Positions 1-64,000 of a stretch of 64,000 nt of DNA are shown one piece after another. The notes beneath the pieces were generated by a model. The model was given only the letters and a program-made list of their open reading frames with translations. It had not been told where the DNA came from and made no database searches. Within the stretch, counting starts at the first letter, position 1; the number at the start of each line of letters is the position of its first letter. The stretch comes from Lentibacter algarum (GTDB lineage: Bacteria; Pseudomonadota; Alphaproteobacteria; Rhodobacterales; Rhodobacteraceae), in contig NZ_JAHKQI010000008.1 of the NCBI RefSeq assembly GCF_018860975.1, forward strand, positions 783,635-847,634, written 5' to 3'. The translations under genes and the position numbers were made by a program.

Positions 1-735
1 ACGGCCAAGATCGCGCGGCAAGTCGGTGATTTGGCTGGCTCTGACGTGCTTGAGATCGGCCCCGGGCCGGGCGGTCTGACACGCGGGTTGCTATCTGAGG
101 GCGCACGCAAGGTTCTGGCCATCGAGAAAGACCCGCGCTGCATACCTGCGCTTGACGAGATTGCCGCCGCTTACGAGGGGCGCTTGCAAGTGATCGAGGG
201 GGACGCTTTGCAGGTTGACCCATTGCAGCACCTGACACAGCCCATCCGCGTGGCCGCGAACCTGCCCTACAACATCGGCACCGAGCTTCTGGTGCGTTGG
301 CTGACGCCGCAAGACTGGCCGCCGTTCTGGGAGAGTCTGACGCTGATGTTCCAGCGCGAAGTTGCCGAGCGTATTGTCGCCAAACCGGGCAGCAAGGCTT
401 ACGGGCGTCTGGCGCTTTTGGCGCAGTGGCGCGCCGATGCGCAGATTGTGCTGACTTTGCCGCCTGAGGCGTTTTCCCCTCCACCGAAGGTGCACAGCGC
501 TGTTGTGCATCTCACTGCCTTGAAAGAGCCGCGCTATGAGGCCGATGCCAAGGTGCTTGAACGGGTGGTTGCCAAAGCCTTTAACCAAAGGCGCAAGATG
601 CTGCGTGCCGCGCTCAAGGGCTTGGCACCTGACTTGGAAGACCGTTTGATCGCCTCGGGTATCAAGCCGACAGACCGCGCTGAAGTGGTCGGGCTTGAGC
701 AGTTTTGCGCACTGGCGCGCAACGTCGCCAGCTAA
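1..735 (+). CDS. rsmA: 16S rRNA dimethyladenosine transferase RsmA/KsgA, 5' partial
   Basis: The reading frame is open from base 1, so the start lies left of the window; 244 residues are visible and the stop is TAA at 733-735. RsmA dimethylates two adjacent adenines near the 3' end of 16S rRNA in late 30S assembly. Visible are the SAM-binding glycine motif [10 protein letters not shown] (visible residues 15-24), the acidic residue after strand 2 (IEKD) and the target-base motif NLPYNIG at visible residues 87-93, followed by the FQREVAERI and [11 protein letters not shown] segments typical of the family. About 40 N-terminal residues are missing compared with the usual 270-280. The frame continues the family signature upstream of the TTG at base 31, so that TTG is not the real start. 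Confidence 0.95.
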
Positions 736-741
736 CACGAC

Positions 742-773
742 AAAAGAAAAACCCCGCTGCTTGAGCGGGGCCT
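742..773. terminator. Bidirectional rho-independent terminator
   Basis: A perfect 7-bp GC-rich stem (752-758 with 764-770, loop 759-763) lies between the convergent rsmA and DUF4167 genes. It is preceded by an A-rich run at 742-751, which becomes a U-run for transcripts on the - strand. The T-tract on the + side is short, so termination is probably stronger for the - strand gene. Confidence 0.75.
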
Positions 774-775
774 TG

Positions 776-820
776 TGAAGCTACGATTGTTGAAGCTACG
801 ACTGTGAAGATACGACTGTG
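776..820. repeat. Three tandem copies of a 14-16 bp unit
   Basis: Three imperfect direct copies built on TGAAGCTACGACTGT lie at 776-790, 791-804 and 805-820. They sit between the terminator and the end of the DUF4167 gene and do not extend any reading frame that I can support. The function is unknown; slippage-type duplication is the simplest origin. Confidence 0.6.
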
Positions 821-826
821 TAGTCT

Positions 827-1390
827 TTATTCAGCGGCTTCCGGGCCCGCTTCAGGGCTGGCATCCGGTTGCGCCTGCGGCTGTTCGCCATCGTTTTTCT
901 TGCGGCGTGGCTTGCGCGGGCGCTTGGGCTTTGGTGCCGTTTCTTCCGGCGTTGCAACCAAACCGCTGTCGCCTGCAACATCGGGCTGAGGGGCCGAGGC
1001 TGGATCAGTCGGTTGCTGAGCCTGTCCGCTATTTGACTCGCGTTCCTGACGTTCGATGCGCTCGTTGCGCTCGCGGTCACGCTCGGCTTGGCGGTCACGG
1101 TTCTGGGCTTCTTGTTGCTCGCGTTTGGCTTCCTGCTCGCGCATGGCCTCGGCCAGCAAGCGCAGGTAGTGCTCGGCGTGCTGCTGGAAGTTCTCGGTTG
1201 CAACGCGGTCACCTGCGAGTTGCGCATCACGCGCCAGCTGGTTGTATTTCTCGATGATCTGTTGCGGCGTGCCGCGCACTTTGCCTTCTGGCCCCGAGCT
1301 GTCAAACACCCGATTGACGACATTTACGCCCGAGCGATTGTTATTGTTGCGGTTGTTCTTCGACCGCGAACGCGATTTTGATGATCTCAT
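827..1390 (-). CDS. DUF4167 domain protein
   Basis: This is a protein of 187 residues. The start was chosen at the ATG giving MRSSKSRSRSKNN, the typical N-terminus of the DUF4167 family, rather than an upstream ATG that would add 41 residues of unlikely sequence. The order is a basic Arg/Ser/Asn N-terminus (an NNRNNNNRSG stretch), a conserved block containing VNRVFDSSGPEGKVRGT and a helix ending in the HAEHYLRLL region, then a charged Arg/Glu/Gln coiled region and a Pro/Ala/Lys-rich disordered tail. The family is common in Alphaproteobacteria and has no established function known to me; the basic composition suggests RNA or nucleoprotein binding, which is only inference. It follows prmC in the same direction after a 210-base gap (1391-1600) in which I see no gene. 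Confidence 0.85.
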   Translation of the reverse strand: MRSSKSRSRSKNNRNNNNRSGVNVVNRVFDSSGPEGKVRGTPQQIIEKYNQLARDAQLAGDRVATENFQQHAEHYLRLLAEAMREQEAKREQQEAQNRDRQAERDRERNERIERQERESNSGQAQQPTDPASAPQPDVAGDSGLVATPEETAPKPKRPRKPRRKKNDGEQPQAQPDASPEAGPEAAE

Positions 1391-1600
1391 GTTTTCATAG
1401 CCTAGGCTTGTTAAGTGGCCTTTGTTTGATTTGCGAACATGCTGAGCACATTTGACACAAATCCAAAGATTTCTGGCTTGGGTGTATGCGGGACCGTCAC
1501 CAAGGACATCCACCGCTTACCCCTTCAGTAACCATGCCAGCGCATGATTCACAAGGCCCAAATAGGTAAATTGCCTATGTTTAGGGCGATTTACCCCTAT

Positions 1601-2434
1601 TTAGGCGGGTTTATGCGCGCTGACCACGCGATCACGGCTATCGAGGTCGGGTAGAACCTGAACCTGCGCGAGCCCTGCATCTGCCATCATTTGCGCGACT
1701 TGTGCACCCTGTGTCGGGCCGATCTCAACTAATATCCGCCCGTTTGGCTTAAGAAACCCCGGCGCTTGGGCGCAGATCCTGCGGTAGGCCGTGAGGCCAT
1801 CGGCTTCATCCGTGAGCGCCATACGCGGCTCGTAGGTGAGTTCAGGCTCGAGTGTCAGCATTTCCTCAGCGGTAACATATGGCGGGTTAGAGACGATAAG
1901 GTCATAACTTCCGCGCACGACAGAAAACCAGTTAGACACCTCGAAGCTACATCTATCAAGCACAGCGTGCTCTTTCGCATTTACATTTGCAATCACCAGC
2001 GCAGCCTCGGAAACATCTGTTCCTGCCCCAACGGCTTCAGACCGCTCCGCCAGAAGGGTGACAAGAATACAGCCCGAGCCTGTGCCAAGATCGAGCACCT
2101 CTTCAAACGGCTCTGAAAGCGCCGCCTCGATGAGAGTTTCAGTATCGCCGCGCGGGTCAAGCACATCTGGTGTGATTTTGAAATTTCGCCCGTAAAACAG
2201 GCGGCTGCCAAGGATATGCGACATCGGCTCGCGTTCTGCGCGGCGCCTTACGTTGGTCCAGAATTGATCAAGCTGCTCTGCAGTTAGCTCGTCACGCAGG
2301 TGGAGCGTCATTCTGGAGGGCTCAACAGACAAGGCCTGTGCCATCAGGTTTCTGGCGTCCTTCGGAGCTGAGGTGATCTGGGCCGCCGCCATCACGGCAA
2401 CCGCATCGGCGATCTCCGCAGAGGCCTGCGTCAC
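1601..2434 (-). CDS. prmC: Peptide chain release factor N5-glutamine methyltransferase PrmC
   Basis: A protein of 277 residues, normal for PrmC, which methylates the glutamine of the GGQ motif of release factors using SAM. The N-terminal helical domain (residues 1-85) contains the EPMSHILG segment that helps bind the release factor. The Rossmann domain has DLGTGSG at 115-121 and the catalytic NPPY at 183-186, which positions the glutamine amide. The start codon overlaps the prfA stop by 4 bases, so the enzyme is translationally coupled to its own substrate, a common bacterial arrangement. The C-terminus ends a few residues after the RDRVVSAHK motif usual for the family. Confidence 0.96.
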
Positions 2435-3483
2435 CCGTTCATCTCCGCGAGCAACTGCGACTGATGATCGGCTATCAGCGCGTCGATGATCTCGTCCAAG
2501 TCGCCCTGCATGATCGCGTCAAGCTTATAAAGGGTGAGGTTGATCCGGTGGTCACTCATCCGCCCTTGGGGGAAGTTGTAGGTGCGGATGCGCTCGGAAC
2601 GATCACCGGAGCCGACCTGTTCGGCGCGGTTGGCGGAGCGCTCGTCATGCACTTTCTGGCGCTCGGCATCAAACAGGCGGGTCTTGAGCACCTGCATCGC
2701 GATCTCGCGGTTGCGGTGCTGTGATTTCTCGGAACTCGTCACAACTATGCCTGACGGGATGTGGGTGATGCGCACAGCAGAGTCCGTGGTGTTCACGTGC
2801 TGCCCACCCGAGCCAGAGGCGCGCATGGTGTCGATGCGAATGTCGTTGGGGTGGATTTCAATATCAACATCTTCGGCTTCCGGCAGCACGGCTACAGTCG
2901 CCGCCGAGGTGTGAATGCGCCCGCCGGATTCTGTTTCGGGCACCCGCTGCACGCGGTGCACCCCGCTCTCGAACTTGAGGCGCGCAAACACGTCTTGGCC
3001 GGACACACGCATGACAGCTTCCTTGATGCCGCCAAGTTCGGTGCTGCTTTCTTCAAGCATCTCGACCTTGAAACCACGCGCTTCGGCGTAGCGGTGATAC
3101 ATGCGCAGCAAGTCTCCGGCAAAAAGCGCCGCCTCGTCACCGCCGGTTCCGGGGCGAATTTCGATCAGGGCGGGCCGCCCGTCAGCGGCATCTTTGGGCA
3201 GCAGAGACAGTTGCAGCGCCGCCTCGGCCTCGGGCAAGGCGCGGCGCAGCTCGGGCAGCTCTTCCTCGGCAAGCTCTTTCATTTCGGGGTCAGCGAGCAT
3301 GGCCTCGGCTTCGGCGATGTCACTCAGCAGCACGCGGTAGGCCTCGATCTGCTCTACAACGGGGCGCATATCGGAGTATTCTTTGGCCACGGCCGCAATA
3401 TCAATATCGCCCCCTTCGGCCATAGAAGCCTCAAGGAACTGGAAACGTTGGATGATCTGCTCAAGGCGCTCTGTGGGAACCAT
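2431..3483 (-). CDS. prfA: Peptide chain release factor 1
   Basis: A protein of 350 residues; RF1 recognises UAA and UAG and triggers peptidyl-tRNA hydrolysis. The peptide-hydrolysis motif GSGGQHVN places GGQ at residues 226-228. The codon-recognition loop is PET at 182-184, in agreement with the PxT pattern of RF1 and unlike the SPF of RF2, so this is RF1. The PGTGGDEA segment begins domain 2 near residue 111. The gene is followed by prmC with a 4-base overlap. The initiator ATG lies at the natural N-terminus; the region between it and the next + strand gene is only about 60 bases. Confidence 0.97.
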
Positions 3484-3546
3484 ATGCAGAGATGTGGATT
3501 ATTGCGCGCGTTTGGTCAAGCTGCGAGTTGGTGCTATACTTGGCGT

Positions 3547-3855
3547 ATGTTTAGGAATCCATCCATCATACTGCTGCTGGCTGGCTTGAATTTGGCAGGC
3601 TTGCATTTGGCGGGCCCGGCTTGGGCTGATCAAGAGTTCAACGGCAAGACCGTCGACTGCTATTGCACAGACAAAGCCGGAAGCCGGGTTGAGCTTGGCG
3701 AGCAAATTTGTTTGCAGGTTGATGGCAAGATGTTCATGGCGCAATGCCAGATGTCGCTGAATGTGCCGATGTGGCGCAAGCTATCGGATGGCTGCATGAG
3801 CTCAGAGCTGGTCGATCCACCGCTCCAGTCGTTTGGCATTAACGCCAAAATCTGA
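3547..3855 (+). CDS. Small secreted cysteine-containing protein, unrecognised
   Basis: An ORF of 102 residues with an N-terminal signal peptide: a hydrophobic core rich in Leu-Ala-Gly repeats and a likely cleavage after AWA near residue 27. The mature part is about 75 residues with five cysteines (in DCYCTDK, EQICLQ, AQCQM and DGC), suggesting disulfide bonds or metal binding in the periplasm. I do not recognise the family. The signal-peptide DNA contains a near-perfect 15-bp direct repeat encoding LAGLN-LAGLH-LAG. The 3' end overlaps the convergent DUF1499 gene by 54 bases. Cysteine spacing and the clear signal peptide argue that the gene is real. Confidence 0.65.
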   Translation: MFRNPSIILLLAGLNLAGLHLAGPAWADQEFNGKTVDCYCTDKAGSRVELGEQICLQVDGKMFMAQCQMSLNVPMWRKLSDGCMSSELVDPPLQSFGINAKI

Positions 3856-4197
3856 ACGCCCGAAGCGCAGGCGCGCGTGCATGATCAGATTTTGACCGTC
3901 TTGCTTAACCGTGGTGTAATCCGGAAAGCCCCAGAACGCCGTGCGGCTGATGTAAGTGATCATCCCCTCGTCAACACCGCCAGCAACAACTTTGGTGCGC
4001 GGCTCGGCTTGGGCAATCTTATCCAACGCCGCTAAGCTGCCCTCGGCAACCCTGATCGCGCCACCTTCAAAGTCGCGCTCTTCAAGCCCGTCACGCAACA
4101 CATGAAACCGTGTGGCGCTGCTCGGGGCGAGACGCACATATATGCCAAAAGCCAACACCGCAACGACCAAAAGGCCGATAATCAAGCACAACTTCAT
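3802..4197 (-). CDS. DUF1499 family membrane-anchored protein
   Basis: A protein of 131 residues. One N-terminal transmembrane segment (residues 3-22) is followed by an extracytoplasmic domain containing the DUF1499 hallmark around YISRTAFWGFPDYTTV and the ARLRFGRSDFGVNAKRLERW end. The family is widespread in proteobacteria and plants and has no assigned reaction known to me. It lies 36 bases downstream of the agmatinase-family gene in the same direction and could be the last gene of that operon, although the family is not functionally tied to ureohydrolases. Confidence 0.85.
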   Translation of the reverse strand: MKLCLIIGLLVVAVLAFGIYVRLAPSSATRFHVLRDGLEERDFEGGAIRVAEGSLAALDKIAQAEPRTKVVAGGVDEGMITYISRTAFWGFPDYTTVKQDGQNLIMHARLRFGRSDFGVNAKRLERWIDQL

Positions 4198-4233
4198 GGG
4201 CTTTCCTTTGGTAAAATACTCGAAACCTTTGGG

Positions 4234-5202
4234 TCAGCCTTTGCCAAGTTTCCGCCAGCCGAGCAAGCAGATAATTTCCATTGCCACATGCGCCCCTGCG
4301 ACAGCCGTTGCACCTGAGGGGTCAAACGGCGGGGAAACCTCAACAATGTCACCTCCGACGATGTTGATACCGGCCAAGTCCCGCAGGATGATCGAGGCCT
4401 GCCCCGAGCTTAACCCGCCCCAAACCGGTGTTCCCGTGCCAGGCGCAAAGCCGGGGTCGAGGCCGTCGATATCAAAGCTGAGGTAAGTCGGCTTGTTGCC
4501 AACAATCTCGCGCGCTTTCTTAGCCACGGCAACAGGGCCGGTTTCGTGCACCTCGCGCGCGTCGATTATGTTCACACCGAGCGTGTCATCGTTATGGGTT
4601 CGAATACCGATCTGCACCGAGGTTTTCGGGTCAACGATGCCGGATTTTACCGCTTTGTAAAACATGGTGCCGTGATCAACGCGGCTCATGTCGTCGTCGG
4701 CCCAGGTGTCGGTATGGGCATCAACTTGAATGAGCGAAAGCGGCCCGTATTTCTCCGCATATGCCTTCAGGATCGGGAAGGAAATGTAGTGATCGCCGCC
4801 CAAAGCCACGCTGGCAGCACCGGAGGCCAGAATTGTCCGGATGTGGCGCGTGAGCGCATCGGGAAAGGCCGGAATATTGGCATAATCAAACGCCAGATCG
4901 CCGTAGTCGATGATCTTGAGATCATCCAGCGGGTTAAACCCCCAGCCGTAGGGCGCATCGGGGCTCTGCAACGCGCTCGCCTCGCGGATTGCCCTTGGCC
5001 CGAGCCGTGTGCCAGGCCGGTTTGTGACGGCTTGATCAAAGGGAATGCCTGTGACCGCCACGTCAACACCCGCGAGGTCTTTTGTGTAGCGACGACGCAA
5101 GAACGACAGCGCGCCGCCAAAGGTGTTTTCATAGCTCACACCACGGTCATCTTTGCGGGTGAATGCCTCATCGACGAATTTGCTTGAATCTTCCAGTGCC
5201 AT
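4234..5202 (-). CDS. speB: Agmatinase-family ureohydrolase
   Basis: A protein of 322 residues of the arginase/agmatinase family, which hydrolyses a guanidino group to release urea using a binuclear Mn centre. The metal motifs are visible: GGDHYIS at residues 135-141, DAHTDTW at 161-167 and SFDIDGLDPGFAPGTG further on. The N-terminal GxPFDxxxxNRPGTRxGP segment is that of agmatinases rather than arginases. The gene is 18 bases behind an M20 amidohydrolase, so the substrate could be a guanidino compound produced by that enzyme; agmatine, guanidinobutyrate or guanidinopropionate cannot be told apart by eye. Confidence 0.9.
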   Translation of the reverse strand: MALEDSSKFVDEAFTRKDDRGVSYENTFGGALSFLRRRYTKDLAGVDVAVTGIPFDQAVTNRPGTRLGPRAIREASALQSPDAPYGWGFNPLDDLKIIDYGDLAFDYANIPAFPDALTRHIRTILASGAASVALGGDHYISFPILKAYAEKYGPLSLIQVDAHTDTWADDDMSRVDHGTMFYKAVKSGIVDPKTSVQIGIRTHNDDTLGVNIIDAREVHETGPVAVAKKAREIVGNKPTYLSFDIDGLDPGFAPGTGTPVWGGLSSGQASIILRDLAGINIVGGDIVEVSPPFDPSGATAVAGAHVAMEIICLLGWRKLGKG

Positions 5203-5220
5203 GTTTTGCTCTCTTCTATC

Positions 5221-6384
5221 TCAGCCCAAGGGGGCCGCTTTTTCCACCAGCCGCGCCAGAAAGCTGGCACCGATCGGGGCGATTTCGTCGTTAAAGTTAT
5301 ACGCCGGATGGTGCACCATCGGCCCGTCGCCATTGCCGACAAAGGCATAGGTGCCCGGGCGTTGCTCGAGCATGTAAGAGAAGTCTTCGGCAGCCATCAT
5401 CGGTTTGGTTTCGTCTGTTACCATCGCGTCGCCAACGACTTCGCGCGCCACCTCGGCGGCGAAGGCTGTTTTGGCCGGGTCATTGACAGTCGCGGGATAG
5501 CCGCGGTCGTAGTCAAGCACCGCCGTGACGCCAAAGCTTGCCGCCTGCCCCGCAACGATCTCGCCCATGCGCTGTTCGACCATGTCGCGAACGTGTGGAT
5601 CAAAGGTGCGCACTGTGCCGCAAATGCGCGCAGTGTCGGGGATAATGTTTGTCGCTGTGCCGGTGTTGATCTGGGTGACCGAAACAACCAGCCGCTCTTG
5701 CGCGTCATTGTTGCGACTGACGATGGTTTGCAGCGCTTGCACGATGCTGGCGGCCGCGACGACGGGATCAACCGTGGTATGTGGCATCGCGCCGTGCCCA
5801 CCAACGCCGTTGATGTCGATGTAAAAACTATCGACGGCTGCCATGATCGGCCCTGCGACCATGCCGATCAGTCCTGCTTCAAGGCCGGGGCCGTTGTGGA
5901 TCGCGTAGACTTCATCCACACCGTATTTGTCCATAAAGCCCTCTTGCACCATGGCCTCGCCGCCGCCGCCGCCCTCCTCGTCGGGCTGAAAGATCAGCAC
6001 GACTTTGCCTTTGAAGTTGCGGGTCTCGCTCAGGTATTTGGCCGCGCCGAGCAGCATCGCTGTGTGGCCATCATGGCCGCAAGCGTGCATTTTGCCGGGG
6101 GTTTTGCTGGCGTAATCAAGCCCTGTAATCTCGTCCATCGGCAGCGCGTCCATATCGGCGCGCAGGCCAATCGTTGGCCCCTCGCCCTGCCCCTCGATCA
6201 CGGCGACAACACCGCTTGTCGCCCAGCCCGTGCTGATCTCGGTGATGCCAAACTCCTTGAGACGCTCGACAACAAAACCGGCTGTTTCGTGGCACTCGCG
6301 GCCCAGTTCCGGGTTCATATGAATGTGACGGCGCCATGTTTTCATTTCGTCGGCAAGGCCGGCTATGCGGTTGATCACGGGCAT
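5221..6384 (-). CDS. M20 family amidohydrolase (hippurate / N-acyl amino acid hydrolase type), copy A
   Basis: A protein of 387 residues with the M20D layout: a first catalytic half with LRADMDALPM, the metal-binding HACGHDGHT at about residues 100-108 and the catalytic glutamate motif FQPDEE at 132-137, then a dimerisation insert (residues about 180-290), and a C-terminal MMAAEDFSYML metal ligand segment. Such enzymes release amino acids from N-acyl or aromatic acyl conjugates. It is a tandem paralogue of the upstream gene (6397-7554), 12 bases away, and precedes the agmatinase gene. The usual FQPAEE is FQPDEE here, followed by a run of five glycines, which may alter the active-site rim. Confidence 0.92.
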   Translation of the reverse strand: MPVINRIAGLADEMKTWRRHIHMNPELGRECHETAGFVVERLKEFGITEISTGWATSGVVAVIEGQGEGPTIGLRADMDALPMDEITGLDYASKTPGKMHACGHDGHTAMLLGAAKYLSETRNFKGKVVLIFQPDEEGGGGGEAMVQEGFMDKYGVDEVYAIHNGPGLEAGLIGMVAGPIMAAVDSFYIDINGVGGHGAMPHTTVDPVVAAASIVQALQTIVSRNNDAQERLVVSVTQINTGTATNIIPDTARICGTVRTFDPHVRDMVEQRMGEIVAGQAASFGVTAVLDYDRGYPATVNDPAKTAFAAEVAREVVGDAMVTDETKPMMAAEDFSYMLEQRPGTYAFVGNGDGPMVHHPAYNFNDEIAPIGASFLARLVEKAAPLG

Positions 6385-6396
6385 GTTGAGCTTCCT

Positions 6397-7554
6397 TTAG
6401 CTGTGCAGTGTTTCGATAAGGCGGGCAAAGAATGACGCACCGATGGGAGAAATTTCATCATTGAAATCAAACTCTTGGTGGTGAACGGAGGGGCCTATAC
6501 CCTGCCCGATGAAGTAAAACGCACCGGGGCGTTTGTTGAGCATGTAGGAGAAATCCTCGGCGCCCATTTCAGGCGGCAGATCGGTGATCACCAGCTCCTC
6601 ACCGACAACTTCGCGCGCGACGGCGGCTGATTTTTCAACCTGCGGCGCGTGGTTCACTGTCGCCGGGTATGAGCGCTCGTAGGCGACCACAGCCTCCATC
6701 TCGAAACTCGTGGCCTGTGCTTGAGCGATCTCGTTGATCCGACGCTCGGCCAAGTCACGGTTGTGCTCGGAAAACGTGCGCGTGGTGCCGCTGAGTTTGA
6801 TCTCGTCAGCGATGATATTGCTGGCTGTGCCACCGTGGAACTGCGTCACGGAAATCACGATGGGATCAATCGGATTAGAGTTGCGTGCTGCTATCGTTTG
6901 CAGCGCAAGGCCGGTGCTCATCGCGGCGATCATCGGGTCTTTGCAAGTGTGCGGATAGGCAGCATGCCCGCCGACGCCCTTGACGGTGATCTCCCACTCA
7001 TCCACAGCGGCCATGATCGGGCCAGCGGCGGTGCGCAGCTCGCCTGCAACGGCGAAAGGATCAGTGTGCAAGGCATAGACTTCGTCGATGCCAAAGCGCT
7101 CCATCATACCCTCTTCAACCATGATACGGCCGCCACCGATCGCCTCTTCAGCGGGCTGAAAGATCAGCGCAACTTGGCCCTTGAAGTTGCGTGTCTCAGA
7201 GAGGTATTTGGCCGCGCCAAGCAGCATGGCGGTGTGGCCGTCATGGCCGCAGGCATGCATTTTGCCGTCGATCTTGGAGGCCCACTCGGCACCGGTTTCT
7301 TCCTGCATCGGCAGCGCATCCATGTCGGCCCTGAGGCCCGTGCAAGGCCCCTCGCCAGTGCCCTTGATGATTGCCACGACACCTGTGCGTGCGATGCCTT
7401 CATGTACTTCGTCGACGCCGAATTCCTTGAGGCGCTTGACCACAAAGGCCGCTGTCTCGTGGCAATCAAGCGCCAACTCCGGGTTCATATGAATGTGCCT
7501 GCGCCAGCCGGCCATTTCATCGGCAAAGCCAGCGATGCGATTTATAACGGCCAT
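6397..7554 (-). CDS. M20 family amidohydrolase, copy B (first gene of operon)
   Basis: A protein of 385 residues, close paralogue of the next gene with long shared stretches (HACGHDGHTAMLLGAAKYL and ETRNFKG in both). The motifs are LRADMDALPM, HACGHDGHT, the canonical FQPAEE and GAEDFSYML, so all metal ligands and the catalytic Glu appear intact. It is the promoter-proximal gene of the three-gene amidohydrolase-amidohydrolase-agmatinase operon and is divergent from mazG across about 60 bases. The pair probably handles related N-acyl substrates with different specificities; which ones is not evident. Confidence 0.92.
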   Translation of the reverse strand: MAVINRIAGFADEMAGWRRHIHMNPELALDCHETAAFVVKRLKEFGVDEVHEGIARTGVVAIIKGTGEGPCTGLRADMDALPMQEETGAEWASKIDGKMHACGHDGHTAMLLGAAKYLSETRNFKGQVALIFQPAEEAIGGGRIMVEEGMMERFGIDEVYALHTDPFAVAGELRTAAGPIMAAVDEWEITVKGVGGHAAYPHTCKDPMIAAMSTGLALQTIAARNSNPIDPIVISVTQFHGGTASNIIADEIKLSGTTRTFSEHNRDLAERRINEIAQAQATSFEMEAVVAYERSYPATVNHAPQVEKSAAVAREVVGEELVITDLPPEMGAEDFSYMLNKRPGAFYFIGQGIGPSVHHQEFDFNDEISPIGASFFARLIETLHS

Positions 7555-7616
7555 GTCTTGCGCCCCTCGTGTGCTCGTTTACCCTAGGAGTGAACACCGA
7601 AGAGAAAGCAGGCGCA

Positions 7617-8432
7617 ATGGCTGATCATACACTTATCAACGACCCGCAAGGCGGCATCCCGCGGCTGCGCGAGATCATGCGAGCGCTGCGCGACCCTGAC
7701 AGCGGCTGCCCTTGGGATATCGAGCAAACTTTTGCCAGCATTGCGCCCTACACCATCGAGGAGGCCTATGAGGTTGCTGACGCGATTGAACGGCAAGACT
7801 GGACAGAGCTGAAGGGCGAGCTGGGGGATTTGCTGTTCCAGTCGGTTTTTCATGCGCAGATGGCTGAAGAGGCCGGAATGTTCAATCTTGATCAGGTGGC
7901 TGACACCATGTCTGACAAGATGGTTGCGCGACACCCGCATGTGTTTGGCAGTGAGAGCCGCGACAAGTCAGCCGAGCAGCAAACCCGCGACTGGGAGGCC
8001 ATCAAAGCCGAGGAACGCGCCAGCAAAAACGAGGCCGGAGCGCTTGACGGTGTGGCTGTTGGGCTGCCCGCTTTGCTGCGCGCTTACAAGTTGCAAAAAC
8101 GTGCGGCGCGGGTTGGGTTTGACTGGCCATCGACCGATATGGTCTTGGACAAGATCGTTGAGGAAGCTGGCGAAGTCATTGAGGCGCGCGATCGCCTCGG
8201 GCAGGCTGAACTCGAAGAGGAACTTGGAGATTTAATGTTTGTTTTAGCAAACTTGGCTCGACATCTTAAGGTAGAGCCAGAAGCAGCTCTACGCGCGGCC
8301 AATGCCAAGTTCACGCGGAGGTTTGGTCGGGTTGAGGCGCTTCTGGCCGCCCAGGGCAAGCGCCCCGAAGATAGCAACCTCACCGAAATGGACAGGCTCT
8401 GGGACCAAGCAAAGGCAGAGGAAAAAGCGTGA
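7617..8432 (+). CDS. mazG: Nucleoside triphosphate pyrophosphohydrolase MazG
   Basis: A protein of 271 residues from the ATG giving MADHTLIND; an upstream in-frame start would add 16 residues but lacks family similarity. MazG hydrolyses (d)NTPs to monophosphates and pyrophosphate, cleaning the nucleotide pool. Two tandem all-alpha NTP-PPase domains are visible: the first begins with LRDPDSGCPWDIEQT and contains EEAYEV and GELGDLLFQ; the second contains EEAGEVIEA and EEELGDLMF. The DSGCPWD segment is diagnostic for MazG. It is divergently arranged to the amidohydrolase operon. Confidence 0.95.
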   Translation: MADHTLINDPQGGIPRLREIMRALRDPDSGCPWDIEQTFASIAPYTIEEAYEVADAIERQDWTELKGELGDLLFQSVFHAQMAEEAGMFNLDQVADTMSDKMVARHPHVFGSESRDKSAEQQTRDWEAIKAEERASKNEAGALDGVAVGLPALLRAYKLQKRAARVGFDWPSTDMVLDKIVEEAGEVIEARDRLGQAELEEELGDLMFVLANLARHLKVEPEAALRAANAKFTRRFGRVEALLAAQGKRPEDSNLTEMDRLWDQAKAEEKA

Positions 8433-8460
8433 ACTCATTCCTGATTTAATCATTCAGGTA

Positions 8461-8489
8461 TTGACCTGACTAAATTTGTCGGATTAAAG
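8461..8489 (+). promoter_or_regulatory. Promoter with iron-box-like element upstream of the ferric-binding protein gene
   Basis: CTGACTAAATTTGTCGGA at 8466-8483 resembles, from memory, the Iron-Rhodo-box bound by IscR-type regulators in Rhodobacterales. It fills the spacer between TTGACC (8461-8466) and a weak -10-like TTAAAG (8484-8489), the position expected for a repressor that blocks RNA polymerase in iron-replete cells. A further inverted repeat, CCTGA (8440-8444) with TCAGG (8454-8458), lies just upstream. The match is by eye and not scored. Confidence 0.5.
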
Positions 8490-8518
8490 CCTTTGTGAGA
8501 CATATCTGGAGAATGACG

Positions 8519-9529
8519 ATGTTTGACGCCCCTAAACTCACGCTTGGCCTTTTGGCTTGCTCGCTCGCCGCACCTGTGCTGGCTGACGAGATCAATATTT
8601 ATTCCTACCGCCAGCCAGAGCTGATCAAGCCGCTGACCGATGCCTTCACGGCCGAAACCGGCGTCGATGTAAACGTGGCCTATCTGCAAAAAGGCATGAT
8701 CGAACGGTTGCAAGCCGAGGGCGCGCGCTCACCTGCCGATTTGATTTTCACGGTTGATATTTCACGCTTGAACGATGCCGTTGAAGCCGGGTTGACGCAG
8801 CCAGTGACCAGCGAAACGCTGATCGCCAACGTGCCAGCGGCCTATCATGACCCTGACGGGCATTGGTGGGGCATGACAACCCGCGCGCGCATTGTTTATG
8901 CCAGCAAAGAGCGGGTGAAAGACGGTGAAGTCACCACCTATGACGACCTCGCCGACCCTAAGTGGAAGGGCCGCATTTGCACGCGTTCGGGCACGCATGC
9001 TTACAACGTCGCTTTGACCTCGGCTGTGATGCACCACCTCGGGACAGAAGGTGCGACGGCGTGGCTTACTGGGCTGAAAGCCAACCTCGCGCGCAAGCCA
9101 CAAGGCAATGACCGCGCGCAGGTTAAGGCGATCTGGGCAGGTGAATGTGATATCGCTATCGGCAACACATATTACATGGGCAAGATGCTCGCCGACGACG
9201 AGCAAAAGGCCTGGGCTGACAGCGTGAATGTGGTGTTCCCGACGTTTGCGGGCGGCGGCACGCATGTTAACATCTCTGGCGTGGCCATGGTCAAGACTGC
9301 ACCAAATGCAGATAACGCCTTGAAGATGATGGAATTCCTGAGCTCACCGGAAGCGCAAGAAATCTATGCGCATGCCAACTTTGAATACCCCATCGCCCCC
9401 GGCACGAAGGCCGACCCGCTGGTTGAAGGTTGGGGAAGCTTTGAAGCTGATGCCGTCAACCTGATGGACCTCGCAAAGCTGCGTAAGGATGCGATCAAGC
9501 TGGTTGAAACGGTTGATTTTGACGGCTGA
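8519..9529 (+). CDS. Periplasmic Fe(III)-binding protein of an ABC transporter (FbpA/FutA type)
   Basis: A protein of 336 residues with a signal peptide (cleavage after VLA near residue 22) and the start DEINIYSYRQPELI typical of class II ferric-binding proteins. The double tyrosine in NTYYMGKM corresponds to the iron-ligating Tyr pair of FbpA. The start was placed at ATG 8519 because GGAGA ends seven bases upstream, whereas the ATG at 8513 is too close to that site. No permease or ATPase gene follows; a terminator lies directly downstream, so partners must be elsewhere. The promoter carries an iron-box-like element. Confidence 0.9.
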   Translation: MFDAPKLTLGLLACSLAAPVLADEINIYSYRQPELIKPLTDAFTAETGVDVNVAYLQKGMIERLQAEGARSPADLIFTVDISRLNDAVEAGLTQPVTSETLIANVPAAYHDPDGHWWGMTTRARIVYASKERVKDGEVTTYDDLADPKWKGRICTRSGTHAYNVALTSAVMHHLGTEGATAWLTGLKANLARKPQGNDRAQVKAIWAGECDIAIGNTYYMGKMLADDEQKAWADSVNVVFPTFAGGGTHVNISGVAMVKTAPNADNALKMMEFLSSPEAQEIYAHANFEYPIAPGTKADPLVEGWGSFEADAVNLMDLAKLRKDAIKLVETVDFDG

Positions 9530-9551
9530 TTCTGACCGCTGAAAACACCGG

Positions 9552-9580
9552 AGGGGCGCGCCTGAGGGTGCGCCCTTTTA
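9552..9580 (+). terminator. Rho-independent terminator after the iron-binding protein gene
   Basis: The stem GGGCGC (9554-9559) pairs with GCGCCC (9570-9575), extended by a weak outer pair, and is followed by TTTT. It lies 23 bases after the stop codon and runs into the 3' end of the convergent sulfotransferase gene, whose stop is at 9578. Confidence 0.75.
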
Positions 9581-10465
9581 CGTTGTTATCAGGGTGATTC
9601 CGCCCATTTCGGCAAGTCGGGATTTGTCGGCCTCATAGCGTTCATCAAGGCGGGCCTTTTGCGGATCGGTGAAATGGGTAAACCGCAAATCATCTCGTCG
9701 ATCGGCATTGTCACGGATCACAGCTTGCCAAGCGGCGCGCTCAAGGGTTTGGCCGCTGCGATAGATCTCCTGCAACTGGTGCATTGCCGCGTCTGTGGCC
9801 GATGTGTTGAGGTCGCGCCTGGGCTCTTGGTAGGTTTCAGCCGCCGCCCCTGTTAACCTGCCGAGCAGCTCACGGCTTTTGCCACGAACAGCGTAGTCAA
9901 CCACTGTCAATTGCTCGGGATCGAGCACATTGCGCAGGGCTTGCACGGTTTCGACCCAACCGCCTGAAAAATTGCTCATAGCCTCCGCGTGCTCGGCAAA
10001 CGGCTTAACGGCATTGTCTTCGGCATGTTTGCGAAAGCCGGAGATGAACAGGTCATCATAGGGGCGGATCACAAAAACCACATGCGCGACTTTGCCGTCA
10101 ATTGCCTCAAGCGCATCGCGAAACACTTGCAGGCGGGGTTTGCGGTTTGGATAGAGCTTGCCTTTGAAGAAATGCACGATCACGCCGGGCAGGTTTTCCT
10201 CGGACAAGATCAGTTTTGGCTTATCGGTGACTTGCTTTTTGAGGGTGCGCTTTACTTTGCCGACGAAGGCTTGCTGCTCGTCCGGCTTGTGGCGCGGGCG
10301 CGGCAGGCGCATGCGCAACTGCCCGTTAGGCGCGCCGTCGCGCCCCGGATAGGCAAGGTCGAACCCCTCACGGGCAAGCTGTTCGCGATTAACGGCCAGA
10401 CAGTTCTGAAAACTCGAAGTGCCGGTGCGATGCGCGCCTGCGTGAAGGTAGATTTTCCTGCTCAT
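9578..10465 (-). CDS. Sulfotransferase-like protein
   Basis: A protein of 295 residues. The N-terminal strand-loop HAGAHRTGTSSFQ matches the 5'-phosphosulfate loop of PAPS-dependent sulfotransferases, and VFVIRPYDDLFISGF near the middle resembles the 3'-phosphate region, where Arg and Ser contact the nucleotide. The acceptor is unknown; related proteins in marine Rhodobacteraceae often modify surface polysaccharides or lipids. The rest of the chain has no motif that I can name. The gene stands alone between the terminator and the divergent nucleoside hydrolase. Confidence 0.7.
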   Translation of the reverse strand: MSRKIYLHAGAHRTGTSSFQNCLAVNREQLAREGFDLAYPGRDGAPNGQLRMRLPRPRHKPDEQQAFVGKVKRTLKKQVTDKPKLILSEENLPGVIVHFFKGKLYPNRKPRLQVFRDALEAIDGKVAHVVFVIRPYDDLFISGFRKHAEDNAVKPFAEHAEAMSNFSGGWVETVQALRNVLDPEQLTVVDYAVRGKSRELLGRLTGAAAETYQEPRRDLNTSATDAAMHQLQEIYRSGQTLERAAWQAVIRDNADRRDDLRFTHFTDPQKARLDERYEADKSRLAEMGGITLITT

Positions 10466-10596
10466 AAGCTCTGTCCTGTGGTTACGCCGACTGTCAGCCA
10501 GAATGCGCGCATTTGCAACGGCTCATGGCGGTTCGTGGCGGCTTGCGGTGGACAAGGGGCGCAACTGTTGCCACTGTCTGCAAAAAAGGAGCAGCC

Positions 10597-11541
10597 ATGA
10601 GCACGCCACGCAAGATCATCATCGACACCGACCCGGGGCAAGACGACGCCGTGGCCATTCTGCTCGCCCTCGCCTGCCCTGACGAGCTTGAGGTGCTCGG
10701 AATCACCTGTGTTGCGGGCAATGTGCCGCTGGCCCTGACGCAAAAGAACGCACGCATTGTATGCGAGTTGGCCGGCAAGCCGGAAGTCCGCGTGTTTGCA
10801 GGCTGTGACGCACCGCTGAAACGCAAGCTTGTCACCGCCGAGCATGTGCATGGCAAGACCGGGTTAGACGGGCCAGTGTTACCCGACCCTGTGATGCAAC
10901 TTGAAAGCCAACATGCCGTTGATTTCATTATTGAAACCCTGCGCGCTGAACCTTCTGGAACCGTAACGCTCTGCCCGCTTGGGCCGCTGACGAATGTCGC
11001 AAAAGCCTTTGACCAAGCGCCCGATATTGCTGCGCGCGTGCAAGAGATCGTGCTCATGGGCGGCGGGTATTTTGAGGGTGGTAACATCACCCCCACCGCC
11101 GAGTTCAACATTTATGTTGATCCTGATGCCGCCAAGATCGTGTTTGAGGCCGGTGCGCCGATTGTGGTGATGCCGCTTGATGTCACACATAAGGCGCTTG
11201 TCACCAAGCCGCGCAATGACGCCTTTCGCGCCCTGGGCACGCCTGTCGGGCTGGCCGTTGCGGAAATGACCGATTTTTTTGAGCGCTTTGACAAAGAGAA
11301 ATACGGCTCGTCGGGGGCACCTTTGCACGACCCTTGCGTAACGGCGTATTTGCTTAAGCCCGAGCTTTTCACCGGGCGGCATATCAATGTCGAGATCGAA
11401 ACCGTTTCGGAGCTGACCCTTGGCATGACTGTCGCAGATTGGTGGCGTGTTACGGAACGCAAGCCCAACGCAACATTCATCGGCGACGTCGACGCTGACG
11501 GCTTTTTTGCGCTGCTCACAGAAAGGCTGGCACGGCTATGA
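10597..11541 (+). CDS. Inosine-uridine preferring nucleoside hydrolase
   Basis: A protein of 314 residues; the enzyme cleaves the N-glycosidic bond of ribonucleosides for salvage. The Ca-binding N-terminus IIDTDPGQDDAVAILLAL has the DxDPGxDDA signature, and the active-site segment with His and Asp is APLHDPCVTAYLL near residue 245. The mid-domain motif FNIYVDPDAAKIVF is also typical. The start at 10597 follows AAAGGAG at about six bases; an upstream in-frame start lacks similarity. The GNAT gene overlaps its stop by four bases. Confidence 0.93.
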   Translation: MSTPRKIIIDTDPGQDDAVAILLALACPDELEVLGITCVAGNVPLALTQKNARIVCELAGKPEVRVFAGCDAPLKRKLVTAEHVHGKTGLDGPVLPDPVMQLESQHAVDFIIETLRAEPSGTVTLCPLGPLTNVAKAFDQAPDIAARVQEIVLMGGGYFEGGNITPTAEFNIYVDPDAAKIVFEAGAPIVVMPLDVTHKALVTKPRNDAFRALGTPVGLAVAEMTDFFERFDKEKYGSSGAPLHDPCVTAYLLKPELFTGRHINVEIETVSELTLGMTVADWWRVTERKPNATFIGDVDADGFFALLTERLARL

Positions 11542-11984
11542 AACTGCTACACATTGCGCAGGTTGATGACCTTGAGAAGCTCTTGCCACTTGTAGAGGGC
11601 TTCCACGCTCACCAAGGTATCGAGATGAGCTATGAAGCGCGGTTAGGCGCGTTGCAACCGCTGCTTGAAGGTATCCCGCAGGGCGTTTGCTACCTGATCG
11701 GCCCACGCAAGGCACCAGTTGGCTATATTGTTGTTTCCTTTGGATATTCCGTCGAGATGGGCGGAATTGATGGAATGATTGATGAGTTTTTCATTCGTGA
11801 GAAAGTGCGCAAGCGAGGCATGGGCAGTGAAGTCTTGATGACGCTGCTTCCGGCACTGCGCGAGCATGGTGTCAAAGCGTTGCACCTTGAAGTTGACCGC
11901 GCCGATGAAGGCGTGCAGCGGCTTTACCGGAAGGCCGGATTTGAACCGCGTGAGCGCTACATGCTGATGACCCGAACGCGCTAG
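11538..11984 (+). CDS. GNAT family N-acetyltransferase
   Basis: A protein of 148 residues with one GNAT fold. Motif A, binding the acetyl-CoA pyrophosphate, is visible as FIREKVRKRGMGSEVLM, and the later HLEVDRADEGVQRLYRKAGFEPRERY is motif B, with the usual LYxKxGF. The substrate cannot be inferred. The start ATG overlaps the nucleoside hydrolase stop (ATGA), so the two are co-translated, which may mean the acetyltransferase acts on a small molecule in the same salvage context, or only that they share a transcript. Confidence 0.88.
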   Translation: MKLLHIAQVDDLEKLLPLVEGFHAHQGIEMSYEARLGALQPLLEGIPQGVCYLIGPRKAPVGYIVVSFGYSVEMGGIDGMIDEFFIREKVRKRGMGSEVLMTLLPALREHGVKALHLEVDRADEGVQRLYRKAGFEPRERYMLMTRTR

Positions 11985-11989
11985 AGCAC

Positions 11990-12865
11990 TTAGCGCCGGT
12001 TGATCAACACGAGGCCGACGGCAACAAGAACAAGCCCGCCGATGATTTCGGCGCCGATAGGTTCATTCAAAAACATCCAGCCGAGCGCCACGCCGCAGAC
12101 CGGAGACAGGAAGCTGAACGAAGCCACGCCGGACGCGGGGTAAATTTTGAGCAGCATGAACCACATCAGATAGCCAAAGCTGGCAACGGCGAGCACTTGA
12201 AAGGCGAGGCCCGCATAGTGAATGAGCTGCGGCTCCCGCACCAACGGGCCGAACAGCGGTGCAAGCAGCAAAAGCAACGGCGCCGAGAGAAAGAGCTGCC
12301 AGAACAGGCCGACTTCGGGCGGCTCCTGCCCCAAAGAACTGAGGCGCAGAACCAGCGCGATACCGCCCCAAGTGAGCGCAGCACCAAGTGCGAGAAAGTC
12401 CCCTTTCAGGCTCGCGTGTTGGCCGGACGGGTCAGCCAGAACCCACACGACACCCGCCATCGCCAGCACAAGCCCCAAGCCGCGCGCGGGGGTGAGCCGC
12501 TCACCCGGCAGCGTAAAATGCGCCGTGAGGGTGAGCCATACCGGCATCGAGTAAAAGATGATCGAAGCGCGCGACACGCTGGTGAAATCAAGCGCCAGAT
12601 AGAGGCAGACAAACTCGGCGGTGAACAGAAGGCCTAAAAGACCTGCTGCGTTGTAGTGTTTGCGATCAATGCGGGGCGAAATGCGCCGATAGCGCATCCA
12701 CGCCAGCATTACGACAACCGCCAGAACCGAACGCAAGCCAGCCATAAACACCGGTTGAAAGCCCGCATTGGAGACCTTTATCACCACTTGGTTAAAGCCA
12801 AGGACGATGGCGAAAGCCGTAAGGGCTATGGCGCCGGCTTTGTCGATTTGATCACGTCTTTGCAT
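11990..12865 (-). CDS. EamA/DMT superfamily transporter
   Basis: A protein of 291 residues with about ten hydrophobic segments in two EamA repeats, the standard drug/metabolite transporter architecture. The first repeat runs to roughly residue 140 and the second ends with FLSPVCGVALGWMFLNEPIGAEIIGG, the conserved final-helix pattern with the proline and glutamate. The substrate is unknown. It is convergent with the GNAT gene and divergent from the Na+/H+ antiporter gene. Confidence 0.9.
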   Translation of the reverse strand: MQRRDQIDKAGAIALTAFAIVLGFNQVVIKVSNAGFQPVFMAGLRSVLAVVVMLAWMRYRRISPRIDRKHYNAAGLLGLLFTAEFVCLYLALDFTSVSRASIIFYSMPVWLTLTAHFTLPGERLTPARGLGLVLAMAGVVWVLADPSGQHASLKGDFLALGAALTWGGIALVLRLSSLGQEPPEVGLFWQLFLSAPLLLLLAPLFGPLVREPQLIHYAGLAFQVLAVASFGYLMWFMLLKIYPASGVASFSFLSPVCGVALGWMFLNEPIGAEIIGGLVLVAVGLVLINRR

Positions 12866-12980
12866 GTGCGCATCTGGTCGCGTAGCGCTGGCAAGGTCAA
12901 GCCGTAAAGCGCCGTGCTGGAAAAGCGCTTGCGCCCGTGTTAGGCGGGGTCATCACGCGCGCGAACAAACAGGCAGGCAC

Positions 12981-14228
12981 ATGGATATTTTACAAATTAC
13001 GTCGATGCTCATCGTAACGGCGGCCGCTTTCGGGGCGATCAACTATCTCTTCCTCAAACTCCCGGCATCCATCGGCATTCTGGTTGTGGCATTGCTTGCA
13101 TCTTTCGTCGTGTTGGGCACCGATCTGATTTGGCCGCAGCTGACAATAGCCGAGGAAATGCGCTCGTTTATCCTTGGTATTGATTTCTCGGATGCGCTGC
13201 TTGAGGGCATGCTGGGGCTGCTGCTCTTTGCCGGCGCATTGCATGTGAAGCTCTCTGATCTGAAGACAGAGTGGCGCGTTGTTTTCTTGATGGCGACGAT
13301 GGGTGTGGCGCTTTCGACTGTGATCGTCGGGTTCGGGTTTTCGTGGCTGACTGGTGCGCCGATCATGATCGCGCTGGTGTTTGGCGCGCTGATATCACCG
13401 ACTGACCCTGTTGCCGTGCTTGGCGTTTTGCGCGAGGCCAACTTGCGCAAGAGCCTTGAAACAAAGATCGCCGGCGAGTCCCTGTTCAACGACGGTGTTG
13501 GGTATGTGGTGTTTCTGGTGCTTGTGGGCTTGGCGTTTCCCTCCACACACCATCACGACACCGGCCTTGCGGCTGCGGCGCAATTGTTCTTTCAAGAGGC
13601 TGTCGGCGGCGCCGTCCTCGGCATTGTGCTCGGTTGGCTGACGTTTCGCCTCATGCGACGGATCAACGACTACTCGCTTGAGGTTCTGATCACCCTCGCG
13701 TTGGCTTTCGGCGGCTACCAGATCTCGCTTTATCTGCACGCCTCCGCGCCGATCATGGCGGTTTGTGCCGGGTTGTTCATTGGTGATATCGGCTCAAAAC
13801 ACGGGATGAGCGAAGAGACACGCAAGTATGTTGAGGCTTTCTGGAAGCTGATCGACGAGATTCTCAACGCCGTGTTGTTCTTGCTCATCGGCTTTGAAGT
13901 GTTTGCTGTGGCGTTTGAAACCAGCTTTGTGGTCACGGGAATCGTTTCTATCGGGCTGGCGCTTTTTGCGCGGCTGGCTGCTGTGGCCGTGCCGGTGTTG
14001 ATGTTGCAACCGTTTCGGTCTTTCTCAAACGGGGTGATCCCGATCATGACATGGGGGGGCCTCAAGGGCGGTATTTCGGTTGCGCTGGCGCTGTCCCTGC
14101 CTGACAGCGAGTGGAAGCCGATGGTCCTGGCCGTCACTTACATCATCGTGATTTTCTCGATCGTCGTTCAGGGCCTTACTGTCACCCGTGTTGCCAACCG
14201 GTTTGGCCGCGAGCCGGACTTGATGTGA
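12981..14228 (+). CDS. Na+/H+ antiporter, CPA1 family (NhaP-like)
   Basis: A protein of 415 residues with about twelve transmembrane segments. The CPA1 transport-site signatures are visible: [18 protein letters not shown] (the TDP loop of helix 4) and [17 protein letters not shown] with the ion-binding ND pair of helix 5. The [11 protein letters not shown] segment of the last helices is also conserved. It exchanges Na+ or K+ for protons across the inner membrane, relevant for a marine bacterium. The start ATG at 12981 follows AGGCAGG. The stop overlaps the PhzF start by one base. Confidence 0.92.
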
Positions 14229-15070
14229 TGACGCGGTATTCCGTTTTTGACGTTTTCTCTGATGCGCCTTTTGGCGGCAACCCTTTGGCTGTTATCCATG
14301 ACGCCCAAGAGCTGCCTGAAGCCACGCTGCAAAAGATCGCGCGGGAGTTCAACTTCTCGGAGACGGTGTTTTTGTACCCGCCCGTTGCCTCTGCGCACAC
14401 TGCCCGCGTGCGGATTTTTACGCCGACGATGGAGATCCCCTTCGCGGGGCATCCGACGATCGGCACCGCTGTTGCCTTAGCACAGGCGGGGGCTGGGCCT
14501 GACATGGTGCTTGAGCTAGGCGTTGGGCCGATTGTTGCCAAGGCCACAGCCGAGCGCGCCGAGTTTCACACGCCGGTTCCGCTGAGCATTATGGCCGAGC
14601 CGGACCCTGCCCTTGTGGCGGCAGCATTGGGGTTGAGCGGTGATGACATCAGGGTTGATACGCACACGCCGGTGTTGGCATCTGTTGGCCTGCCTTTCAC
14701 GATCACAGAGCTGAAGACCCGAGAAGCCTTGGCGCGCTGTGTGACTGACATAACGGCCTTTCGCAAAGGGGCTGCTCTGCATGAAGGCGCGCTTGATTTT
14801 GCCCAGTTTGCCTATGTGCGAGAGGGCAACCACGTTGATGCGCGGATGTTCGCTCCGCTTGACAACATGCCCGAAGACCCGGCCACCGGCTCGGCCAGCG
14901 CGGCACTCGGAGCTTTGCTGGTGAAGCTGTCAGGCGATCCGGTTGACCTCAGCATTTTGCAGGGCGAAGACATGGGCCGCCCCTCGCAGATCGGCCTTGG
15001 GGCTGACACCGAGGGCGTGACGATTTCGGGCGCAGCGTGCCTAGTTATGAGCGGAACACTGCATCTATAG
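14228..15070 (+). CDS. PhzF family phenazine-biosynthesis-like isomerase/epimerase
   Basis: A protein of 280 residues in the diaminopimelate-epimerase fold. The N-terminal [17 protein letters not shown] and the catalytic glutamate in EFNFSETVF (residue about 45) are diagnostic, as are the [11 protein letters not shown] segment and the C-terminal [12 protein letters not shown]. The physiological substrate of most bacterial PhzF-like proteins is unknown, and no phenazine gene is nearby, so phenazine synthesis is unlikely. The start codon shares one base with the antiporter stop. Confidence 0.92.
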
Positions 15071-15127
15071 GCTGGAAAAGCAGCACGGATTTCGCTAGAT
15101 TCGGCGGTGTATGTTAGTGGGGCGAAG

Positions 15128-15550
15128 ATGAACGACACAACAACCATCATCGAGCGTTGCGAAGCCAAGGGCTTGCGCATGACAGGCCAGCGCCGCACCA
15201 TTGCGGCCGTTCTGCAAGACAGTGAAGATCACCCCGATGTCGAAGAGCTATACGGGCGAGCCTCAACCCTTGATGATGGTATCTCTATTGCCACGGTTTA
15301 CCGCACGGTGAAGCTCTTTGAGGAGGCCGGAATACTCGACAAGCTGGAGTTCGGCGACGGGCGCGCCCGCTACGAAGACGCCAAACGCGAGCATCATGAT
15401 CACCTGATTGACATGACCTCCGGCGAAGTCATCGAGTTTGTCGATGCCGAGATCGAAGCCCTGCAAGAGAAGATCGCCCAGAAGCTCGGCTATGAGCTTA
15501 AGGGACACCGGCTTGAGCTTTACGGTGTGCCGCTAAAGAAAGACAGCTAA
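15128..15550 (+). CDS. Fur family metal-responsive regulator (Mur/Fur type)
   Basis: A protein of 140 residues. The winged-helix part includes the recognition helix ISIATVYRTVKLFEE (residues about 53-67), and the metal site includes HHDHLID at 89-95 followed by a DAEIEALQ helix. It lacks the CxxC pairs of classical Fur, which is usual for alphaproteobacterial Mur/Fur proteins that respond mainly to manganese. The family ending GHRLELYGVPL is present. The start was chosen at MNDTTT, the ATG before the conserved first helix. Iron or manganese specificity cannot be decided by eye. Confidence 0.9.
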   Translation: MNDTTTIIERCEAKGLRMTGQRRTIAAVLQDSEDHPDVEELYGRASTLDDGISIATVYRTVKLFEEAGILDKLEFGDGRARYEDAKREHHDHLIDMTSGEVIEFVDAEIEALQEKIAQKLGYELKGHRLELYGVPLKKDS

Positions 15551-15617
15551 CGCGCATTTTGCTTGCACCTTTTTGCCAATAGGCAGACAGACGAATAGCA
15601 ACACTTTCGGATCTCTC

Positions 15618-17860
<2,243 letters not shown>

Positions 17861-17883
17861 GACAATCTCGATTTGGTCCAGCC

Positions 17884-17914
17884 AACGGGCGTGCAATTGT
17901 GCGCCCGTTTTTTT
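17884..17914 (+). terminator. Rho-independent terminator of eno
   Basis: The 8-bp stem AACGGGCG (17884-17891) pairs with CGCCCGTT (17902-17909), with a 10-base loop, and runs directly into a tract of T residues. It starts 24 bases after the eno stop codon. Confidence 0.9.
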
Positions 17915-17979
17915 GTTGCCCTACAAATTAGTTAATCTCGAAACCTAGACGTTAACCTCTTGTTAACTATATTGAGAGG

Positions 17980-18213
17980 ATGCGACACTTCTTGATCTTC
18001 TGCGCTTTCACAAGCGCCGTAATAAGCCCTGCATCAGCAGCCCCGTGTGACCCCAATTATTCAGGAGCCTGCGTCCCCATCGCCTCGGATGTCGACTGCG
18101 CCAGCGGCTCGGGCAACGGGCCAGCATATGTGCGCGGCCCCGTGCGCGTCATCGGGAAAGATATCTATGGGCTTGATCGAGACAACGACGGAATTGGCTG
18201 CGAAAACGGCTAG
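17980..18213 (+). CDS. Small secreted excalibur-domain protein
   Basis: A protein of 77 residues: a signal peptide (about residues 1-20, cleavage after ASA) and an excalibur calcium-binding domain. The order YSGACVP, VDCA, GNGPAYV, then the EF-hand-like loop DRDNDGIGCE at the C-terminus is the family pattern, with conserved cysteines probably forming disulfides and Asp/Glu binding calcium. It is the complete excalibur unit without an attached nuclease or protease domain. Function in the periplasm or outside the cell is unknown. Confidence 0.82.
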   Translation: MRHFLIFCAFTSAVISPASAAPCDPNYSGACVPIASDVDCASGSGNGPAYVRGPVRVIGKDIYGLDRDNDGIGCENG

Positions 18214-18218
18214 GCTTC

Positions 18219-19385
18219 TTAGCTCTGCGTCACGTCGTGCCCATAGAGCCAGTCAAACTGCTTGAGCATTAAACTCGGGGCCACGCGCCCTCCAAGCCTT
18301 AGCGCCGTATGAGCAGCAAAACGCATTGGTAGGAAGCTTAGGTGATACTTCCAAGCATTGCCTGTCGCGGCTTTAACGACGCGCTTTGTGCGGGTGATGC
18401 GCTGTGATTGATAGGCTTGCAGGCCCTGCTCCAAGCTGCCAGCCCCCTCAAGCGACTGCCCAAGCACCCAGGCATCTTCCAGCGCCATAACGGCCCCCTG
18501 CGCCAGGAAAGGCAGGGTTGAATGAGCGGCATCTCCCAAAAGCGCAAGGCCTTGATCTTGCCAGCGCGCGGCGACGTCGTGGCGAAACAGCCCCCATTGA
18601 TGAACGGCTTGCACCTCTGCAAGCATCGCCCTTGCATCTTCACCAAAGTCATCAAAGGCGGCGCGCAGGTTCGCGGGGTCATCTTGCTGTGACCAACTCT
18701 CCGAAAGCCATTGATCACGCTCTTGCACAGCCACGAGGTTAAGCTCTTTGCCTCCGCGCAACGGATAGCTGACGAGGTGTCGCTTGGGGCCCATGTGCAC
18801 TTGCACGTCGTTCAACCGTCCGAAGCTGTTTGGCACCACGGCCCGCCATGCGACATGGCCGGTAAAGAACGGCTCTTGCGGCCCGTTGAGCGCGCCCCGC
18901 ACGACAGAATGCACGCCGTCGGCCCCGATGATCAGATCAGCTTCATGCGTTGCACCGCCAGCAAGTGTTGCAGTCGGGCGCCCCCCGTTTTGCACCGCTT
19001 TCACTTGTTGGGAGAGCAGAACTTCAACGCCGGCCTCGCGCGCGCCGTCAAGCAAGACATTGATCAGGTCAGATCTATGCAGGAAGTAATACTTTTGCTC
19101 AGGGGTTTTGGCCAGATCGAGCGGCAGCACGCCAGCGCCTTGGTAGTCTTTCAACCAGATCTTTTCAGCCAGCACCGCCCCGCTGCTCACCAGCGGCTGC
19201 TCAAGCCCCATCGCCCGTAACACCGCCAAGCCGTTTGGCGAGACTTGCAGCCCTGCCCCGACTTCGGAAACCTCGGAAGCCTGTTCAAGCACCGTCACCT
19301 TCGCGCCACGCGTGGCCAGCACCTGTGCCGCCGCCAGCCCGCCGATACCGGCGCCGATGATGGTGATATTCAGGGTCTCAAGCAT
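18219..19385 (-). CDS. FAD-dependent aromatic monooxygenase (salicylate/3-hydroxybenzoate hydroxylase type)
   Basis: A protein of 388 residues of group A flavoprotein hydroxylases. It has the N-terminal dinucleotide site IIGAGIGGLAAAQVL, the mid-chain ADLIIGADGVHSVVRG (DG motif contacting NADPH and FAD) and the second FAD motif LLGDAAHSTLPFLAQGAVMALEDA. Related enzymes use NAD(P)H and O2 to hydroxylate phenolic acids; the exact substrate is unknown. The gene lies alone between the excalibur gene and dksA. The HDV-type C-terminus YGHDV resembles salicylate hydroxylases. Confidence 0.88.
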   Translation of the reverse strand: MLETLNITIIGAGIGGLAAAQVLATRGAKVTVLEQASEVSEVGAGLQVSPNGLAVLRAMGLEQPLVSSGAVLAEKIWLKDYQGAGVLPLDLAKTPEQKYYFLHRSDLINVLLDGAREAGVEVLLSQQVKAVQNGGRPTATLAGGATHEADLIIGADGVHSVVRGALNGPQEPFFTGHVAWRAVVPNSFGRLNDVQVHMGPKRHLVSYPLRGGKELNLVAVQERDQWLSESWSQQDDPANLRAAFDDFGEDARAMLAEVQAVHQWGLFRHDVAARWQDQGLALLGDAAHSTLPFLAQGAVMALEDAWVLGQSLEGAGSLEQGLQAYQSQRITRTKRVVKAATGNAWKYHLSFLPMRFAAHTALRLGGRVAPSLMLKQFDWLYGHDVTQS

Positions 19386-19453
19386 ACAGGCTCCAACAAA
19401 AAAGCGCCGAGGAGTGACCCGGCGCTTTGGTATGTCTGATTGTGATCATGGCC

Positions 19454-19876
19454 TCAATCGTCGCGGTGAACTTTTTCGCGGCGTTCGTGGCGCTCTTGCG
19501 CTTCAAGGCTCATCTGCGCGATTGGCCGTGCATCAAGACGCTTGAGCGAAATAGGCTCGCCCGTGACTTCGCAATAGCCATACTCGCCTTCATCAATGCG
19601 GCGCAGCGCGGCGTCGATCTTGGAGACAAGTTTGCGCTGGCGATCGCGGGTGCGCAGCTCTAGAGCGCGGTCGGTTTCCTCTGAGGCGCGATCAGCGACA
19701 TCCGGAATACTGCGCGTGCCCTCTTGCAGCGCCTCGATGGTGTCGCGGCTGCCTTCAAGGAGCTCTTCTTTCCAGCCGTTCAACTTGCGGCGGAAGTACT
19801 CGGTCTGGCGCTCGTTCATGAAGGGTTCATCTTCTGCGGGGCGGTAGTCATCAGGCAGAAAAACCTCTGCTTTCAT
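19454..19876 (-). CDS. dksA: RNA polymerase-binding transcription factor DksA with degenerate zinc finger
   Basis: A protein of 140 residues. The coiled-coil tip motif DVADRA at about residues 59-64 preserves the acidic DxxDxA that acts in the RNA polymerase secondary channel. The C4 zinc finger is reduced to one cysteine (C102 in YGYCEVTGEP); the other three positions read T, S and A. Non-classical DksA of this kind is known from Rhodobacter sphaeroides, where the protein works without zinc. The start was placed at MKAEVFLPDD, typical for alphaproteobacterial DksA; an upstream start adds twelve residues without similarity. Confidence 0.93.
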   Translation of the reverse strand: MKAEVFLPDDYRPAEDEPFMNERQTEYFRRKLNGWKEELLEGSRDTIEALQEGTRSIPDVADRASEETDRALELRTRDRQRKLVSKIDAALRRIDEGEYGYCEVTGEPISLKRLDARPIAQMSLEAQERHERREKVHRDD

Positions 19877-20067
19877 TGTACTTTCCTTTATTTCCACACG
19901 CGCTTTGCTCACATCAATTGCTCAATTCGCGCTCCCTATGGCGCGCTGATACTCCCCTAATAAAGGTTTGTCACTACCCTAAAACTATCGATAACATCGC
20001 ATTGCGGCGAAAACCTGTCTCAGGTAGGTTTGCCGCTGAAAAAGTGATCAGATGGACCTCGCACAAG

Positions 20068-20907
20068 ATGAAATTTAACGGAACCGACGCCTATATCGCC
20101 ACAGATGACCTTAAAACAGCGGTCAATGCTGCGGTCACGCTTGAACGCCCGCTTTTGGTAAAAGGCGAGCCAGGAACCGGAAAAACCGAGCTTGCGCGGC
20201 AGGTGGCCAGCGCACTTGGTATGAAGATGATCGAATGGAACATCAAATCAACCACCAAGGCGCAGCAAGGGTTGTATGAATATGATGCGGTGAGTCGTTT
20301 GCGCGACAGCCAGCTAGGCGAAGAGCGTGTGCATGACGTGGCCAATTACATCAAACCCGGCAAGCTTTGGGAGGCCTTTGCAGCCGACGAGCGGGTCGTG
20401 CTGCTGATTGACGAAATCGACAAAGCCGACATCGAGTTCCCCAACGATTTGCTGCAAGAGCTCGACCGGATGGAGTTCCATGTCTACGAAACCGGCGAGA
20501 CCATTAAGGCCAAGAACCGCCCTGTGATCATCATCACCTCAAACAACGAAAAAGAACTGCCGGACGCGTTCTTGCGCCGCTGTTTCTTTCACTACATCCG
20601 CTTTCCGGATGCTGACGTTATGCGCAAAATCGTTGAAGTGCACCATGCCGGCATCAAGGAAGCCCTGCTCACAACGGCACTGACGCAGTTTTACGAGATA
20701 CGCGAGCAAACAGGGTTGAAAAAGAAGCCCTCGACTTCCGAAGTACTCGATTGGTTGAAGCTCTTGCTGGCCGAAGACCTCTCGCCAGAAGACCTCAAGC
20801 GTGACGGGGCCAATGCCCTACCAAAACTGCACGGCGCGTTGCTGAAGAACGAACAAGACGTGCACCTGTTTGAACGGTTGGCCTTTATGGCGCGACAGCA
20901 GCGATAA
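20068..20907 (+). CDS. MoxR-type AAA+ ATPase
   Basis: A protein of 279 residues. Walker A is VKGEPGTGKTELA (residues about 31-43), Walker B is VLLIDEIDKAD, and sensor 1 is IIITSNNEKELPDAFLRRCF, the MoxR-family pattern. MoxR proteins are chaperone-like ATPases that activate partner enzymes, usually with a von Willebrand factor A protein encoded next to them. Here the downstream neighbour is soxB on the opposite strand, 30 bases away, and no VWA gene is in the window. An upstream in-frame start would add 64 residues of non-conserved sequence, so MKFNGTD is preferred. Confidence 0.9.
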   Translation: MKFNGTDAYIATDDLKTAVNAAVTLERPLLVKGEPGTGKTELARQVASALGMKMIEWNIKSTTKAQQGLYEYDAVSRLRDSQLGEERVHDVANYIKPGKLWEAFAADERVVLLIDEIDKADIEFPNDLLQELDRMEFHVYETGETIKAKNRPVIIITSNNEKELPDAFLRRCFFHYIRFPDADVMRKIVEVHHAGIKEALLTTALTQFYEIREQTGLKKKPSTSEVLDWLKLLLAEDLSPEDLKRDGANALPKLHGALLKNEQDVHLFERLAFMARQQR

Positions 20908-20937
20908 GCGCCCGCAATACCTGCGAGCGCATTTGCT

Positions 20938-22635
20938 TTATGCACCTGTGACTTGCACCGAGTTGTTCGGTTCAAGCTTGATCGTGCCTTGTTTTTTGAT
21001 GTGGTCTTCCACCACATCCCATATCTGCGGTCCTTCGGTGCCTTCATTGACACTCGCCCAACCAGCCACAACGTAGGTTTTAGCTGGGTCAATCTTTTCA
21101 CCGGTCTTAAGCAGGGTCATGTCGGTGATCCGTTCGCCCTGCGGTTTGCTCACGTCGATCTTGTAGCCCATGCCGCCGATACGAACCATGTCGCCGCCCT
21201 GCTGGTAGTATGGATCGGGGTTGAACAGGTTATCGCCCACATCTTCCAAGATCGTGTGGATGAATTCCCCAGTCATTTCAGAGCGGTAGGCCTCGCCGTA
21301 GCTCATAGACGTCACGTTCCAGATATCCTCACGGGTGATCTCTTGACCGGGCAAAATGCTTGGCCCCCAACGCACGCCGGGTGACATGGCAATATCGGCC
21401 TCGCGCTCGCTTATCAGCGCGTCACAGATCAGGTCATCCCATGAGCCGTTAAAGTTACCGCGACGGTAAAGCAGGCTCTCGGTCTTGCCGATCACCTCTT
21501 TAAGCTCCGCCTCATAAGGCGCGCGCTGAGCATCGATCAGTTTGGCAACATCCGCGTCGGGCGTGATCACGTCAGAGAAGATCGGGATGAGCTTGTGTTT
21601 AATGCCCTTCATCTCGCCATCACGCACATCAAGATCGATCCGGCTGACGAACTTGCCGTTAGAGCCAGAGGCGATGATGTGCGTTTTGCCGATGAGAACA
21701 GGCTCGGGCAAAGCGTCATGGGTATGACCCGAGAGGATCACGTCGATACCGTCAACATTTGAAGCCATCTTCTTGTCGACGTCAAAGCCGTTGTGGCTGA
21801 GCAGGACAACAAGTTCGGCCCCCTTGCCGCGCACTTCTGCAACCATCTCGCGCATGTTGTCTTCGCGGATGCCGAAGGAATACTCGGGGAACATCCAACG
21901 CGGGTTGGCGATCGGCATATAGGGGAAGGCCTGCCCGATCACAGCGACTTTCACACCACCGCGCTCAAACATTTTGTAAGGTTTGAACAGCTCTGCGGGC
22001 TCGTCCCACTCGGCGTCGAAAATGTTCTGGCCAAGCGAGGTAAACGGCAGGCTTTCAACCAGCTCGTTGACCCGCTCGGAGCCGAGGGTGAATTCCCAGT
22101 GGAAGGTCATCGCGTCAGGCGCAAGTGCGTTCATAACGTTGACCATGTCTTGGCCTTCGGTCTTGTGGCAGGTCATCGAGCCGTGCCATGTGTCACCGCC
22201 GTCAAGCAGCAGCGCATCGGGGCGGTCAGCACGGATCGCGTTGATCACTGTTGCCATACGGTCAAGCCCGCCAACGCGGCCATAGCCCTGCGCCAGCGAG
22301 GTGAAGTCATCATATGTGAGCGCATAGGCCGAGGGCGAGCCGTCGGATATCCCGTAGGCCTTGCGAAAGTCAGCGCCGGTGATGTGCGGCACCGCACCTT
22401 TGTTGTCGCCCATACCGAGGTTAATGCTCGGCTCGCGAAAGTAGATCGGCTTGAGCTGCGCGTGAATGTCGGTGACGTGAATGAGGCTTACGTTGCCGAA
22501 TGTTTCGAATTCGAGCAGCTGATCTTGCGTCAGGGTTTGTTGGGCGGCAAGCCGGCCCCAATTGCCAAAACCACTTGCGCCGTAGAGCGCCGATGCGGCC
22601 ATTGAAACCTGCAAAAAATCGCGACGTGAGATCAT
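20938..22635 (-). CDS. soxB: SoxB, thiosulfohydrolase of the Sox system
   Basis: A protein of 565 residues. It has a twin-arginine signal (SRRDFLQ, residues 3-9), so it is exported folded with its metal centre. It belongs to the 5'-nucleotidase-like metallophosphoesterases: LIHVTDIHAQLKP, DGGDTWHGSMT, VVLLSHNGFDVD and ILSGHTHDALP are the metal-binding motifs. SoxB hydrolyses the sulfonate of SoxY-bound thiosulfate adducts to sulfate. It is the last gene of the sox transcript, separated from soxA by 109 bases that hold a terminator-like hairpin. No soxC or soxD follows. Confidence 0.95.
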   Translation of the reverse strand: MISRRDFLQVSMAASALYGASGFGNWGRLAAQQTLTQDQLLEFETFGNVSLIHVTDIHAQLKPIYFREPSINLGMGDNKGAVPHITGADFRKAYGISDGSPSAYALTYDDFTSLAQGYGRVGGLDRMATVINAIRADRPDALLLDGGDTWHGSMTCHKTEGQDMVNVMNALAPDAMTFHWEFTLGSERVNELVESLPFTSLGQNIFDAEWDEPAELFKPYKMFERGGVKVAVIGQAFPYMPIANPRWMFPEYSFGIREDNMREMVAEVRGKGAELVVLLSHNGFDVDKKMASNVDGIDVILSGHTHDALPEPVLIGKTHIIASGSNGKFVSRIDLDVRDGEMKGIKHKLIPIFSDVITPDADVAKLIDAQRAPYEAELKEVIGKTESLLYRRGNFNGSWDDLICDALISEREADIAMSPGVRWGPSILPGQEITREDIWNVTSMSYGEAYRSEMTGEFIHTILEDVGDNLFNPDPYYQQGGDMVRIGGMGYKIDVSKPQGERITDMTLLKTGEKIDPAKTYVVAGWASVNEGTEGPQIWDVVEDHIKKQGTIKLEPNNSVQVTGA

Positions 22636-22700
22636 GGCTGAGGGCCTTTTCGCTGGGCATTATTGGTGCAACACATGCACAAAACCTAATGCGTTAAATG

Positions 22701-22736
22701 GGAAAAAGGCCCGCGCCAGAGAATGACACGGGCCTT
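22701..22736 (-). terminator. Terminator-like hairpin between soxA and soxB
   Basis: On the - strand a perfect 8-bp stem AAGGCCCG / CGGGCCTT (22729-22736 with 22706-22713 in + coordinates) is followed by a run of T residues (the A-run at 22703-22707 on +). It starts nine bases after the soxA stop. It should end or attenuate transcription before soxB. Confidence 0.75.
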
Positions 22737-22744
22737 CGCTTGGA

Positions 22745-23599
22745 TTAGTTGCGGACTGAAGGGCCTTCGACTGACAGGCCATTGCCGCGGCTTGTCACGT
22801 AAAGCTCAAGTGCCACGAACTCGGGGCTACCCGGGTTGAATGTTGCGGCGCGTGTGTCACGGATGCAGCCTTTGAAGCGGCTGTGTGAGCCGTTCAGCTT
22901 GGTGTTCTTCAAGCGGTAAGTCGGAAAACCGTTGACTTGGCCTTGGCTGAGGTGATCAGCGCGGATCATGTTGCCGTAGTTGTCTTCGTGGCAATTTGCA
23001 CAGCTCAGGTTGAGTTGCCCAAAGCGTGTGTAATAGATGTCTTTGCCTTGCTCCCAAGTAGACTGGGCCGGGCCGTCGATCGCGACGTTCACTGGCATGC
23101 CACGCGACACTGACGAAAGTAGCGCTTCCAACGGAAGAGCGCCGCCTTTGTCGTATCCATAGGCTTCTGCGCCCATCTGGTTTACGCGGCAGTCGTTGAC
23201 TTGCATTTGCAAGGTGCGGACTTCTTCAGCGCCGTCATTCCACTTGGGGTAGGTCGCTTTGACACCGGCCATCTCGGAAGACTCACCATGGCAGCTTGCG
23301 CATGATTTGCCTTCAGAGCCTTCAACCGTGTTCCAGATCACTTCGCCATCTTCGACACCGAGCATGCCGGGGTTGTCAAAGTCGTCCATTTCCATGGCTT
23401 GCGTTTCGTCCGAGCGGAAGTGCCAACCTGACATAACTTTGTCACCCAAAGCGCCGTCCAAGTGGGCAGGCGCTGCGGCTTTGGTCGTCATTTCGATTTC
23501 TTCGTTGATAACCAGCGTGTCATCATCGGCGTCGGCCATACCAAGTGTTGGCAGAGCGAGCGCGACAGCACTGATCAGGGACATTGTCTTGAAGTTCAT
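22745..23599 (-). CDS. soxA: SoxA, dihaem c-type cytochrome subunit of SoxAX
   Basis: A protein of 284 residues with a Sec signal peptide (cleavage near GMA, residue 21). It contains two haem-attachment sites, CASCH at 100-104 and CANCH at 200-204, so it is the dihaem form, and the conserved GCIRDTRAA with C245, the residue that carries the catalytic cysteine persulfide ligand in characterised SoxA. SoxAX joins thiosulfate to the SoxY carrier cysteine in the periplasm. The start at 23599 follows GGGAGG; a longer upstream start gives no signal peptide. Confidence 0.95.
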   Translation of the reverse strand: MNFKTMSLISAVALALPTLGMADADDDTLVINEEIEMTTKAAAPAHLDGALGDKVMSGWHFRSDETQAMEMDDFDNPGMLGVEDGEVIWNTVEGSEGKSCASCHGESSEMAGVKATYPKWNDGAEEVRTLQMQVNDCRVNQMGAEAYGYDKGGALPLEALLSSVSRGMPVNVAIDGPAQSTWEQGKDIYYTRFGQLNLSCANCHEDNYGNMIRADHLSQGQVNGFPTYRLKNTKLNGSHSRFKGCIRDTRAATFNPGSPEFVALELYVTSRGNGLSVEGPSVRN

Positions 23600-23677
23600 G
23601 CTTTTCCTCCCTTGGAAAGCGCCCTGCCCTTCTTTTCGGGGCAAGGTGCTATGCATTGTTGATCTTGAGATCGGCGA

Positions 23678-24007
23678 TCAACCGATCGCGACCGACTTTG
23701 TTTCATCGTAGACCGAACCGTCATCGTCATACCATGTGAACTTGAAGTCACCGGCTTCTGGCACGGTTGCTTCGAATTCGAAGTAAGGGTTTGTCGAGAT
23801 CGCGGCTTCGAGCGTCACATCAATGACTGACTTACCGTTAAACTCGCAGGTGAAGCGGTTGATGATCGAACGTGGGATCAAGTTGCCGTCACTGCCTTTA
23901 CGCTGGCCTGATTCCATCTTGTGGCTGATCAGGGTTTTCAGCGTGACAACGTCACCAGCTGCTGCCTTTTTAGGCGCTTTGACGCGGGGTTTTACACCAT
24001 CTGCCAT
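23678..24007 (-). CDS. soxZ: SoxZ, sulfur-carrier complex subunit
   Basis: A protein of 109 residues of immunoglobulin-like beta fold without a signal peptide; it is known to be exported as a complex with SoxY. The conserved blocks VTLKTLISHKMESGQR and FTCEFNGK and the FKFTWYDDDG strand are visible. SoxYZ is the carrier on which sulfur intermediates are processed. The start is 16 bases after the soxY stop, so the two subunits are co-translated in a fixed ratio. Confidence 0.95.
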   Translation of the reverse strand: MADGVKPRVKAPKKAAAGDVVTLKTLISHKMESGQRKGSDGNLIPRSIINRFTCEFNGKSVIDVTLEAAISTNPYFEFEATVPEAGDFKFTWYDDDGSVYDETKSVAIG

Positions 24008-24023
24008 GTCATATTCTCCTGAG

Positions 24024-24440
24024 TTAGCCGCCGCAGCCGCCGATTGTTACTTTTACGGTTGAAGCCGCGCGCGCAAAGCTGCCGTCTGCCATTTTGGCAA
24101 TGGCAACAACGTCTTGCGTGCCAGCAAGGCGCATACGTGTCGATGCGCTCTGCGAACCGGCAAGCTCGCCGAAGTTGAATGTCGCAACCCCTGGTGTCGG
24201 GTTGCCAGTTGCCAACAGCAAGATCGACATCGCGCCGCTCGCGTCAACGCTGACAGGCACAGTGTTGCCGTTCTCGGCAATCTCCGGTGCAGTCAGGGTG
24301 ATGCCGCCTTCGGCAACCTCTGCACCGCCAGTGAACGCAGCGATGGCTTCGTCGGCAGCAGCACTAACCTGAAACGGCATGAATGAAAAAGCAACTGCAC
24401 CTGCCCCAAGGGCCAATGTGTCACGTCGTGAGAAGGTCAT
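24024..24440 (-). CDS. soxY: SoxY, sulfur-carrier protein with C-terminal GGCGG
   Basis: A protein of 138 residues. A twin-arginine signal peptide (SRRDTLALGAGA, about residues 4-15) leads to the mature carrier domain. The chain ends exactly in GGCGG, the swinging arm whose cysteine binds thiosulfate and sulfane sulfur intermediates. A complete carrier arm means that the central part of the pathway should be functional. The gene sits between soxX and soxZ. Confidence 0.97.
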   Translation of the reverse strand: MTFSRRDTLALGAGAVAFSFMPFQVSAAADEAIAAFTGGAEVAEGGITLTAPEIAENGNTVPVSVDASGAMSILLLATGNPTPGVATFNFGELAGSQSASTRMRLAGTQDVVAIAKMADGSFARAASTVKVTIGGCGG

Positions 24441-24486
24441 ATTTCTCTCCTTAAGTGTCGGTTGAAGTGTGCGGCGCGAAGCCTGC

Positions 24487-24963
24487 TCACTCTTCTTTGA
24501 GGGTCATTAGAAAGGCGACAACATCTTCGATCTCTTGAGCAGCAAGCAGCGGATCAAGTGCGCCCTCTGCGGCTTTGCCAGTATAGGCGTTGCCGGGGCG
24601 GATAAAGCCGTCAACCTTGTAGTAAGCCGGCATGATCGTGCCGTCATATGTGAGTTTCGAGTTGGTTAGGATGCCGCGCAATTCTGCTTCATTCCAGCGG
24701 TCGCCAACACCATCAAGGGCGGGGCCGACGTTGCCAGGAAACGACACATCGGCATAGGCCTCAGAGGCGTGACAAGCCACGCAGTTGCCGCGCTTCTTGG
24801 ATGTCATAATGGCCTTGCCCTCTTCGGCATTGCCCGCGACTCCGGTAAGCGACATTTCGACTGCGCCATCTTCGGTGAATGCCACGTCAGCAGGTGCGAC
24901 GGTTTCGGCAAAAGAAGCGCCAGCGGTCAGCGCTGCTGCGACTGTAAGTGTTGTTAGTTTCAT
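24487..24963 (-). CDS. soxX: SoxX, monohaem cytochrome c subunit of SoxAX
   Basis: A protein of 158 residues with a Sec signal peptide (cleavage near FAE, residue 20). It has one haem site, CVACH at 61-65, and the distal methionine in GTIMPAYY at about residue 111. SoxX receives the electrons from the SoxA-catalysed conjugation. The start at 24963 follows GGGAGG at seven bases. It is the first gene of the soxXYZAB transcript, preceded by a palindromic operator and a promoter in the 105-base gap to soxW. Confidence 0.95.
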   Translation of the reverse strand: MKLTTLTVAAALTAGASFAETVAPADVAFTEDGAVEMSLTGVAGNAEEGKAIMTSKKRGNCVACHASEAYADVSFPGNVGPALDGVGDRWNEAELRGILTNSKLTYDGTIMPAYYKVDGFIRPGNAYTGKAAEGALDPLLAAQEIEDVVAFLMTLKEE

Positions 24964-25013
24964 GTTTCCTCCCTTGGCACCTCGCGTTGACGGCAAGGTT
25001 CGCTTTGTTCACC

Positions 25014-25063
25014 GTAGTAGAGCCCCCGTATCGGCGCAACAACAAATTCATAGAAATGAATTT
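25014..25063 (-). promoter_or_regulatory. SoxR-type operator and promoter of soxXYZA(B)
   Basis: A perfect inverted repeat with 8-bp arms and a 4-base spacer spans 25044-25063. It contains exactly ATTC-N8-GAAT (25046-25061), the consensus that I recall for persulfide-responsive ArsR regulators (SqrR, BigR, SoxR). Adjacent on the - strand are a -35-like TTGTTG (25037-25042) and a -10-like TACTAC (25014-25019) spaced 17 bases. A repressor here would cover the upstream edge of the promoter. The operator is seen directly; the promoter assignment is weaker. Confidence 0.62.
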
Positions 25064-25068
25064 ACGGC

Positions 25069-25632
25069 TCATTCCGCGATCTGTGTTTGCAGCATACGCG
25101 CATGATACTTTTGAAACGGCTCGTCTCCCTCATAGCCGTTTTCGTTGACCCAAGTGAGCATATTGAGCGTCGTCCACTTTCCGAATGCTCCGGGAACTTG
25201 CGCAACAGCGGCTTGGGTTGCGGTTTTGCCTTCAGGCACCTCTTGCGGGAAATAGAGAATCATCGGGGTGAACAACGCCCCCCATTTTTGAACCATTTCC
25301 TTTTCCGGCAGGGTTTGCCCGTCAAAGTCGGTGACTTCGACATCACCGAACATGTTGATCTGCACAAAGAAAAAGTTCTCTTTGATATAGGCCGCAACCT
25401 CGGGGTCGGGGAAGACTTCCTCATGCATCTTTTTGCAATAGATACAGCCACGTTGCTCAATGATAATCGCAAGCCGCTTGCCCTCGTCATTGGCTTCGGC
25501 AAGGTCTTCGCGAAGGTCCTTGAAAGTGTCGCGCATCCAGGGTGTTTTGTGCAGCCCGTCGTCGCCCATAGTGGCGGCGAACAGCGGCAAAGCGAGGCTG
25601 AATGTCAAAAGAAGTGTGAATATGCGTTTCAT
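25069..25632 (-). CDS. soxW: SoxW, periplasmic thioredoxin
   Basis: A protein of 187 residues with a signal peptide (cleavage near LFA, residues 18-20) and a thioredoxin-like domain carrying CIYC at residues 63-66. SoxW receives reductant from the membrane protein SoxV and reduces periplasmic Sox proteins, in particular SoxYZ. The start at 25632 is chosen because the signal peptide begins there; an upstream frame continues into soxV. It is 11 bases behind soxV. Confidence 0.92.
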   Translation of the reverse strand: MKRIFTLLLTFSLALPLFAATMGDDGLHKTPWMRDTFKDLREDLAEANDEGKRLAIIIEQRGCIYCKKMHEEVFPDPEVAAYIKENFFFVQINMFGDVEVTDFDGQTLPEKEMVQKWGALFTPMILYFPQEVPEGKTATQAAVAQVPGAFGKWTTLNMLTWVNENGYEGDEPFQKYHARMLQTQIAE

Positions 25633-25643
25633 ATCGTGGTCCT

Positions 25644-26384
25644 TTATCCGAGTTTCTGGAAGCTTGGCATAACTTCGATCATCCAGTTGGCGATGACCGA
25701 AACAGAGTTCGTGGCGATCAGTATCGCGAAAAGCACCAGCATCGCACCCATAACTTTTTCGACATGCCCCTGATAGGCACGAAAGCGCACCATTGCTGCG
25801 AGGAAGGGTTTTGCGAACACCGCCGCGACCACGAAAGGCAGTGTCATCCCGAGGCCAAAGAATGCCAGCAAGAGCGCGCCGCGCCAGAGCTCGCCCATTC
25901 CGGAGGCGACCATCAGGATCGTCGCCAGCACGGGGCCAACACAAGCTGTCCAGCCAAAGCCGAAAGCCAGCCCCATGAGGTAAGCGCCAAAAACTGTCGA
26001 GGGGTCGGCTTTGCTTTCCATACGCGCCTCTCTGTAGAGAAAGCCGATGCGGATGATTCCGAGAAAGTGCAGCCCGAACAGGAAGATCACCGCGGCGGCG
26101 ACATAGCGCAAGACATCGCGCCACTGCGCAAAGGCCTGCCCCAGTGCCGTGGCGCCGAGGCCCATGAGCATAAATATCGTGGTCACACCCAGCGCGAACA
26201 TGATCGCCGAGACGACAAGCCGTTTTTGCGCGCCCGGGGTGATCTCGCCGTCGCTGCGCAGTTCAGACATCGAGATGCCCGCCATATAACTCAGGTAAAA
26301 CGGCACCATTGGCAAAATGCAGGGCGTGAAAAACGCCACTAGTCCGGCAAGGGCTGCGCCCCAGTATGTCAGTTCGGCCATCAT
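25644..26384 (-). CDS. soxV: SoxV, CcdA/DsbD-like membrane thiol transporter
   Basis: A protein of 246 residues with about six transmembrane helices. The two redox cysteines lie in FFTPCILPMVPFYLSYMAG (C22) and FGWTACVGPVLATIL, the CcdA hallmark. SoxV moves electrons from cytoplasmic thioredoxin to periplasmic SoxW. Two consecutive ATG codons (26384, 26381) are possible starts. It is the first gene of the soxVW transcript, divergent from soxS. Confidence 0.93.
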   Translation of the reverse strand: MMAELTYWGAALAGLVAFFTPCILPMVPFYLSYMAGISMSELRSDGEITPGAQKRLVVSAIMFALGVTTIFMLMGLGATALGQAFAQWRDVLRYVAAAVIFLFGLHFLGIIRIGFLYREARMESKADPSTVFGAYLMGLAFGFGWTACVGPVLATILMVASGMGELWRGALLLAFFGLGMTLPFVVAAVFAKPFLAAMVRFRAYQGHVEKVMGAMLVLFAILIATNSVSVIANWMIEVMPSFQKLG

Positions 26385-26397
26385 CAGTCCGGTTCCT

Positions 26398-26445
26398 TGA
26401 ACATATTACATATTCAGATTATGTTGAGTGTTACAGAACAGTCAA
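26398..26445. promoter_or_regulatory. Divergent soxV / soxS promoters with overlapping operator
   Basis: For soxV, TTGACT (26440-26445 on -) and CATAAT (26418-26423) are spaced 16 bases, a good sigma-70 promoter. For soxS, TTGAAC (26398-26403) and TATGTT (26420-26425) are also 16 apart. The two -10 regions overlap. An imperfect 17-bp palindrome GAACATATTACATATTC (26399-26415) and the repeat ACATA-N7-TATGT (26408-26424) lie across them, in the place expected for the SoxR repressor. These do not match ATTC-N8-GAAT as exactly as the soxX operator does. Confidence 0.5.
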
Positions 26446-26457
26446 TGGGATACGGCC

Positions 26458-26826
26458 ATGTTGCGCGCCCTTATCATATCGCTCGGGCTTGGCGTTTTTG
26501 CCGCCCTCCCCGCTTTTGCGGTCGAGTTAATTATGGTTGAACAAAAGGGCTGTCACTATTGCCGCGAGTGGAACGAGACAATTGCGCCGATCTACCCGAA
26601 AACCACCGAGGGGGCCTTTGCACCGTTGCGGCGTGCTGATCTGTTTGAAGGGCCGCCTGAAGGCGTCACTTATGCGCGGCGGGTGAATTTCACGCCAACA
26701 TTCATACTCATCGAAGATGGTGCAGAGCTTGCCCGCATCGAGGGCTACCCCGGAGAAGATTTCTTTTGGGGGCTGCTTGATATGATGCTAAAGGCTAACA
26801 CCACTTATACCGACACGCCAGATTGA
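26458..26826 (+). CDS. soxS: SoxS, periplasmic thioredoxin-like protein
   Basis: A protein of 122 residues. A signal peptide (about residues 1-21, cleavage near AFA) is followed by a short thioredoxin-like domain with CHYC at residues 32-35 and the cis-proline segment FTPTFIL. SoxS proteins keep the Sox carrier in an active reduced state. The start at 26458 gives a proper signal peptide, while an upstream GTG would add ten unlikely residues. It is followed by soxR after 37 bases. Confidence 0.9.
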   Translation: MLRALIISLGLGVFAALPAFAVELIMVEQKGCHYCREWNETIAPIYPKTTEGAFAPLRRADLFEGPPEGVTYARRVNFTPTFILIEDGAELARIEGYPGEDFFWGLLDMMLKANTTYTDTPD

Positions 26827-26863
26827 CCGGCTCAGGGCCAGAGCAGATTTAAGAGGACAGGAC

Positions 26864-27193
26864 ATGGGACTTCCCCAATTCAGCGAAGAGCTGACAGATG
26901 ACGAGCGTGACCGTTTCATGGAAAACGCAACGAACGCGTCCAATTTTCTCAAAACTGTCAGCCATGAAGGGCGGTTGATGATCCTCTGTCACTTGGTGAC
27001 CGGCGAAAAGTCGGTGACCGAGCTTGAAGAGTTGCTGTCAGCCCGTCAGGCGGCGGTGAGCCAGCAGTTGTCGCGTTTGCGGCTTGAAGGTTTGGTGACA
27101 CCACGACGTGAAGGCAAGGCTATCTACTATCGGCTTGCTGACGATCGGCCCAAGCGCATTCTTGAGCTGGTCTACGATATGTTTTGCAACTAG
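26864..27193 (+). CDS. soxR: SoxR, ArsR-family repressor of the sox genes
   Basis: A protein of 109 residues with one winged helix; the recognition helix is ARQAAVSQQLSRLRLEGLV (residues about 60-78). Two cysteines, C42 (LCHL) and C108 (MFCN), are placed like the sulfide-sensing pair of Rhodobacter SqrR (C41 and C107), which forms a polysulfide bridge and releases DNA. It probably represses soxVW, soxXYZAB and its own soxSRT transcript through the operators seen at 25044-25063 and 26399-26424. This is the Sox ArsR protein and not the MerR-type SoxR of superoxide response. Confidence 0.93.
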   Translation: MGLPQFSEELTDDERDRFMENATNASNFLKTVSHEGRLMILCHLVTGEKSVTELEELLSARQAAVSQQLSRLRLEGLVTPRREGKAIYYRLADDRPKRILELVYDMFCN

Positions 27194-27260
27194 CCAAAAG
27201 GTGCTGACGGCGCAGAGGAGAGCGCCGCTAAAAGGAGACTGAGGGAGGGAGAAGCGCGGC

Positions 27261-28313
27261 ATGTTTGATACGGTATCGGAAAGCACACTCATGATGCTCG
27301 CCGGTCTGTTCGGCGGCGTTCTTCTGGGCCTCGCCGCCCGCCTCGGGCGGTTTTGCACTTTGGGCGCAATTGAAGATTTCCTCTATGGGAACAGCGGCTT
27401 ACGGTTGCGCATGTGGTGGCTGGCGATCGGCGTTGCTGTGCTTGGCACTTATGGGCTCGGTGCTGCGGGCATGGTGAACATCGAGCAAAGCATTTACCTC
27501 TCGATCCGCTGGATGCCGCTGGCCTCGGTGCTTGGCGGCTTGATGTTTGGCTACGGGATGGCCCTTGCCGGCAACTGCGGTTTTGGCGCGCTTGCGCGGC
27601 TTGGCGGCGGAGATATGCGCGCTTTTGTTTTGGTTCTGGTGATGGGCGTGAGCGCTTATGCCGTGCTCTCCGGGCCGTTGGCAGGCCTGCGTGTCTTGGT
27701 GTTCGAACAGGTTGACACCACGACGCCGCAGGGCTTTGCGCAAGCGTTGTCAGGGTTTGCGGGGCTGAGCGCATCTACGCTTGGCATGCTCGTCGGCGGG
27801 TTGATAATCCTGCTGACGCTCGCCTCACCGGACTTGCGCTCCAAACCTAGCAGCGCCTTTTGGGGGGGGATTGTCGGTGTCGCAATCGTTTCGGGCTGGG
27901 CGGCGAGCGGTTACATTTCCCAGAACGGCTTTGAGGCCATCTCCCCTGTCTCACACAGTTTCTCTGCACCGATCGGTGAAGCTCTGGTCTATACCATGAC
28001 CGCTTCCGCCCGCGCACCGACATTTGCTGTTGGCTCAGTCTTTGGCGTGTTGCTTGGGGCCTTTATCGGATCACTGATCAAGGGGCATTTCCGCTGGGAG
28101 GCCTGCGAAGACCCACGCGAACTCAAGCGCCAGATCGCCGGTGCCGCGCTCATGGGGGCCGGGGCTGTTGTCGCGATGGGGTGCACTGTCGGACAAGGGC
28201 TGTCGGGGTTCTCGACGCTCAGCTACTCTGCCCCAGTCACCTTCGCCGCGATTTTTGCCGGTGCCGCTTTTGGCTTGCGGCAACTGATCGTCGGGTTTCA
28301 GCCTGCAGAGTGA
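27261..28313 (+). CDS. soxT: SoxT-like YeeE/YedE membrane transporter
   Basis: A protein of 350 residues with about nine or ten hydrophobic segments. The conserved cysteines of the thiosulfate transporter family are present in GRFCTLGAIEDF (C32), ALAGNCGFGA (C106) and AMGCTVGQGLSG near residue 310; in TsuA-type transporters such cysteines line a thiosulfate relay. The soxS-soxR-soxT order agrees with the arrangement described in other Alphaproteobacteria. It presumably imports thiosulfate or another sulfur species, perhaps to inform SoxR. It is convergent with the DUF1223 gene, three bases away. Confidence 0.87.
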   Translation: MFDTVSESTLMMLAGLFGGVLLGLAARLGRFCTLGAIEDFLYGNSGLRLRMWWLAIGVAVLGTYGLGAAGMVNIEQSIYLSIRWMPLASVLGGLMFGYGMALAGNCGFGALARLGGGDMRAFVLVLVMGVSAYAVLSGPLAGLRVLVFEQVDTTTPQGFAQALSGFAGLSASTLGMLVGGLIILLTLASPDLRSKPSSAFWGGIVGVAIVSGWAASGYISQNGFEAISPVSHSFSAPIGEALVYTMTASARAPTFAVGSVFGVLLGAFIGSLIKGHFRWEACEDPRELKRQIAGAALMGAGAVVAMGCTVGQGLSGFSTLSYSAPVTFAAIFAGAAFGLRQLIVGFQPAE

Positions 28314-28316
28314 AGC

Positions 28317-29021
28317 CTAGTCAACCCGCACACCAGCCAGGATTGGCCCAAAACCCGCGCGCTGAATGATCACAGCGCTTTTCATGTCAGGCGCGCTGCG
28401 CACCGACAGCGAGAGCGGCTTGTGCATGTTCCATTTCCCAACAACTTTAAGCTCATGCACGATATTGGCGTAAGCGATGCTCTTGCCGGTGTTCTCTCCG
28501 CGTTTGATGCGGGTTGTCTCCGACGGCACATAGCGCACCAAAAGCACGGTCGCCTCTCCGGTTTTCACACCCTCCTGCGCTTGGGCCGTAACAAGCAGCT
28601 TGCGCCCGTCTCGTTGGGCGGCGAGCGTCACGGGCGGCTTCGCTGTCTGATAGCGTCTGATCAGCTTGTTCACATCCTGCGCATGGTTGCCGACAACATG
28701 CTCATTGCCCTGAATGATCATCTGCGGCGTATAAACAGAACGGCGCCCAGCAACATGAGCATAGGCACGCTGGCGCTCGGCGTAAGCGGGCGCGCCGAAC
28801 ACGTCTTTCCAGCCGATGTAATCCCAGTAGTCGACATGCAGGCCAAGCGCGATCACATCGTCGCGCGCGGCCAGTTCGGTCAGGTATTTGTCAGCCGGAG
28901 GGCAACTTGAGCAGCCTTGGGAGGTGTAAAGTTCAACCACAATCGCCTGTGTGCTGCCAGCATTTGCATGTGCTGTCAGTCCGGCGAGGAACATCACGGT
29001 CAAGGCTAGGCTGCGCCACAT
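28317..29021 (-). CDS. DUF1223 secreted thioredoxin-like protein
   Basis: A protein of 234 residues. A signal peptide (residues about 1-22, ANA) precedes VELYTSQGCSSCPPADKYL, the DUF1223 hallmark with a CxxC in a thioredoxin-like fold, then HVDYWDYIGWKDVFG and YTPQMIIQG with the cis-proline-like TP. A redox role in the periplasm is plausible but unproven. The start at 29021 was chosen because the hydrophobic signal begins there. Its position directly after soxT on the opposite strand may be coincidental. Confidence 0.88.
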   Translation of the reverse strand: MWRSLALTVMFLAGLTAHANAGSTQAIVVELYTSQGCSSCPPADKYLTELAARDDVIALGLHVDYWDYIGWKDVFGAPAYAERQRAYAHVAGRRSVYTPQMIIQGNEHVVGNHAQDVNKLIRRYQTAKPPVTLAAQRDGRKLLVTAQAQEGVKTGEATVLLVRYVPSETTRIKRGENTGKSIAYANIVHELKVVGKWNMHKPLSLSVRSAPDMKSAVIIQRAGFGPILAGVRVD

Positions 29022-29129
29022 AGGTTGTCTCCGATCAAATGTCTTACACCCTCCTAGCGCGATGGCTCTGCAATAACCAATCAAGGTTTTGCGAGGGATA
29101 CGTGAGATTTGTTTCAACCGCAGCGACAC

Positions 29130-29161
29130 AAAAAAGCCGGCCTCGCTTGTGAGCCCGGCTT
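29130..29161 (-). terminator. Rho-independent terminator of the FKBP gene
   Basis: On the - strand AAGCCGG (29155-29161) pairs with CCGGCTT (29134-29140), and the A-run at 29130-29135 on + gives the U-tail. It begins about 20 bases after the stop codon of the FKBP gene. Confidence 0.82.
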
Positions 29162-29182
29162 AAGCTTGCGTTGTTTCGCACC

Positions 29183-29611
29183 TTAGCTGATCGAGACAAG
29201 CTCGATATCAAAAGTCAGGTCTTTGCCTGCCAGCGGGTGATTGGCGTCTAGCACCACTGTGTCGTCGTTCACCTCGACAATTGTCAGAGGCATAACTTCA
29301 CCGCGCTCGTTTTTGGCTTGCAGCTGCACGCCGACCTCCATCGGGATTTCGTCAGGAAGCTCGGAGCGCGGCACAGTCTGGCGGGCTTCTTCATGCACGG
29401 GGCCATAGGCCTGCTCACTGTCGATCTCGACTTTCTTTTTGTCGCCGGTCTTCATGCCTGGCAGCGCCACGTCAAGACCGGGGATGATCATCCCTGACCC
29501 GACTTCAAACTCAAGCGGATCGCGGCCTTCGCTAGAGTCAAACACCGTGCCGTCGGCCAATGTGCCTGTGTAATGAATACTTACGGTATCGCCCGATTTG
29601 ACTTCGCTCAT
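29183..29611 (-). CDS. FKBP-type peptidyl-prolyl isomerase, SlyD/FkpB-like
   Basis: A protein of 142 residues. The FKBP half-domain VSIHYTGTLADGTVFDSS is interrupted by the insert-in-flap domain (about residues 70-125, EEARQTVPRSELP), and the chain ends with DANHPLAGKDLTFDIELVSI, the SlyD signature. The enzyme catalyses cis-trans isomerisation of prolyl bonds and acts as a cytoplasmic chaperone. The histidine-rich nickel-binding tail of E. coli SlyD is absent, so a role in nickel delivery is not supported. It is a single-gene transcript. Confidence 0.92.
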   Translation of the reverse strand: MSEVKSGDTVSIHYTGTLADGTVFDSSEGRDPLEFEVGSGMIIPGLDVALPGMKTGDKKKVEIDSEQAYGPVHEEARQTVPRSELPDEIPMEVGVQLQAKNERGEVMPLTIVEVNDDTVVLDANHPLAGKDLTFDIELVSIS

Positions 29612-29646
29612 AAAAATGTCCTGTTCTGTTGGAAAGTTGCTTTACG

Positions 29647-29672
29647 AACCTGCACTACCAGCGCAGGTTTTG
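29647..29672. other. Hairpin in the leader between FKBP and HAD genes
   Basis: The perfect 7-bp inverted repeat AACCTGC (29647-29653) and GCAGGTT (29663-29669) has a 9-base loop and is followed by TT on the + strand. No gene on + precedes it, so it would lie in the HAD leader transcript or be a remnant terminator. The rest of 29612-29783 shows nothing recognisable. Confidence 0.35.
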
Positions 29673-29783
29673 GATCGCCCAAGACCCTACGCAGGCTCTT
29701 TCCAGAATGCAAACCGATCACCGCTGTTGACCTTTGGCGCGCTGCAAGACAAGCTTGCGTCAGTCACTTTTGGGGAAGCGATA

Positions 29784-30476
29784 ATGCCAATCACCACCTG
29801 CGTATTTGATGCCTACGGCACACTATTTGACGTTTCAGCAGCCGCGCGAGAAGCTGCCAGCGAACCCGCCTTTCCGGCGCTTGAGGGCAATTGGCAAGCG
29901 CTGGCTATGCATTGGCGCGACAGACAGTTGCAATACACTTGGCTGCGCGCCGTCACCGGTGATCACTGTGATTTCTGGCAAGTTACCCAAGACGGGCTTG
30001 ATTGGGCGCTTGAAGCTTGCGGCCTGGCGGGCGACGCGGCTTTGCGCGAGCGGCTGTTGCAGCTCTACTTCGAGTTGTCGGCCTACCCCGAAGTGCCCAC
30101 AATGCTGAGCGCCTTGAAAAGCAAGGGGTTAACCACCGCGATTCTCTCTAACGGCTCCCCTGCGATGCTTGAAGGCGCGGTCGGCTCGGCGGGTTTGACA
30201 GACTTGCTGGATGCGAACCTGTCTGTTGAAAGCGTCGGCGTGTTCAAGCCCTCCGCCAAAGTCTACAACCTTGTTGAAACCGAGCTGAACGTCAGCAAAA
30301 GCGAAGTGCTGTTCGTGTCTTCAAACGGCTGGGACGCAGGCTGTGCTGCGGCTTACGGCTTTCGTACCGCGTGGGTGAACCGGCTCGGCCTGCCGGTTGA
30401 CCGCCTGCCCGGCACACCGCACCACGAGCTGACGGATTTATCGACCTTGCCAAAGTTGATTGCTGCAAATGCCTGA
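29784..30476 (+). CDS. HAD superfamily haloacid dehalogenase, type II
   Basis: A protein of 230 residues. The nucleophile motif is VFDAYGTLFDV (Asp near residue 8), motif II ILSNGSPAM, motif III lysine GVFKPSAKVY, and motif IV SSNGWDAGCAAAYGF. This is the pattern of L-2-haloacid dehalogenases, which replace the alpha halogen of 2-haloalkanoates by hydroxyl. The characteristic SSNGWD segment favours true dehalogenase over phosphatase. The stop overlaps the start of the following alpha/beta hydrolase by eight bases. The ATG at 29784 (MPITTC) follows GGGGAAG. Confidence 0.88.
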   Translation: MPITTCVFDAYGTLFDVSAAAREAASEPAFPALEGNWQALAMHWRDRQLQYTWLRAVTGDHCDFWQVTQDGLDWALEACGLAGDAALRERLLQLYFELSAYPEVPTMLSALKSKGLTTAILSNGSPAMLEGAVGSAGLTDLLDANLSVESVGVFKPSAKVYNLVETELNVSKSEVLFVSSNGWDAGCAAAYGFRTAWVNRLGLPVDRLPGTPHHELTDLSTLPKLIAANA

Positions 30477-31287
30477 GTTTGTAACGTCCGACAAGCTGCG
30501 CTTGTATTTCACCGACGAAGGCGAAGGCACGCCCATTGTCTGCCTTGCGGGGCTGACGCGCACGCACCGCGACTTTGATTTTGTGGCGCCGCACCTTGAA
30601 GGCGTCCGCCTGATCCGGCTTGACTATCGCGGGCGCGGGCGCTCGGATTGGGCCGATCCGGCCAGCTACACGCCGCTCGTTGAGGCAGGTGATGTGCTTG
30701 AACTGCTTGATCACCTCGACATTGGGCAGGCGGGCATTCTTGGCACGTCACGCGGCGGGCTGATCGCCATGACGATCGCCGCAATGGCCCCTGCCCGTTT
30801 GCTTGGTGTTGCGCTCAATGATATCGGGCCGGTGCTCAACCAGGTCGGCCTTGAGCGGATCGGAACGTTCATCGGCAAAAAGCCCTCCCACAAGAGCTAC
30901 GCCGCGCTTCTTGAAGTCTGGCCCGACCTCGCGCAAGGCTTTGACAACGTCCCTCTAAGCCGCTTTCGCGAGGAAATTGTCCGCCTCTATCACGAGACAG
31001 ACGCGGGCCTCGAACTGACATATGACCCGGCTTTGCAACAAGGTGTTCATGCGGCGCTTGAGTCTGATCCGGTTGATCTCTGGCCTTTCTTCAACGCACT
31101 CAAAGGGCTGCCGCTTTGCGCCCTACGCGGGGCCAACTCAAACTTGCTAAGCGCTGAAACCTTCGCTGAAATGCAGACCGCAATTCCACAGATGATCGCG
31201 GCCGAAGTTGCTGATCGCGGGCATGTGCCTTACTTGGACGAACCCGAGGCGCTCGCAGCCCTCAAGCAATGGATTGACCAGCTATGA
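30469..31287 (+). CDS. Alpha/beta hydrolase
   Basis: A protein of 272 residues of the alpha/beta-hydrolase fold. The oxyanion region is IVCLAGLTRTHRDF, the nucleophile elbow is GTSRGG (Ser near residue 97), and the catalytic His is in DRGHVPYLDEPEAL at the C-terminus. Substrates could be esters or lactones; the family is too broad for a prediction. It overlaps the dehalogenase gene and the next dehydratase gene (ATGA), forming a three-gene operon with coupled translation. Confidence 0.88.
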   Translation: MPEFVTSDKLRLYFTDEGEGTPIVCLAGLTRTHRDFDFVAPHLEGVRLIRLDYRGRGRSDWADPASYTPLVEAGDVLELLDHLDIGQAGILGTSRGGLIAMTIAAMAPARLLGVALNDIGPVLNQVGLERIGTFIGKKPSHKSYAALLEVWPDLAQGFDNVPLSRFREEIVRLYHETDAGLELTYDPALQQGVHAALESDPVDLWPFFNALKGLPLCALRGANSNLLSAETFAEMQTAIPQMIAAEVADRGHVPYLDEPEALAALKQWIDQL

Positions 31288-32252
31288 ACATCGAAATGAT
31301 CCGCGCTGCGGCCGCTCGCCTTGAAGGCCACGCGCGCCGCACACCTCTGCTCAACTCGCCGTTTCTGGACGAAATCGCCGGCAAGCCGGTGTTCGTGAAG
31401 GCCGAGTGTTTGCAACATACCGGCTCGTTCAAGTTCCGCGGCGGTTGGTCGGCTCTGACGGGGCTAGACCCAGCCAAACGCACCGGCGGTGTGATCGCTT
31501 TTTCGTCAGGGAACCACGCGCAAGGCGTGGCCTACGCCGCTCAGATGCATGGTGTGCCTGCGGTGATCATCATGCCGTCGGATGCGCCAAAACTAAAGAT
31601 CGAGAACACACGCGCTCTTGGTGCTGAAGTGGTGCTCTATGATCGTGCCTCCGAGGATCGCGACGCACTGGGTGACAAGATTGCGCGGGAGCGTGGGCTG
31701 ACCCTGATCAAGCCTTATGACGAGCCTCTCGTTATCGCTGGACAAGGCACTTGCGGGCTTGAGATCGCAGCAGATGCGCAGGCGCAAGGCGTTGAAAACG
31801 CTGATGTTTATGTCTGCTGTGGCGGCGGCGGGTTGACCTCGGGAATCGCCCTCGCGCTTGAGGCGGACGCGCCCGGCTTTACCGCCCGCCCCTGTGAACC
31901 TGAAGGGTTTGACGATGTTGCAAGATCTCTCAAGTCCGGCAAAATCGAGCACAACGACAAGCTCACCGGCTCGCTTTGTGATGCCATCATCACCCCCGCT
32001 CCGGGCGAGCTGACCTTCCCCATAATGCACCGTTTGTGCGGCGCGGGTGTTGTCGTCAGCGAGGCCGAAGCGCTCAAAGCCGCAGCACTGGCTTATCAGC
32101 GGCTCAAGATCGTGGTTGAACCCGGCGGCGCTGTTGCCCTGGCGGCGGCGCTGTTTCACCCTAACGCAAGCGACGCGCCGAACCTGATCGCTGTGTGCAC
32201 CGGCGGCAATGTCGACGCTGACATCTTCGCGCAGGCTCTCTCAACTTTGTGA
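31284..32252 (+). CDS. PLP-dependent threonine/serine dehydratase-like enzyme
   Basis: A protein of 322 residues of fold type II. The PLP lysine is in TGSFKFRGGWSAL (Lys near residue 52), the substrate loop is SSGNHAQGVAYAA, and the phosphate-binding glycine loop is CCGGGGLTSGIALA. It lacks the C-terminal ACT domain of biosynthetic IlvA, so it is catabolic threonine/serine dehydratase or serine/hydroxyaspartate dehydratase-like. It overlaps the hydrolase gene by four bases, suggesting a shared catabolic pathway for hydroxylated or halogenated small acids. Confidence 0.88.
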   Translation: MNIEMIRAAAARLEGHARRTPLLNSPFLDEIAGKPVFVKAECLQHTGSFKFRGGWSALTGLDPAKRTGGVIAFSSGNHAQGVAYAAQMHGVPAVIIMPSDAPKLKIENTRALGAEVVLYDRASEDRDALGDKIARERGLTLIKPYDEPLVIAGQGTCGLEIAADAQAQGVENADVYVCCGGGGLTSGIALALEADAPGFTARPCEPEGFDDVARSLKSGKIEHNDKLTGSLCDAIITPAPGELTFPIMHRLCGAGVVVSEAEALKAAALAYQRLKIVVEPGGAVALAAALFHPNASDAPNLIAVCTGGNVDADIFAQALSTL

Positions 32253-32324
32253 GCGCGGTGTGAGCGGTTGACACAGCTCACACGGCAGCAGACCATGCCG
32301 CAAACCCTCAACCAAAGGCCCGTC

Positions 32325-33548
32325 ATGACCCGTTTTACCATTGCCTCTTTCAACGTCAAAAACCTGATCGGCGCCAACAAGGAATACTACAAATTCCAAG
32401 AATACACGCCCGAAGAGCACGCTTGGAAGGAAGACTGGCTCGCAGATCAACTGCTGTCGATGGACGCCGATATTGTCTGCTTTCAAGAGATCTTCGAGGA
32501 AGATGCGCTCGCCTCGGTTTTGAGCGAGGTTAACACCCGCTCGGAAGCGCTAAATGCCGCGACAATTCCTGATAAATCAAAACGTTACCATCGCCGCGCC
32601 ATTTTCCGGAAGCTCGGAGTGAGCGGCTATGCTGACGCGAAACTAGCCTTCGCAGCAAACGCCGCTGACACTGGCGAGCCCGGCGAGCGCCGCCCCGGCA
32701 TTGCTGTGGTGTCACGCTTCGGCTTTGCCGAGTCACCAGTGATCATTCAAGATCTGCCCGAACCGCTTGTCATCCCCTTTGCACCCCTGCGCGGGCTTGA
32801 TGCCGGCGAGGCAGGTTTCTTTAGCATCCGGCGCCTGTCACGGCCTATCTTGAAAGTTAAGGTGCCCGTTGGCGAACAGGTTGTCACGGTGTTCAACTGC
32901 CACCTCAAGTCAAAACTCGGCGAATACATCGTGCCTGCCGGCGCTGATTTTGCCCCCGAGCAAGACCTGACGCAATATGACGCGGTCTCGCGCGCCCTTG
33001 GCAGCATGCGCGCCGCGACACGGCGTATGGCTGAAGCTTGGGTTTTGCGCCGCGAGATCGTCGCCGAGCTTGAAGCTGGCAACCCCGTCATGGTGATGGG
33101 CGACTTTAACGATGGCGAACATGCTGTCAGCTCCGAGATCATCGCCGGTGAGGTGCCGTTCAAGAACTACCAATGGATGTTGCGCCACAACGCCAAGCAC
33201 TATGGTGACCGCTACACAGCCGAGGAAAACCTGCAAATTCGCGGTGATGTCGAACGGATGCGCCTGCACTCGGCCGAGAAGCTGTTTGTGAAACAGTCCC
33301 TGCGTGACATGGTTTATACATCGGCCTTCGGCGGGGTTTATGAGTCCATCGACCAGATATTTATGTCGCATCACTTCCTAGCTGACAGTGACGGCCAGAT
33401 CGGTGAAATGGAGTATTTCTCTGTGTTCAATGATCACATTACCGACGGCTCGCACCCCGAAGCACCTTACAACAAATTGGCCTCTGATCATGGCCAGATC
33501 ATCGCACATATCCACATGAACGATGGCAACGATAGCTCTGAATATTAA
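32325..33548 (+). CDS. Endonuclease/exonuclease/phosphatase family protein
   Basis: A protein of 407 residues. The fold motifs are TIASFNVKNLI at the N-terminus, the metal-binding glutamate in IVCFQEIF, GDFNDGEHA in the middle and the terminal ASDHGQIIAHI, whose Asp-His pair completes the active site. Members cut nucleic acids or remove phosphates from small substrates; specificity is unknown. No signal peptide is visible, so it should be cytoplasmic. The start at 32325 (MTRFTIASFN) is preferred over upstream ATGs because conservation begins there. Confidence 0.85.
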   Translation: MTRFTIASFNVKNLIGANKEYYKFQEYTPEEHAWKEDWLADQLLSMDADIVCFQEIFEEDALASVLSEVNTRSEALNAATIPDKSKRYHRRAIFRKLGVSGYADAKLAFAANAADTGEPGERRPGIAVVSRFGFAESPVIIQDLPEPLVIPFAPLRGLDAGEAGFFSIRRLSRPILKVKVPVGEQVVTVFNCHLKSKLGEYIVPAGADFAPEQDLTQYDAVSRALGSMRAATRRMAEAWVLRREIVAELEAGNPVMVMGDFNDGEHAVSSEIIAGEVPFKNYQWMLRHNAKHYGDRYTAEENLQIRGDVERMRLHSAEKLFVKQSLRDMVYTSAFGGVYESIDQIFMSHHFLADSDGQIGEMEYFSVFNDHITDGSHPEAPYNKLASDHGQIIAHIHMNDGNDSSEY

Positions 33549-33563
33549 GAGAAAAATAAAGTT

Positions 33564-34352
33564 ATGCACATAGCAAATCTTAACAACGCAATGCTGCACT
33601 ATCGCGTTGACGGGCCTGACAACGGCGCGCCTCTGGTGTTTGCCAACTCGCTTGGAACCGACCTTCGCATTTGGGACGCGGTCGTGGCGAGTTTACCCGC
33701 AGGTTTGCGCATTATCCGCTATGACAAACGCGGGCACGGGCTGTCGGAGGCCCCGCCTTCCCCCTACAAAATGGGCACGCTTGTGGGCGATGCCGAGCAG
33801 TTGCTTGATCACCTTGGCGTCAAAGACTGTGTGTTTATCGGCCTGTCGATTGGCGGGTTGATCGCACAAGGGCTTGCTGCCAAGCGGCTTGATCTGATGC
33901 GCGCTATGGTGCTGTCAAACACCGCCGCCAAGATCGGCACCCGCGACATGTGGAACGCGCGGATCGCGGCGATAGAGACCGGCGGCATCAAGTCCATTTC
34001 TTCCGCAACAATGGAGCGTTGGTTTTCCAAACCCTTCCGCCAGACCAGTGATATGCTTGCTTGGCAGCACATGATGGAACGGCAGCCACAAGACGGATAT
34101 ATCGGCTGTTGTGCGGCTATTGCCGGCACCGACTTTATCACGCCAACTTCAGGCCTGCGCCTGCCGACACTGGCCATTGCCGGCAGTGAAGACGGGGCGA
34201 CCCCGCCCGATCTGGTGCGCGAAACCGCAGAGCTCATTCCTGGATCGCGCTTTGAGTTGATGCGCAATGCCGGACACCTTCCCTGTATCGAACAGCCGGA
34301 GGCCTACGCCCGGATTTTGACGAGCTTCCTACGCGACATCGGGCATTTTTAA
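33564..34352 (+). CDS. pcaD: 3-oxoadipate enol-lactonase-like alpha/beta hydrolase
   Basis: A protein of 262 residues. The strand LVFANSLGTDLRIWD with the oxyanion residue, the arginine-containing RIIRYDKRGHGLSE, the nucleophile elbow FIGLSIGGLIAQG (Ser near residue 92) and the catalytic His in MRNAGHLPCIEQPE give the PcaD pattern. PcaD opens the enol-lactone in the protocatechuate branch of the beta-ketoadipate pathway. No other pca gene is in the window, so the specific name is a best guess rather than proven by context. Confidence 0.75.
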   Translation: MHIANLNNAMLHYRVDGPDNGAPLVFANSLGTDLRIWDAVVASLPAGLRIIRYDKRGHGLSEAPPSPYKMGTLVGDAEQLLDHLGVKDCVFIGLSIGGLIAQGLAAKRLDLMRAMVLSNTAAKIGTRDMWNARIAAIETGGIKSISSATMERWFSKPFRQTSDMLAWQHMMERQPQDGYIGCCAAIAGTDFITPTSGLRLPTLAIAGSEDGATPPDLVRETAELIPGSRFELMRNAGHLPCIEQPEAYARILTSFLRDIGHF

Positions 34353-34359
34353 GCGCAGC

Positions 34360-36510
34360 TTAGTGGCCCTTTGCCCGCGCGGCCTTCAACTCGCGCCGAC
34401 GCGCATGCAAAACGGGCTCGGTGTAGCCCGACGGTTGTGAGCGCCCCTTGAAAACCAGATCACAAGCGGCCTGAAAGGCGAGCCCTGTATAGCTTGGCGA
34501 CATTGGCTCATAGAGCGGATCATCGGCATTTTGAGCATCAACAACTTCAGCCATTTTGCGCAGAGCGGCCATCACATCTTGGGCATTAACAACGTCGTGA
34601 TGAAGCCAGTTGGCTACATGTTGCGCAGAAATCCGGCAGGTCGCGCGGTCTTCCATCAAGCCTATGTCATTGATATCAGGAACCTTTGAGCAGCCGACGC
34701 CCTGATCAACCCAGCGCACCACATAGCCGAGGATGCCCTGCAAGTTGTTTTGCACTTCGCGGCTGATCTCATCCTTTGACCAAGCAGACTCCGCCAGCGG
34801 TATCTCGAGCAATCCGTCAACTCGCGCGCGCCGTCCGCCTGCTTTAAGCTGATCTTGCACCGAAAATACATCAACCGCGTGATAGTGCAGTGCATGCAGT
34901 GTCGCCGCTGTTGGCGAAGGAACCCAAGCGCAATTCGCGCCTGCTTTCGGATGTACGATTTTTTGCTCGAGCATCAAAGCCATCTGGTCAGGTATCGCCC
35001 ACATGCCCTTGCCGATCTGCGCTTTGCCCGAAAGCCCGCATTCAAGGCCGATGTCGACATTAAGCGCCTCATAGGCTTCGATCCAGCCCTTGCCTTTGAT
35101 CTCGTCTTTGCGCGCAAATGCCCCTGCTTCCATCGAGGTGTGTATCTCGTCACCGGTGCGATCAAGAAAACCGGTGTTGATGAAAGCCACCCGCGCTTTG
35201 GCAGCGCGAATGCACTCCTTGAGGTTCACAGACGTGCGGCGCTCTTCATCCATGATGCCAATTTTGACAGTGTTTGCAGGCAAGCCGAGCAAGCCTTCGA
35301 CGGCTGTAAAGATCTCATTGGTAAAGGCAACTTCTTCAGGCCCGTGCATCTTGGGTTTTACAATGTAAACAGAGCCATGCACCGAATTTCCGCTCTCACG
35401 CTTAAGGTCATGCATGGCGATCATCACGGTCATCGCGGCGTCCATAAGGCCCTCAAATATCTCGCTGCCATCGGGCATCAGGATTGCTGGATTGGTCATC
35501 AGATGCCCGACATTGCGCACCCACATGAGCGCGCGGCCTTTGAGCACCAGCGCGCTGCCGTCGGGCGCGGTAAAGCTGCGGTCGTCTGCAAGGCGGCGGG
35601 TGGTTTCGCGCCCGCCCTTGCTGATCACCTCTTGCAAGTCACCCTTCATCAACCCCAGCCAATTGCTATAGGCCTGCGCCTTGTCTTCACCGTCAACGCA
35701 GGCAACGCTGTCTTCACAATCCATGATCGCCGAGAGCGCGCTTTCAAGCCGAACATCGGCCAGATGAGCTTGGTCGTCGCGGCCAATAGCGTGTGAAGCG
35801 TCAAACACCAACTCGACATGCAAGCCATTGTTAACAAACAAAATGCTATCAGGCGCGGCTGTGTCGCCACGGTAGCCGGCAAATTGCGCAGGCTGTTCAA
35901 GCGGTTGCCCGTTCACAAGCAGCGCGCCGTTTTGCACCTGATATCCGGTCGCCTCGGCATGGCTGCTGCCGTTCACCGGAAATGTTTCATCAAGAAATGC
36001 GCGCGCACGCTCCACCACACGTTTGCCGCGCTCTTTATCAAACCCGCCGCTCGGCTGTGGGCCTTCCAAGGCATCAGTGCCATAGAGCACGTCATAGAGG
36101 CTCCCCCACCGGGCATTGGCCGCATTCAGCGCATAGCGCGCGTTGGTGATCGGAACCACAAGCTGCGGGCCGGGTGTTGACGCGATCTCGGGGTCGACAT
36201 TTTCTGTCTCGATCTCGAAGGCCTCTCCCTCGGGCAGCAAGTAACCTATCCCCATCAGGAATGCCTTGTAAGCCTCTGCATCATGGGGCTTTTCGCGGTT
36301 GTCCACATGCCAATCGTCAATTTTTTGTTGCAGGTTTTCGCGCTTCGCCAACAGTGCTTTGTTTTTCGGCGTGAGCTTTTCCAGCATTGCTGCAAAGCCG
36401 CTCCAGAATACGTCGGCCTCGATACCGGTGCCGGGCAGCACAGCCTCTTCCACCAAGCGCAGAATATGCGTGTCAACTTGCAGGTTGGCTCTTGTTTCGC
36501 GGGCTGTCAT
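34360..36510 (-). CDS. glcB: Malate synthase G
   Basis: A protein of 716 residues, normal for the large monomeric isoform. It condenses glyoxylate with acetyl-CoA. Motifs include [11 protein letters not shown] with an active-site arginine region, [13 protein letters not shown], and the catalytic aspartate segment [22 protein letters not shown] is near the C-terminus. The start at 36510 follows AGGAGAG at about seven bases; an upstream start would add 31 residues without similarity. No isocitrate lyase gene is present, compatible with organisms that make glyoxylate through the ethylmalonyl-CoA pathway. It is divergent from pepN. Confidence 0.96.
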
Positions 36511-36709
36511 GACGCTCTCCTTGGCTGTTGTTCGAGTTTTAGGGACAAAGTTTCCTATAGGCAACAAAACCAGACAGGTGAGTTTGACGAAAGATTTTAT
36601 CAAATAACCTTATAATGCCCTCGCCTTCTTCAAATCTAAGCAAATACCTCCCTTGAAGGCCGTAGCTCAGGCGCATACCGTCAGCTCAAACACCACGCCG
36701 GAGAGCCAG

Positions 36710-39253
36710 ATGACCAACCAGACAAAATACCTGAAAGACTACACGCCATTTGGCTACTCCGTTGAGAGTGTCGAGCTCACATTCAAGCTCGCGCCGCTTG
36801 CGACACGGGTGATCAGCCGCATTCGCTTTGCGCCCAACCCCGAGGCAACAGACAAGCGTTTTTTCCTGCATGGTGAAGAACTTAAGCTGATTTCCTGCGC
36901 AATCAACGGTGAGGCTATCGCACCGCGCCTGGTTGAAGGCGGGCTTGAGGCAGATGTGCCCGAAGGCGCGTTTATGTTTGAAGCCGAGGTGGAAATTTCC
37001 CCGCAGACCAACACAGCACTTGAAGGGCTTTACATGTCAAACGGCATGTATTGCACCCAGTGCGAGGCCGAGGGCTTTCGCAAGATCACATTCTACCCCG
37101 ACCGCCCCGATGTGATGAGCACCTTCAAAGTCCGCGTCGAGGGGCGCGAGCCTGTGCTGCTCTCTAACGGCAACAAAGGCACGCAAGGCGACGGCTTTGC
37201 CGAGTGGCATGACCCTTGGCCAAAGCCTGCCTACCTCTTCGCGCTGGTCGCCGGTGATCTGATCAACCACCCTGACAGCTTCACCACCCACACTGGCAAG
37301 CACGTTGAGTTGAACATCTGGGTGCGCCCCGGTGATGAAGATAAGTGCGCTTTCGGGATGGAGGCCCTCAAGGCGTCGATGAGTTGGGATGAAGAGGTGT
37401 ATGGCCGCGAGTATGATCTCGATATCTTCAACATCGTCGCGGTCGATGACTTCAACATGGGCGCGATGGAAAACAAGGGGCTGAATGTCTTCAACTCCTC
37501 CTGCGTGCTGGCCTCGCCCGAAACCTCAACCGACGCCAACTTCGAGCGTATCGAAGCCATCATTGCGCATGAATACTTTCACAACTGGACAGGCAATCGC
37601 ATCACCTGCCGCGACTGGTTCCAGCTTTGCCTGAAAGAAGGGCTCACTGTTTACCGCGATAGCCAGTTCACCTCTGACATGCGCTCGGCTCCCGTGAAGC
37701 GCATCAGCGATGTGATTGATCTGCGAGGCCGCCAGTTCCGCGAAGACGGCGGCCCGCTGGCACACCCCGTGCGCCCTGACAGCTTCGTTGAGATCAACAA
37801 TTTTTACACCGCCACAGTCTATGAAAAAGGCGCCGAAGTGATCGGCATGCTCAAGCGGCTTGTCGGCGATGAAGACTACTACAAAGCGCTTGATCTCTAC
37901 TTCACCCGCCACGACGGCGACGCGGCCACGATTGAAGACTGGCTGCAAGTCTTTGAAGAGGTGACAGGCCGCAGCCTTAAACGCTTCAAGCGTTGGTATA
38001 CTTCTGCAGGCACGCCGCGCCTGACGGTGACAGAGAAGTTTAACAACGGACGCTACAAGCTTACGTTTAAACAAGTAACACCGCCAACCCCCGGCCAGCC
38101 ACAGAAGAAACCGCGGGTTATTCCCATCGCCGTTGGCCTGCTCAACCCCAATGGTGATGAAGTCGTGCCGACCACTGTTCTCGAGATGACAAAACGCCAG
38201 CAGAGCTTCACTTTTGAGGGGCTAACTTCCAAACCTGTCCCTTCGATACTGCGGGATTTTTCCGCGCCGGTTATCTTGGAAAAAGAGACAACCAACGCCG
38301 AACGCGCCCTCCTCTTGGCCCACGACACCGATCCCTTCAACCAGTGGGAAGCCGGCCAAGCCCTGCGCCGCGCGTCGATGATCGAGATGATCACAACAGG
38401 TGCCGCCCCTGACAGCGCCTTCCTTGACGCCGTTTCGAAGGTTGCTCGCGACGACAGCCTCGAGCCAGCCTTTCGTGCGCTGGTGCTGCAACCCATCGCG
38501 CAAGACGACCTCGCCCAAAGCCTGCAAGACGCAGGCCACACCCCCGACCCACAGGCAATTTACGAAGCGAGCGAAACCATGGCACAAAGCCTCGCGCAGA
38601 GCCTCGCTGACAGCCTTCCGAGGCTCTATGCAGACACGACAGTTGAAGGCCCTTACCGCCCCGACGCTGAGGCGGCTGGCAAACGCGCCCTCAACATGCG
38701 CGTGCTCTATATGATGACGCGCACAGACGGTGGCGCACAAGCACGGGCGCAGTATGCCCGCGCGGGCAACATGACCGAGCAAATGGCGGCGCTGAATGCG
38801 CTTCTCTCTGATGAAGCTGGCCAACATGAAAACAACGCCTTCTTTGAGCAGTGGCAAGGTGACAGGCTGGTGATGGACAAGTGGTTTGCTTCGCAGGTCG
38901 CTTTTGCGAGCCCGCAGAACTGCGCCGATACCGCCGAGCAACTCACCCGACACCCGCTGTTTGACATGAAAAACCCCAACCGCTTTCGCGCGGTCTTCGG
39001 GGCGCTGGCGATGAACCATGCAGGCTTTCACCACATCTCTGGCAGGGGTTATACTCTGCTCGCGGATTGGCTGATCAAGCTTGACGCGATCAACCCGCAG
39101 ACCACGGCGCGCATGTGCACAGCCTTCCAGACATGGAAGCGGTATGACGGCGCCCGCCAAGCACTTGTTAAAGCGCAACTTGAACGCATTTTGGCGACAG
39201 AAAGCCTTAGCGGTGATACAACCGAAATGGTCAGCCGTATTTTGGAAGGTTAA
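36710..39253 (+). CDS. pepN: Aminopeptidase N (M1 family)
   Basis: A protein of 847 residues. The zinc-binding HEYFH is at 287-291 with the third ligand Glu310 (HExxH-18-E spacing), the exopeptidase motif GAMENKGLN lies about thirty residues upstream, and the catalytic tyrosine is expected in ATVYEKGAEVIGM. The N-terminus begins MTNQTKYLKDYTPFGY, as in bacterial PepN. It removes N-terminal residues from peptides in the cytoplasm. The start was chosen there rather than at an upstream in-frame start. It precedes two small conserved genes that may share the transcript. Confidence 0.96.
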   Translation: MTNQTKYLKDYTPFGYSVESVELTFKLAPLATRVISRIRFAPNPEATDKRFFLHGEELKLISCAINGEAIAPRLVEGGLEADVPEGAFMFEAEVEISPQTNTALEGLYMSNGMYCTQCEAEGFRKITFYPDRPDVMSTFKVRVEGREPVLLSNGNKGTQGDGFAEWHDPWPKPAYLFALVAGDLINHPDSFTTHTGKHVELNIWVRPGDEDKCAFGMEALKASMSWDEEVYGREYDLDIFNIVAVDDFNMGAMENKGLNVFNSSCVLASPETSTDANFERIEAIIAHEYFHNWTGNRITCRDWFQLCLKEGLTVYRDSQFTSDMRSAPVKRISDVIDLRGRQFREDGGPLAHPVRPDSFVEINNFYTATVYEKGAEVIGMLKRLVGDEDYYKALDLYFTRHDGDAATIEDWLQVFEEVTGRSLKRFKRWYTSAGTPRLTVTEKFNNGRYKLTFKQVTPPTPGQPQKKPRVIPIAVGLLNPNGDEVVPTTVLEMTKRQQSFTFEGLTSKPVPSILRDFSAPVILEKETTNAERALLLAHDTDPFNQWEAGQALRRASMIEMITTGAAPDSAFLDAVSKVARDDSLEPAFRALVLQPIAQDDLAQSLQDAGHTPDPQAIYEASETMAQSLAQSLADSLPRLYADTTVEGPYRPDAEAAGKRALNMRVLYMMTRTDGGAQARAQYARAGNMTEQMAALNALLSDEAGQHENNAFFEQWQGDRLVMDKWFASQVAFASPQNCADTAEQLTRHPLFDMKNPNRFRAVFGALAMNHAGFHHISGRGYTLLADWLIKLDAINPQTTARMCTAFQTWKRYDGARQALVKAQLERILATESLSGDTTEMVSRILEG

Positions 39254-39259
39254 GCAGGT

Positions 39260-39790
39260 ATGCCTATCATTCTTGCCGTCATCGCCGCTGTTACAGGTGT
39301 GTTGTTTTTTATCATGCGCGCGCGCAACGCAGCGGACGCAGCCAACGAGCTGTTTGATATGGCAAATGACGTGCGCCTCGCGGCGCGGCGCTTTGGCTTT
39401 CAAAGGAACACCAACGTGCACCCTGCCGAAAACATCGAAGACCCCAACATCGCCATCACTGGCATTGCGTCAGCTTTTCTGGAGCTTGAAGCCTTGCCGA
39501 CCTCCGAACAACGGGAAGCGCTTGCTTGGGAGCTGTCAAAAACACTGAACATCAGCAAAGATGACGCCGACGAGCTCTGCATTCTCGGGCGTTGGCTGGT
39601 GAGCGAATGTGGCGGAGCAGGAGCAGCCGTAACGCGGCTATCGCGAAAGCTGTTCCGGCTGGACCCACAGAAATTTGCGCCCCTCCTACAAGTCATAAAC
39701 GGGGTGCTTGCACAGTCCGGCAGTGATGGGCTCAACACTCGGCAAACCGAAGCGCTTGATGATGTGAAGCGCGCCTTCAAAATCAGATGA
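39260..39790 (+). CDS. Conserved hypothetical protein with one membrane anchor
   Basis: A protein of 176 residues. One N-terminal transmembrane helix (residues 2-19, Ile/Ala/Val rich) is followed by a basic patch and a soluble helical region without cysteine clusters or known motifs. The pattern ALAWELSKTLNISKDDADEL and the ITRLSRKLFRLD-like segment suggest a helical bundle. I do not recognise the family. It starts six bases after pepN and overlaps the next gene by four bases, so it is translated with it. Confidence 0.75.
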   Translation: MPIILAVIAAVTGVLFFIMRARNAADAANELFDMANDVRLAARRFGFQRNTNVHPAENIEDPNIAITGIASAFLELEALPTSEQREALAWELSKTLNISKDDADELCILGRWLVSECGGAGAAVTRLSRKLFRLDPQKFAPLLQVINGVLAQSGSDGLNTRQTEALDDVKRAFKIR

Positions 39791-40236
39791 ACGCTCAAAA
39801 CACCACCGTTCCCCTACACCATCAGCGCCGCGGCCGCTCACTTGCCGCCCTGCTGACATTGGCGGCGGTCTTCGGCGGGCTGTTGCTGCTTGTCGCGGTG
39901 ATTGACCTCAACCTCTGGATCGCCGGCGTTCTGGCGCTTTTTGCGTTGCCCGCGGCTTGGGAGGCGCTGACCGACCCGCTTTCAACCTTTGAGCTGACCG
40001 CCCACAACATGAGCTGGAGCACCCCAACGGTGAACGACGAGCTTGCTACAAACCTCATTTTGCGGGCCCGTTTTGATACGCGACTTGATCTGTCAGTGAA
40101 GGTAACGCTGTTTCTGAAAGATGGCCGCAAACTGCGCCTGCCCTACGCCTGCACCCCGCCCCACGAAGCGCTTGAAGCCGCTCTCAAAGACCTTGGCATC
40201 GCCACCGAGCGCCATCATTTTTCGCTTATTGGTTAG
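39787..40236 (+). CDS. Conserved hypothetical membrane protein
   Basis: A protein of 149 residues. A basic N-terminus is followed by two transmembrane helices (about residues 19-40 and 44-58), then a soluble beta-rich region of about 85 residues with LTAHNMSWSTPTVNDELA and KVTLFLKDGRKLRLP. The topology is like that of small PH-like or DUF2244-type membrane proteins, but I cannot name the family. Its start overlaps the preceding gene (ATGA), and the stop codon lies inside the first unit of a 16-bp tandem repeat. Confidence 0.72.
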   Translation: MNAQNTTVPLHHQRRGRSLAALLTLAAVFGGLLLLVAVIDLNLWIAGVLALFALPAAWEALTDPLSTFELTAHNMSWSTPTVNDELATNLILRARFDTRLDLSVKVTLFLKDGRKLRLPYACTPPHEALEAALKDLGIATERHHFSLIG

Positions 40237-40278
40237 GTGTCTAGCTGGTTAGCTGTCTGGCTGGTTAGGTATCCGGCC
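40231..40278. repeat. Three tandem copies of a 16-bp unit
   Basis: Three copies of GGTTAGGTGTCTAGCT with three to five differences among them occupy 40231-40246, 40247-40262 and 40263-40278. The first copy contains the TAG stop of the preceding gene; further copies repeat this TAG-like position outside the coding region. The remainder of the 203-base gap to the TPR gene holds an inverted repeat, described separately. Confidence 0.7.
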
Positions 40279-40345
40279 AACACATAACAGCCGCCACGAT
40301 GCACAAACGGCCCAACCTCTGGCACCTCCGGGGCGAAGATGCAGA

Positions 40346-40386
40346 CTTGCGTCACCGAGCACTTTCGGAGATGTTTTGGACGCAAG
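40346..40386. other. Nested inverted repeat in the leader of the TPR gene
   Basis: The perfect 8-bp arms CTTGCGTC (40346-40353) and GACGCAAG (40379-40386) enclose a second small hairpin CCGA (40355-40358) with TCGG (40365-40368). It lies 53 bases before the TPR start, has no T-tract, and might act as a structured leader or a processing site. Confidence 0.45.
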
Positions 40387-40439
40387 CAGCACGCCTGAGG
40401 ACAGACGCGGCAGAGTAAACCGAGGCAAGGAGAAGCGCG

Positions 40440-42071
40440 ATGGACTACTATGATCTGGGGTCATACTCCCGAATAGTTTCAACCACATCCAAGGATGCTC
40501 AGCTCTGGTTCAACCGTGGGTTGGCGTGGACATATGCTTACAACCACGAAGAAGCGATTGCCTGTTTTCAACGCGCTCTGAGCGAAGATCCGGCTTGCGC
40601 AATGGCCCATTGGGGCATCGGATATTGCATCGGCCCGAATTATAACAAACCCTGGGAAGCCTTCGAAAGCGACGAAAAGCCAAGCTGCATTGCCTTGGCG
40701 CAATCTTCGATCAGTGCAGCAAACAGCTTGTTGGATCAAGTCACACCAGTAGAGCGGGCCCTGATTGAAGCGCTGCAAGCGCGCTATCCGGATGTTTCAA
40801 CCATTGAAGATTATAACCCCTGGAACGACGCCTTTGCCGATGCAATGCGCAAAGTGCATGCCGAGTTCAGTGATGATCTGGACGTTTGCGCCGTTTTCGC
40901 CGAAGCGATCATGAACCGCACCCCTTGGGCCTTGTGGGATCTTCCAAGTGGGCAACCGGCCCAAGGCGCGGACACACTTGAAGCCATTACCTTGCTGGAC
41001 AATTCGCTTCAGTCCTTGCCCGGTGCGTGGCAACATGCCGGACTTTTGCACATGTATATTCACCTGATGGAAATGTCCCCCCATCCCGAAAAAGCGCTGC
41101 GTCATGGCGATGCCCTTAGCACGCTTGTTCCCGATGCGGGGCATTTGCTGCACATGCCAACCCATGTTGACGTGCTGTGTGGTGATTACATGAATGTGGT
41201 GTTGCGCAACGAAGCGGCGATTGTCGCGGACGAGAAATACCTCGCACGCGAAGGCGCAGACAACTTCTATTCGGTTTACCGCTGCCACAACTATCACTTC
41301 AAAATATACGGCGCGATGTTTCTGGGCCAGCCCTCTGTCGCCATCGAGACAGCTGATGCGCTCATTGCAACGTTGCCAGCCGACACCCTGCGCCCGATGG
41401 CCGACTGGTTTGAAGGCTTCGTGCCGATGAAGCAGCATGTGCTTATCCGGTTTGGCCGTTGGCAAGACATCTTGGCCCAAGAGCTGCCCGAAGACGAAGA
41501 GCTGTTTTGTGTGACGCTTGCGATGATGCGCTATGCCCGAACGGTTGCTTTGGCAAACTTGCACCGGATGAGCGAAGTGGATGCAGAAAAGGCCGCGTTT
41601 TATGCGGCAGTCGCGCGCGTGCCGGAAAGCCGGATGTTGTTTAACAACACCTGCCAAGACATTCTGAAAGTCGCAGAGCAGATGATGCTCGGCGAGCTTG
41701 CCTATCACAAGGGCGAACACGAGGCTGCCTTTGATCACCTCCGCCAGTCTGTCATAATTGATGACAGCATGCCCTACGACGAGCCTTGGGGCTGGATGCA
41801 GCCAACGCGTCACGCCTTGGGTGCGCTGCTATTGGAACAGGGTCAGGTCGAGGAAGCCGAAGCCGTTTATCGCGCTGACTTGGGCCTTGATGCAACGTTA
41901 AGTCGGGCTTGCCAGCATCCGGGCAATGTCTGGAGCCTGCACGGGCTGCATGAGTGCCTCACAAAGCGAGGGGAAACCACCGAAGCAGCACATATCAAGC
42001 TGCAACTGGACAAAGCCACAGCCCGCGCCGAGATACCGATCAAAGCGTCGTGCTATTGCCGCCAGCAGTAA
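40440..42071 (+). CDS. Tetratricopeptide-repeat protein of the TTC38-like family
   Basis: A protein of 543 residues preceded by AAGGAGAAGCGCG. The N-terminal repeat DAQLWFNRGLAWTYAYNHEEAIACFQRALSEDP is a TPR with its conserved W/L/G/Y/A positions, and AMAHWGIGYCIGPNYNKPW is the segment shared with TTC38-like proteins of bacteria and animals. A mid-chain stretch LHMYIHLMEMSPHPEKAL and LLHMPTHVDVLCGDY, rich in histidines, is conserved in this group and could bind metal. The function is unknown in bacteria. The C-terminus ends with a CYCRQQ tail. No signal peptide was seen. Confidence 0.8.
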   Translation: MDYYDLGSYSRIVSTTSKDAQLWFNRGLAWTYAYNHEEAIACFQRALSEDPACAMAHWGIGYCIGPNYNKPWEAFESDEKPSCIALAQSSISAANSLLDQVTPVERALIEALQARYPDVSTIEDYNPWNDAFADAMRKVHAEFSDDLDVCAVFAEAIMNRTPWALWDLPSGQPAQGADTLEAITLLDNSLQSLPGAWQHAGLLHMYIHLMEMSPHPEKALRHGDALSTLVPDAGHLLHMPTHVDVLCGDYMNVVLRNEAAIVADEKYLAREGADNFYSVYRCHNYHFKIYGAMFLGQPSVAIETADALIATLPADTLRPMADWFEGFVPMKQHVLIRFGRWQDILAQELPEDEELFCVTLAMMRYARTVALANLHRMSEVDAEKAAFYAAVARVPESRMLFNNTCQDILKVAEQMMLGELAYHKGEHEAAFDHLRQSVIIDDSMPYDEPWGWMQPTRHALGALLLEQGQVEEAEAVYRADLGLDATLSRACQHPGNVWSLHGLHECLTKRGETTEAAHIKLQLDKATARAEIPIKASCYCRQQ

Positions 42072-42178
42072 CGTTGCAACCCCACCACGACCCGACCGGA
42101 CCACGCCTCTCAAGTCAGGAACGAAAAGCACCTCAGCCCAAAACCGGACGCTCGCGACTAAACCCGCAAAGAAACTTA

Positions 42179-42199
42179 GGCGGGACAAAGCCGCCCTTT
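42179..42199 (+). terminator. Possible weak terminator after the TPR gene
   Basis: GGCGG (42179-42183) pairs with CCGCC (42191-42195), loop 7, followed by CTTT. It lies about 110 bases after the stop. The stem is short and the T-tract poor. The rest of 42072-42358 contains no gene that I can support. Confidence 0.3.
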
Positions 42200-42358
42200 G
42201 CTCGTGCCGTCAGCACCCACGAAGCATTACTTCCTCTCTGCAGAAATATTTTGCTGCCGGACACCCGATGTCGATGAAACGGTCATTGGAACTCTACATT
42301 AGACGCAGAATCCAATCAGCTCTTTTGCTGAAGTCAGCAAAATAATCGTGCCCAACCA

Positions 42359-42796
42359 TTACGGCCTTCTGATCTTTGTTCCTGATGCACATAAAGCAAA
42401 CGAAATGCTGTATAATATGAAGTAGAGCCCCATGGCATCGCTGTTAGGTGTGAACTGCATCGTGACAAACACATGCGTTCCTAAAGAAATCAGCACACAA
42501 GCACCCATTACGGCAATGAAAACCCGATCAAAACGGTTCGCAACGTGCCATCGGAGCACACAGTGTAAGCCCAATACGAATAGAGGCCCAAAAAAACCTA
42601 GGGAGATGCATGCCATAGCAAGATAGCCAAAAATCCCGGCATTGTTGGGGCCGATCTCGGAGAGAGCCGCAAAAAAGAGGATGCAAAATGCAGCAACCCC
42701 TATGAGGAATATGCCCAAAAACTGTACCAGAAGTTTTCTCAACGTGGCCTGTCTCCAAGTAAAGGCGTTCACAGATACTACTTCAATTAGGGACAT
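42359..42796 (-). CDS. Small integral membrane protein, unrecognised
   Basis: A protein of 145 residues with four hydrophobic segments (about residues 22-45, 53-77, 90-110 and 121-137), so likely a four-helix inner-membrane protein. I do not recognise the family. The surrounding DNA (42.3-42.9 kb) is visibly richer in A and T than neighbouring genes and uses codons that are rarer in the window, which may mark recently acquired DNA. It lies between the TPR gene and the TRAP cluster and has no evident operon partner. Confidence 0.55.
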   Translation of the reverse strand: MSLIEVVSVNAFTWRQATLRKLLVQFLGIFLIGVAAFCILFFAALSEIGPNNAGIFGYLAMACISLGFFGPLFVLGLHCVLRWHVANRFDRVFIAVMGACVLISLGTHVFVTMQFTPNSDAMGLYFILYSISFALCASGTKIRRP

Positions 42797-42903
42797 TAAG
42801 GATGTTCGAAAATTGACTTTTGTAAGACTATTGAAGCGATCAAATAGCCAGCGAGCTGTAGATTCATCGCCCTAATATTGGCGCGCGCAGAGAGAAAAGG
42901 GAA

Positions 42904-43713
42904 TTAAGGCCACTTACCAGATCGATCTGCTTTCATTCCGATGATTTGTTGCAAGGGCAATCCGATTTTGACCCCCAAAGACTCAGCGGTTTTGTTGACA
43001 CAGGATACGATGCCTTCTTCCCAGACAGACCGGCCATTGCCTATTTTGGCGGCCCAGTGCGACACCCCCGCCGCAGGGATTTGCTGATCGTCCAACCCTG
43101 ACAGTCGGGATATTCCCCAGTCATCCGCGCCTCCTCCAGCGTCGTTGAAGGCCACAAAACGCCCCGTTGCAGGCAACGCCAAACCGGGTGGTTTTCCCAG
43201 CACGCCGCCATGTGACCCCATCACCAAAATCGACCCATCATCGCCCGAGTTGAACAACGATCCGCTGTCAGCAATCACCAGTGACGCGTGCAGGCCTTCA
43301 ACCCGTAAATTGTAGCGCCCTTCGGCCACTTCGGCGAAGTCACCAATAGGCATTGGAGCTGTGGCCATCAAACGTGCGGCCTCGGTTACATGCTGGCCAG
43401 GTTTCACGCCCACGGCAAGCGCAGGGTCGTTCGCAAACGAAATCACACCCCGTTCTGCCATGTCCGCGCCGTCGCCAATGCGACAGGACATGCAGTCAAC
43501 CGCAGCTGCCGCCATACCGATGTCAGCGAGCGCAACTATGCCGCCAATCCCGGCTTGATCACGCCCAATGCCCGCGTCGTTAAACACCACTGCACGCAAT
43601 CCCGCTTTGGCGGCCAACATCGAGGGGTAGACCCCTCCATGCGAGGCCGAGATCACAACGGAACCGCGGTGGACATCCGTTACCATTGAAATAGAATCTA
43701 GATAATTCCTCAT
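42904..43713 (-). CDS. Unrecognised protein with an internal tandem domain duplication, TRAP-cluster associated
   Basis: A protein of 269 residues. Two halves repeat the same pattern: SHGGV (24-28 and 167-171), then F-N-D-A-G-x-G (44-50 and 189-195), then a GI..L segment, an AA residue pair and an acidic or polar IG-D/N-G (79-82 and 224-227), then I-S/V-S-x-x-N. The family is not known to me; the alternation of hydrophobic strands and glycine turns suggests an alpha/beta fold with the SHGG and FNDAG loops at a possible active site. It lies ten bases after the TRAP large permease gene, so a role in metabolism of the imported substrate is inferred. The start at 43713 follows AGGAGAG. Confidence 0.72.
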   Translation of the reverse strand: MRNYLDSISMVTDVHRGSVVISASHGGVYPSMLAAKAGLRAVVFNDAGIGRDQAGIGGIVALADIGMAAAAVDCMSCRIGDGADMAERGVISFANDPALAVGVKPGQHVTEAARLMATAPMPIGDFAEVAEGRYNLRVEGLHASLVIADSGSLFNSGDDGSILVMGSHGGVLGKPPGLALPATGRFVAFNDAGGGADDWGISRLSGLDDQQIPAAGVSHWAAKIGNGRSVWEEGIVSCVNKTAESLGVKIGLPLQQIIGMKADRSGKWP

Positions 43714-43723
43714 GCCTTCTCTC

Positions 43724-45007
43724 CTATCCAATGACCCACTGCGCAAAACCGACGCTGAACAAAGGGAATAGCGCGACCAATAGCAGAACAGAAATTAGTA
43801 CCGCCAACATCGGTGCCATTTCCCGCATAACTGCAACTGGGGAAACTCCCGCTTGCGCAGAAACGAGATACAGGATCACGCCCACGGGCGGTGTCAACAA
43901 TCCGATCACTGTTGACAGGATCAGAACCACGCCGAAGTGCACCACGTCGATGCCAACCGCTGTAACTGTAGGCAGCAACAAAGGCCCAAGGAGCACAAGG
44001 ATCGTGATAGGGTCGAGCATCATCCCCAAGATCAGGGTTAGCAGGACAACCAGCAACAACAGCAACTGTGCATTCAAATCCTGCGCCACGATGAAATCGG
44101 CAACGGCCTGCCCCAATCCGGCCGTGGCGAGGATCCAGACAAAGCTGCCCGCGCTGGCCACAATTACGAGCAACCCAGCAGAAGCGCGTGCGGCTTCGAC
44201 CAGGCATTGCCACAGGTCAGAAACCCCGACACTGCGATAAAAGAAAAGCCCAATGATGGACGCATAGAGCACCAAAAGTGCCCCGATCTCTGTCGCTGTA
44301 GCCAGCCCGAGACGCAGCCCCGCCACCACGATCACGGGCATCGCCAGCCCCAAAGACGCAGAAACCGCCGCTGTGCGAACGTCACCCCAACTGGCGCGCG
44401 GCCCTGTGGGAAACCCACGACGGGATGCTATGAACGCACCCAACACAATCAAGCCGCCCGCCATCAAAAAGGCAGGCACAATGCCCGACATAAACAGCTG
44501 GGTCACAGATGCGCCGGTAAACAGCGCGTAAATCAGCATCGGAATAGAGGGTGGCAGGATTGGCCCGATCGTTGCCCCTGCTGCCGTAATCGCACAGGCA
44601 TAAGGCGCAGGATATCCGGCCTCTCGCATTGCGGGAGTGATAATGCCAGAAATCGCGGCGGCATCTGCGACAGCCGATCCGGACACACCCGCAAAGCTCA
44701 CATTCGTCAACACATTAACATGGCTTAACCCACCTTGGCGGTGTCCTACCAATGTGCCAGCAAACTTGAATAACCGCGCGCCAATTCCAGCGCGGCTGAT
44801 GATCTCACCCGCAAGGAAGAAAAAAGGGATTGCGACAAAGATGTAGCTGTTCACACCTTGCACCAAACTCTGGGCAAGGATCATCGATGGCACAGTTCCA
44901 GTCACCAAAGCGTATGTTACGGCCGCGCCAGCCATACTGAGAAACACCGGAACACCCATGCACACCAAGAACAGCAGGACACCAAAAAGGAGAAGAAGGC
45001 TAAGCAT
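43724..45007 (-). CDS. dctM: TRAP transporter large permease (DctM family)
   Basis: A protein of 427 residues with about twelve transmembrane segments. Typical DctM motifs include GVPVFLSMAGAA near the N-terminus, AIPFFFLAGEIISRAGIGARL, FAGVSGSAVADAAAISGIITPAM, and GPILPPSIPMLIYAL. It is the ion-coupled channel subunit, driven by a sodium gradient in characterised systems. It overlaps the dctQ end by eight bases and is followed by the duplicated-domain gene. The symbol denotes the family, not a proven C4-dicarboxylate specificity. Confidence 0.93.
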   Translation of the reverse strand: MLSLLLLFGVLLFLVCMGVPVFLSMAGAAVTYALVTGTVPSMILAQSLVQGVNSYIFVAIPFFFLAGEIISRAGIGARLFKFAGTLVGHRQGGLSHVNVLTNVSFAGVSGSAVADAAAISGIITPAMREAGYPAPYACAITAAGATIGPILPPSIPMLIYALFTGASVTQLFMSGIVPAFLMAGGLIVLGAFIASRRGFPTGPRASWGDVRTAAVSASLGLAMPVIVVAGLRLGLATATEIGALLVLYASIIGLFFYRSVGVSDLWQCLVEAARASAGLLVIVASAGSFVWILATAGLGQAVADFIVAQDLNAQLLLLLVVLLTLILGMMLDPITILVLLGPLLLPTVTAVGIDVVHFGVVLILSTVIGLLTPPVGVILYLVSAQAGVSPVAVMREMAPMLAVLISVLLLVALFPLFSVGFAQWVIG

Positions 45008-45467
45008 CAGAGATCCTCCGCGCAGACCGCAAACTGCCAGCCAGTGCCAGTAAAATGCCTGCCACGATCAGTGGAGTGTATTTCCACCACGCAGTTGCAT
45101 CTACGGTGTCCAGCATTATCGATTCATAAACAGCAACCAACGGGCGGCTGATAACCACCAGCGAAACGCCCGCCGCGATCGCCAACCCGTCAAATGTTAA
45201 CAACAAGGCCAGGCGTGCCTTGGAAGGCAGTACGTCCGGCAGTAAGTTAACGCTGATATGTTCGTCTGACAGCCATGCTCGCGCGGCACCGAATGCCACG
45301 AACCACACCATCAAAATGACTGAAACTTCCTCCGCCCACAAAATCGCAGCCGAAAAGGTGTATCGCAAGACGACTTGTGCGAGTGCAATTGCTGTGACTG
45401 ACAGGATCAAACTTGCGAGACACCAATCAAGGCCCCTCGCAAACCATTTGTTACAATCGCGTATCAT
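45000..45467 (-). CDS. dctQ: TRAP transporter small permease (DctQ family)
   Basis: A protein of 155 residues with four hydrophobic helices, the DctQ layout. The conserved central motif WAEEVSVILMVWFVAFGAARAW is visible, with the first part a membrane interface helix. It connects the large permease in the inner membrane. Its start shares bases with the dctP stop (TGATG) and its end overlaps dctM by eight bases, so the three transporter genes are translationally coupled. Confidence 0.92.
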   Translation of the reverse strand: MIRDCNKWFARGLDWCLASLILSVTAIALAQVVLRYTFSAAILWAEEVSVILMVWFVAFGAARAWLSDEHISVNLLPDVLPSKARLALLLTFDGLAIAAGVSLVVISRPLVAVYESIMLDTVDATAWWKYTPLIVAGILLALAGSLRSARRISDA

Positions 45468-46477
45468 CAGATCGCCTGGATCTTGGCGAGCAGCCCTTCT
45501 GGCCAGACTTTACCATCCATGTCTTGCGCAGTTTCTTGAACAGCATCTTGAAAGGCCTGCCGTTCGGGCTGAATGATCTCGATTCCTGCGTCTGTCATGG
45601 CTTTGCGCGCTTTGGCTTCGTTTGCAGCAAAGTCTGTTGCCATATCCTTCTGAGTCAAGGTTATCGCCTGGGCCATGGCCGCCTGTACATCGCTGCCAAC
45701 CATGTTGAATTTCGCACCGCTCATCCACAAGCCAATGCCTGAAAACATGCTGTTCAGTTCGGTATAGTATTTGGTCACAGGGATGTATCCCAAGTTTACC
45801 GTGTCGATGATCCCGTTGTCCTGCCCTTCAACCATTCCGGTTTCGATAGCGTTGTAAACTTCAGGAGATGACATCGGAATCGGGTTTGCGCCCCAAGCCT
45901 TGAAGCTGGCGATAGTAATCGGATTTTCGATGGTACGCAGTCGCAGCCCCTTCATATCTGCGAGTGTTTCAACCCGTGTATGCGCCGAAGAAATTCCGCG
46001 TGGTGCGCGGTCGCCCATGTAGCCAATCCACTTGATATTTGTGGCCTTTTCGACTTCATCCATCTGGCTCGCGAACAGGTCGCTCTTGATATAACGCCGC
46101 CAGTGATCCAGATCATCAAACAGGTAGGGTTGCGACACCACACGGAACGTCGCGGCCTCTTTCATCACGGCCATTGCTGCAGGGTCGATCAGGTGGAAAT
46201 CAATGACTCCGACACGCAGTTGCGCCCACAGTTGTTTCAATCCACCCAGCGTGCCGCCAGCGTGAGATTCAATCAAAATCTCCCCATTTGTCAGTGTCTT
46301 AAGGTGCCCCGTAAAGTAATCGACAGACTGCTGGTACGCAGATTGTGTCGGGGCAACATGTGCCAGCCGCAGCTTTGTTGCCGCTGATGCGGATGTGCCT
46401 GTGGCCATAACAGCTGCCGCTGCTGCACCACCTGCAAGGACTGCCCGTCGGTTAAGTTTTTGGTGAAAAGGTTTCAT
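45467..46477 (-). CDS. dctP: TRAP transporter substrate-binding protein (DctP family)
   Basis: A protein of 336 residues. The signal region NRRAVLAGGAAAAAV resembles a twin-arginine leader with cleavage near ASA, about residue 34. The DctP fold is supported by LRLAHVAPTQSAYQQSV, GLRLRTIENPITIASFKAWGANPIPM with the conserved Arg that binds carboxylate, and QDNGIIDTVNLGY. A carboxylate ligand is therefore likely, but the exact acid is unknown. It follows the bicupin gene after about 46 bases, in which a hairpin is found. Confidence 0.93.
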   Translation of the reverse strand: MKPFHQKLNRRAVLAGGAAAAAVMATGTSASAATKLRLAHVAPTQSAYQQSVDYFTGHLKTLTNGEILIESHAGGTLGGLKQLWAQLRVGVIDFHLIDPAAMAVMKEAATFRVVSQPYLFDDLDHWRRYIKSDLFASQMDEVEKATNIKWIGYMGDRAPRGISSAHTRVETLADMKGLRLRTIENPITIASFKAWGANPIPMSSPEVYNAIETGMVEGQDNGIIDTVNLGYIPVTKYYTELNSMFSGIGLWMSGAKFNMVGSDVQAAMAQAITLTQKDMATDFAANEAKARKAMTDAGIEIIQPERQAFQDAVQETAQDMDGKVWPEGLLAKIQAI

Positions 46478-46514
46478 TCGCTGTACTCCCATATCGCGAT
46501 TAAGCTGTCTAATG

Positions 46515-46538
46515 CCGTTCGAGTTAAAACCCGAACGG
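46515..46538 (-). other. Intercistronic hairpin between the bicupin and dctP genes
   Basis: CCGTTCG (46515-46521) pairs perfectly with CGAACGG (46532-46538), loop 10. On the - strand it includes the bicupin stop codon and precedes the dctP start by about 40 bases. It lacks a T-tract, so it is more likely an mRNA-stability or partial termination element that sets different levels of the two products. Confidence 0.5.
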
Positions 46539-47306
46539 GTCTTTGTAGTCTGCGTTCACCCATGTGATTGGGGCTTCGGACCAAACCATAATCATTGCGC
46601 CAAACTCGGTTTTGATGCTGGTTGTAGCACCGGGATCAACGACAAAAAACGCACCCGCTTCTTGCCATTCGCCGCCCACGCAAAGCGCGCCACCAACCAC
46701 AAAAATGTCTAGTGGCTCATGTGTGGTGAACTCCGGGATCTCGCTATAGGGCAGAAGTTGCATATGCGCGCAACGACGGTTTTCACCTGATCCGATGTAG
46801 TCAAACAAGACACGGCGCGACACGCGCTCGATCTCGGTGCGTGCCAAGCGCACACCGTCAACCTGTATGTTAATGTCTGGGCTGACTTCGGGATGCTCGT
46901 TGACGATTTCGCCCGCATACGAGCCCGTATGTAGAGAGTTGTTTCCCGCCATATCTTCGGAGGGGTAGATCACTGGCGCTTCCAGCCGTGACACCATCAA
47001 GGTATCTACATAGGCCATCGCCGAATGCGTCGCCCCAGCCAAGTTTACACCTAACATGCCCCGTCCTGCATAGCCGTCGTAATCCGCAAACCCGCCTTCC
47101 AGAAAGTAGCTTGTTGCTGGGCCAAGGTGTTGGTGAATACCGGTTTCTGTCATCGAGTCTGCGCGCAGATATCCGAGATACTTACCTTCCTCGCGGCTTG
47201 CGCGAACCGATGCCAGCGCCATGCCTTTCTTGTCAGCTTTGCGCCATGTCAGGTCTTTGGCGGCATATCCGTAAACACCTGGCTGGGTCCGTTTTTCCAT
47301 AAGCAT
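46524..47306 (-). CDS. Double-cupin (ChrR-like) protein, TRAP-cluster associated
   Basis: A protein of 260 residues with two cupin-like halves. The first has GIHQHLGPATSYFLEGGFADYDG (shown in parts: His-x-His followed by the ChrR-type FLEGxFxD), the second HEPLDIFVVGGALCVGGEW followed by VVDPG. Such bicupins include 2,4'-dihydroxyacetophenone dioxygenase-like and ChrR-like proteins; a metal-dependent dioxygenase or isomerase acting on the TRAP substrate is inferred. It is the first gene of the cupin-dctPQM-unknown operon and has the MarR-type palindrome 17 bases upstream of its start. A second ATG two codons later is possible. Confidence 0.75.
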   Translation of the reverse strand: MLMEKRTQPGVYGYAAKDLTWRKADKKGMALASVRASREEGKYLGYLRADSMTETGIHQHLGPATSYFLEGGFADYDGYAGRGMLGVNLAGATHSAMAYVDTLMVSRLEAPVIYPSEDMAGNNSLHTGSYAGEIVNEHPEVSPDINIQVDGVRLARTEIERVSRRVLFDYIGSGENRRCAHMQLLPYSEIPEFTTHEPLDIFVVGGALCVGGEWQEAGAFFVVDPGATTSIKTEFGAMIMVWSEAPITWVNADYKDPFGF

Positions 47307-47322
47307 GAGTTGATGTCTCCCT

Positions 47323-47359
47323 TTGTAACATCTGTTACTTTAAGTAACTTTTGTTACAA
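47323..47359. promoter_or_regulatory. 37-bp nested palindrome, probable MarR operator
   Basis: Outer arms TTGTAACA (47323-47330) and TGTTACAA (47352-47359) and inner arms GTTACTT (47334-47340) and AAGTAAC (47342-47348) share the same centre at 47341. The same bases can be read as two GTAAC-N4-GTTAC sites (47325-47338 and 47344-47357), 19 bases apart, on one helix face. A -10-like TATACT (47372-47377) for marR and TTGACT (47359-47364 on -) for the cupin side abut it. A further GTAACATC half-site stands just before the MarR start (47420-47427). Confidence 0.78.
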
Positions 47360-47427
47360 GTCAATATGGTTTATACTCGACCAAGACATCTGCACCGCGG
47401 AAAACTTACGATAGGGCAAGTAACATC

Positions 47428-47898
47428 ATGGATTTAGAGAGTTTTCAGAAAAACAAAGAAATAGAAAAGGGGCGCAACGACACCCAGATTATAGACACGC
47501 TGTCGTTCAAAATGCTTTTGGCGGCGAACCGCATGGTGCGTGCGTTCAACGATGGCCCCGGAAAAACGTTTGATATCCCCCTAACGGATTGGCGCTGCGC
47601 GATGGTTTTGGCGAGCAGCCCCGATTCTTCGGGTGAGCAAGTCTCGCGATTTTTAGAGATGGACAAAATGGCCATAAGCCGTGGTTTGCGAGGTTTACAA
47701 AAAGCCGGTCTCGCTACGGTCAAAGCCGACCCAACCAACCGCCGTCGCCAATTGTGGTCCCTGACCGCAAAAGGTTGGACACTTTATGATACTATTGTTC
47801 CCATGGTTATGGCGCGGGATGAAACGATCTTTGGAACGATGTCAGACGAAGACAAATCAGCCCTCGCCGCAGCATTCGAGCGTGTTTCACCGAGGTAG
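47428..47898 (+). CDS. MarR family transcriptional regulator
   Basis: A protein of 156 residues with a winged helix: the recognition part is MDKMAISRGLRGLQKAGLATVKADPTNRR (in pieces), with the wing DPTNRRRQLW that contacts the minor groove, and dimerisation helices at both ends. MarR proteins release DNA when a phenolic or carboxylate ligand binds. The gene is divergent from the bicupin-TRAP operon across a strong palindrome, so it most likely represses that operon and itself. The ligand is presumably the transported compound or a product. Confidence 0.9.
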   Translation: MDLESFQKNKEIEKGRNDTQIIDTLSFKMLLAANRMVRAFNDGPGKTFDIPLTDWRCAMVLASSPDSSGEQVSRFLEMDKMAISRGLRGLQKAGLATVKADPTNRRRQLWSLTAKGWTLYDTIVPMVMARDETIFGTMSDEDKSALAAAFERVSPR

Positions 47899-47954
47899 CT
47901 TTAACGTTCTGTTTCGTGGTGGCGATGTGGGATAATACACACCGCCGCCCTTGC

Positions 47955-48968
47955 TTAAAAGCCTTCGAGAACGAGTTTGCCTTTGGCTTTGTTGCTTTCA
48001 ATAATTGCATGTGCGCGTTTCACCGTCGCCGCATCAATCTTGCCCAGCGTTTCTGTTGCTGTGGAGCGTATTTTGCCCGCATCGAGCAGATCAGCGATCT
48101 CGTTTAGGATATCATGCTGCCGCGAGATATCAGCGGTCTGGAACAGAGATCGCGTGAACATCAACTCCCAATGGATCGAAACAGCTTTTGGCTTGAATGG
48201 CATAACGTTCAGCGGATCGGGCTCGTCGATCAGGCCAAAGCGCCCTTGCGGCGAGATAAGCTCGGCGGCTTGCTCGATATACTGATGCGTGTGCGTGGTT
48301 GAGAAGACATAGCCAGGTTGGCCGAGCCCCAGCGCCTCAACCTGTTGGGGCAATGGTTTTGTGTGGTCAATCACGTGATGCGCCCCCAGATGTTGCGCCC
48401 ATTCCTGCGTTTCAGGCCGCGATGCGGTCGCAATCACAGTCAGATCGGTTTTGGCCCGCAACAGCTGGATCGCAATGGAACCAACTCCGCCGGAACCGCC
48501 AATGATAACGACGGCAGGCGCTGCTCCGGGAACCGGATCGGCAATGCGCAAACGGTCAAACAACATTTCATAAGCAGTGAGTGCCGTCAAAGGAAGCGAC
48601 GCTGCCTCGGCATATGTTGCCGACTTAGGTGCGTGTCCCACAATCCGTTCATCAACAAGATGGTATTCCGCGTTCGTCCCCGAGCGGTCTATTGCGCCCG
48701 CATACCAAACGATATCGCCGGTTTTGAACATGGAGACGTTTTCACCGACTTCAACAACTTCTCCAACTGCATCCCACCCTAAAATCGCCGGAGCATCACC
48801 CTCGGGGGGACGGTTGCGACGGATTTTGGTGTCAACAGGGTTGACCGAAACGGCATGCACCCGAACCAACAGATCACGTCCCGAAGCCTTAGGTTTCTCA
48901 AGCGTTATGTCGATCAGGGCATCATCACGATCCAACGCGCCTGCAGTCATGTATCCAACAGCTTTCAC
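47955..48968 (-). CDS. Zinc-type alcohol dehydrogenase-like / quinone oxidoreductase family protein, copy 1
   Basis: A protein of 337 residues of the medium-chain dehydrogenase/reductase superfamily. The start is GTG at 48968, with AAGGA eight bases upstream. The N-terminal GroES-like part has HAVSVNPVDTKIRR and GWDAVGEVVEVGENV; the cofactor loop is VVIIGGSGGVGSIAIQLLRA. The set of catalytic zinc ligands of classic alcohol dehydrogenases is not evident, so it may be an NADPH quinone or enone reductase. It is a paralogue of the gene at 51315-52328, with the same length and the same NAEYHLVDERIVGH-type block. An element-bearing promoter lies upstream. Confidence 0.88.
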   Translation of the reverse strand: MKAVGYMTAGALDRDDALIDITLEKPKASGRDLLVRVHAVSVNPVDTKIRRNRPPEGDAPAILGWDAVGEVVEVGENVSMFKTGDIVWYAGAIDRSGTNAEYHLVDERIVGHAPKSATYAEAASLPLTALTAYEMLFDRLRIADPVPGAAPAVVIIGGSGGVGSIAIQLLRAKTDLTVIATASRPETQEWAQHLGAHHVIDHTKPLPQQVEALGLGQPGYVFSTTHTHQYIEQAAELISPQGRFGLIDEPDPLNVMPFKPKAVSIHWELMFTRSLFQTADISRQHDILNEIADLLDAGKIRSTATETLGKIDAATVKRAHAIIESNKAKGKLVLEGF

Positions 48969-49024
48969 GATATTTTCCTTTAGCTAAGCAAGTTTTCTTT
49001 GAGTGCATTTTTAAGGGAATTTCA

Positions 49025-49080
49025 TGCACCGACTATCGGTGCAATTCGGCAATAACTATGCCGTTGCGCGGGGTAATGAA
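49025..49080 (-). promoter_or_regulatory. Palindromic operator upstream of copy 1, first occurrence of a shared element
   Basis: TGCACCGA-CTA-TCGGTGCA (49025-49043) is a perfect 8-bp inverted repeat. The stretch 49029-49080 aligns without gaps to 53101-53152 at 37 of 52 positions by my count, with the core CGACTATCG and the TTCGGCAAT (49045-49053) identical and equally spaced. It lies in the 155-base gap upstream of the dehydrogenase-like gene, so a common regulator is likely, most simply the LysR protein encoded at 53154-54071. Confidence 0.65.
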
Positions 49081-49123
49081 CCCAAACACCTCTGTTAATG
49101 TCCGCGTTCTGTTGTAGGCAACT

Positions 49124-49741
49124 TCAAACGACTTCGGTGACAAAGTTCATATATTGCTTCATGTCACCAACCACGGCTTGCTCCATGAGTGCGCCAGTTT
49201 CTTCGGCGTATGGCTGATGAAAGTGGATATCCCAGACATCAGATTCTTTGCGCCAGTGTTCATAAACGACCAGCTCGTCATCGGCCCCATCGACTGTGTA
49301 AAGATCAAACAGGATATTACCCGGTTCATTCTTGGTATGTGTGATGTGCGTCTCGAACTGGGCCAGCAACTGTTCACGATACTCAGGCTTCAATTTGAAG
49401 ATGAAGAAGATAACAAAAACCTCGTCATCGGCATTTGGCGACTTTGAATGATCCGGGGCAGGTTTGGTGTCGGACACATTTCTGATTGTAACAGCCGTCT
49501 GCGACTTTTCTACAAACGCCATTAGGTTCTTGGTGTAAGGTTGGGCTTTGTGAAACTCCTGAGCATCCTCTTGAAGGCGCTCATAGGCAAAGAACCTGTT
49601 GGGGTTTCCATTGTCGACAAACAGCCGCGCTTCTTCAAACCCTGCTTCGTTTTCGGTGCCTGCTTTGGCCTCAAGAAAAGCCGCGCGGAAGCCCTCGGTG
49701 TGTTCTGGTTTTACGTCGAATGTGAGAATGCGGGTGAGCAT
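49124..49741 (-). CDS. Protein with two antibiotic-biosynthesis monooxygenase (ABM) domains
   Basis: A protein of 205 residues composed of two ferredoxin-like ABM domains. Each has a start like LTRILTFDVKPEHTEGFRAAF or FVIFFIFKLKPEYREQLLAQF, a middle ARLFVDN or FDLYTVDG strand, and an ERLQEDAQEFHKAQPY or EHWRKESDVWDIHFHQPY motif. ABM proteins include cofactor-free monooxygenases acting on quinol-like compounds. Domain boundaries are about residues 1-95 and 108-205. It is the fourth gene of the nitroreductase operon, 34 bases after the aldehyde dehydrogenase. Confidence 0.83.
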   Translation of the reverse strand: MLTRILTFDVKPEHTEGFRAAFLEAKAGTENEAGFEEARLFVDNGNPNRFFAYERLQEDAQEFHKAQPYTKNLMAFVEKSQTAVTIRNVSDTKPAPDHSKSPNADDEVFVIFFIFKLKPEYREQLLAQFETHITHTKNEPGNILFDLYTVDGADDELVVYEHWRKESDVWDIHFHQPYAEETGALMEQAVVGDMKQYMNFVTEVV

Positions 49742-49775
49742 GGTTTGCTCCTTTCAGTTTTCGATTATGGTTGGA

Positions 49776-51251
49776 TTAGAATGGATACTGGCGCGGTGTT
49801 CGCTGCACGGTGATCCAGTGATCTGTCGTGAACTCTTCAATGGCCCACTCGCCGTTGAACCGGCCCAGACCAGAGTTTTGCTCGCCTCCAAACGGTGCAT
49901 TTGCATCATCCGCGATTGAGCTGTCATTTACATGCGTCATGCCAGTCACGATGCGCTTGGCAAACGCGACGCCGCGCTCCAAATCACCGGAAAAAACGGC
50001 ACCCGAAAGGCCGAACGTGCTCGCGTTGGCAAGTTCCAAGGCGTGTTCTTCATCACGGGCTTTTTGAATGCCAACAAGCGGGCCAAAAATTTCTTCCTGT
50101 GCGATCTCCATGTCAGGCGTCACATCTGCAAAGACATGTGGCGGCATGACATTCCCTTCGGGGGCGCCTTCCAGCAGGACGCGCACGCCCTCCTCCTTGG
50201 CGAGAGCAATCTTTCCCTTCAGTCCCTCCAACTGTTTGGCGTTGATGATCGGGCCAATTGCGGTGTCTTCGCCCGAAGGGTCGCCAAACTTAAGTGTCTT
50301 CGCGTGGGCGACAAACTTCTCGACGAACTCATCATAGATCGGCGCCTCAATAATGATGCGGTTGATTGCCATGCATATCTGCCCTTGGTGCAAAAACTTG
50401 CCCATGATGGCGGCCTTGACGGCATCGTCCACATTTGCGTCAGCCAGCGCCACGAATGCGTTGTTGCCACCTAGCTCCAGCGCAACACGCTTGAGATGCT
50501 CGCCACCGCCCGCAATGCGGCCAATGCCGCGGCCCACAGGTGTTGAGCCAGTAAAGGAAATCATCGACGGGATCGCATGCTCGACAAAAGCGTCACCCAT
50601 GTCAGAGCCTGCGCCAATAACCACGCTCAACACACCGGCTGGCAGGCCGGCTTCCTCAAAGATTTTGGCGATCAGCAAACCGCCGGTAACTGGCGTATCG
50701 CTGGCGGGTTTCAGCACAACCGCATTGCCAAGCGCCAGTGCGGGCGCGACGGAGCGCTGCGACAAGTGGAGCGGAAAGTTCCAAGGGCTGATCACGCCGA
50801 CCACACCCAATGGCTTGCGATAAACGCGGCTTTCCATGCCGGGCAAGTTAGAGGCCAGAATGCGCCCCTGCACGCGGTTGGGAAATGTTGCGGCTTCTTC
50901 TGTAATATCACGGGCCGAGCCCAACTCGATCTCGGCTTTGATACGGGTGCTGCCAGACTCGCGGATCAGCCAGTCGATGATTTCATCATGACGCGCGTCA
51001 AAAATTTCAACGGCGCGGCGCATGACAGCGGCGCGCTCGGAGGGTATTGCCGCCGCCCAGGCAACTTGCGCTTCTTTAGCTTTTGCATAGGCGGCATCGA
51101 GATCGGCTTTGTCAGCCATCTTGATGGTTGCAAGGCTCTTTCCTGAGTACGGATCCGTGCTGTCGACACTGCGATTTGCGGAACCCGCCCGCCATTCACC
51201 GCCTATATATTGCAGGTGCAGATTGTCGTAGTGGTTTGCTACGTCTTTCAT
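49776..51251 (-). CDS. Aldehyde dehydrogenase (benzaldehyde/vanillin dehydrogenase-like)
   Basis: A protein of 491 residues. The catalytic cysteine is C293 in [11 protein letters not shown], the general base is E259 in [11 protein letters not shown], and the NAD(P) site includes [13 protein letters not shown] and [11 protein letters not shown]. The GQICMAINR pattern occurs in aromatic aldehyde dehydrogenases such as vanillin or benzaldehyde types. The start ATG at 51251 follows AGGAGA; a longer start would add seven residues. It probably oxidises reactive aldehydes within this detoxification cluster. A hairpin just before its ribosome-binding site could tune its expression. Confidence 0.93.
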
Positions 51252-51263
51252 AGTAATTCTCCT

Positions 51264-51281
51264 GCCCGACACTTGTCGGGC
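51264..51281 (-). other. Hairpin before the aldehyde dehydrogenase ribosome-binding site
   Basis: GCCCGAC (51264-51270) and GTCGGGC (51275-51281) form a perfect 7-bp stem with a 4-base loop. On the - strand the hairpin ends directly before the AGGAGA Shine-Dalgarno site. No T-tract follows, so termination is unlikely; mRNA protection or coupling control is more plausible. Confidence 0.55.
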
Positions 51282-51314
51282 TCTAAAATTGGGAGGTGGT
51301 CTGAGCGCCTGACC

Positions 51315-52328
51315 TCAAAACCCTTCAAGAACGATTTTACCGCGTGTCTTGCCGCTTTCGATCTGCTTATGCGCAAGGCGCAAGGTTGCGGCATCGATTT
51401 TGCCGAGCACGTCAGTTACTGTTGATTTGATCTTCCCAGCATCGACCAGCTTTGCGACTTGGTTCAGGATTTCGCCCTGAACCTGCATGTCCGGTGTGCG
51501 AAACAATGGGCGCGTGAACATGGTGAAGTTGTGGATCGACACGGACTTCATACCGAAGGGTTGCAAGTCCACTTTGCCAGAAGCATCGACAGGGACCATC
51601 CGACCTTGCGGGGCGATCAACTCTGCAATCTCGGGCATGTGCGCGGCGCTGCCATTTGTCGACAGGACAAACCCCGGTGCGCCAAGGCCAAGTGCAGCAA
51701 CTTGCGCCGCAATAGGCTCACGGTGGTTGATAACGTGATGCGCGCCAAGTTCCTTGACCCAAGCCGTTGTTTCTGGCGTCGAGGCCGTCGAGATGACCGT
51801 CAGATCAGTTGTCGCTCGCAACACCTGCAACGCAATCGTGCCGACGCCGCCAGACCCGCCGATCACCAAAATGGTATTGCTGCCCTCAGGAACAGGGCGC
51901 GTCACTTCAAGGCGATCAAACAAGGCTTCCCAAGCGGCCAGCGTGGTGAGCGGCAGCGCGGCGGCCTCTGCGTGGGTAAGGGTGCTCGGCTTGTGGCCTA
52001 CGATGCGCTCATCAACCAGATGGAACTCTGCGTTCGTGCCGGGACGATCCATCGTTCCGGAATAGTAAACCTCGTCGCCGACATTGAACAACTCGGCGCC
52101 CTCGCCCACGGCTTCCACCACGCCCGAGGCATCATAGCCAAGAACCGTGTAGCCGCCTGCAGGGTCTGCCATCATCTTGCGCGCAGCAGCGTCGGCCGGA
52201 TTGAGAGAAACTGCGTGGATCTTGACCAGCAGGTCGCGGCCTGTTGCGGTCGGTTTGTCGAGGGCGATATCAACTAGCGCATCATCTCGGTCAATCTCAC
52301 CGGGGGTGATAAAGCCAACAGCTTTCAT
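51315..52328 (-). CDS. Zinc-type alcohol dehydrogenase-like / quinone oxidoreductase family protein, copy 2
   Basis: A protein of 337 residues, paralogue of 47955-48968. The cofactor loop is LVIGGSGGVGTIALQVLRA and the N-terminal segment HAVSLNPADAAARK is conserved, as is NAEFHLVDERIVGH. The start at 52328 is chosen because AAGGA lies eight bases before it, whereas the ATG at 52334 is too close. It lies between the nitroreductase and aldehyde dehydrogenase genes. Both copies probably reduce quinones or enones with NADPH; their separate retention suggests divergent substrates. Confidence 0.88.
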   Translation of the reverse strand: MKAVGFITPGEIDRDDALVDIALDKPTATGRDLLVKIHAVSLNPADAAARKMMADPAGGYTVLGYDASGVVEAVGEGAELFNVGDEVYYSGTMDRPGTNAEFHLVDERIVGHKPSTLTHAEAAALPLTTLAAWEALFDRLEVTRPVPEGSNTILVIGGSGGVGTIALQVLRATTDLTVISTASTPETTAWVKELGAHHVINHREPIAAQVAALGLGAPGFVLSTNGSAAHMPEIAELIAPQGRMVPVDASGKVDLQPFGMKSVSIHNFTMFTRPLFRTPDMQVQGEILNQVAKLVDAGKIKSTVTDVLGKIDAATLRLAHKQIESGKTRGKIVLEGF

Positions 52329-52351
52329 TGTCATATTCCTTCGATGTGATG

Positions 52352-53050
52352 TTAAACTTCGGTCAAAATGTCTGCGTAGGTCAGACGTGATTTTGGCAAA
52401 GTCGCGTTGTAATCTGTTGCTGCATCGCTGTAGCCGATCGGAACGATAACGAGGCTTGTCAGCCCTTGCTCGGCAAACCCGAACTCCGCGTCAAGCGCCG
52501 CCGGATCAAAGCCCTCCATAGGAGTTGCATCGATCCCGAGTGCTGCCACGCCTAAAAGGAACTGACCTACGTTCAGGTAGACTTGTTTCTCGTTCCACTG
52601 CTGCACGTCTTGCAAGACATCTTTGTGCAGATTGTGGAACATGGTGCGGCCAGCGGCCATTTGCGCCTTTTGCGTTTCCGGATCGCCAACGTAGCGGCCA
52701 TCGGCCTCTTCCTGATCCAACACTTTTTGCTGGTAGGCATCGGGAACAGCGACCCGCGCTGCAAATACGACCACATGCGAGGCCGCCCGGATGGACGGGC
52801 TGTTGAACGGAAATTTTTCGTCAGTGCCCTTGGCGACCCGCGCTTTGCCCGCGTCGGTAGAGGCCAAAACGAAGTGCCAAGGCTGGTTGTTGGTGCTCGA
52901 CGGGCTGAACCGCAACAGCTCCTTCACCTTCGCGATATCGACATCCGATATCCTTTTGGCAGCGTCATAGCCTTTGGTTGTGTGTCTTGCTTTGACAACA
53001 TCAGTGATGTCAAAACCTGATTGGGCGGTAATCTTGGTGAGCGCGTTCAT
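52352..53050 (-). CDS. NfsB-like oxygen-insensitive NAD(P)H nitroreductase
   Basis: A protein of 232 residues of the nitroreductase fold, FMN dependent. The FMN-binding start VVKARHTTKGYD and FSPSSTNNQPWHFVLAST are typical, and the LGVAALGIDATPMEGFDP segment is the NfsB family motif. It reduces nitroaromatics and quinones by two electrons. The start at 53050 follows GAGG at seven bases; the ATG at 53062 has no such site. It is the first gene of the operon and is preceded by the second copy of the shared element. It is 17 to 23 bases ahead of copy 2 of the dehydrogenase. Confidence 0.92.
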   Translation of the reverse strand: MNALTKITAQSGFDITDVVKARHTTKGYDAAKRISDVDIAKVKELLRFSPSSTNNQPWHFVLASTDAGKARVAKGTDEKFPFNSPSIRAASHVVVFAARVAVPDAYQQKVLDQEEADGRYVGDPETQKAQMAAGRTMFHNLHKDVLQDVQQWNEKQVYLNVGQFLLGVAALGIDATPMEGFDPAALDAEFGFAEQGLTSLVIVPIGYSDAATDYNATLPKSRLTYADILTEV

Positions 53051-53100
53051 ATCAAACCTCATGTGTTGCTGTTGAGGTCAAAATACGGGAATGCAGCTCA

Positions 53101-53152
53101 GCGACTATCGCAGCATTTCGGCAATGATTGTGTCGCCACGTGGAAGAATGAA
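53101..53152 (-). promoter_or_regulatory. Second occurrence of the shared regulatory element, upstream of the nitroreductase gene
   Basis: GCGA-CTA-TCGC (53101-53111) and TTCGGCAAT (53117-53125) occur with the same spacing as in the copy at 49029-49080, over 52 ungapped positions. The element fills the gap between the LysR stop (53154) and the nitroreductase start. The palindrome is shorter here than in the first copy. The length suits a LysR-type footprint of 50-60 bp. Confidence 0.6.
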
Positions 53153-53153
53153 A

Positions 53154-54071
53154 CTAGGGCAGCAACCCGCCATATCGTGCTTTGTTGGTTGCCACGATCT
53201 TGTCTTGCATGAACGACAAAAATGCCCGAACCCGCGCAGGCATCAGCCGCCCCGGAGGGCGCACGGCCCAGATGTTGCTTTGGGGCACAACGTCATAATC
53301 CGGCAAAACACGCACCAAGCGCCCTGCCAAAAGATCAGGCCCCGCGTGCCATAATGCGGGCCGCCCGATCCCCATACCCGCGACCACCCATTCTCCGACA
53401 GCATCTCCGAAGTTTACGGATACAGGCCCGCTGACGGGGACATCATGCTCAACCCCGTCTGCACCGACGAGACGCCAGTTTTGTGTCTTCCCCAGCGGCA
53501 TGCAGGCATGATGCGACAGGTCTTGCGGCGTCTGTGGATGCCCGGCTTTTTCAATGTATTCCGGTGATGCCACCAGCCAAACAGGGTTAGCGTCGATCTT
53601 TTGCGCCAACAGGCTAGATGGCGCTAAGGGGCCGATCCGAAATGCCAGATCAAAGCCCTTCTCAACAATATCGACGACCGTGTCCGACAGATCCAGTTCA
53701 AGCGAGACATTCGGATATAGCGCCACAAACTCCGGTATGAACGGGATGATATGCGCGCGCCCGAACGAAGCAGACGCCGTAACACGCAACGCGCCCGACA
53801 CTGCATCCTTTGATTGTGTCAGCACAGTTCGCACGTCTTCCAGCTCGTCCAGAATGCGCTTTGCGTTCTCGAGCAAGACCTCTCCATCGGGCGTAAGCGA
53901 CACCGAACGCGTGGTTCGGTTCATCAGCTTTACACCAAGCTCTGCTTCGAGCGCTTTTATGCGTTGCGATGCGTTGGTTGGCGAAAAATCAAACTCCGCC
54001 CCCGCACGGCCGATAGCCCCAAGCGTGGCCGCTCGCACGAACAGCTCCAGTGTCTTGAGATCAAATGACAT
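53154..54071 (-). CDS. LysR family transcriptional regulator
   Basis: A protein of 305 residues. The N-terminal helix-turn-helix lies at LELFVRAATLGAIGRAGAEFDFSPTNASQRIKALE (in pieces), with the family's EAELGVKLMNRTTRSVSLT linker, followed by a periplasmic-binding-protein-like effector domain (residues about 90-300). It is of the CrgA/DsdC-like subgroup by its ASASFGRAHIIPFIPEFVALYP start of the effector domain. It is transcribed in the same direction as the nitroreductase operon, and the HxlR gene overlaps its start by eleven bases. It probably activates or represses the operon through the paired elements. Confidence 0.9.
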   Translation of the reverse strand: MSFDLKTLELFVRAATLGAIGRAGAEFDFSPTNASQRIKALEAELGVKLMNRTTRSVSLTPDGEVLLENAKRILDELEDVRTVLTQSKDAVSGALRVTASASFGRAHIIPFIPEFVALYPNVSLELDLSDTVVDIVEKGFDLAFRIGPLAPSSLLAQKIDANPVWLVASPEYIEKAGHPQTPQDLSHHACMPLGKTQNWRLVGADGVEHDVPVSGPVSVNFGDAVGEWVVAGMGIGRPALWHAGPDLLAGRLVRVLPDYDVVPQSNIWAVRPPGRLMPARVRAFLSFMQDKIVATNKARYGGLLP

Positions 54072-54429
54072 CGTAAGCCTCCCGGGACTTTGCTATGTCG
54101 CTGTGCTTTTCGCCGGCCCATATCACCAGCGGTTTGAGCAATGCGAGCAGCTGAAACCCAAGCGGTGTCAAAGCATAAGACACAGCAACAGGCGGCCCCG
54201 CATAAACAGTGCGCGTGACATAGCCGTCACGCTCCAAGCTGCGTAGGTTCTCGGTCAGCACGCGTTGGGTGATGTCGCCAAGCGTCCGCTTTAGCGCGCC
54301 AAACCGCAGCGCGCCATCCTCAAGAGCAAGGACAAGCAACACCTGCCATTTGCCAGTCACTTTTGAGAGCACTTGCCGCACAGGGCACAGCTCGGCGTCT
54401 TGTTTTGAAAGGGCAGTTACCTGCAGCAT
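54061..54429 (-). CDS. HxlR family transcriptional regulator
   Basis: A protein of 122 residues with the HxlR winged helix: CPVRQVLSKVTGKWQVLLVLAL at the N-terminus with a single cysteine (C15) at the sensor-type position, then RFGALKRTLGDITQRVLTENLRSLERDGYV (in pieces). HxlR proteins of the YodB/HypR group sense quinones, aldehydes or hypochlorite through that conserved N-terminal cysteine. It is divergent from the SnoaL gene and overlaps the LysR gene, so two regulators are made from one message. This fits a stress-responsive detoxification locus. Confidence 0.9.
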   Translation of the reverse strand: MLQVTALSKQDAELCPVRQVLSKVTGKWQVLLVLALEDGALRFGALKRTLGDITQRVLTENLRSLERDGYVTRTVYAGPPVAVSYALTPLGFQLLALLKPLVIWAGEKHSDIAKSREAYDVI

Positions 54430-54453
54430 ACCTGGTTCCTAAATAGTGCGTAA

Positions 54454-54478
54454 TTGATACCTAGTTCGAATTTGATAC
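54454..54478. promoter_or_regulatory. Possible HxlR binding repeats in the HxlR / SnoaL intergenic region
   Basis: TTGATAC occurs twice as a direct repeat (54454-54460 and 54472-54478) spaced 18 bases, in the 92-base divergent region 54430-54521. Direct or inverted repeats of this size are usual for HxlR operators, but I could not match a known consensus. Confidence 0.35.
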
Positions 54479-54521
54479 TTACTTATTTCATGAAAATCAA
54501 CTGAGTCGAAAGAGACAAACC

Positions 54522-55292
54522 ATGACCCCAACTGAAATCGTGTTGAACACGTTCGCGGCAATATTCATCAACTTTGATCCGCAAGCCGCAGAGACATCGC
54601 TTGCGCCAGATTACATTCAACACAGCCCCGCAGTGCCAAACGGTGCGGCACCAATTCTGGGGTTCATTCCCGCCCTTAAGGAGTCGGGTATTAGCGTCAC
54701 CACACATCGCACCATCAGTGAGGACAATCTTGTTGTTCTGCACAATACTTATGACAACGCCGCCCTATTGGGTGCTGACACGCTCGTGGCGTTTGATGTC
54801 TTTCGTGTCGACGGCGGTAAAGTCGTTGAGCACTGGGACAACCTCACACCTGTCACCGCGCCTAACCCGTCGGGGCGCAGCCAAACAGACGGCGTTGCAG
54901 AAATTACCGATCTGGCCGAGACTGCCGCAAACAAGGCGCTTGTGACGGGTTTTGTCGAGACAATCTTGATGAATGGTCAGGTTGACCAGATCACAGATTT
55001 CATCTCGACAGAGACCTATATCCAGCACAATAGCAACATCGCAGACGGCCTTGACGGCCTTGGTGCTGCGCTTGGCGCAATGGCGGAGCAAGGAATCTCG
55101 ATGGTCTATACAGACCTGAATATCGTCGTCGCCGAGGGCAATTTTGTGTTCACGGCATCTGCCGGTAAACTTGGTGATACGCCAACAGCCTTCTTTGATC
55201 TGTTCCGCGTCGAGAACAACCGCATCGTTGAGCACTGGGACGTCGTGTCAGACATTCCCGCAGAGATGGCGCACGACAACGGCAAATTCTGA
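54522..55292 (+). CDS. SnoaL-like (NTF2-fold) protein with two domains
   Basis: A protein of 256 residues consisting of two NTF2/SnoaL-like domains (residues about 1-118 and 128-256). Each has a YIQHSP or YIQHNS active-site motif, a DLFRV or DVFRV strand and an HWD motif (VVEHWDNL and IVEHWDVV), the pattern of the predicted aldol-condensation enzymes of the SnoaL group. The reaction is unverified in such bacterial proteins. It is divergent from the HxlR gene and so probably under its control. Confidence 0.82.
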   Translation: MTPTEIVLNTFAAIFINFDPQAAETSLAPDYIQHSPAVPNGAAPILGFIPALKESGISVTTHRTISEDNLVVLHNTYDNAALLGADTLVAFDVFRVDGGKVVEHWDNLTPVTAPNPSGRSQTDGVAEITDLAETAANKALVTGFVETILMNGQVDQITDFISTETYIQHNSNIADGLDGLGAALGAMAEQGISMVYTDLNIVVAEGNFVFTASAGKLGDTPTAFFDLFRVENNRIVEHWDVVSDIPAEMAHDNGKF

Positions 55293-55370
55293 ACGCCGCA
55301 AAAGACAGGCAGCGACGAAAACTAGCGTCGTTGCTACACTAGATTCGAAACATTTGTGATGAGGTGCTTC

Positions 55371-55757
55371 ATGCCCGACAACCTGCAAGCCAACAAGCGC
55401 AACGCAATTGCGTTTTATGAAATGATGTTCAACACCTGCCAACCACGCGCTGCAATCGAGCAGTTCGCAGGCGATGATTACATCCAGCACAACCCGCATG
55501 TGGCGGACGGCAAGGAGGCCTTTATCGAATATTTCGAACGGATGGCCGTCGAATATCCAGGCAAAGTGACGCATGTGAAACGCGCGATTGCAGAAGGGGA
55601 CCTTGTTGTTTTGCATTGCCATCAGCTTTGGCCCGGTAGCGATGACTACGCCGGAATGGACATTTTTCGTTTTGATGACAATGGCAAGATTGTCGAACAT
55701 TGGGATGTATTGCAGGTGATCTCGGATACCTCGGCGAATGACAATGGTTTGTTCTGA
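55371..55757 (+). CDS. SnoaL-like (NTF2-fold) protein, single domain
   Basis: A protein of 128 residues with one SnoaL-like domain: DYIQHNPHVADGKEAF, DIFRFDDNGKIVEHWDVLQ. It is a paralogue of the domains of the previous gene, which suggests duplication and fission or fusion. The start at 55371 follows GAGG at seven bases. The 78 bases between the two genes carry no evident terminator. The region 55758-56019 downstream has no gene; a TAGGA-N6-TCCTA inverted repeat (55939-55954) and a TTGACG at 55929 may belong to the ABC operon promoter. Confidence 0.82.
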   Translation: MPDNLQANKRNAIAFYEMMFNTCQPRAAIEQFAGDDYIQHNPHVADGKEAFIEYFERMAVEYPGKVTHVKRAIAEGDLVVLHCHQLWPGSDDYAGMDIFRFDDNGKIVEHWDVLQVISDTSANDNGLF

Positions 55758-56019
55758 AAGCACCAGAGAACGACGAAAGTAGCATTGGCATAACCCAAAG
55801 CCATCTAGGGGGTGCACTCAACACATGTTTTTTAAGCTTCGTTGGCGTTTGCACTGCCGCGGGGCAACGCCTGTCCGGAAAGCCCCGCGAAAGCCATATC
55901 AAGACAAGTCGGCATTGTTCGATATCTGTTGACGTTCATAGGACTTAGTTCCTAGGCTGCTTCCACAGGGCTTAGATACGCTGCCTTTGACACACCTAGT
56001 AATCGTGGGGACTTACCAA

Positions 56020-57504
56020 ATGATGCATGTTCAGAAATCACTTAAATTTGCGGCCTTTGCACTGGCGCTCGGGCTAAGCGCAACTGCGGCTTCCTCGGCA
56101 GACCTTGTGATTGGTATGCAGCAAGAGCCGACGTCTCTTGATCCGACAGCTGATGCCACAGCCTCAATTGACGCCATGATGACAATGAACGTTTACGAGG
56201 CGCTCACCATTATCGCCGAAAACGGCGAGGTTCAGCCAAACCTGGCCACCGCATGGAAGGTGTCGGATGACGGGTTAACCTATACCTTCACTCTGGCGGA
56301 GGGCGTTAAGTTCCATGATGGCACCACGCTTGACGCACAAGACGTGATTTTCTCGTTCGAGCGCGCGATGGCCGAAGACAGCGTCAACCCGTCCAAGGAC
56401 ATCTTCAAACCAATCGAAAGTGTCACAGCATTGGATGCCGGCACGATCGAAATCAAACTCAAGAACAAAGACGCATTTTTCCTGTTCAACATGGGCCAAG
56501 GTGACAGCGCTATTGTCGGAGCTGAATCGGTTGCGACCAACAATGCCAAACCCGTTGGCACCGGCCCGTTCAAATTCGACAGCTGGACGCGTGGCGACCG
56601 TCTGACGCTGGTCAAAAACCCCGACTACCGTGATGCCGACGCCGTGGCGCTCGACAAGGTGACATTCCGGTTCATTTCCGACCCAGCAGCCGCCACCGCA
56701 GCAATGATGGCCGAAGAGCTTGACGCCTTCCCCGGCTTCCCTGCCCCCGAACTGCTGGAGCAATTCGAGGCCGATCCGCGCTTCCGCGTCAATCAAGGCA
56801 ACACTGAAGGCGAAGTCATTCTTGCAATGAACAACGCCAAGCCACCGTTTGATAACGTCGAAGTGCGCCGTGCCGTTTCTATGGCAATCAACCGCGACGA
56901 GATCATTGATGGTGCGATGTATGGCAAGGCCACGCCCATCGGCAGTTTCTACCCGCCGCACGGCAAGGCCTATGTTGATCTGACGGGCGTTTACCCCCCT
57001 GATACCGCCAAGGCCAAGGCAATGTTTGAAGCCGAAGGTGTGGCAGGCCAGACCATGACCCTGCGTGTGCCGCCCTTCCCCTATGCGATGCGCTCGGCCG
57101 AAATCATTCAGGCGCAGCTTGCCGACGCCGGAATTGATGCCAAAGTCGAAAATGTTGAATGGGGCTTCTGGATCGACGAGATCTACAAGAAGCACAACTA
57201 CGACATGACAATCATCGCCCATACCAGCCCCAACGACATGGGCAATTTTGCGCGCGGGCCGAAGTATTTCTACGGCTATGATGACCCCAAGATGACCGCC
57301 CTGTGGGAGAGCATTTCAACCGAGGCCGACCCTGAAAAGCGCAACGCCCTGTTGAAAGAAGGCCAAGAGCTTCTGACAGAGCAAGCGGTGCACGGGTTCT
57401 TGTTCCAACTGCCGTTGCTGGGTGTTTTCCGCAACGAAGTGCAAGGCTATTGGACATCGGCTCCTGTGCTTTATACCCCGCTTAAAGGTGTCTCCAACGG
57501 TTGA
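56020..57504 (+). CDS. Oligopeptide/nickel-type ABC transporter substrate-binding protein (SBP family 5)
   Basis: A protein of 494 residues with a signal peptide (cleavage near ASSA, residues about 25-28). It has the family 5 pattern: DLVIGMQQEPTSLDPTADAT at the mature N-terminus, AWKVSDDGLTYTFTLAEGVKFHDG in the middle (in pieces), VGTGPFKFDSW and VRRAVSMAINRDEII. Ligands of this family range from peptides to opines and nickel. The start at 56020 is ATG ATG with GGGG upstream. It is the first gene of an operon of seven; a stable UUCG hairpin separates it from the permease genes. Confidence 0.93.
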   Translation: MMHVQKSLKFAAFALALGLSATAASSADLVIGMQQEPTSLDPTADATASIDAMMTMNVYEALTIIAENGEVQPNLATAWKVSDDGLTYTFTLAEGVKFHDGTTLDAQDVIFSFERAMAEDSVNPSKDIFKPIESVTALDAGTIEIKLKNKDAFFLFNMGQGDSAIVGAESVATNNAKPVGTGPFKFDSWTRGDRLTLVKNPDYRDADAVALDKVTFRFISDPAAATAAMMAEELDAFPGFPAPELLEQFEADPRFRVNQGNTEGEVILAMNNAKPPFDNVEVRRAVSMAINRDEIIDGAMYGKATPIGSFYPPHGKAYVDLTGVYPPDTAKAKAMFEAEGVAGQTMTLRVPPFPYAMRSAEIIQAQLADAGIDAKVENVEWGFWIDEIYKKHNYDMTIIAHTSPNDMGNFARGPKYFYGYDDPKMTALWESISTEADPEKRNALLKEGQELLTEQAVHGFLFQLPLLGVFRNEVQGYWTSAPVLYTPLKGVSNG

Positions 57505-57519
57505 ACGTGTTTGGGGATA

Positions 57520-57539
57520 GGGAGGGGTTCGCCCCTCCC
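57520..57539 (+). other. Perfect UUCG hairpin between binding-protein and permease genes
   Basis: GGGAGGGG (57520-57527) and CCCCTCCC (57532-57539) form an 8-bp GC stem closed by the extra-stable TTCG tetraloop. No T-tract follows. Such elements protect the upstream message from 3' exonucleases, raising binding protein over membrane components. The hairpin is 15 bases after the stop codon and 18 before the permease start. Confidence 0.82.
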
Positions 57540-57556
57540 GAAACAACATATCGCAC

Positions 57557-58501
57557 ATGATGTATTTTCTGATCCGCCGCACAGTCGGCTTTATCGCAAC
57601 GCTGATTGCTGTGTCGATCGTGGTGTTTGCGGTGATGAATATTCTGCCGGGCGATCCGGCGCTGACCATCCTCGGGATGGACGCAACAGATGACGCCCTC
57701 GCCGCGCTGCGCGAAGATCTGGGGCTGAACGAGCCTCTGCTAGCACGCTACTTTGGCTGGGTTGCAGGCGCACTGACCGGCGACTTTGGCCTAAGTCATT
57801 CCTTTCGTGTCCCGGTATCCGAGCTGATATCCGAGCGGCTGGCAATGACGATCTCACTCGCCGTTGCCGGCATGTTGCTGACATTGCTAATTGCGCTCAG
57901 TGTTGGCATCTATGCCGCCTCCCGACACGGCAAGGCAGGTGACTGGGTAACAATGTTCATCAGCCAGCTTGGCATCGCGGTGCCTGCGTTCTGGCTCTCG
58001 ATCCTGCTGGTGCTGCTGTTTGCGGTGAACCTGCGCTGGTTGCCGCCCGGCGGCTTTCCCGGCTGGTCTGAACCGGTTGCAGCCATGCGCTCGCTGATCT
58101 TGCCAACCGTCGCACTGGCGCTTGTGCAATCAGCGGTTTTGGCCCGCGTCACCCGCTCCTCGGCGCTCGAAGTCATGCGCCAGGATTTCACCAGAACAGC
58201 CCGCGCCTCCGGCCTTTCGCAACGGCGTATTTTGTGGCGGCATGTGCTGCCCAATGCACTGGTGCCGATTGTCACAATCGTGGGCATGCAGTTTGCCGCG
58301 CTGGTGACCGGAACAATCGTGATCGAAAACGTGTTCTACCTGCCCGGACTGGGACGGCTGATCTTTCAATCTATCGCCAATCGCGACTTGCCGACAGTGC
58401 AAGCGCTGGTCATGCTGTTTGCTATAATCGTTGTGACAGCCAACTTTGTGGTTGATCTGCTCTATGTCTTGATCGACCCGCGCTTGAAAGCCCGAGCATG
58501 A
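57557..58501 (+). CDS. ABC transporter permease, DppB/OppB type
   Basis: A protein of 314 residues with six transmembrane segments. The first-helix region MMYFLIRRTVGFIATLIAVSIVVF and the mandatory EAA loop near residue 210 (EVMRQDFTRTARASGLSQRRILWRHVLPNAL, in pieces) identify the B-type permease, as does the N-terminal INPGDPALT-like ILPGDPALTILG. It pairs with the C-type permease encoded next, which it overlaps by four bases. Confidence 0.93.
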   Translation: MMYFLIRRTVGFIATLIAVSIVVFAVMNILPGDPALTILGMDATDDALAALREDLGLNEPLLARYFGWVAGALTGDFGLSHSFRVPVSELISERLAMTISLAVAGMLLTLLIALSVGIYAASRHGKAGDWVTMFISQLGIAVPAFWLSILLVLLFAVNLRWLPPGGFPGWSEPVAAMRSLILPTVALALVQSAVLARVTRSSALEVMRQDFTRTARASGLSQRRILWRHVLPNALVPIVTIVGMQFAALVTGTIVIENVFYLPGLGRLIFQSIANRDLPTVQALVMLFAIIVVTANFVVDLLYVLIDPRLKARA

Positions 58502-59316
58502 AGTCGTTGCCCGCAAATTTCGTCATTGGAGCGGTGTTGGTCGCCCTGGTTGTCGGCGTGGCTGGCCTGTCGCTGATCTGGACGCCGCATGATCCGACAG
58601 CCCTAAACATTCGCGGCAAATTCGGGGATCCCTCCGCAGTGAACTGGCTGGGCACTGACCAGCTTGGCCGCGACATTGTCAGCCAGTTGATGGCCGCAGC
58701 GCGCAATTCGATGACAGTCGCTTTGGTCGCGGTGTTGCTTGGCGGCTCTATCGGTGTTGCGCTTGGCCTGCTGGCCTCCGCCATCGGCGGCTGGATCGAA
58801 GACGGTGTTATGCGCCTTGCCGATCTCGGCTTTGCCTTTCCCGCACTGTTGTTTGCGATTATGCTGGCAGCGGTGTTCGGCCCCTCACTGACCAACGCAG
58901 TGCTCGCGATTGCCTTCATTAATATCCCGATCTTTGCACGCGTTGCGCGCGCCTCTGCCAACCAGATATGGACGCGTGAATATGTTTTGGCAGCACGTGC
59001 AGCGGGCATGAACAAGTTTACCATCACCCGTGATCATATCCTGCCCAATATCGCCGCGGCCGTGATCGTGCAGGCGACAATCGAGTTTGCCGTCGCGATA
59101 CTGGCCGAAGCTGCTCTGTCATATCTCGGCCTTGGCGCACAACCGCCCGCGTCAAGCTGGGGCCGGATGCTGTCAGAGGCGCAAACTCTGATGTATCTTG
59201 CGCCCGAACTCGCCTTCTATCCGGGCTTTTGCATCGTTATCGCGGTGCTTGGATTTGGCCTGCTTGGCGACGGCTTGCGTGACATCACCGACCCCCGACT
59301 TGCGAGGGCGCGCTGA
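58498..59316 (+). CDS. ABC transporter permease, DppC/OppC type
   Basis: A protein of 272 residues with six transmembrane segments. The extracytoplasmic HDPTALNIRGKFGDPSAVNWLGTDQLGRDIVSQLM (in pieces) is the C-type hallmark with the LGTDxxGRD motif, and the EAA loop is EYVLAARAAGMNKFTITRDHILPN. It starts within the stop of the preceding permease and ends one base before the ATPase gene start. Confidence 0.93.
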   Translation: MKSLPANFVIGAVLVALVVGVAGLSLIWTPHDPTALNIRGKFGDPSAVNWLGTDQLGRDIVSQLMAAARNSMTVALVAVLLGGSIGVALGLLASAIGGWIEDGVMRLADLGFAFPALLFAIMLAAVFGPSLTNAVLAIAFINIPIFARVARASANQIWTREYVLAARAAGMNKFTITRDHILPNIAAAVIVQATIEFAVAILAEAALSYLGLGAQPPASSWGRMLSEAQTLMYLAPELAFYPGFCIVIAVLGFGLLGDGLRDITDPRLARAR

Positions 59317-59317
59317 T

Positions 59318-60280
59318 ATGTTCGAGATGGTCGATGTAACGGTTCGCTTCAATGCCGGAGAAGCCCTGCGAGGGGCTTCATTGCGGATCGCTCCGGGTGA
59401 CCGTATCGGCATCGTGGGGGAAAGCGGATCGGGGAAATCCATGTTGGCGGCCTGTCTGATGGGCATGGTCCCCGACGCGGCAAAGCTGAGCGGGTCACTG
59501 TCAATTGACGGCACCGACATGACCGGCGCTGCCGAGGCCACATGGCAAGCCATTCGCGCACGTCGCACTGCGATGATTTTTCAGGAACCGATGTCTGCCC
59601 TGAACCCGCTGCGCCGCGTTGGCGACACTGTCGCCGAGCCGATGCGTGTGCATCTTGGCCTTAGCAAATCAGATGCCCGCAATCGCGTGATCGCGTTGTT
59701 TGAAGAGGTTGGCATCCCCGATCCCGTTTCAAGACTTCGGATGTTCCCGCACGAGTTGTCAGGGGGGCAACGCCAGCGCGTGCTCATCGCCCTGGCGCTG
59801 GCCTGTGATCCCGAGTTGCTGATTGCCGATGAGCCGACAACCGCGCTGGATGCCAATGTCGCGCTCAAGATCACTGATCTTTTGGTGCATCTCAGCCAGT
59901 CACGTAATATGGCGCTGGTGTTCATCAGCCACGATCTCGCTGCCGTTGCCCGCGCCACAACAGATATCGCCGTGATGTATGGCGGCGATATTGTCGAGCG
60001 GGGGCTGACAGCTGAAGTGCTTGCTGACCCCGTTCACCCCTACACCCAAGGTTTGCTCGCCGCGCGGCCCGATCCGCAAGCGATCCCGCGTGATGCCAAC
60101 GGCAGCCGCCGCCGGTTGCCGACAATCCCGGGCACCGTGCCGCCGCTCTACGCGATGGCCCAAGGCTGCCGGTTTTCAGGGCGCTGTTCGGTGGAGCGTG
60201 AGGAATGCGCCTCCGTCAAACCGATGCCCGTTGGCCCGCGCCATGCAACGTGCCACGCCGTGAAGCGAGGTGAAGCATGA
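59318..60280 (+). CDS. ABC transporter ATP-binding protein, DppD/OppD type
   Basis: A protein of 320 residues. Walker A is GESGSGKSM (residues about 34-42), the signature LSGGQRQRVLIALAL, and Walker B LLIADEPTTALD. The C-terminal oligopeptide extension contains a cysteine cluster in CRFSGRCSVEREECASVKP, as usual for OppD. The start at 59318 (MFEMVDV) is preferred over an upstream frame that overlaps the permease gene. It overlaps the second ATPase gene by four bases. Confidence 0.92.
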   Translation: MFEMVDVTVRFNAGEALRGASLRIAPGDRIGIVGESGSGKSMLAACLMGMVPDAAKLSGSLSIDGTDMTGAAEATWQAIRARRTAMIFQEPMSALNPLRRVGDTVAEPMRVHLGLSKSDARNRVIALFEEVGIPDPVSRLRMFPHELSGGQRQRVLIALALACDPELLIADEPTTALDANVALKITDLLVHLSQSRNMALVFISHDLAAVARATTDIAVMYGGDIVERGLTAEVLADPVHPYTQGLLAARPDPQAIPRDANGSRRRLPTIPGTVPPLYAMAQGCRFSGRCSVEREECASVKPMPVGPRHATCHAVKRGEA

Positions 60281-61050
60281 CTTTGCTTACGGCGCACAAC
60301 CTCACCCGCAGGTACCCCTTGCCCAGAACAAAGCTGCTGGGCAAAGCGCCGTTTCTGACGGCTGTGAGCAACGTAAGTTTTGAGATCAACCCCGGAGAGA
60401 CCTTTGGCGTGGTCGGCGAAAGCGGCTCTGGCAAGTCAACGCTCGCCCGTATGGCTATGGCGTTTGAAGCACCGGATGACGGGACTATCCTGTTTGAAGG
60501 GCAAGACATCCACGCGTTGAATGCCCCGGATTTGCGCCGCCTGCGTCCGGACTTCCAAATGATCTTTCAAGATCCGTTCAGCTCACTTGATCCGCGCCGC
60601 AAGGTAGGCTGGTCGATCGCCGAGCCGCTGCGCGCAATGGGCATAACCGCACCCGACCGCGTGGCTGAGTCCTTTGAACAAGTCGGCCTGCACGCGGCCG
60701 ACGGCGACAAATACCCTCACGAGTTCTCCGGCGGGCAGCGTCAGCGCATCGCGATTGCCCGCGCCATTATCACCCGCCCCAAACTGCTGATCGCCGACGA
60801 GGCCGTCTCGGCGCTTGATGTCTCCGTGCAGGCGCAAATCCTCAATTTGCTGATGGATTTACAAGACTCGCTTGGGCTTGGCATCCTGTTCATCAGCCAC
60901 GACCTCGCCGTTGTTGCCTCGATCTGCGACACGCTTTTGGTGATGCAACACGGCAAACCTCTCGAGTATGGCCCCGCGGTTGATATCCTGCAAAACCCCA
61001 GCCATACCTATACGCGATCCCTTTTGACTGCCGCCGGAGACAAACCGTGA
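60277..61050 (+). CDS. ABC transporter ATP-binding protein, DppF/OppF type
   Basis: A protein of 257 residues. Walker A is GESGSGKSTLARMAMAF, the signature FSGGQRQRIAIARAI and Walker B LLIADEAVSALD, where the usual proline of DEP is Ala-like DEA, common in OppF. It has the LSPHTYTRSLL-like ending SHTYTRSLLTAAG. It completes the heterodimeric ATPase. The following phosphoesterase gene overlaps its stop by four bases (ATGA), so the enzyme is tied to the transporter. Confidence 0.92.
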   Translation: MTLLTAHNLTRRYPLPRTKLLGKAPFLTAVSNVSFEINPGETFGVVGESGSGKSTLARMAMAFEAPDDGTILFEGQDIHALNAPDLRRLRPDFQMIFQDPFSSLDPRRKVGWSIAEPLRAMGITAPDRVAESFEQVGLHAADGDKYPHEFSGGQRQRIAIARAIITRPKLLIADEAVSALDVSVQAQILNLLMDLQDSLGLGILFISHDLAVVASICDTLLVMQHGKPLEYGPAVDILQNPSHTYTRSLLTAAGDKP

Positions 61051-61853
61051 CACGTTTCATCCACCTCACTGACCTTCATGTTTCACATCCCGATGCAAAT
61101 GACCCCAAAGACATGGGCACCAGCCGTGCGGCCCTGAAACGCGTGGTCGGTGCCATCAACGCGATGGACCCTCAGCCCGAGTTCGTGGTCGCAAGCGGTG
61201 ACCTGACCAACATGGGCGATGTTGCGAGCTACGGCCTCGTGCGCGATTTGCTCGCGCCGCTCAAAGCGCCTGTCGTTTTATCCATAGGAAACCACGACCT
61301 GCGCGCCGGGTTTCGTGAGGTGTTCAGTGGCGATAAAGGCGACGCGCCCTATTTTCATGACGTGGTGCATGGCAACCTGCACGTCATCACCCTCGACACG
61401 AAGGTGCCCGAGAAAGTCGCAGGATCAATCTGCGACGCGCAATTTGCCTTTCTCTCGGAGGCGCTGGAGCGGCATGCAAACCTGCCTAAACTGATCGTCA
61501 TGCACCACCCACCAAGGGTGGATGACACCGGCCTGCCCTGGGGGACGATTGATCTGGCCGCAACCGAGCGGCTTGCGACAGCGCTCAAAGGACAGAATAT
61601 AGCGGGCATCCTGTCCGGCCACATCCACATCAACCAAGTTCACTACTGGAACGGCATACCGATCTGTATCAACAGCGGCTTGAACTACACCGTTGACTTG
61701 TTGGAACGACAGGATCTGCGCTTACTTGAAGGAACAACAATGACGATTTGCGAACACCGCGCCTCAGGACTGTCGGTTAGCTTTGTGCCACTCAGCCCCG
61801 CTCAAGCCGATCTTGGCACAATTGACCGCGCCAGATTGTTGGCCTTCACATGA
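61047..61853 (+). CDS. Metallophosphoesterase (CpdA/GpdQ-like)
   Basis: A protein of 268 residues. The binuclear metal motifs are all present: D9-x-H11 (LTDLHVSHP), GDLTN (51-55), GNHD (81-84), VMHHPPRVDD and GHIHINQ. These are typical of class III phosphodiesterases that act on cyclic nucleotides or glycerophosphodiesters. No signal peptide is visible, so it acts in the cytoplasm on imported or endogenous substrate. Coupled translation with the ABC ATPase and the following phosphatase gene implies a joint pathway. The natural diester is unknown. Confidence 0.9.
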   Translation: MTRFIHLTDLHVSHPDANDPKDMGTSRAALKRVVGAINAMDPQPEFVVASGDLTNMGDVASYGLVRDLLAPLKAPVVLSIGNHDLRAGFREVFSGDKGDAPYFHDVVHGNLHVITLDTKVPEKVAGSICDAQFAFLSEALERHANLPKLIVMHHPPRVDDTGLPWGTIDLAATERLATALKGQNIAGILSGHIHINQVHYWNGIPICINSGLNYTVDLLERQDLRLLEGTTMTICEHRASGLSVSFVPLSPAQADLGTIDRARLLAFT

Positions 61854-62599
61854 ACACGCCTTCACGCCACATCGCCGTCGCAGGCACCCACAACATTCGT
61901 GATCTCGGCGGATACCTTACCGCGCGCGGAACGATGGTTCCGCAACGCCGGTTCTTGCGTGCAGACTGCCTGCACAGGCTGGCTCCCGGTGGCACCAAGC
62001 GGTTGATCAACGAGGGCCTCAGCTCTGTGGTTGATCTGCGGACAGCCCAGGAAACCGCCTCTGCACCAAGCTTTTTTGAAGGCCTGCCAGAGGTCGACTA
62101 TGTCAACATTCCGCTGTTTGATGATCTGTCGCCTGCCGCACTTGCCAACGTCCAAGCCCCGGGGCTGCATCCGTTGGTGCCGTTCTACCTTACCGCGCTG
62201 GACACCCGCGGTGCGGCCCTGCGTGATATCCTGACTCATATTGCCCGCGTAGAAAGCGGCGCAGTTCTGTTCAATTGCACGGCGGGTAAAGACCGCACCG
62301 GCATCATTGCTGCGCTCCTCTTGGGCTTGGCCGGGGTATCAGACGAAGACATCATCGCCGACTACGTTCTGACAGAAAAAATGATTCCCGATCTGGTCGC
62401 GGAATTCCTGTCAATCTCGCGGGACAACGGCGGAGATGTTGAAAGCTACGCAACCCTGCTTGAAAGCCCGGCCGATACGATGGCGAAAATGCTGGCTCAC
62501 ATAAAGTCGCAACATGGAACGATACAAGACTATGTAATGGGTCTTGGAATTCAGCCGGCTGACCTAACGCGCCTGACAGATCGACTAAGTATCGAGTGA
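61850..62599 (+). CDS. Tyrosine-protein-phosphatase-like (CX5R) protein
   Basis: A protein of 249 residues. The signature is NCTAGKDRTG with the catalytic C143 and R149, within the P-loop fold; the N-terminal RHIAVAGTHNIRDLGGYLT and VVDLRTAQE motif are those of the PTP-like group that includes phosphoinositide and small-molecule phosphatases. In this context it may remove the phosphomonoester left by the metallophosphoesterase. It overlaps that gene by four bases and is the last gene of the operon. Confidence 0.88.
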   Translation: MNTPSRHIAVAGTHNIRDLGGYLTARGTMVPQRRFLRADCLHRLAPGGTKRLINEGLSSVVDLRTAQETASAPSFFEGLPEVDYVNIPLFDDLSPAALANVQAPGLHPLVPFYLTALDTRGAALRDILTHIARVESGAVLFNCTAGKDRTGIIAALLLGLAGVSDEDIIADYVLTEKMIPDLVAEFLSISRDNGGDVESYATLLESPADTMAKMLAHIKSQHGTIQDYVMGLGIQPADLTRLTDRLSIE

Positions 62600-62618
62600 C
62601 ATGGAGCCTGCGAGCCTG

Positions 62619-62648
62619 CCGGTTTTCTACGAATGGTAGACCAACCGG
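62619..62648 (+). terminator. Hairpin at the end of the ABC-phosphatase operon
   Basis: CCGGTT (62619-62624) pairs with AACCGG (62643-62648) and, inside, TCTAC (62626-62630) with GTAGA (62636-62640). It begins 20 bases after the last stop codon. A T-tract is missing, so it is either a weak terminator or a 3' end protecting structure. Confidence 0.45.
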
Positions 62649-62693
62649 GTCTGGCCGTCGTCTAGAACATGCAAGGCAGGATCGCCTGACATT

Positions 62694-63683
62694 TCACAGC
62701 TCGTTCTCGTCAGTGGCAAGGGCCTCGTCCGGTGCACTTGCCGGCACGTCTGTATCTCCGAGCCCTACAGGCCGCAATTTGGGGCGCAATGATGTGTGCG
62801 ACACACAGTATGACTGCTTGCGCGTCCATGCCGACATCTCGTCGCGTTTTGATCTTGAGTGCATTGGCCCCCAGTCTTGTGTAACACCACGGTAGCGGTG
62901 TTTTTTACCGGGGTAGAAGCCGTGGATGATCTTGTCACGCGCCACAGTCTTGGTCATGATGCGTGTCGCACAAGACAGGTTGTCAGCGCCGTTCTTGAGC
63001 GCCTGCCCTGTGCGCGCCTTGCAACGATAGAGCCGCGCCGTTGAGGGCAAAATCTGCAACAGCCCATACCAAAGCCCGCCACCGCCCACAGCGTCTTGGC
63101 GATACGTGCTTTCGTGTTTGGCCAGTGCCGACATAAAGCCAACCCAGAACATCGCGCGGCGGTATTCGTCGTTTTCGCGGTAGGCCGGGCACCATGTTCG
63201 GTAATCCGCAGGCACGGTTTGCACCAGCGGTTTGCCATGCGAGAGCACAGCCATCATCGCCGCGCGTGTCCAGGCCTTGTTGCCGGGGCGGTGCTCCCAG
63301 CGGGTTTTGGGCAGAATATAGGGCCGCGCACGCGGGCGGATCTTGCCCAGGTAGGCAGCCTCGACCGAAGCATACTCGTTTGTGCGGGCATGCGGGCGGA
63401 TTTTGGCGAACTCGGGCCCGGGCGGGCTGACGTCTTCGTCTAGCGCCAAAGGCATTACAACAGGCGCAACGACAGCCTCGGCGGCAGCTTCTGGCGTCTC
63501 CGTCTTGTCTGTCTTGGTGTCCGGCGTGTCGGCAGGTGCAACCTGAGGTTTGAGCACAGTAAGCGCTTGCGCGGCGATCTCTTCAGCCGTTGCAGCAACG
63601 CTTTGCGCCTCGCCAGAAGACGGGACAGACAACACAACGAGAAGGCCGGCAGCGGCCAGTAAGTTTTTAAGCAGATTCAACAT
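62694..63683 (-). CDS. Secreted lytic transglycosylase-like protein
   Basis: A protein of 329 residues. The signal peptide (residues about 1-27, cleavage near GEA) precedes an Ala/Pro/Thr/Glu-rich linker of about 90 residues. Then comes a domain with SALAKHESTYRQDAV, where the Glu is the probable catalytic acid, followed by GGGGLWYGLLQILPSTA, which replaces the usual S-x-x-GAxGLMQ motif of SLT domains. Six cysteines (WCPAY, RCKAR, SCATR and others) suggest disulfides. The C-terminal tail is Pro/Asp rich. It would cut peptidoglycan; the altered motif leaves some doubt. The start at 63683 begins the signal peptide. Confidence 0.78.
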   Translation of the reverse strand: MLNLLKNLLAAAGLLVVLSVPSSGEAQSVAATAEEIAAQALTVLKPQVAPADTPDTKTDKTETPEAAAEAVVAPVVMPLALDEDVSPPGPEFAKIRPHARTNEYASVEAAYLGKIRPRARPYILPKTRWEHRPGNKAWTRAAMMAVLSHGKPLVQTVPADYRTWCPAYRENDEYRRAMFWVGFMSALAKHESTYRQDAVGGGGLWYGLLQILPSTARLYRCKARTGQALKNGADNLSCATRIMTKTVARDKIIHGFYPGKKHRYRGVTQDWGPMHSRSKRDEMSAWTRKQSYCVSHTSLRPKLRPVGLGDTDVPASAPDEALATDENEL

Positions 63684-63871
63684 AACCCGCGGAATGAACC
63701 TTATTTGGCGAAGAAAAGCAATATTAACCCGCAGCGTGGACGCATTGTTTCGCAAGCACGAACAGTGCCGTATTTTCGGCAAGCAATACCTGATTATCAG
63801 CCGAGAAGCGCCGTTTTTTGGCCCAATTAGGCTGTGATACGGAGGGCCACACATAACTAACGGATGTAAAC

Positions 63872-64000
63872 ATGGCGCTGTTGTCGAACTTCACCCAACG
63901 TAAGACAAAGGCGCGCAAAGCGCGCGCTCAGGCGGCCAAACATGCCGAAGACGAACACAAACCTGACGCCAAACTGGCCAATCAGCCGAAACCGGTTTCA
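63872..64000 (+). CDS. Lysine/alanine-rich protein, 3' partial, unrecognised
   Basis: ATG at 63872 opens a frame of 43 codons running off the window. The visible residues MALLSNFTQRKTKARKAR and a following alanine, lysine, glutamate and aspartate rich stretch are highly charged with no motif. No good Shine-Dalgarno is seen (GGATG lies nine bases upstream). It is divergent from the transglycosylase gene across 188 bases, where I see no other feature. Confidence 0.4.
   Translation, partial: MALLSNFTQRKTKARKARAQAAKHAEDEHKPDAKLANQPKPVS

Follow-up and report, generated by a model that had tools for sequence, protein, structure and literature searches.

The window, a stretch of 64,000 nucleotides of Lentibacter algarum DNA, carries an operon for a TRAP transporter that ends in a gene for a protein of no obvious kind, and the question raised by this locus is what that protein does. 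A first-pass annotation had described it as an unrecognised protein with an internal duplication, and had proposed it as a candidate for a new enzyme or binding family acting on an organic acid. The description as unrecognised holds, in that Pfam, NCBIfam, PDB sequence and fold searches matched the protein to no characterised family (see below). The features of the locus are collected in Table 1.

Table 1. Features of the doubled-domain gene, its operon and the divergent regulator (window positions)
Feature	Position	Strand	Details
Doubled-domain protein gene	42904..43713	-	269 aa + stop (stop in coordinates), ATG start
Domain copy 2	42907..43296	-	residues 140-269; Ser167-His168, Asp191, Asn240
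Domain copy 1	43339..43713	-	residues 1-125; Ser24-His25, Asp46, Asn95
dctM, TRAP large permease	43724..45007	-	PF06808, E 4e-105
dctQ, TRAP small permease	45000..45467	-	PF04290, E 4e-19
dctP, TRAP solute-binding protein	45467..46492	-	PF03480, E 4e-50
Bicupin, first gene of the operon	46524..47306	-	ChrR cupin-like PF12973, E 2e-12, two stretches
Inverted repeat, candidate operator	47323..47359		two GTAAC-N4-GTTAC palindromes
MarR-type regulator, divergent	47428..47898	+	PF12802, E 3e-8

The window protein is certainly a tandem domain duplication, because motif pairs, a shuffle-tested local alignment, a profile-profile match and AlphaFold2 models agree. The motifs SHGGV, FNDAG and IGDG/IGNG recur at residues 24/167, 44/189 and 79/224, where they had been reported, with a spacing of 143 to 145. 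Aligning the two halves by Smith-Waterman gives a score of 162, compared to a mean of 32 (sd 5.8) and a maximum of 58 in 1000 shuffles, and alignment by hhalign of half profiles built from 80 relatives gives an E of 6.7e-44 over 118 columns at 36% identity. AlphaFold2 models the whole protein with a pLDDT of 94.3 and a pTM of 0.91; the first half also folds when it is modelled alone (pLDDT 96.5), and in the predicted structure the strands and helices succeed one another identically in both halves.

The doubled-domain gene begins 10 nt downstream of the dctM stop, and along the minus strand the genes run in the order bicupin, dctP, dctQ, dctM and doubled-domain gene with overlaps or gaps of no more than 31 nt. 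DctP, DctQ and DctM all have Pfam matches and are encoded on one strand, as expected of a TRAP operon, for which co-transcription itself is a prediction. The placement of the gene directly after dctM, in one operon with the bicupin and DctPQM, is thus as the first-pass annotation had it. The gap of 121 bp between the bicupin and marR genes contains an 18+18 nt inverted repeat that is 83% complementary and that coincides in part with a weak promoter-like site of the minus strand (47364-47337). An extra GTAAC half-site is found at 47418-47425, just upstream of the MarR start codon. Judged by their sequence and position, the tandem palindromes and the half-site are a clear candidate for an operator set for MarR auto-regulation. 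Control from a MarR palindrome had also been proposed; of this proposal, the inverted repeat with its two palindromes beside a divergent marR gene stands, while the binding of MarR to the repeat is presumptive.

Relatives of the window protein were sought by profile scans of genome contigs. A single-sequence query found no relative in the first genome scan, and an alignment query was needed to reach the 372 relatives obtained in one scan, from which the 80 closest loci were retained. The family is real, widespread and unnamed. It ranges over Proteobacteria, Latescibacterota, Actinomycetota and haloarchaea, and the annotated copies on plasmids (from haloarchaea, Rhodococcus, Rhizobium, Aminobacter and others) are all called "hypothetical protein", with one further record carrying no annotation. 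Family members are present in 9 of 293 genomes of the window's own order, and in 22 of 250 genomes of a second order of the same phylum (here called Burkholderiales-type), about a dozen of the latter as a single-domain gene. Literature searches on DUF1805 with its members YunC and TA1206, on the gene set and on the apionate pathway turned up nothing about the doubled-domain family.

A tree with 105 first and 104 second halves and 16 single-domain proteins resolves into three groups with support of 0.86 to 0.88, one holding 102 first halves and 1 second half, another 103 second halves and 3 first halves, and the third all 16 single-domain forms. Because the three kinds of domain separate almost completely, the fusion of two domains probably occurred once, anciently. 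The conserved residues are retained throughout: the column of His25 is His in 100/105 first halves, 104/104 second halves and 15/16 single-domain proteins, that of Asp46 is Asp in 99/105, 103/104 and 16/16, and that of Asn95 is Asn in 105/105, 103/104 and 16/16, respectively. Since Ser-His, Asp and Asn are kept in all three groups of the tree, the fused form seems, judged by residue conservation, to have both of its sites intact, the His of the second half (the His168 column) being the strictest. One relative, encoded at 8833-9783 of locus L024, has a Tat- or Sec-like signal sequence at its N-terminus and a Tyr in place of the first-half His.

The genomic surroundings of the family are dominated by enzymes that use TPP. 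An acetolactate-synthase-like TPP enzyme or an E1 alpha subunit is the commonest partner, one or the other occurring in 61 of the 80 closest loci; individually, the TPP enzyme is found in 55, E1 alpha in 45 and E1 beta in 46. Among the 293 genomes of the window's order, an orthologue of the TPP enzyme is present in 7 of the 9 genomes that have the family and in 0 of the 284 others (Fisher p about 1e-12), and in these 7 the two genes are never more than a few kb apart, and mostly adjoin directly. A homologue of the window genome's E2 was detected in only 1 of 111 loci, leaving the E1 pair without E2 in 110. Most of loci L028-L107 contain PDH-type E1 alpha and beta with no E2 nearby, mostly together with the acetolactate-synthase-like enzyme and the family gene, and the orphan E1 alpha/beta pair is worth a separate study. 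A near-strict linkage of this kind marks a catabolic route for which no name was found, and provides a handle for finding its substrate. One idea, that the acetolactate-synthase-like enzyme has the protein as a subunit, was dropped, as the family also occurs without that enzyme, and one neighbourhood cluster ("c12") that overlaps the E1-beta position was set aside as a probable shadow ORF.

Partners seen in the window itself are less general. TRAP genes occur in 18 of the 80 loci, and the tie to a TRAP transporter that had been suggested therefore describes the window operon, with its DctPQM, but is not a rule for the family. The expected co-occurrence with the bicupin did not materialise, a homologue of the window bicupin being present in 1 of the 80 loci and, at E 1e-30, in no genome of the order's 293 other than the window's own. 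In two regions of 15 kb, L163 and L164, the TPP cluster and family gene adjoin an apparent homoprotocatechuate (hpa) meta-cleavage cluster with HpaI, HpaD, FAH-type and ALDH-type genes; these neighbours give a hint that the acid is aromatic in some hosts.

A second setting is found at eight loci, where the family gene adjoins genes for a RuBisCO-like protein (OiaX-like), a four-carbon acid sugar kinase (OiaK-like) and a PGDH-type oxidoreductase, which together resemble an OiaK/OiaX/ApnO module. These loci (L151, L152, L153 and L154, which are Burkholderiales-type, and L173, L084, L020 and L026), some of which also have an IlvD-type dehydratase, span Alphaproteobacteria, Burkholderiales-type bacteria and haloarchaea, and in L151, L152 and L154 the order is RuBisCO-like protein, kinase, PGDH-type enzyme and family gene. 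Both doubled and single-domain forms are found in this setting, which suggests that the two forms do the same job. Distant members of the family have more varied partners, including acyl-CoA operons, AtuA and aromatic clusters. At 8764-11595 of L048, AtuA comes next after the family gene, and then a small protein and an HMG-CoA-lyase-like gene, an order that possibly links the family to the catabolism of acyclic terpenoids or branched acids.

The genome from which the window comes fits neither setting closely. Its best matches to the partners in the TPP-enzyme cluster are only 29% and 38% identical, compared to 57-79% (E1) and 64-72% (TPP enzyme) for the orthologues in relatives, so that it lacks orthologues of both enzymes. 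A search of this genome, which is 99.9% complete, found no match to the RuBisCO-like decarboxylase or the four-carbon acid sugar kinase, in a search run without a positive control. The window bicupin has a 45% identical counterpart in L069, where its neighbours are E1-alpha/beta, TRAP genes and a member of the family, and in L034 a protein 45% identical to the window MarR lies next to a family member and to TPP-enzyme genes. Because of these homologues in TPP-type clusters, the window operon resembles a shortened form of that system from which the TPP genes are absent. The pathway in the window genome may nonetheless differ from that of the relatives, because orthologues of the TPP partners are lacking and no OiaK or OiaX match was found.

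These observations lead to a reading of the window protein, held here with about even confidence, as an enzyme of organic-acid catabolism that is cytoplasmic, needs no cofactor and acts at an early step on a branched or oxo acid. The enzyme reading is favored because the family elsewhere almost always accompanies enzymes that degrade branched or keto acids. The linkage of the family to these partners is strong, as a functional linkage, while the function itself is a prediction from sequence; the data establish the duplication, the family, the fold prediction, the co-occurrence and the preservation of the conserved residues in both halves, and it is from these that we infer the enzymatic nature of the window protein, its independence of cofactors and its place in a pathway. 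The protein is probably an enzyme belonging to a breakdown pathway that has not been described, and the earlier suggestion to this effect is plausible.

On this reading, each chain would contain two copies of an alpha/beta domain with one site apiece, formed at the C-terminal ends of the strands by Ser-His, Asp, an S-x-R-I-G-D/N loop and Ser/Asn. The secondary-structure prediction places Ser-His, Asp and the Ile-Gly-Asp loop at or just past the C-terminal ends of successive strands, and the C-terminal strand ends are the usual place for the active site in alpha/beta domains. In the window, DctPQM would import the acid and the doubled-domain protein and bicupin would act on it, under the control of MarR. 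In the relatives, the family protein would work one step before, or next to, a carbon-carbon cleavage or decarboxylation, carried out either by the acetolactate-synthase-like enzyme and E1 alpha/beta without E2 or by an OiaK/OiaX-like branch. Acetolactate synthase and 3-oxo-isoapionate chemistry involve enzymes of families that handle 2-hydroxy-2-alkyl-3-oxo acids. Because the enzyme families of both settings do so, our best guess, with little confidence in the exact chemistry, is that the reaction could be the hydrolysis or isomerisation of such an (acetolactate-like) acid or of its precursor. The signal-like sequence of the L024 relative, which implies work outside the cytoplasm, speaks against a requirement for NAD, ATP or TPP. 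It is doubtful, and rather speculative, that the family catalyses a hitherto undescribed cofactor-free reaction on acetolactate-like or related branched acids as an entry step common to two routes, one with a pair of TPP enzymes that run the acetolactate-synthase reaction in reverse and one with an OiaK/OiaX-like kinase and RuBisCO-like decarboxylase.

The same features can be accommodated, somewhat less comfortably, by a non-catalytic protein that binds or senses a ligand or stabilises its partner enzymes as an accessory factor. Two symmetric sites suit binding too, the nearest fold (TA1206/DUF1805; see below) has no known activity, and the linkage to the acetolactate-synthase-like enzyme is as tight as that of a subunit. 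However, the presence of the family in OiaX-like modules and in other operons without a TPP enzyme indicates that it is no subunit of that enzyme, the protein lacks DNA-binding and membrane parts and is adjoined by separate MarR, IclR or LysR regulators, and the invariant Ser-His, Asp and Asn at the strand ends suit catalysis at least equally well. Such a binding or accessory role is therefore somewhat unlikely. A narrower version of the enzyme reading, in which the protein is a lactonase or other hydrolase, and not an isomerase, that opens the imported compound or an intermediate, must be called unlikely: the exported L024 relative is compatible with such cofactor-free chemistry and the genes do adjoin uptake systems and decarboxylating enzymes, but neither a hydrolase motif nor a metal site came to light and known lactonase folds gave no convincing match.

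Comparison with known families bears on a further explanation. No Pfam, NCBIfam or PHROGs model matched the window protein at cut-off, searches of PDB sequences with the protein, an 80-row profile and a half profile gave only short local matches (e.g. to Y-family polymerases and DepH), and Foldseek found nothing at an E of 0.001 or better in the PDB and viral models. For both the whole protein and the half alone, the closest fold is TA1206 (1qw2, DUF1805), with a Z of 6.6 where the next row has 4.8; 68-71 of 102 residues match with an rmsd of 1.9-2.3, the Z is below the trust mark of 8, and the Foldseek E is 1.3. DUF1805 (PF08827) is also the commonest weak Pfam match, 62 of the 80 members having E < 0.01 (best E 2.9e-8). 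The window protein scores 18.3 bits, which is below the cut-off of 29.5 that is passed by the distant L024 relative (31.7 bits), and has two copies of a domain that is single in DUF1805; single-copy members of the present family do exist. DUF1805 is thus a likely fold relative, with the kinship unproven because the sequence part is a short motif, similar to one in Y-family polymerases, and the Z is too low alone. A fold match to no characterised family had been named as support for novelty, and this is what was obtained, the best match (TA1206/DUF1805) being itself uncharacterised. Foldseek rows for phosphoglucomutase, D-lactate dehydrogenase, the L-asparaginase C-terminal domain and SteA were put aside as weak, common alpha/beta arrangements, and McrC (TIGR03264, E 0.0024) was discounted because 1 of 80 members matched it. 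That the window protein is a diverged, doubled DUF1805 with the role of YunC/TA1206, unrelated to the neighboring acid catabolism, is improbable: the weak PF08827 matches, the L024 score and the lead of 1qw2 over the next fold speak for it, but the sequence match is limited to the C-terminal part of the domain, the window protein is under the cut-off and the genomic setting is mostly catabolic.

The likeness of the window protein to the IMS domain of Y-family polymerases (PF00817) lies in a short motif, a strand and a helix that span about 30 residues (Gly-Val-Ile-Ser ... Ala ... Gly-Val-x-x-Gly-Met); the local match recurs in 35 of the 80 members, with L023 above the PF00817 cut-off, but no more than about 44-61 residues can be aligned (Z at most 4.2) and the remaining fold is unrelated, so the resemblance is local. 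The likeness to DUF1805, TA1206 and Bacillus subtilis YunC takes in a C-terminal sequence motif and, suggestively, some of the fold within a single half, whereas the window protein consists of two fused copies, has the Ser-His, Asp-Ala-Gly and Ile-Gly-Asp motifs, and is found in a catabolic operon, like others of its family. The fold likeness carries no function; in the other direction, a DUF1805-type fold may gain a metabolic setting, for the first time to our knowledge. The acetolactate-synthase-like TPP enzymes and PDH-type E1 alpha/beta are partners of the family, not its relatives. The same type of association is seen with the D-apionate route (ApnO/OiaK/OiaX, with its 3-oxo-isoapionate kinase and phosphate decarboxylase), in that homologues of the kinase, the decarboxylase and a PGDH-type oxidoreductase lie beside the family gene. 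Because the L152 partners score below the equivalog cut-offs (OiaX 454 of 700, OiaK 498 of 700), the OiaX/OiaK-like module probably serves an acid other than D-apionate.
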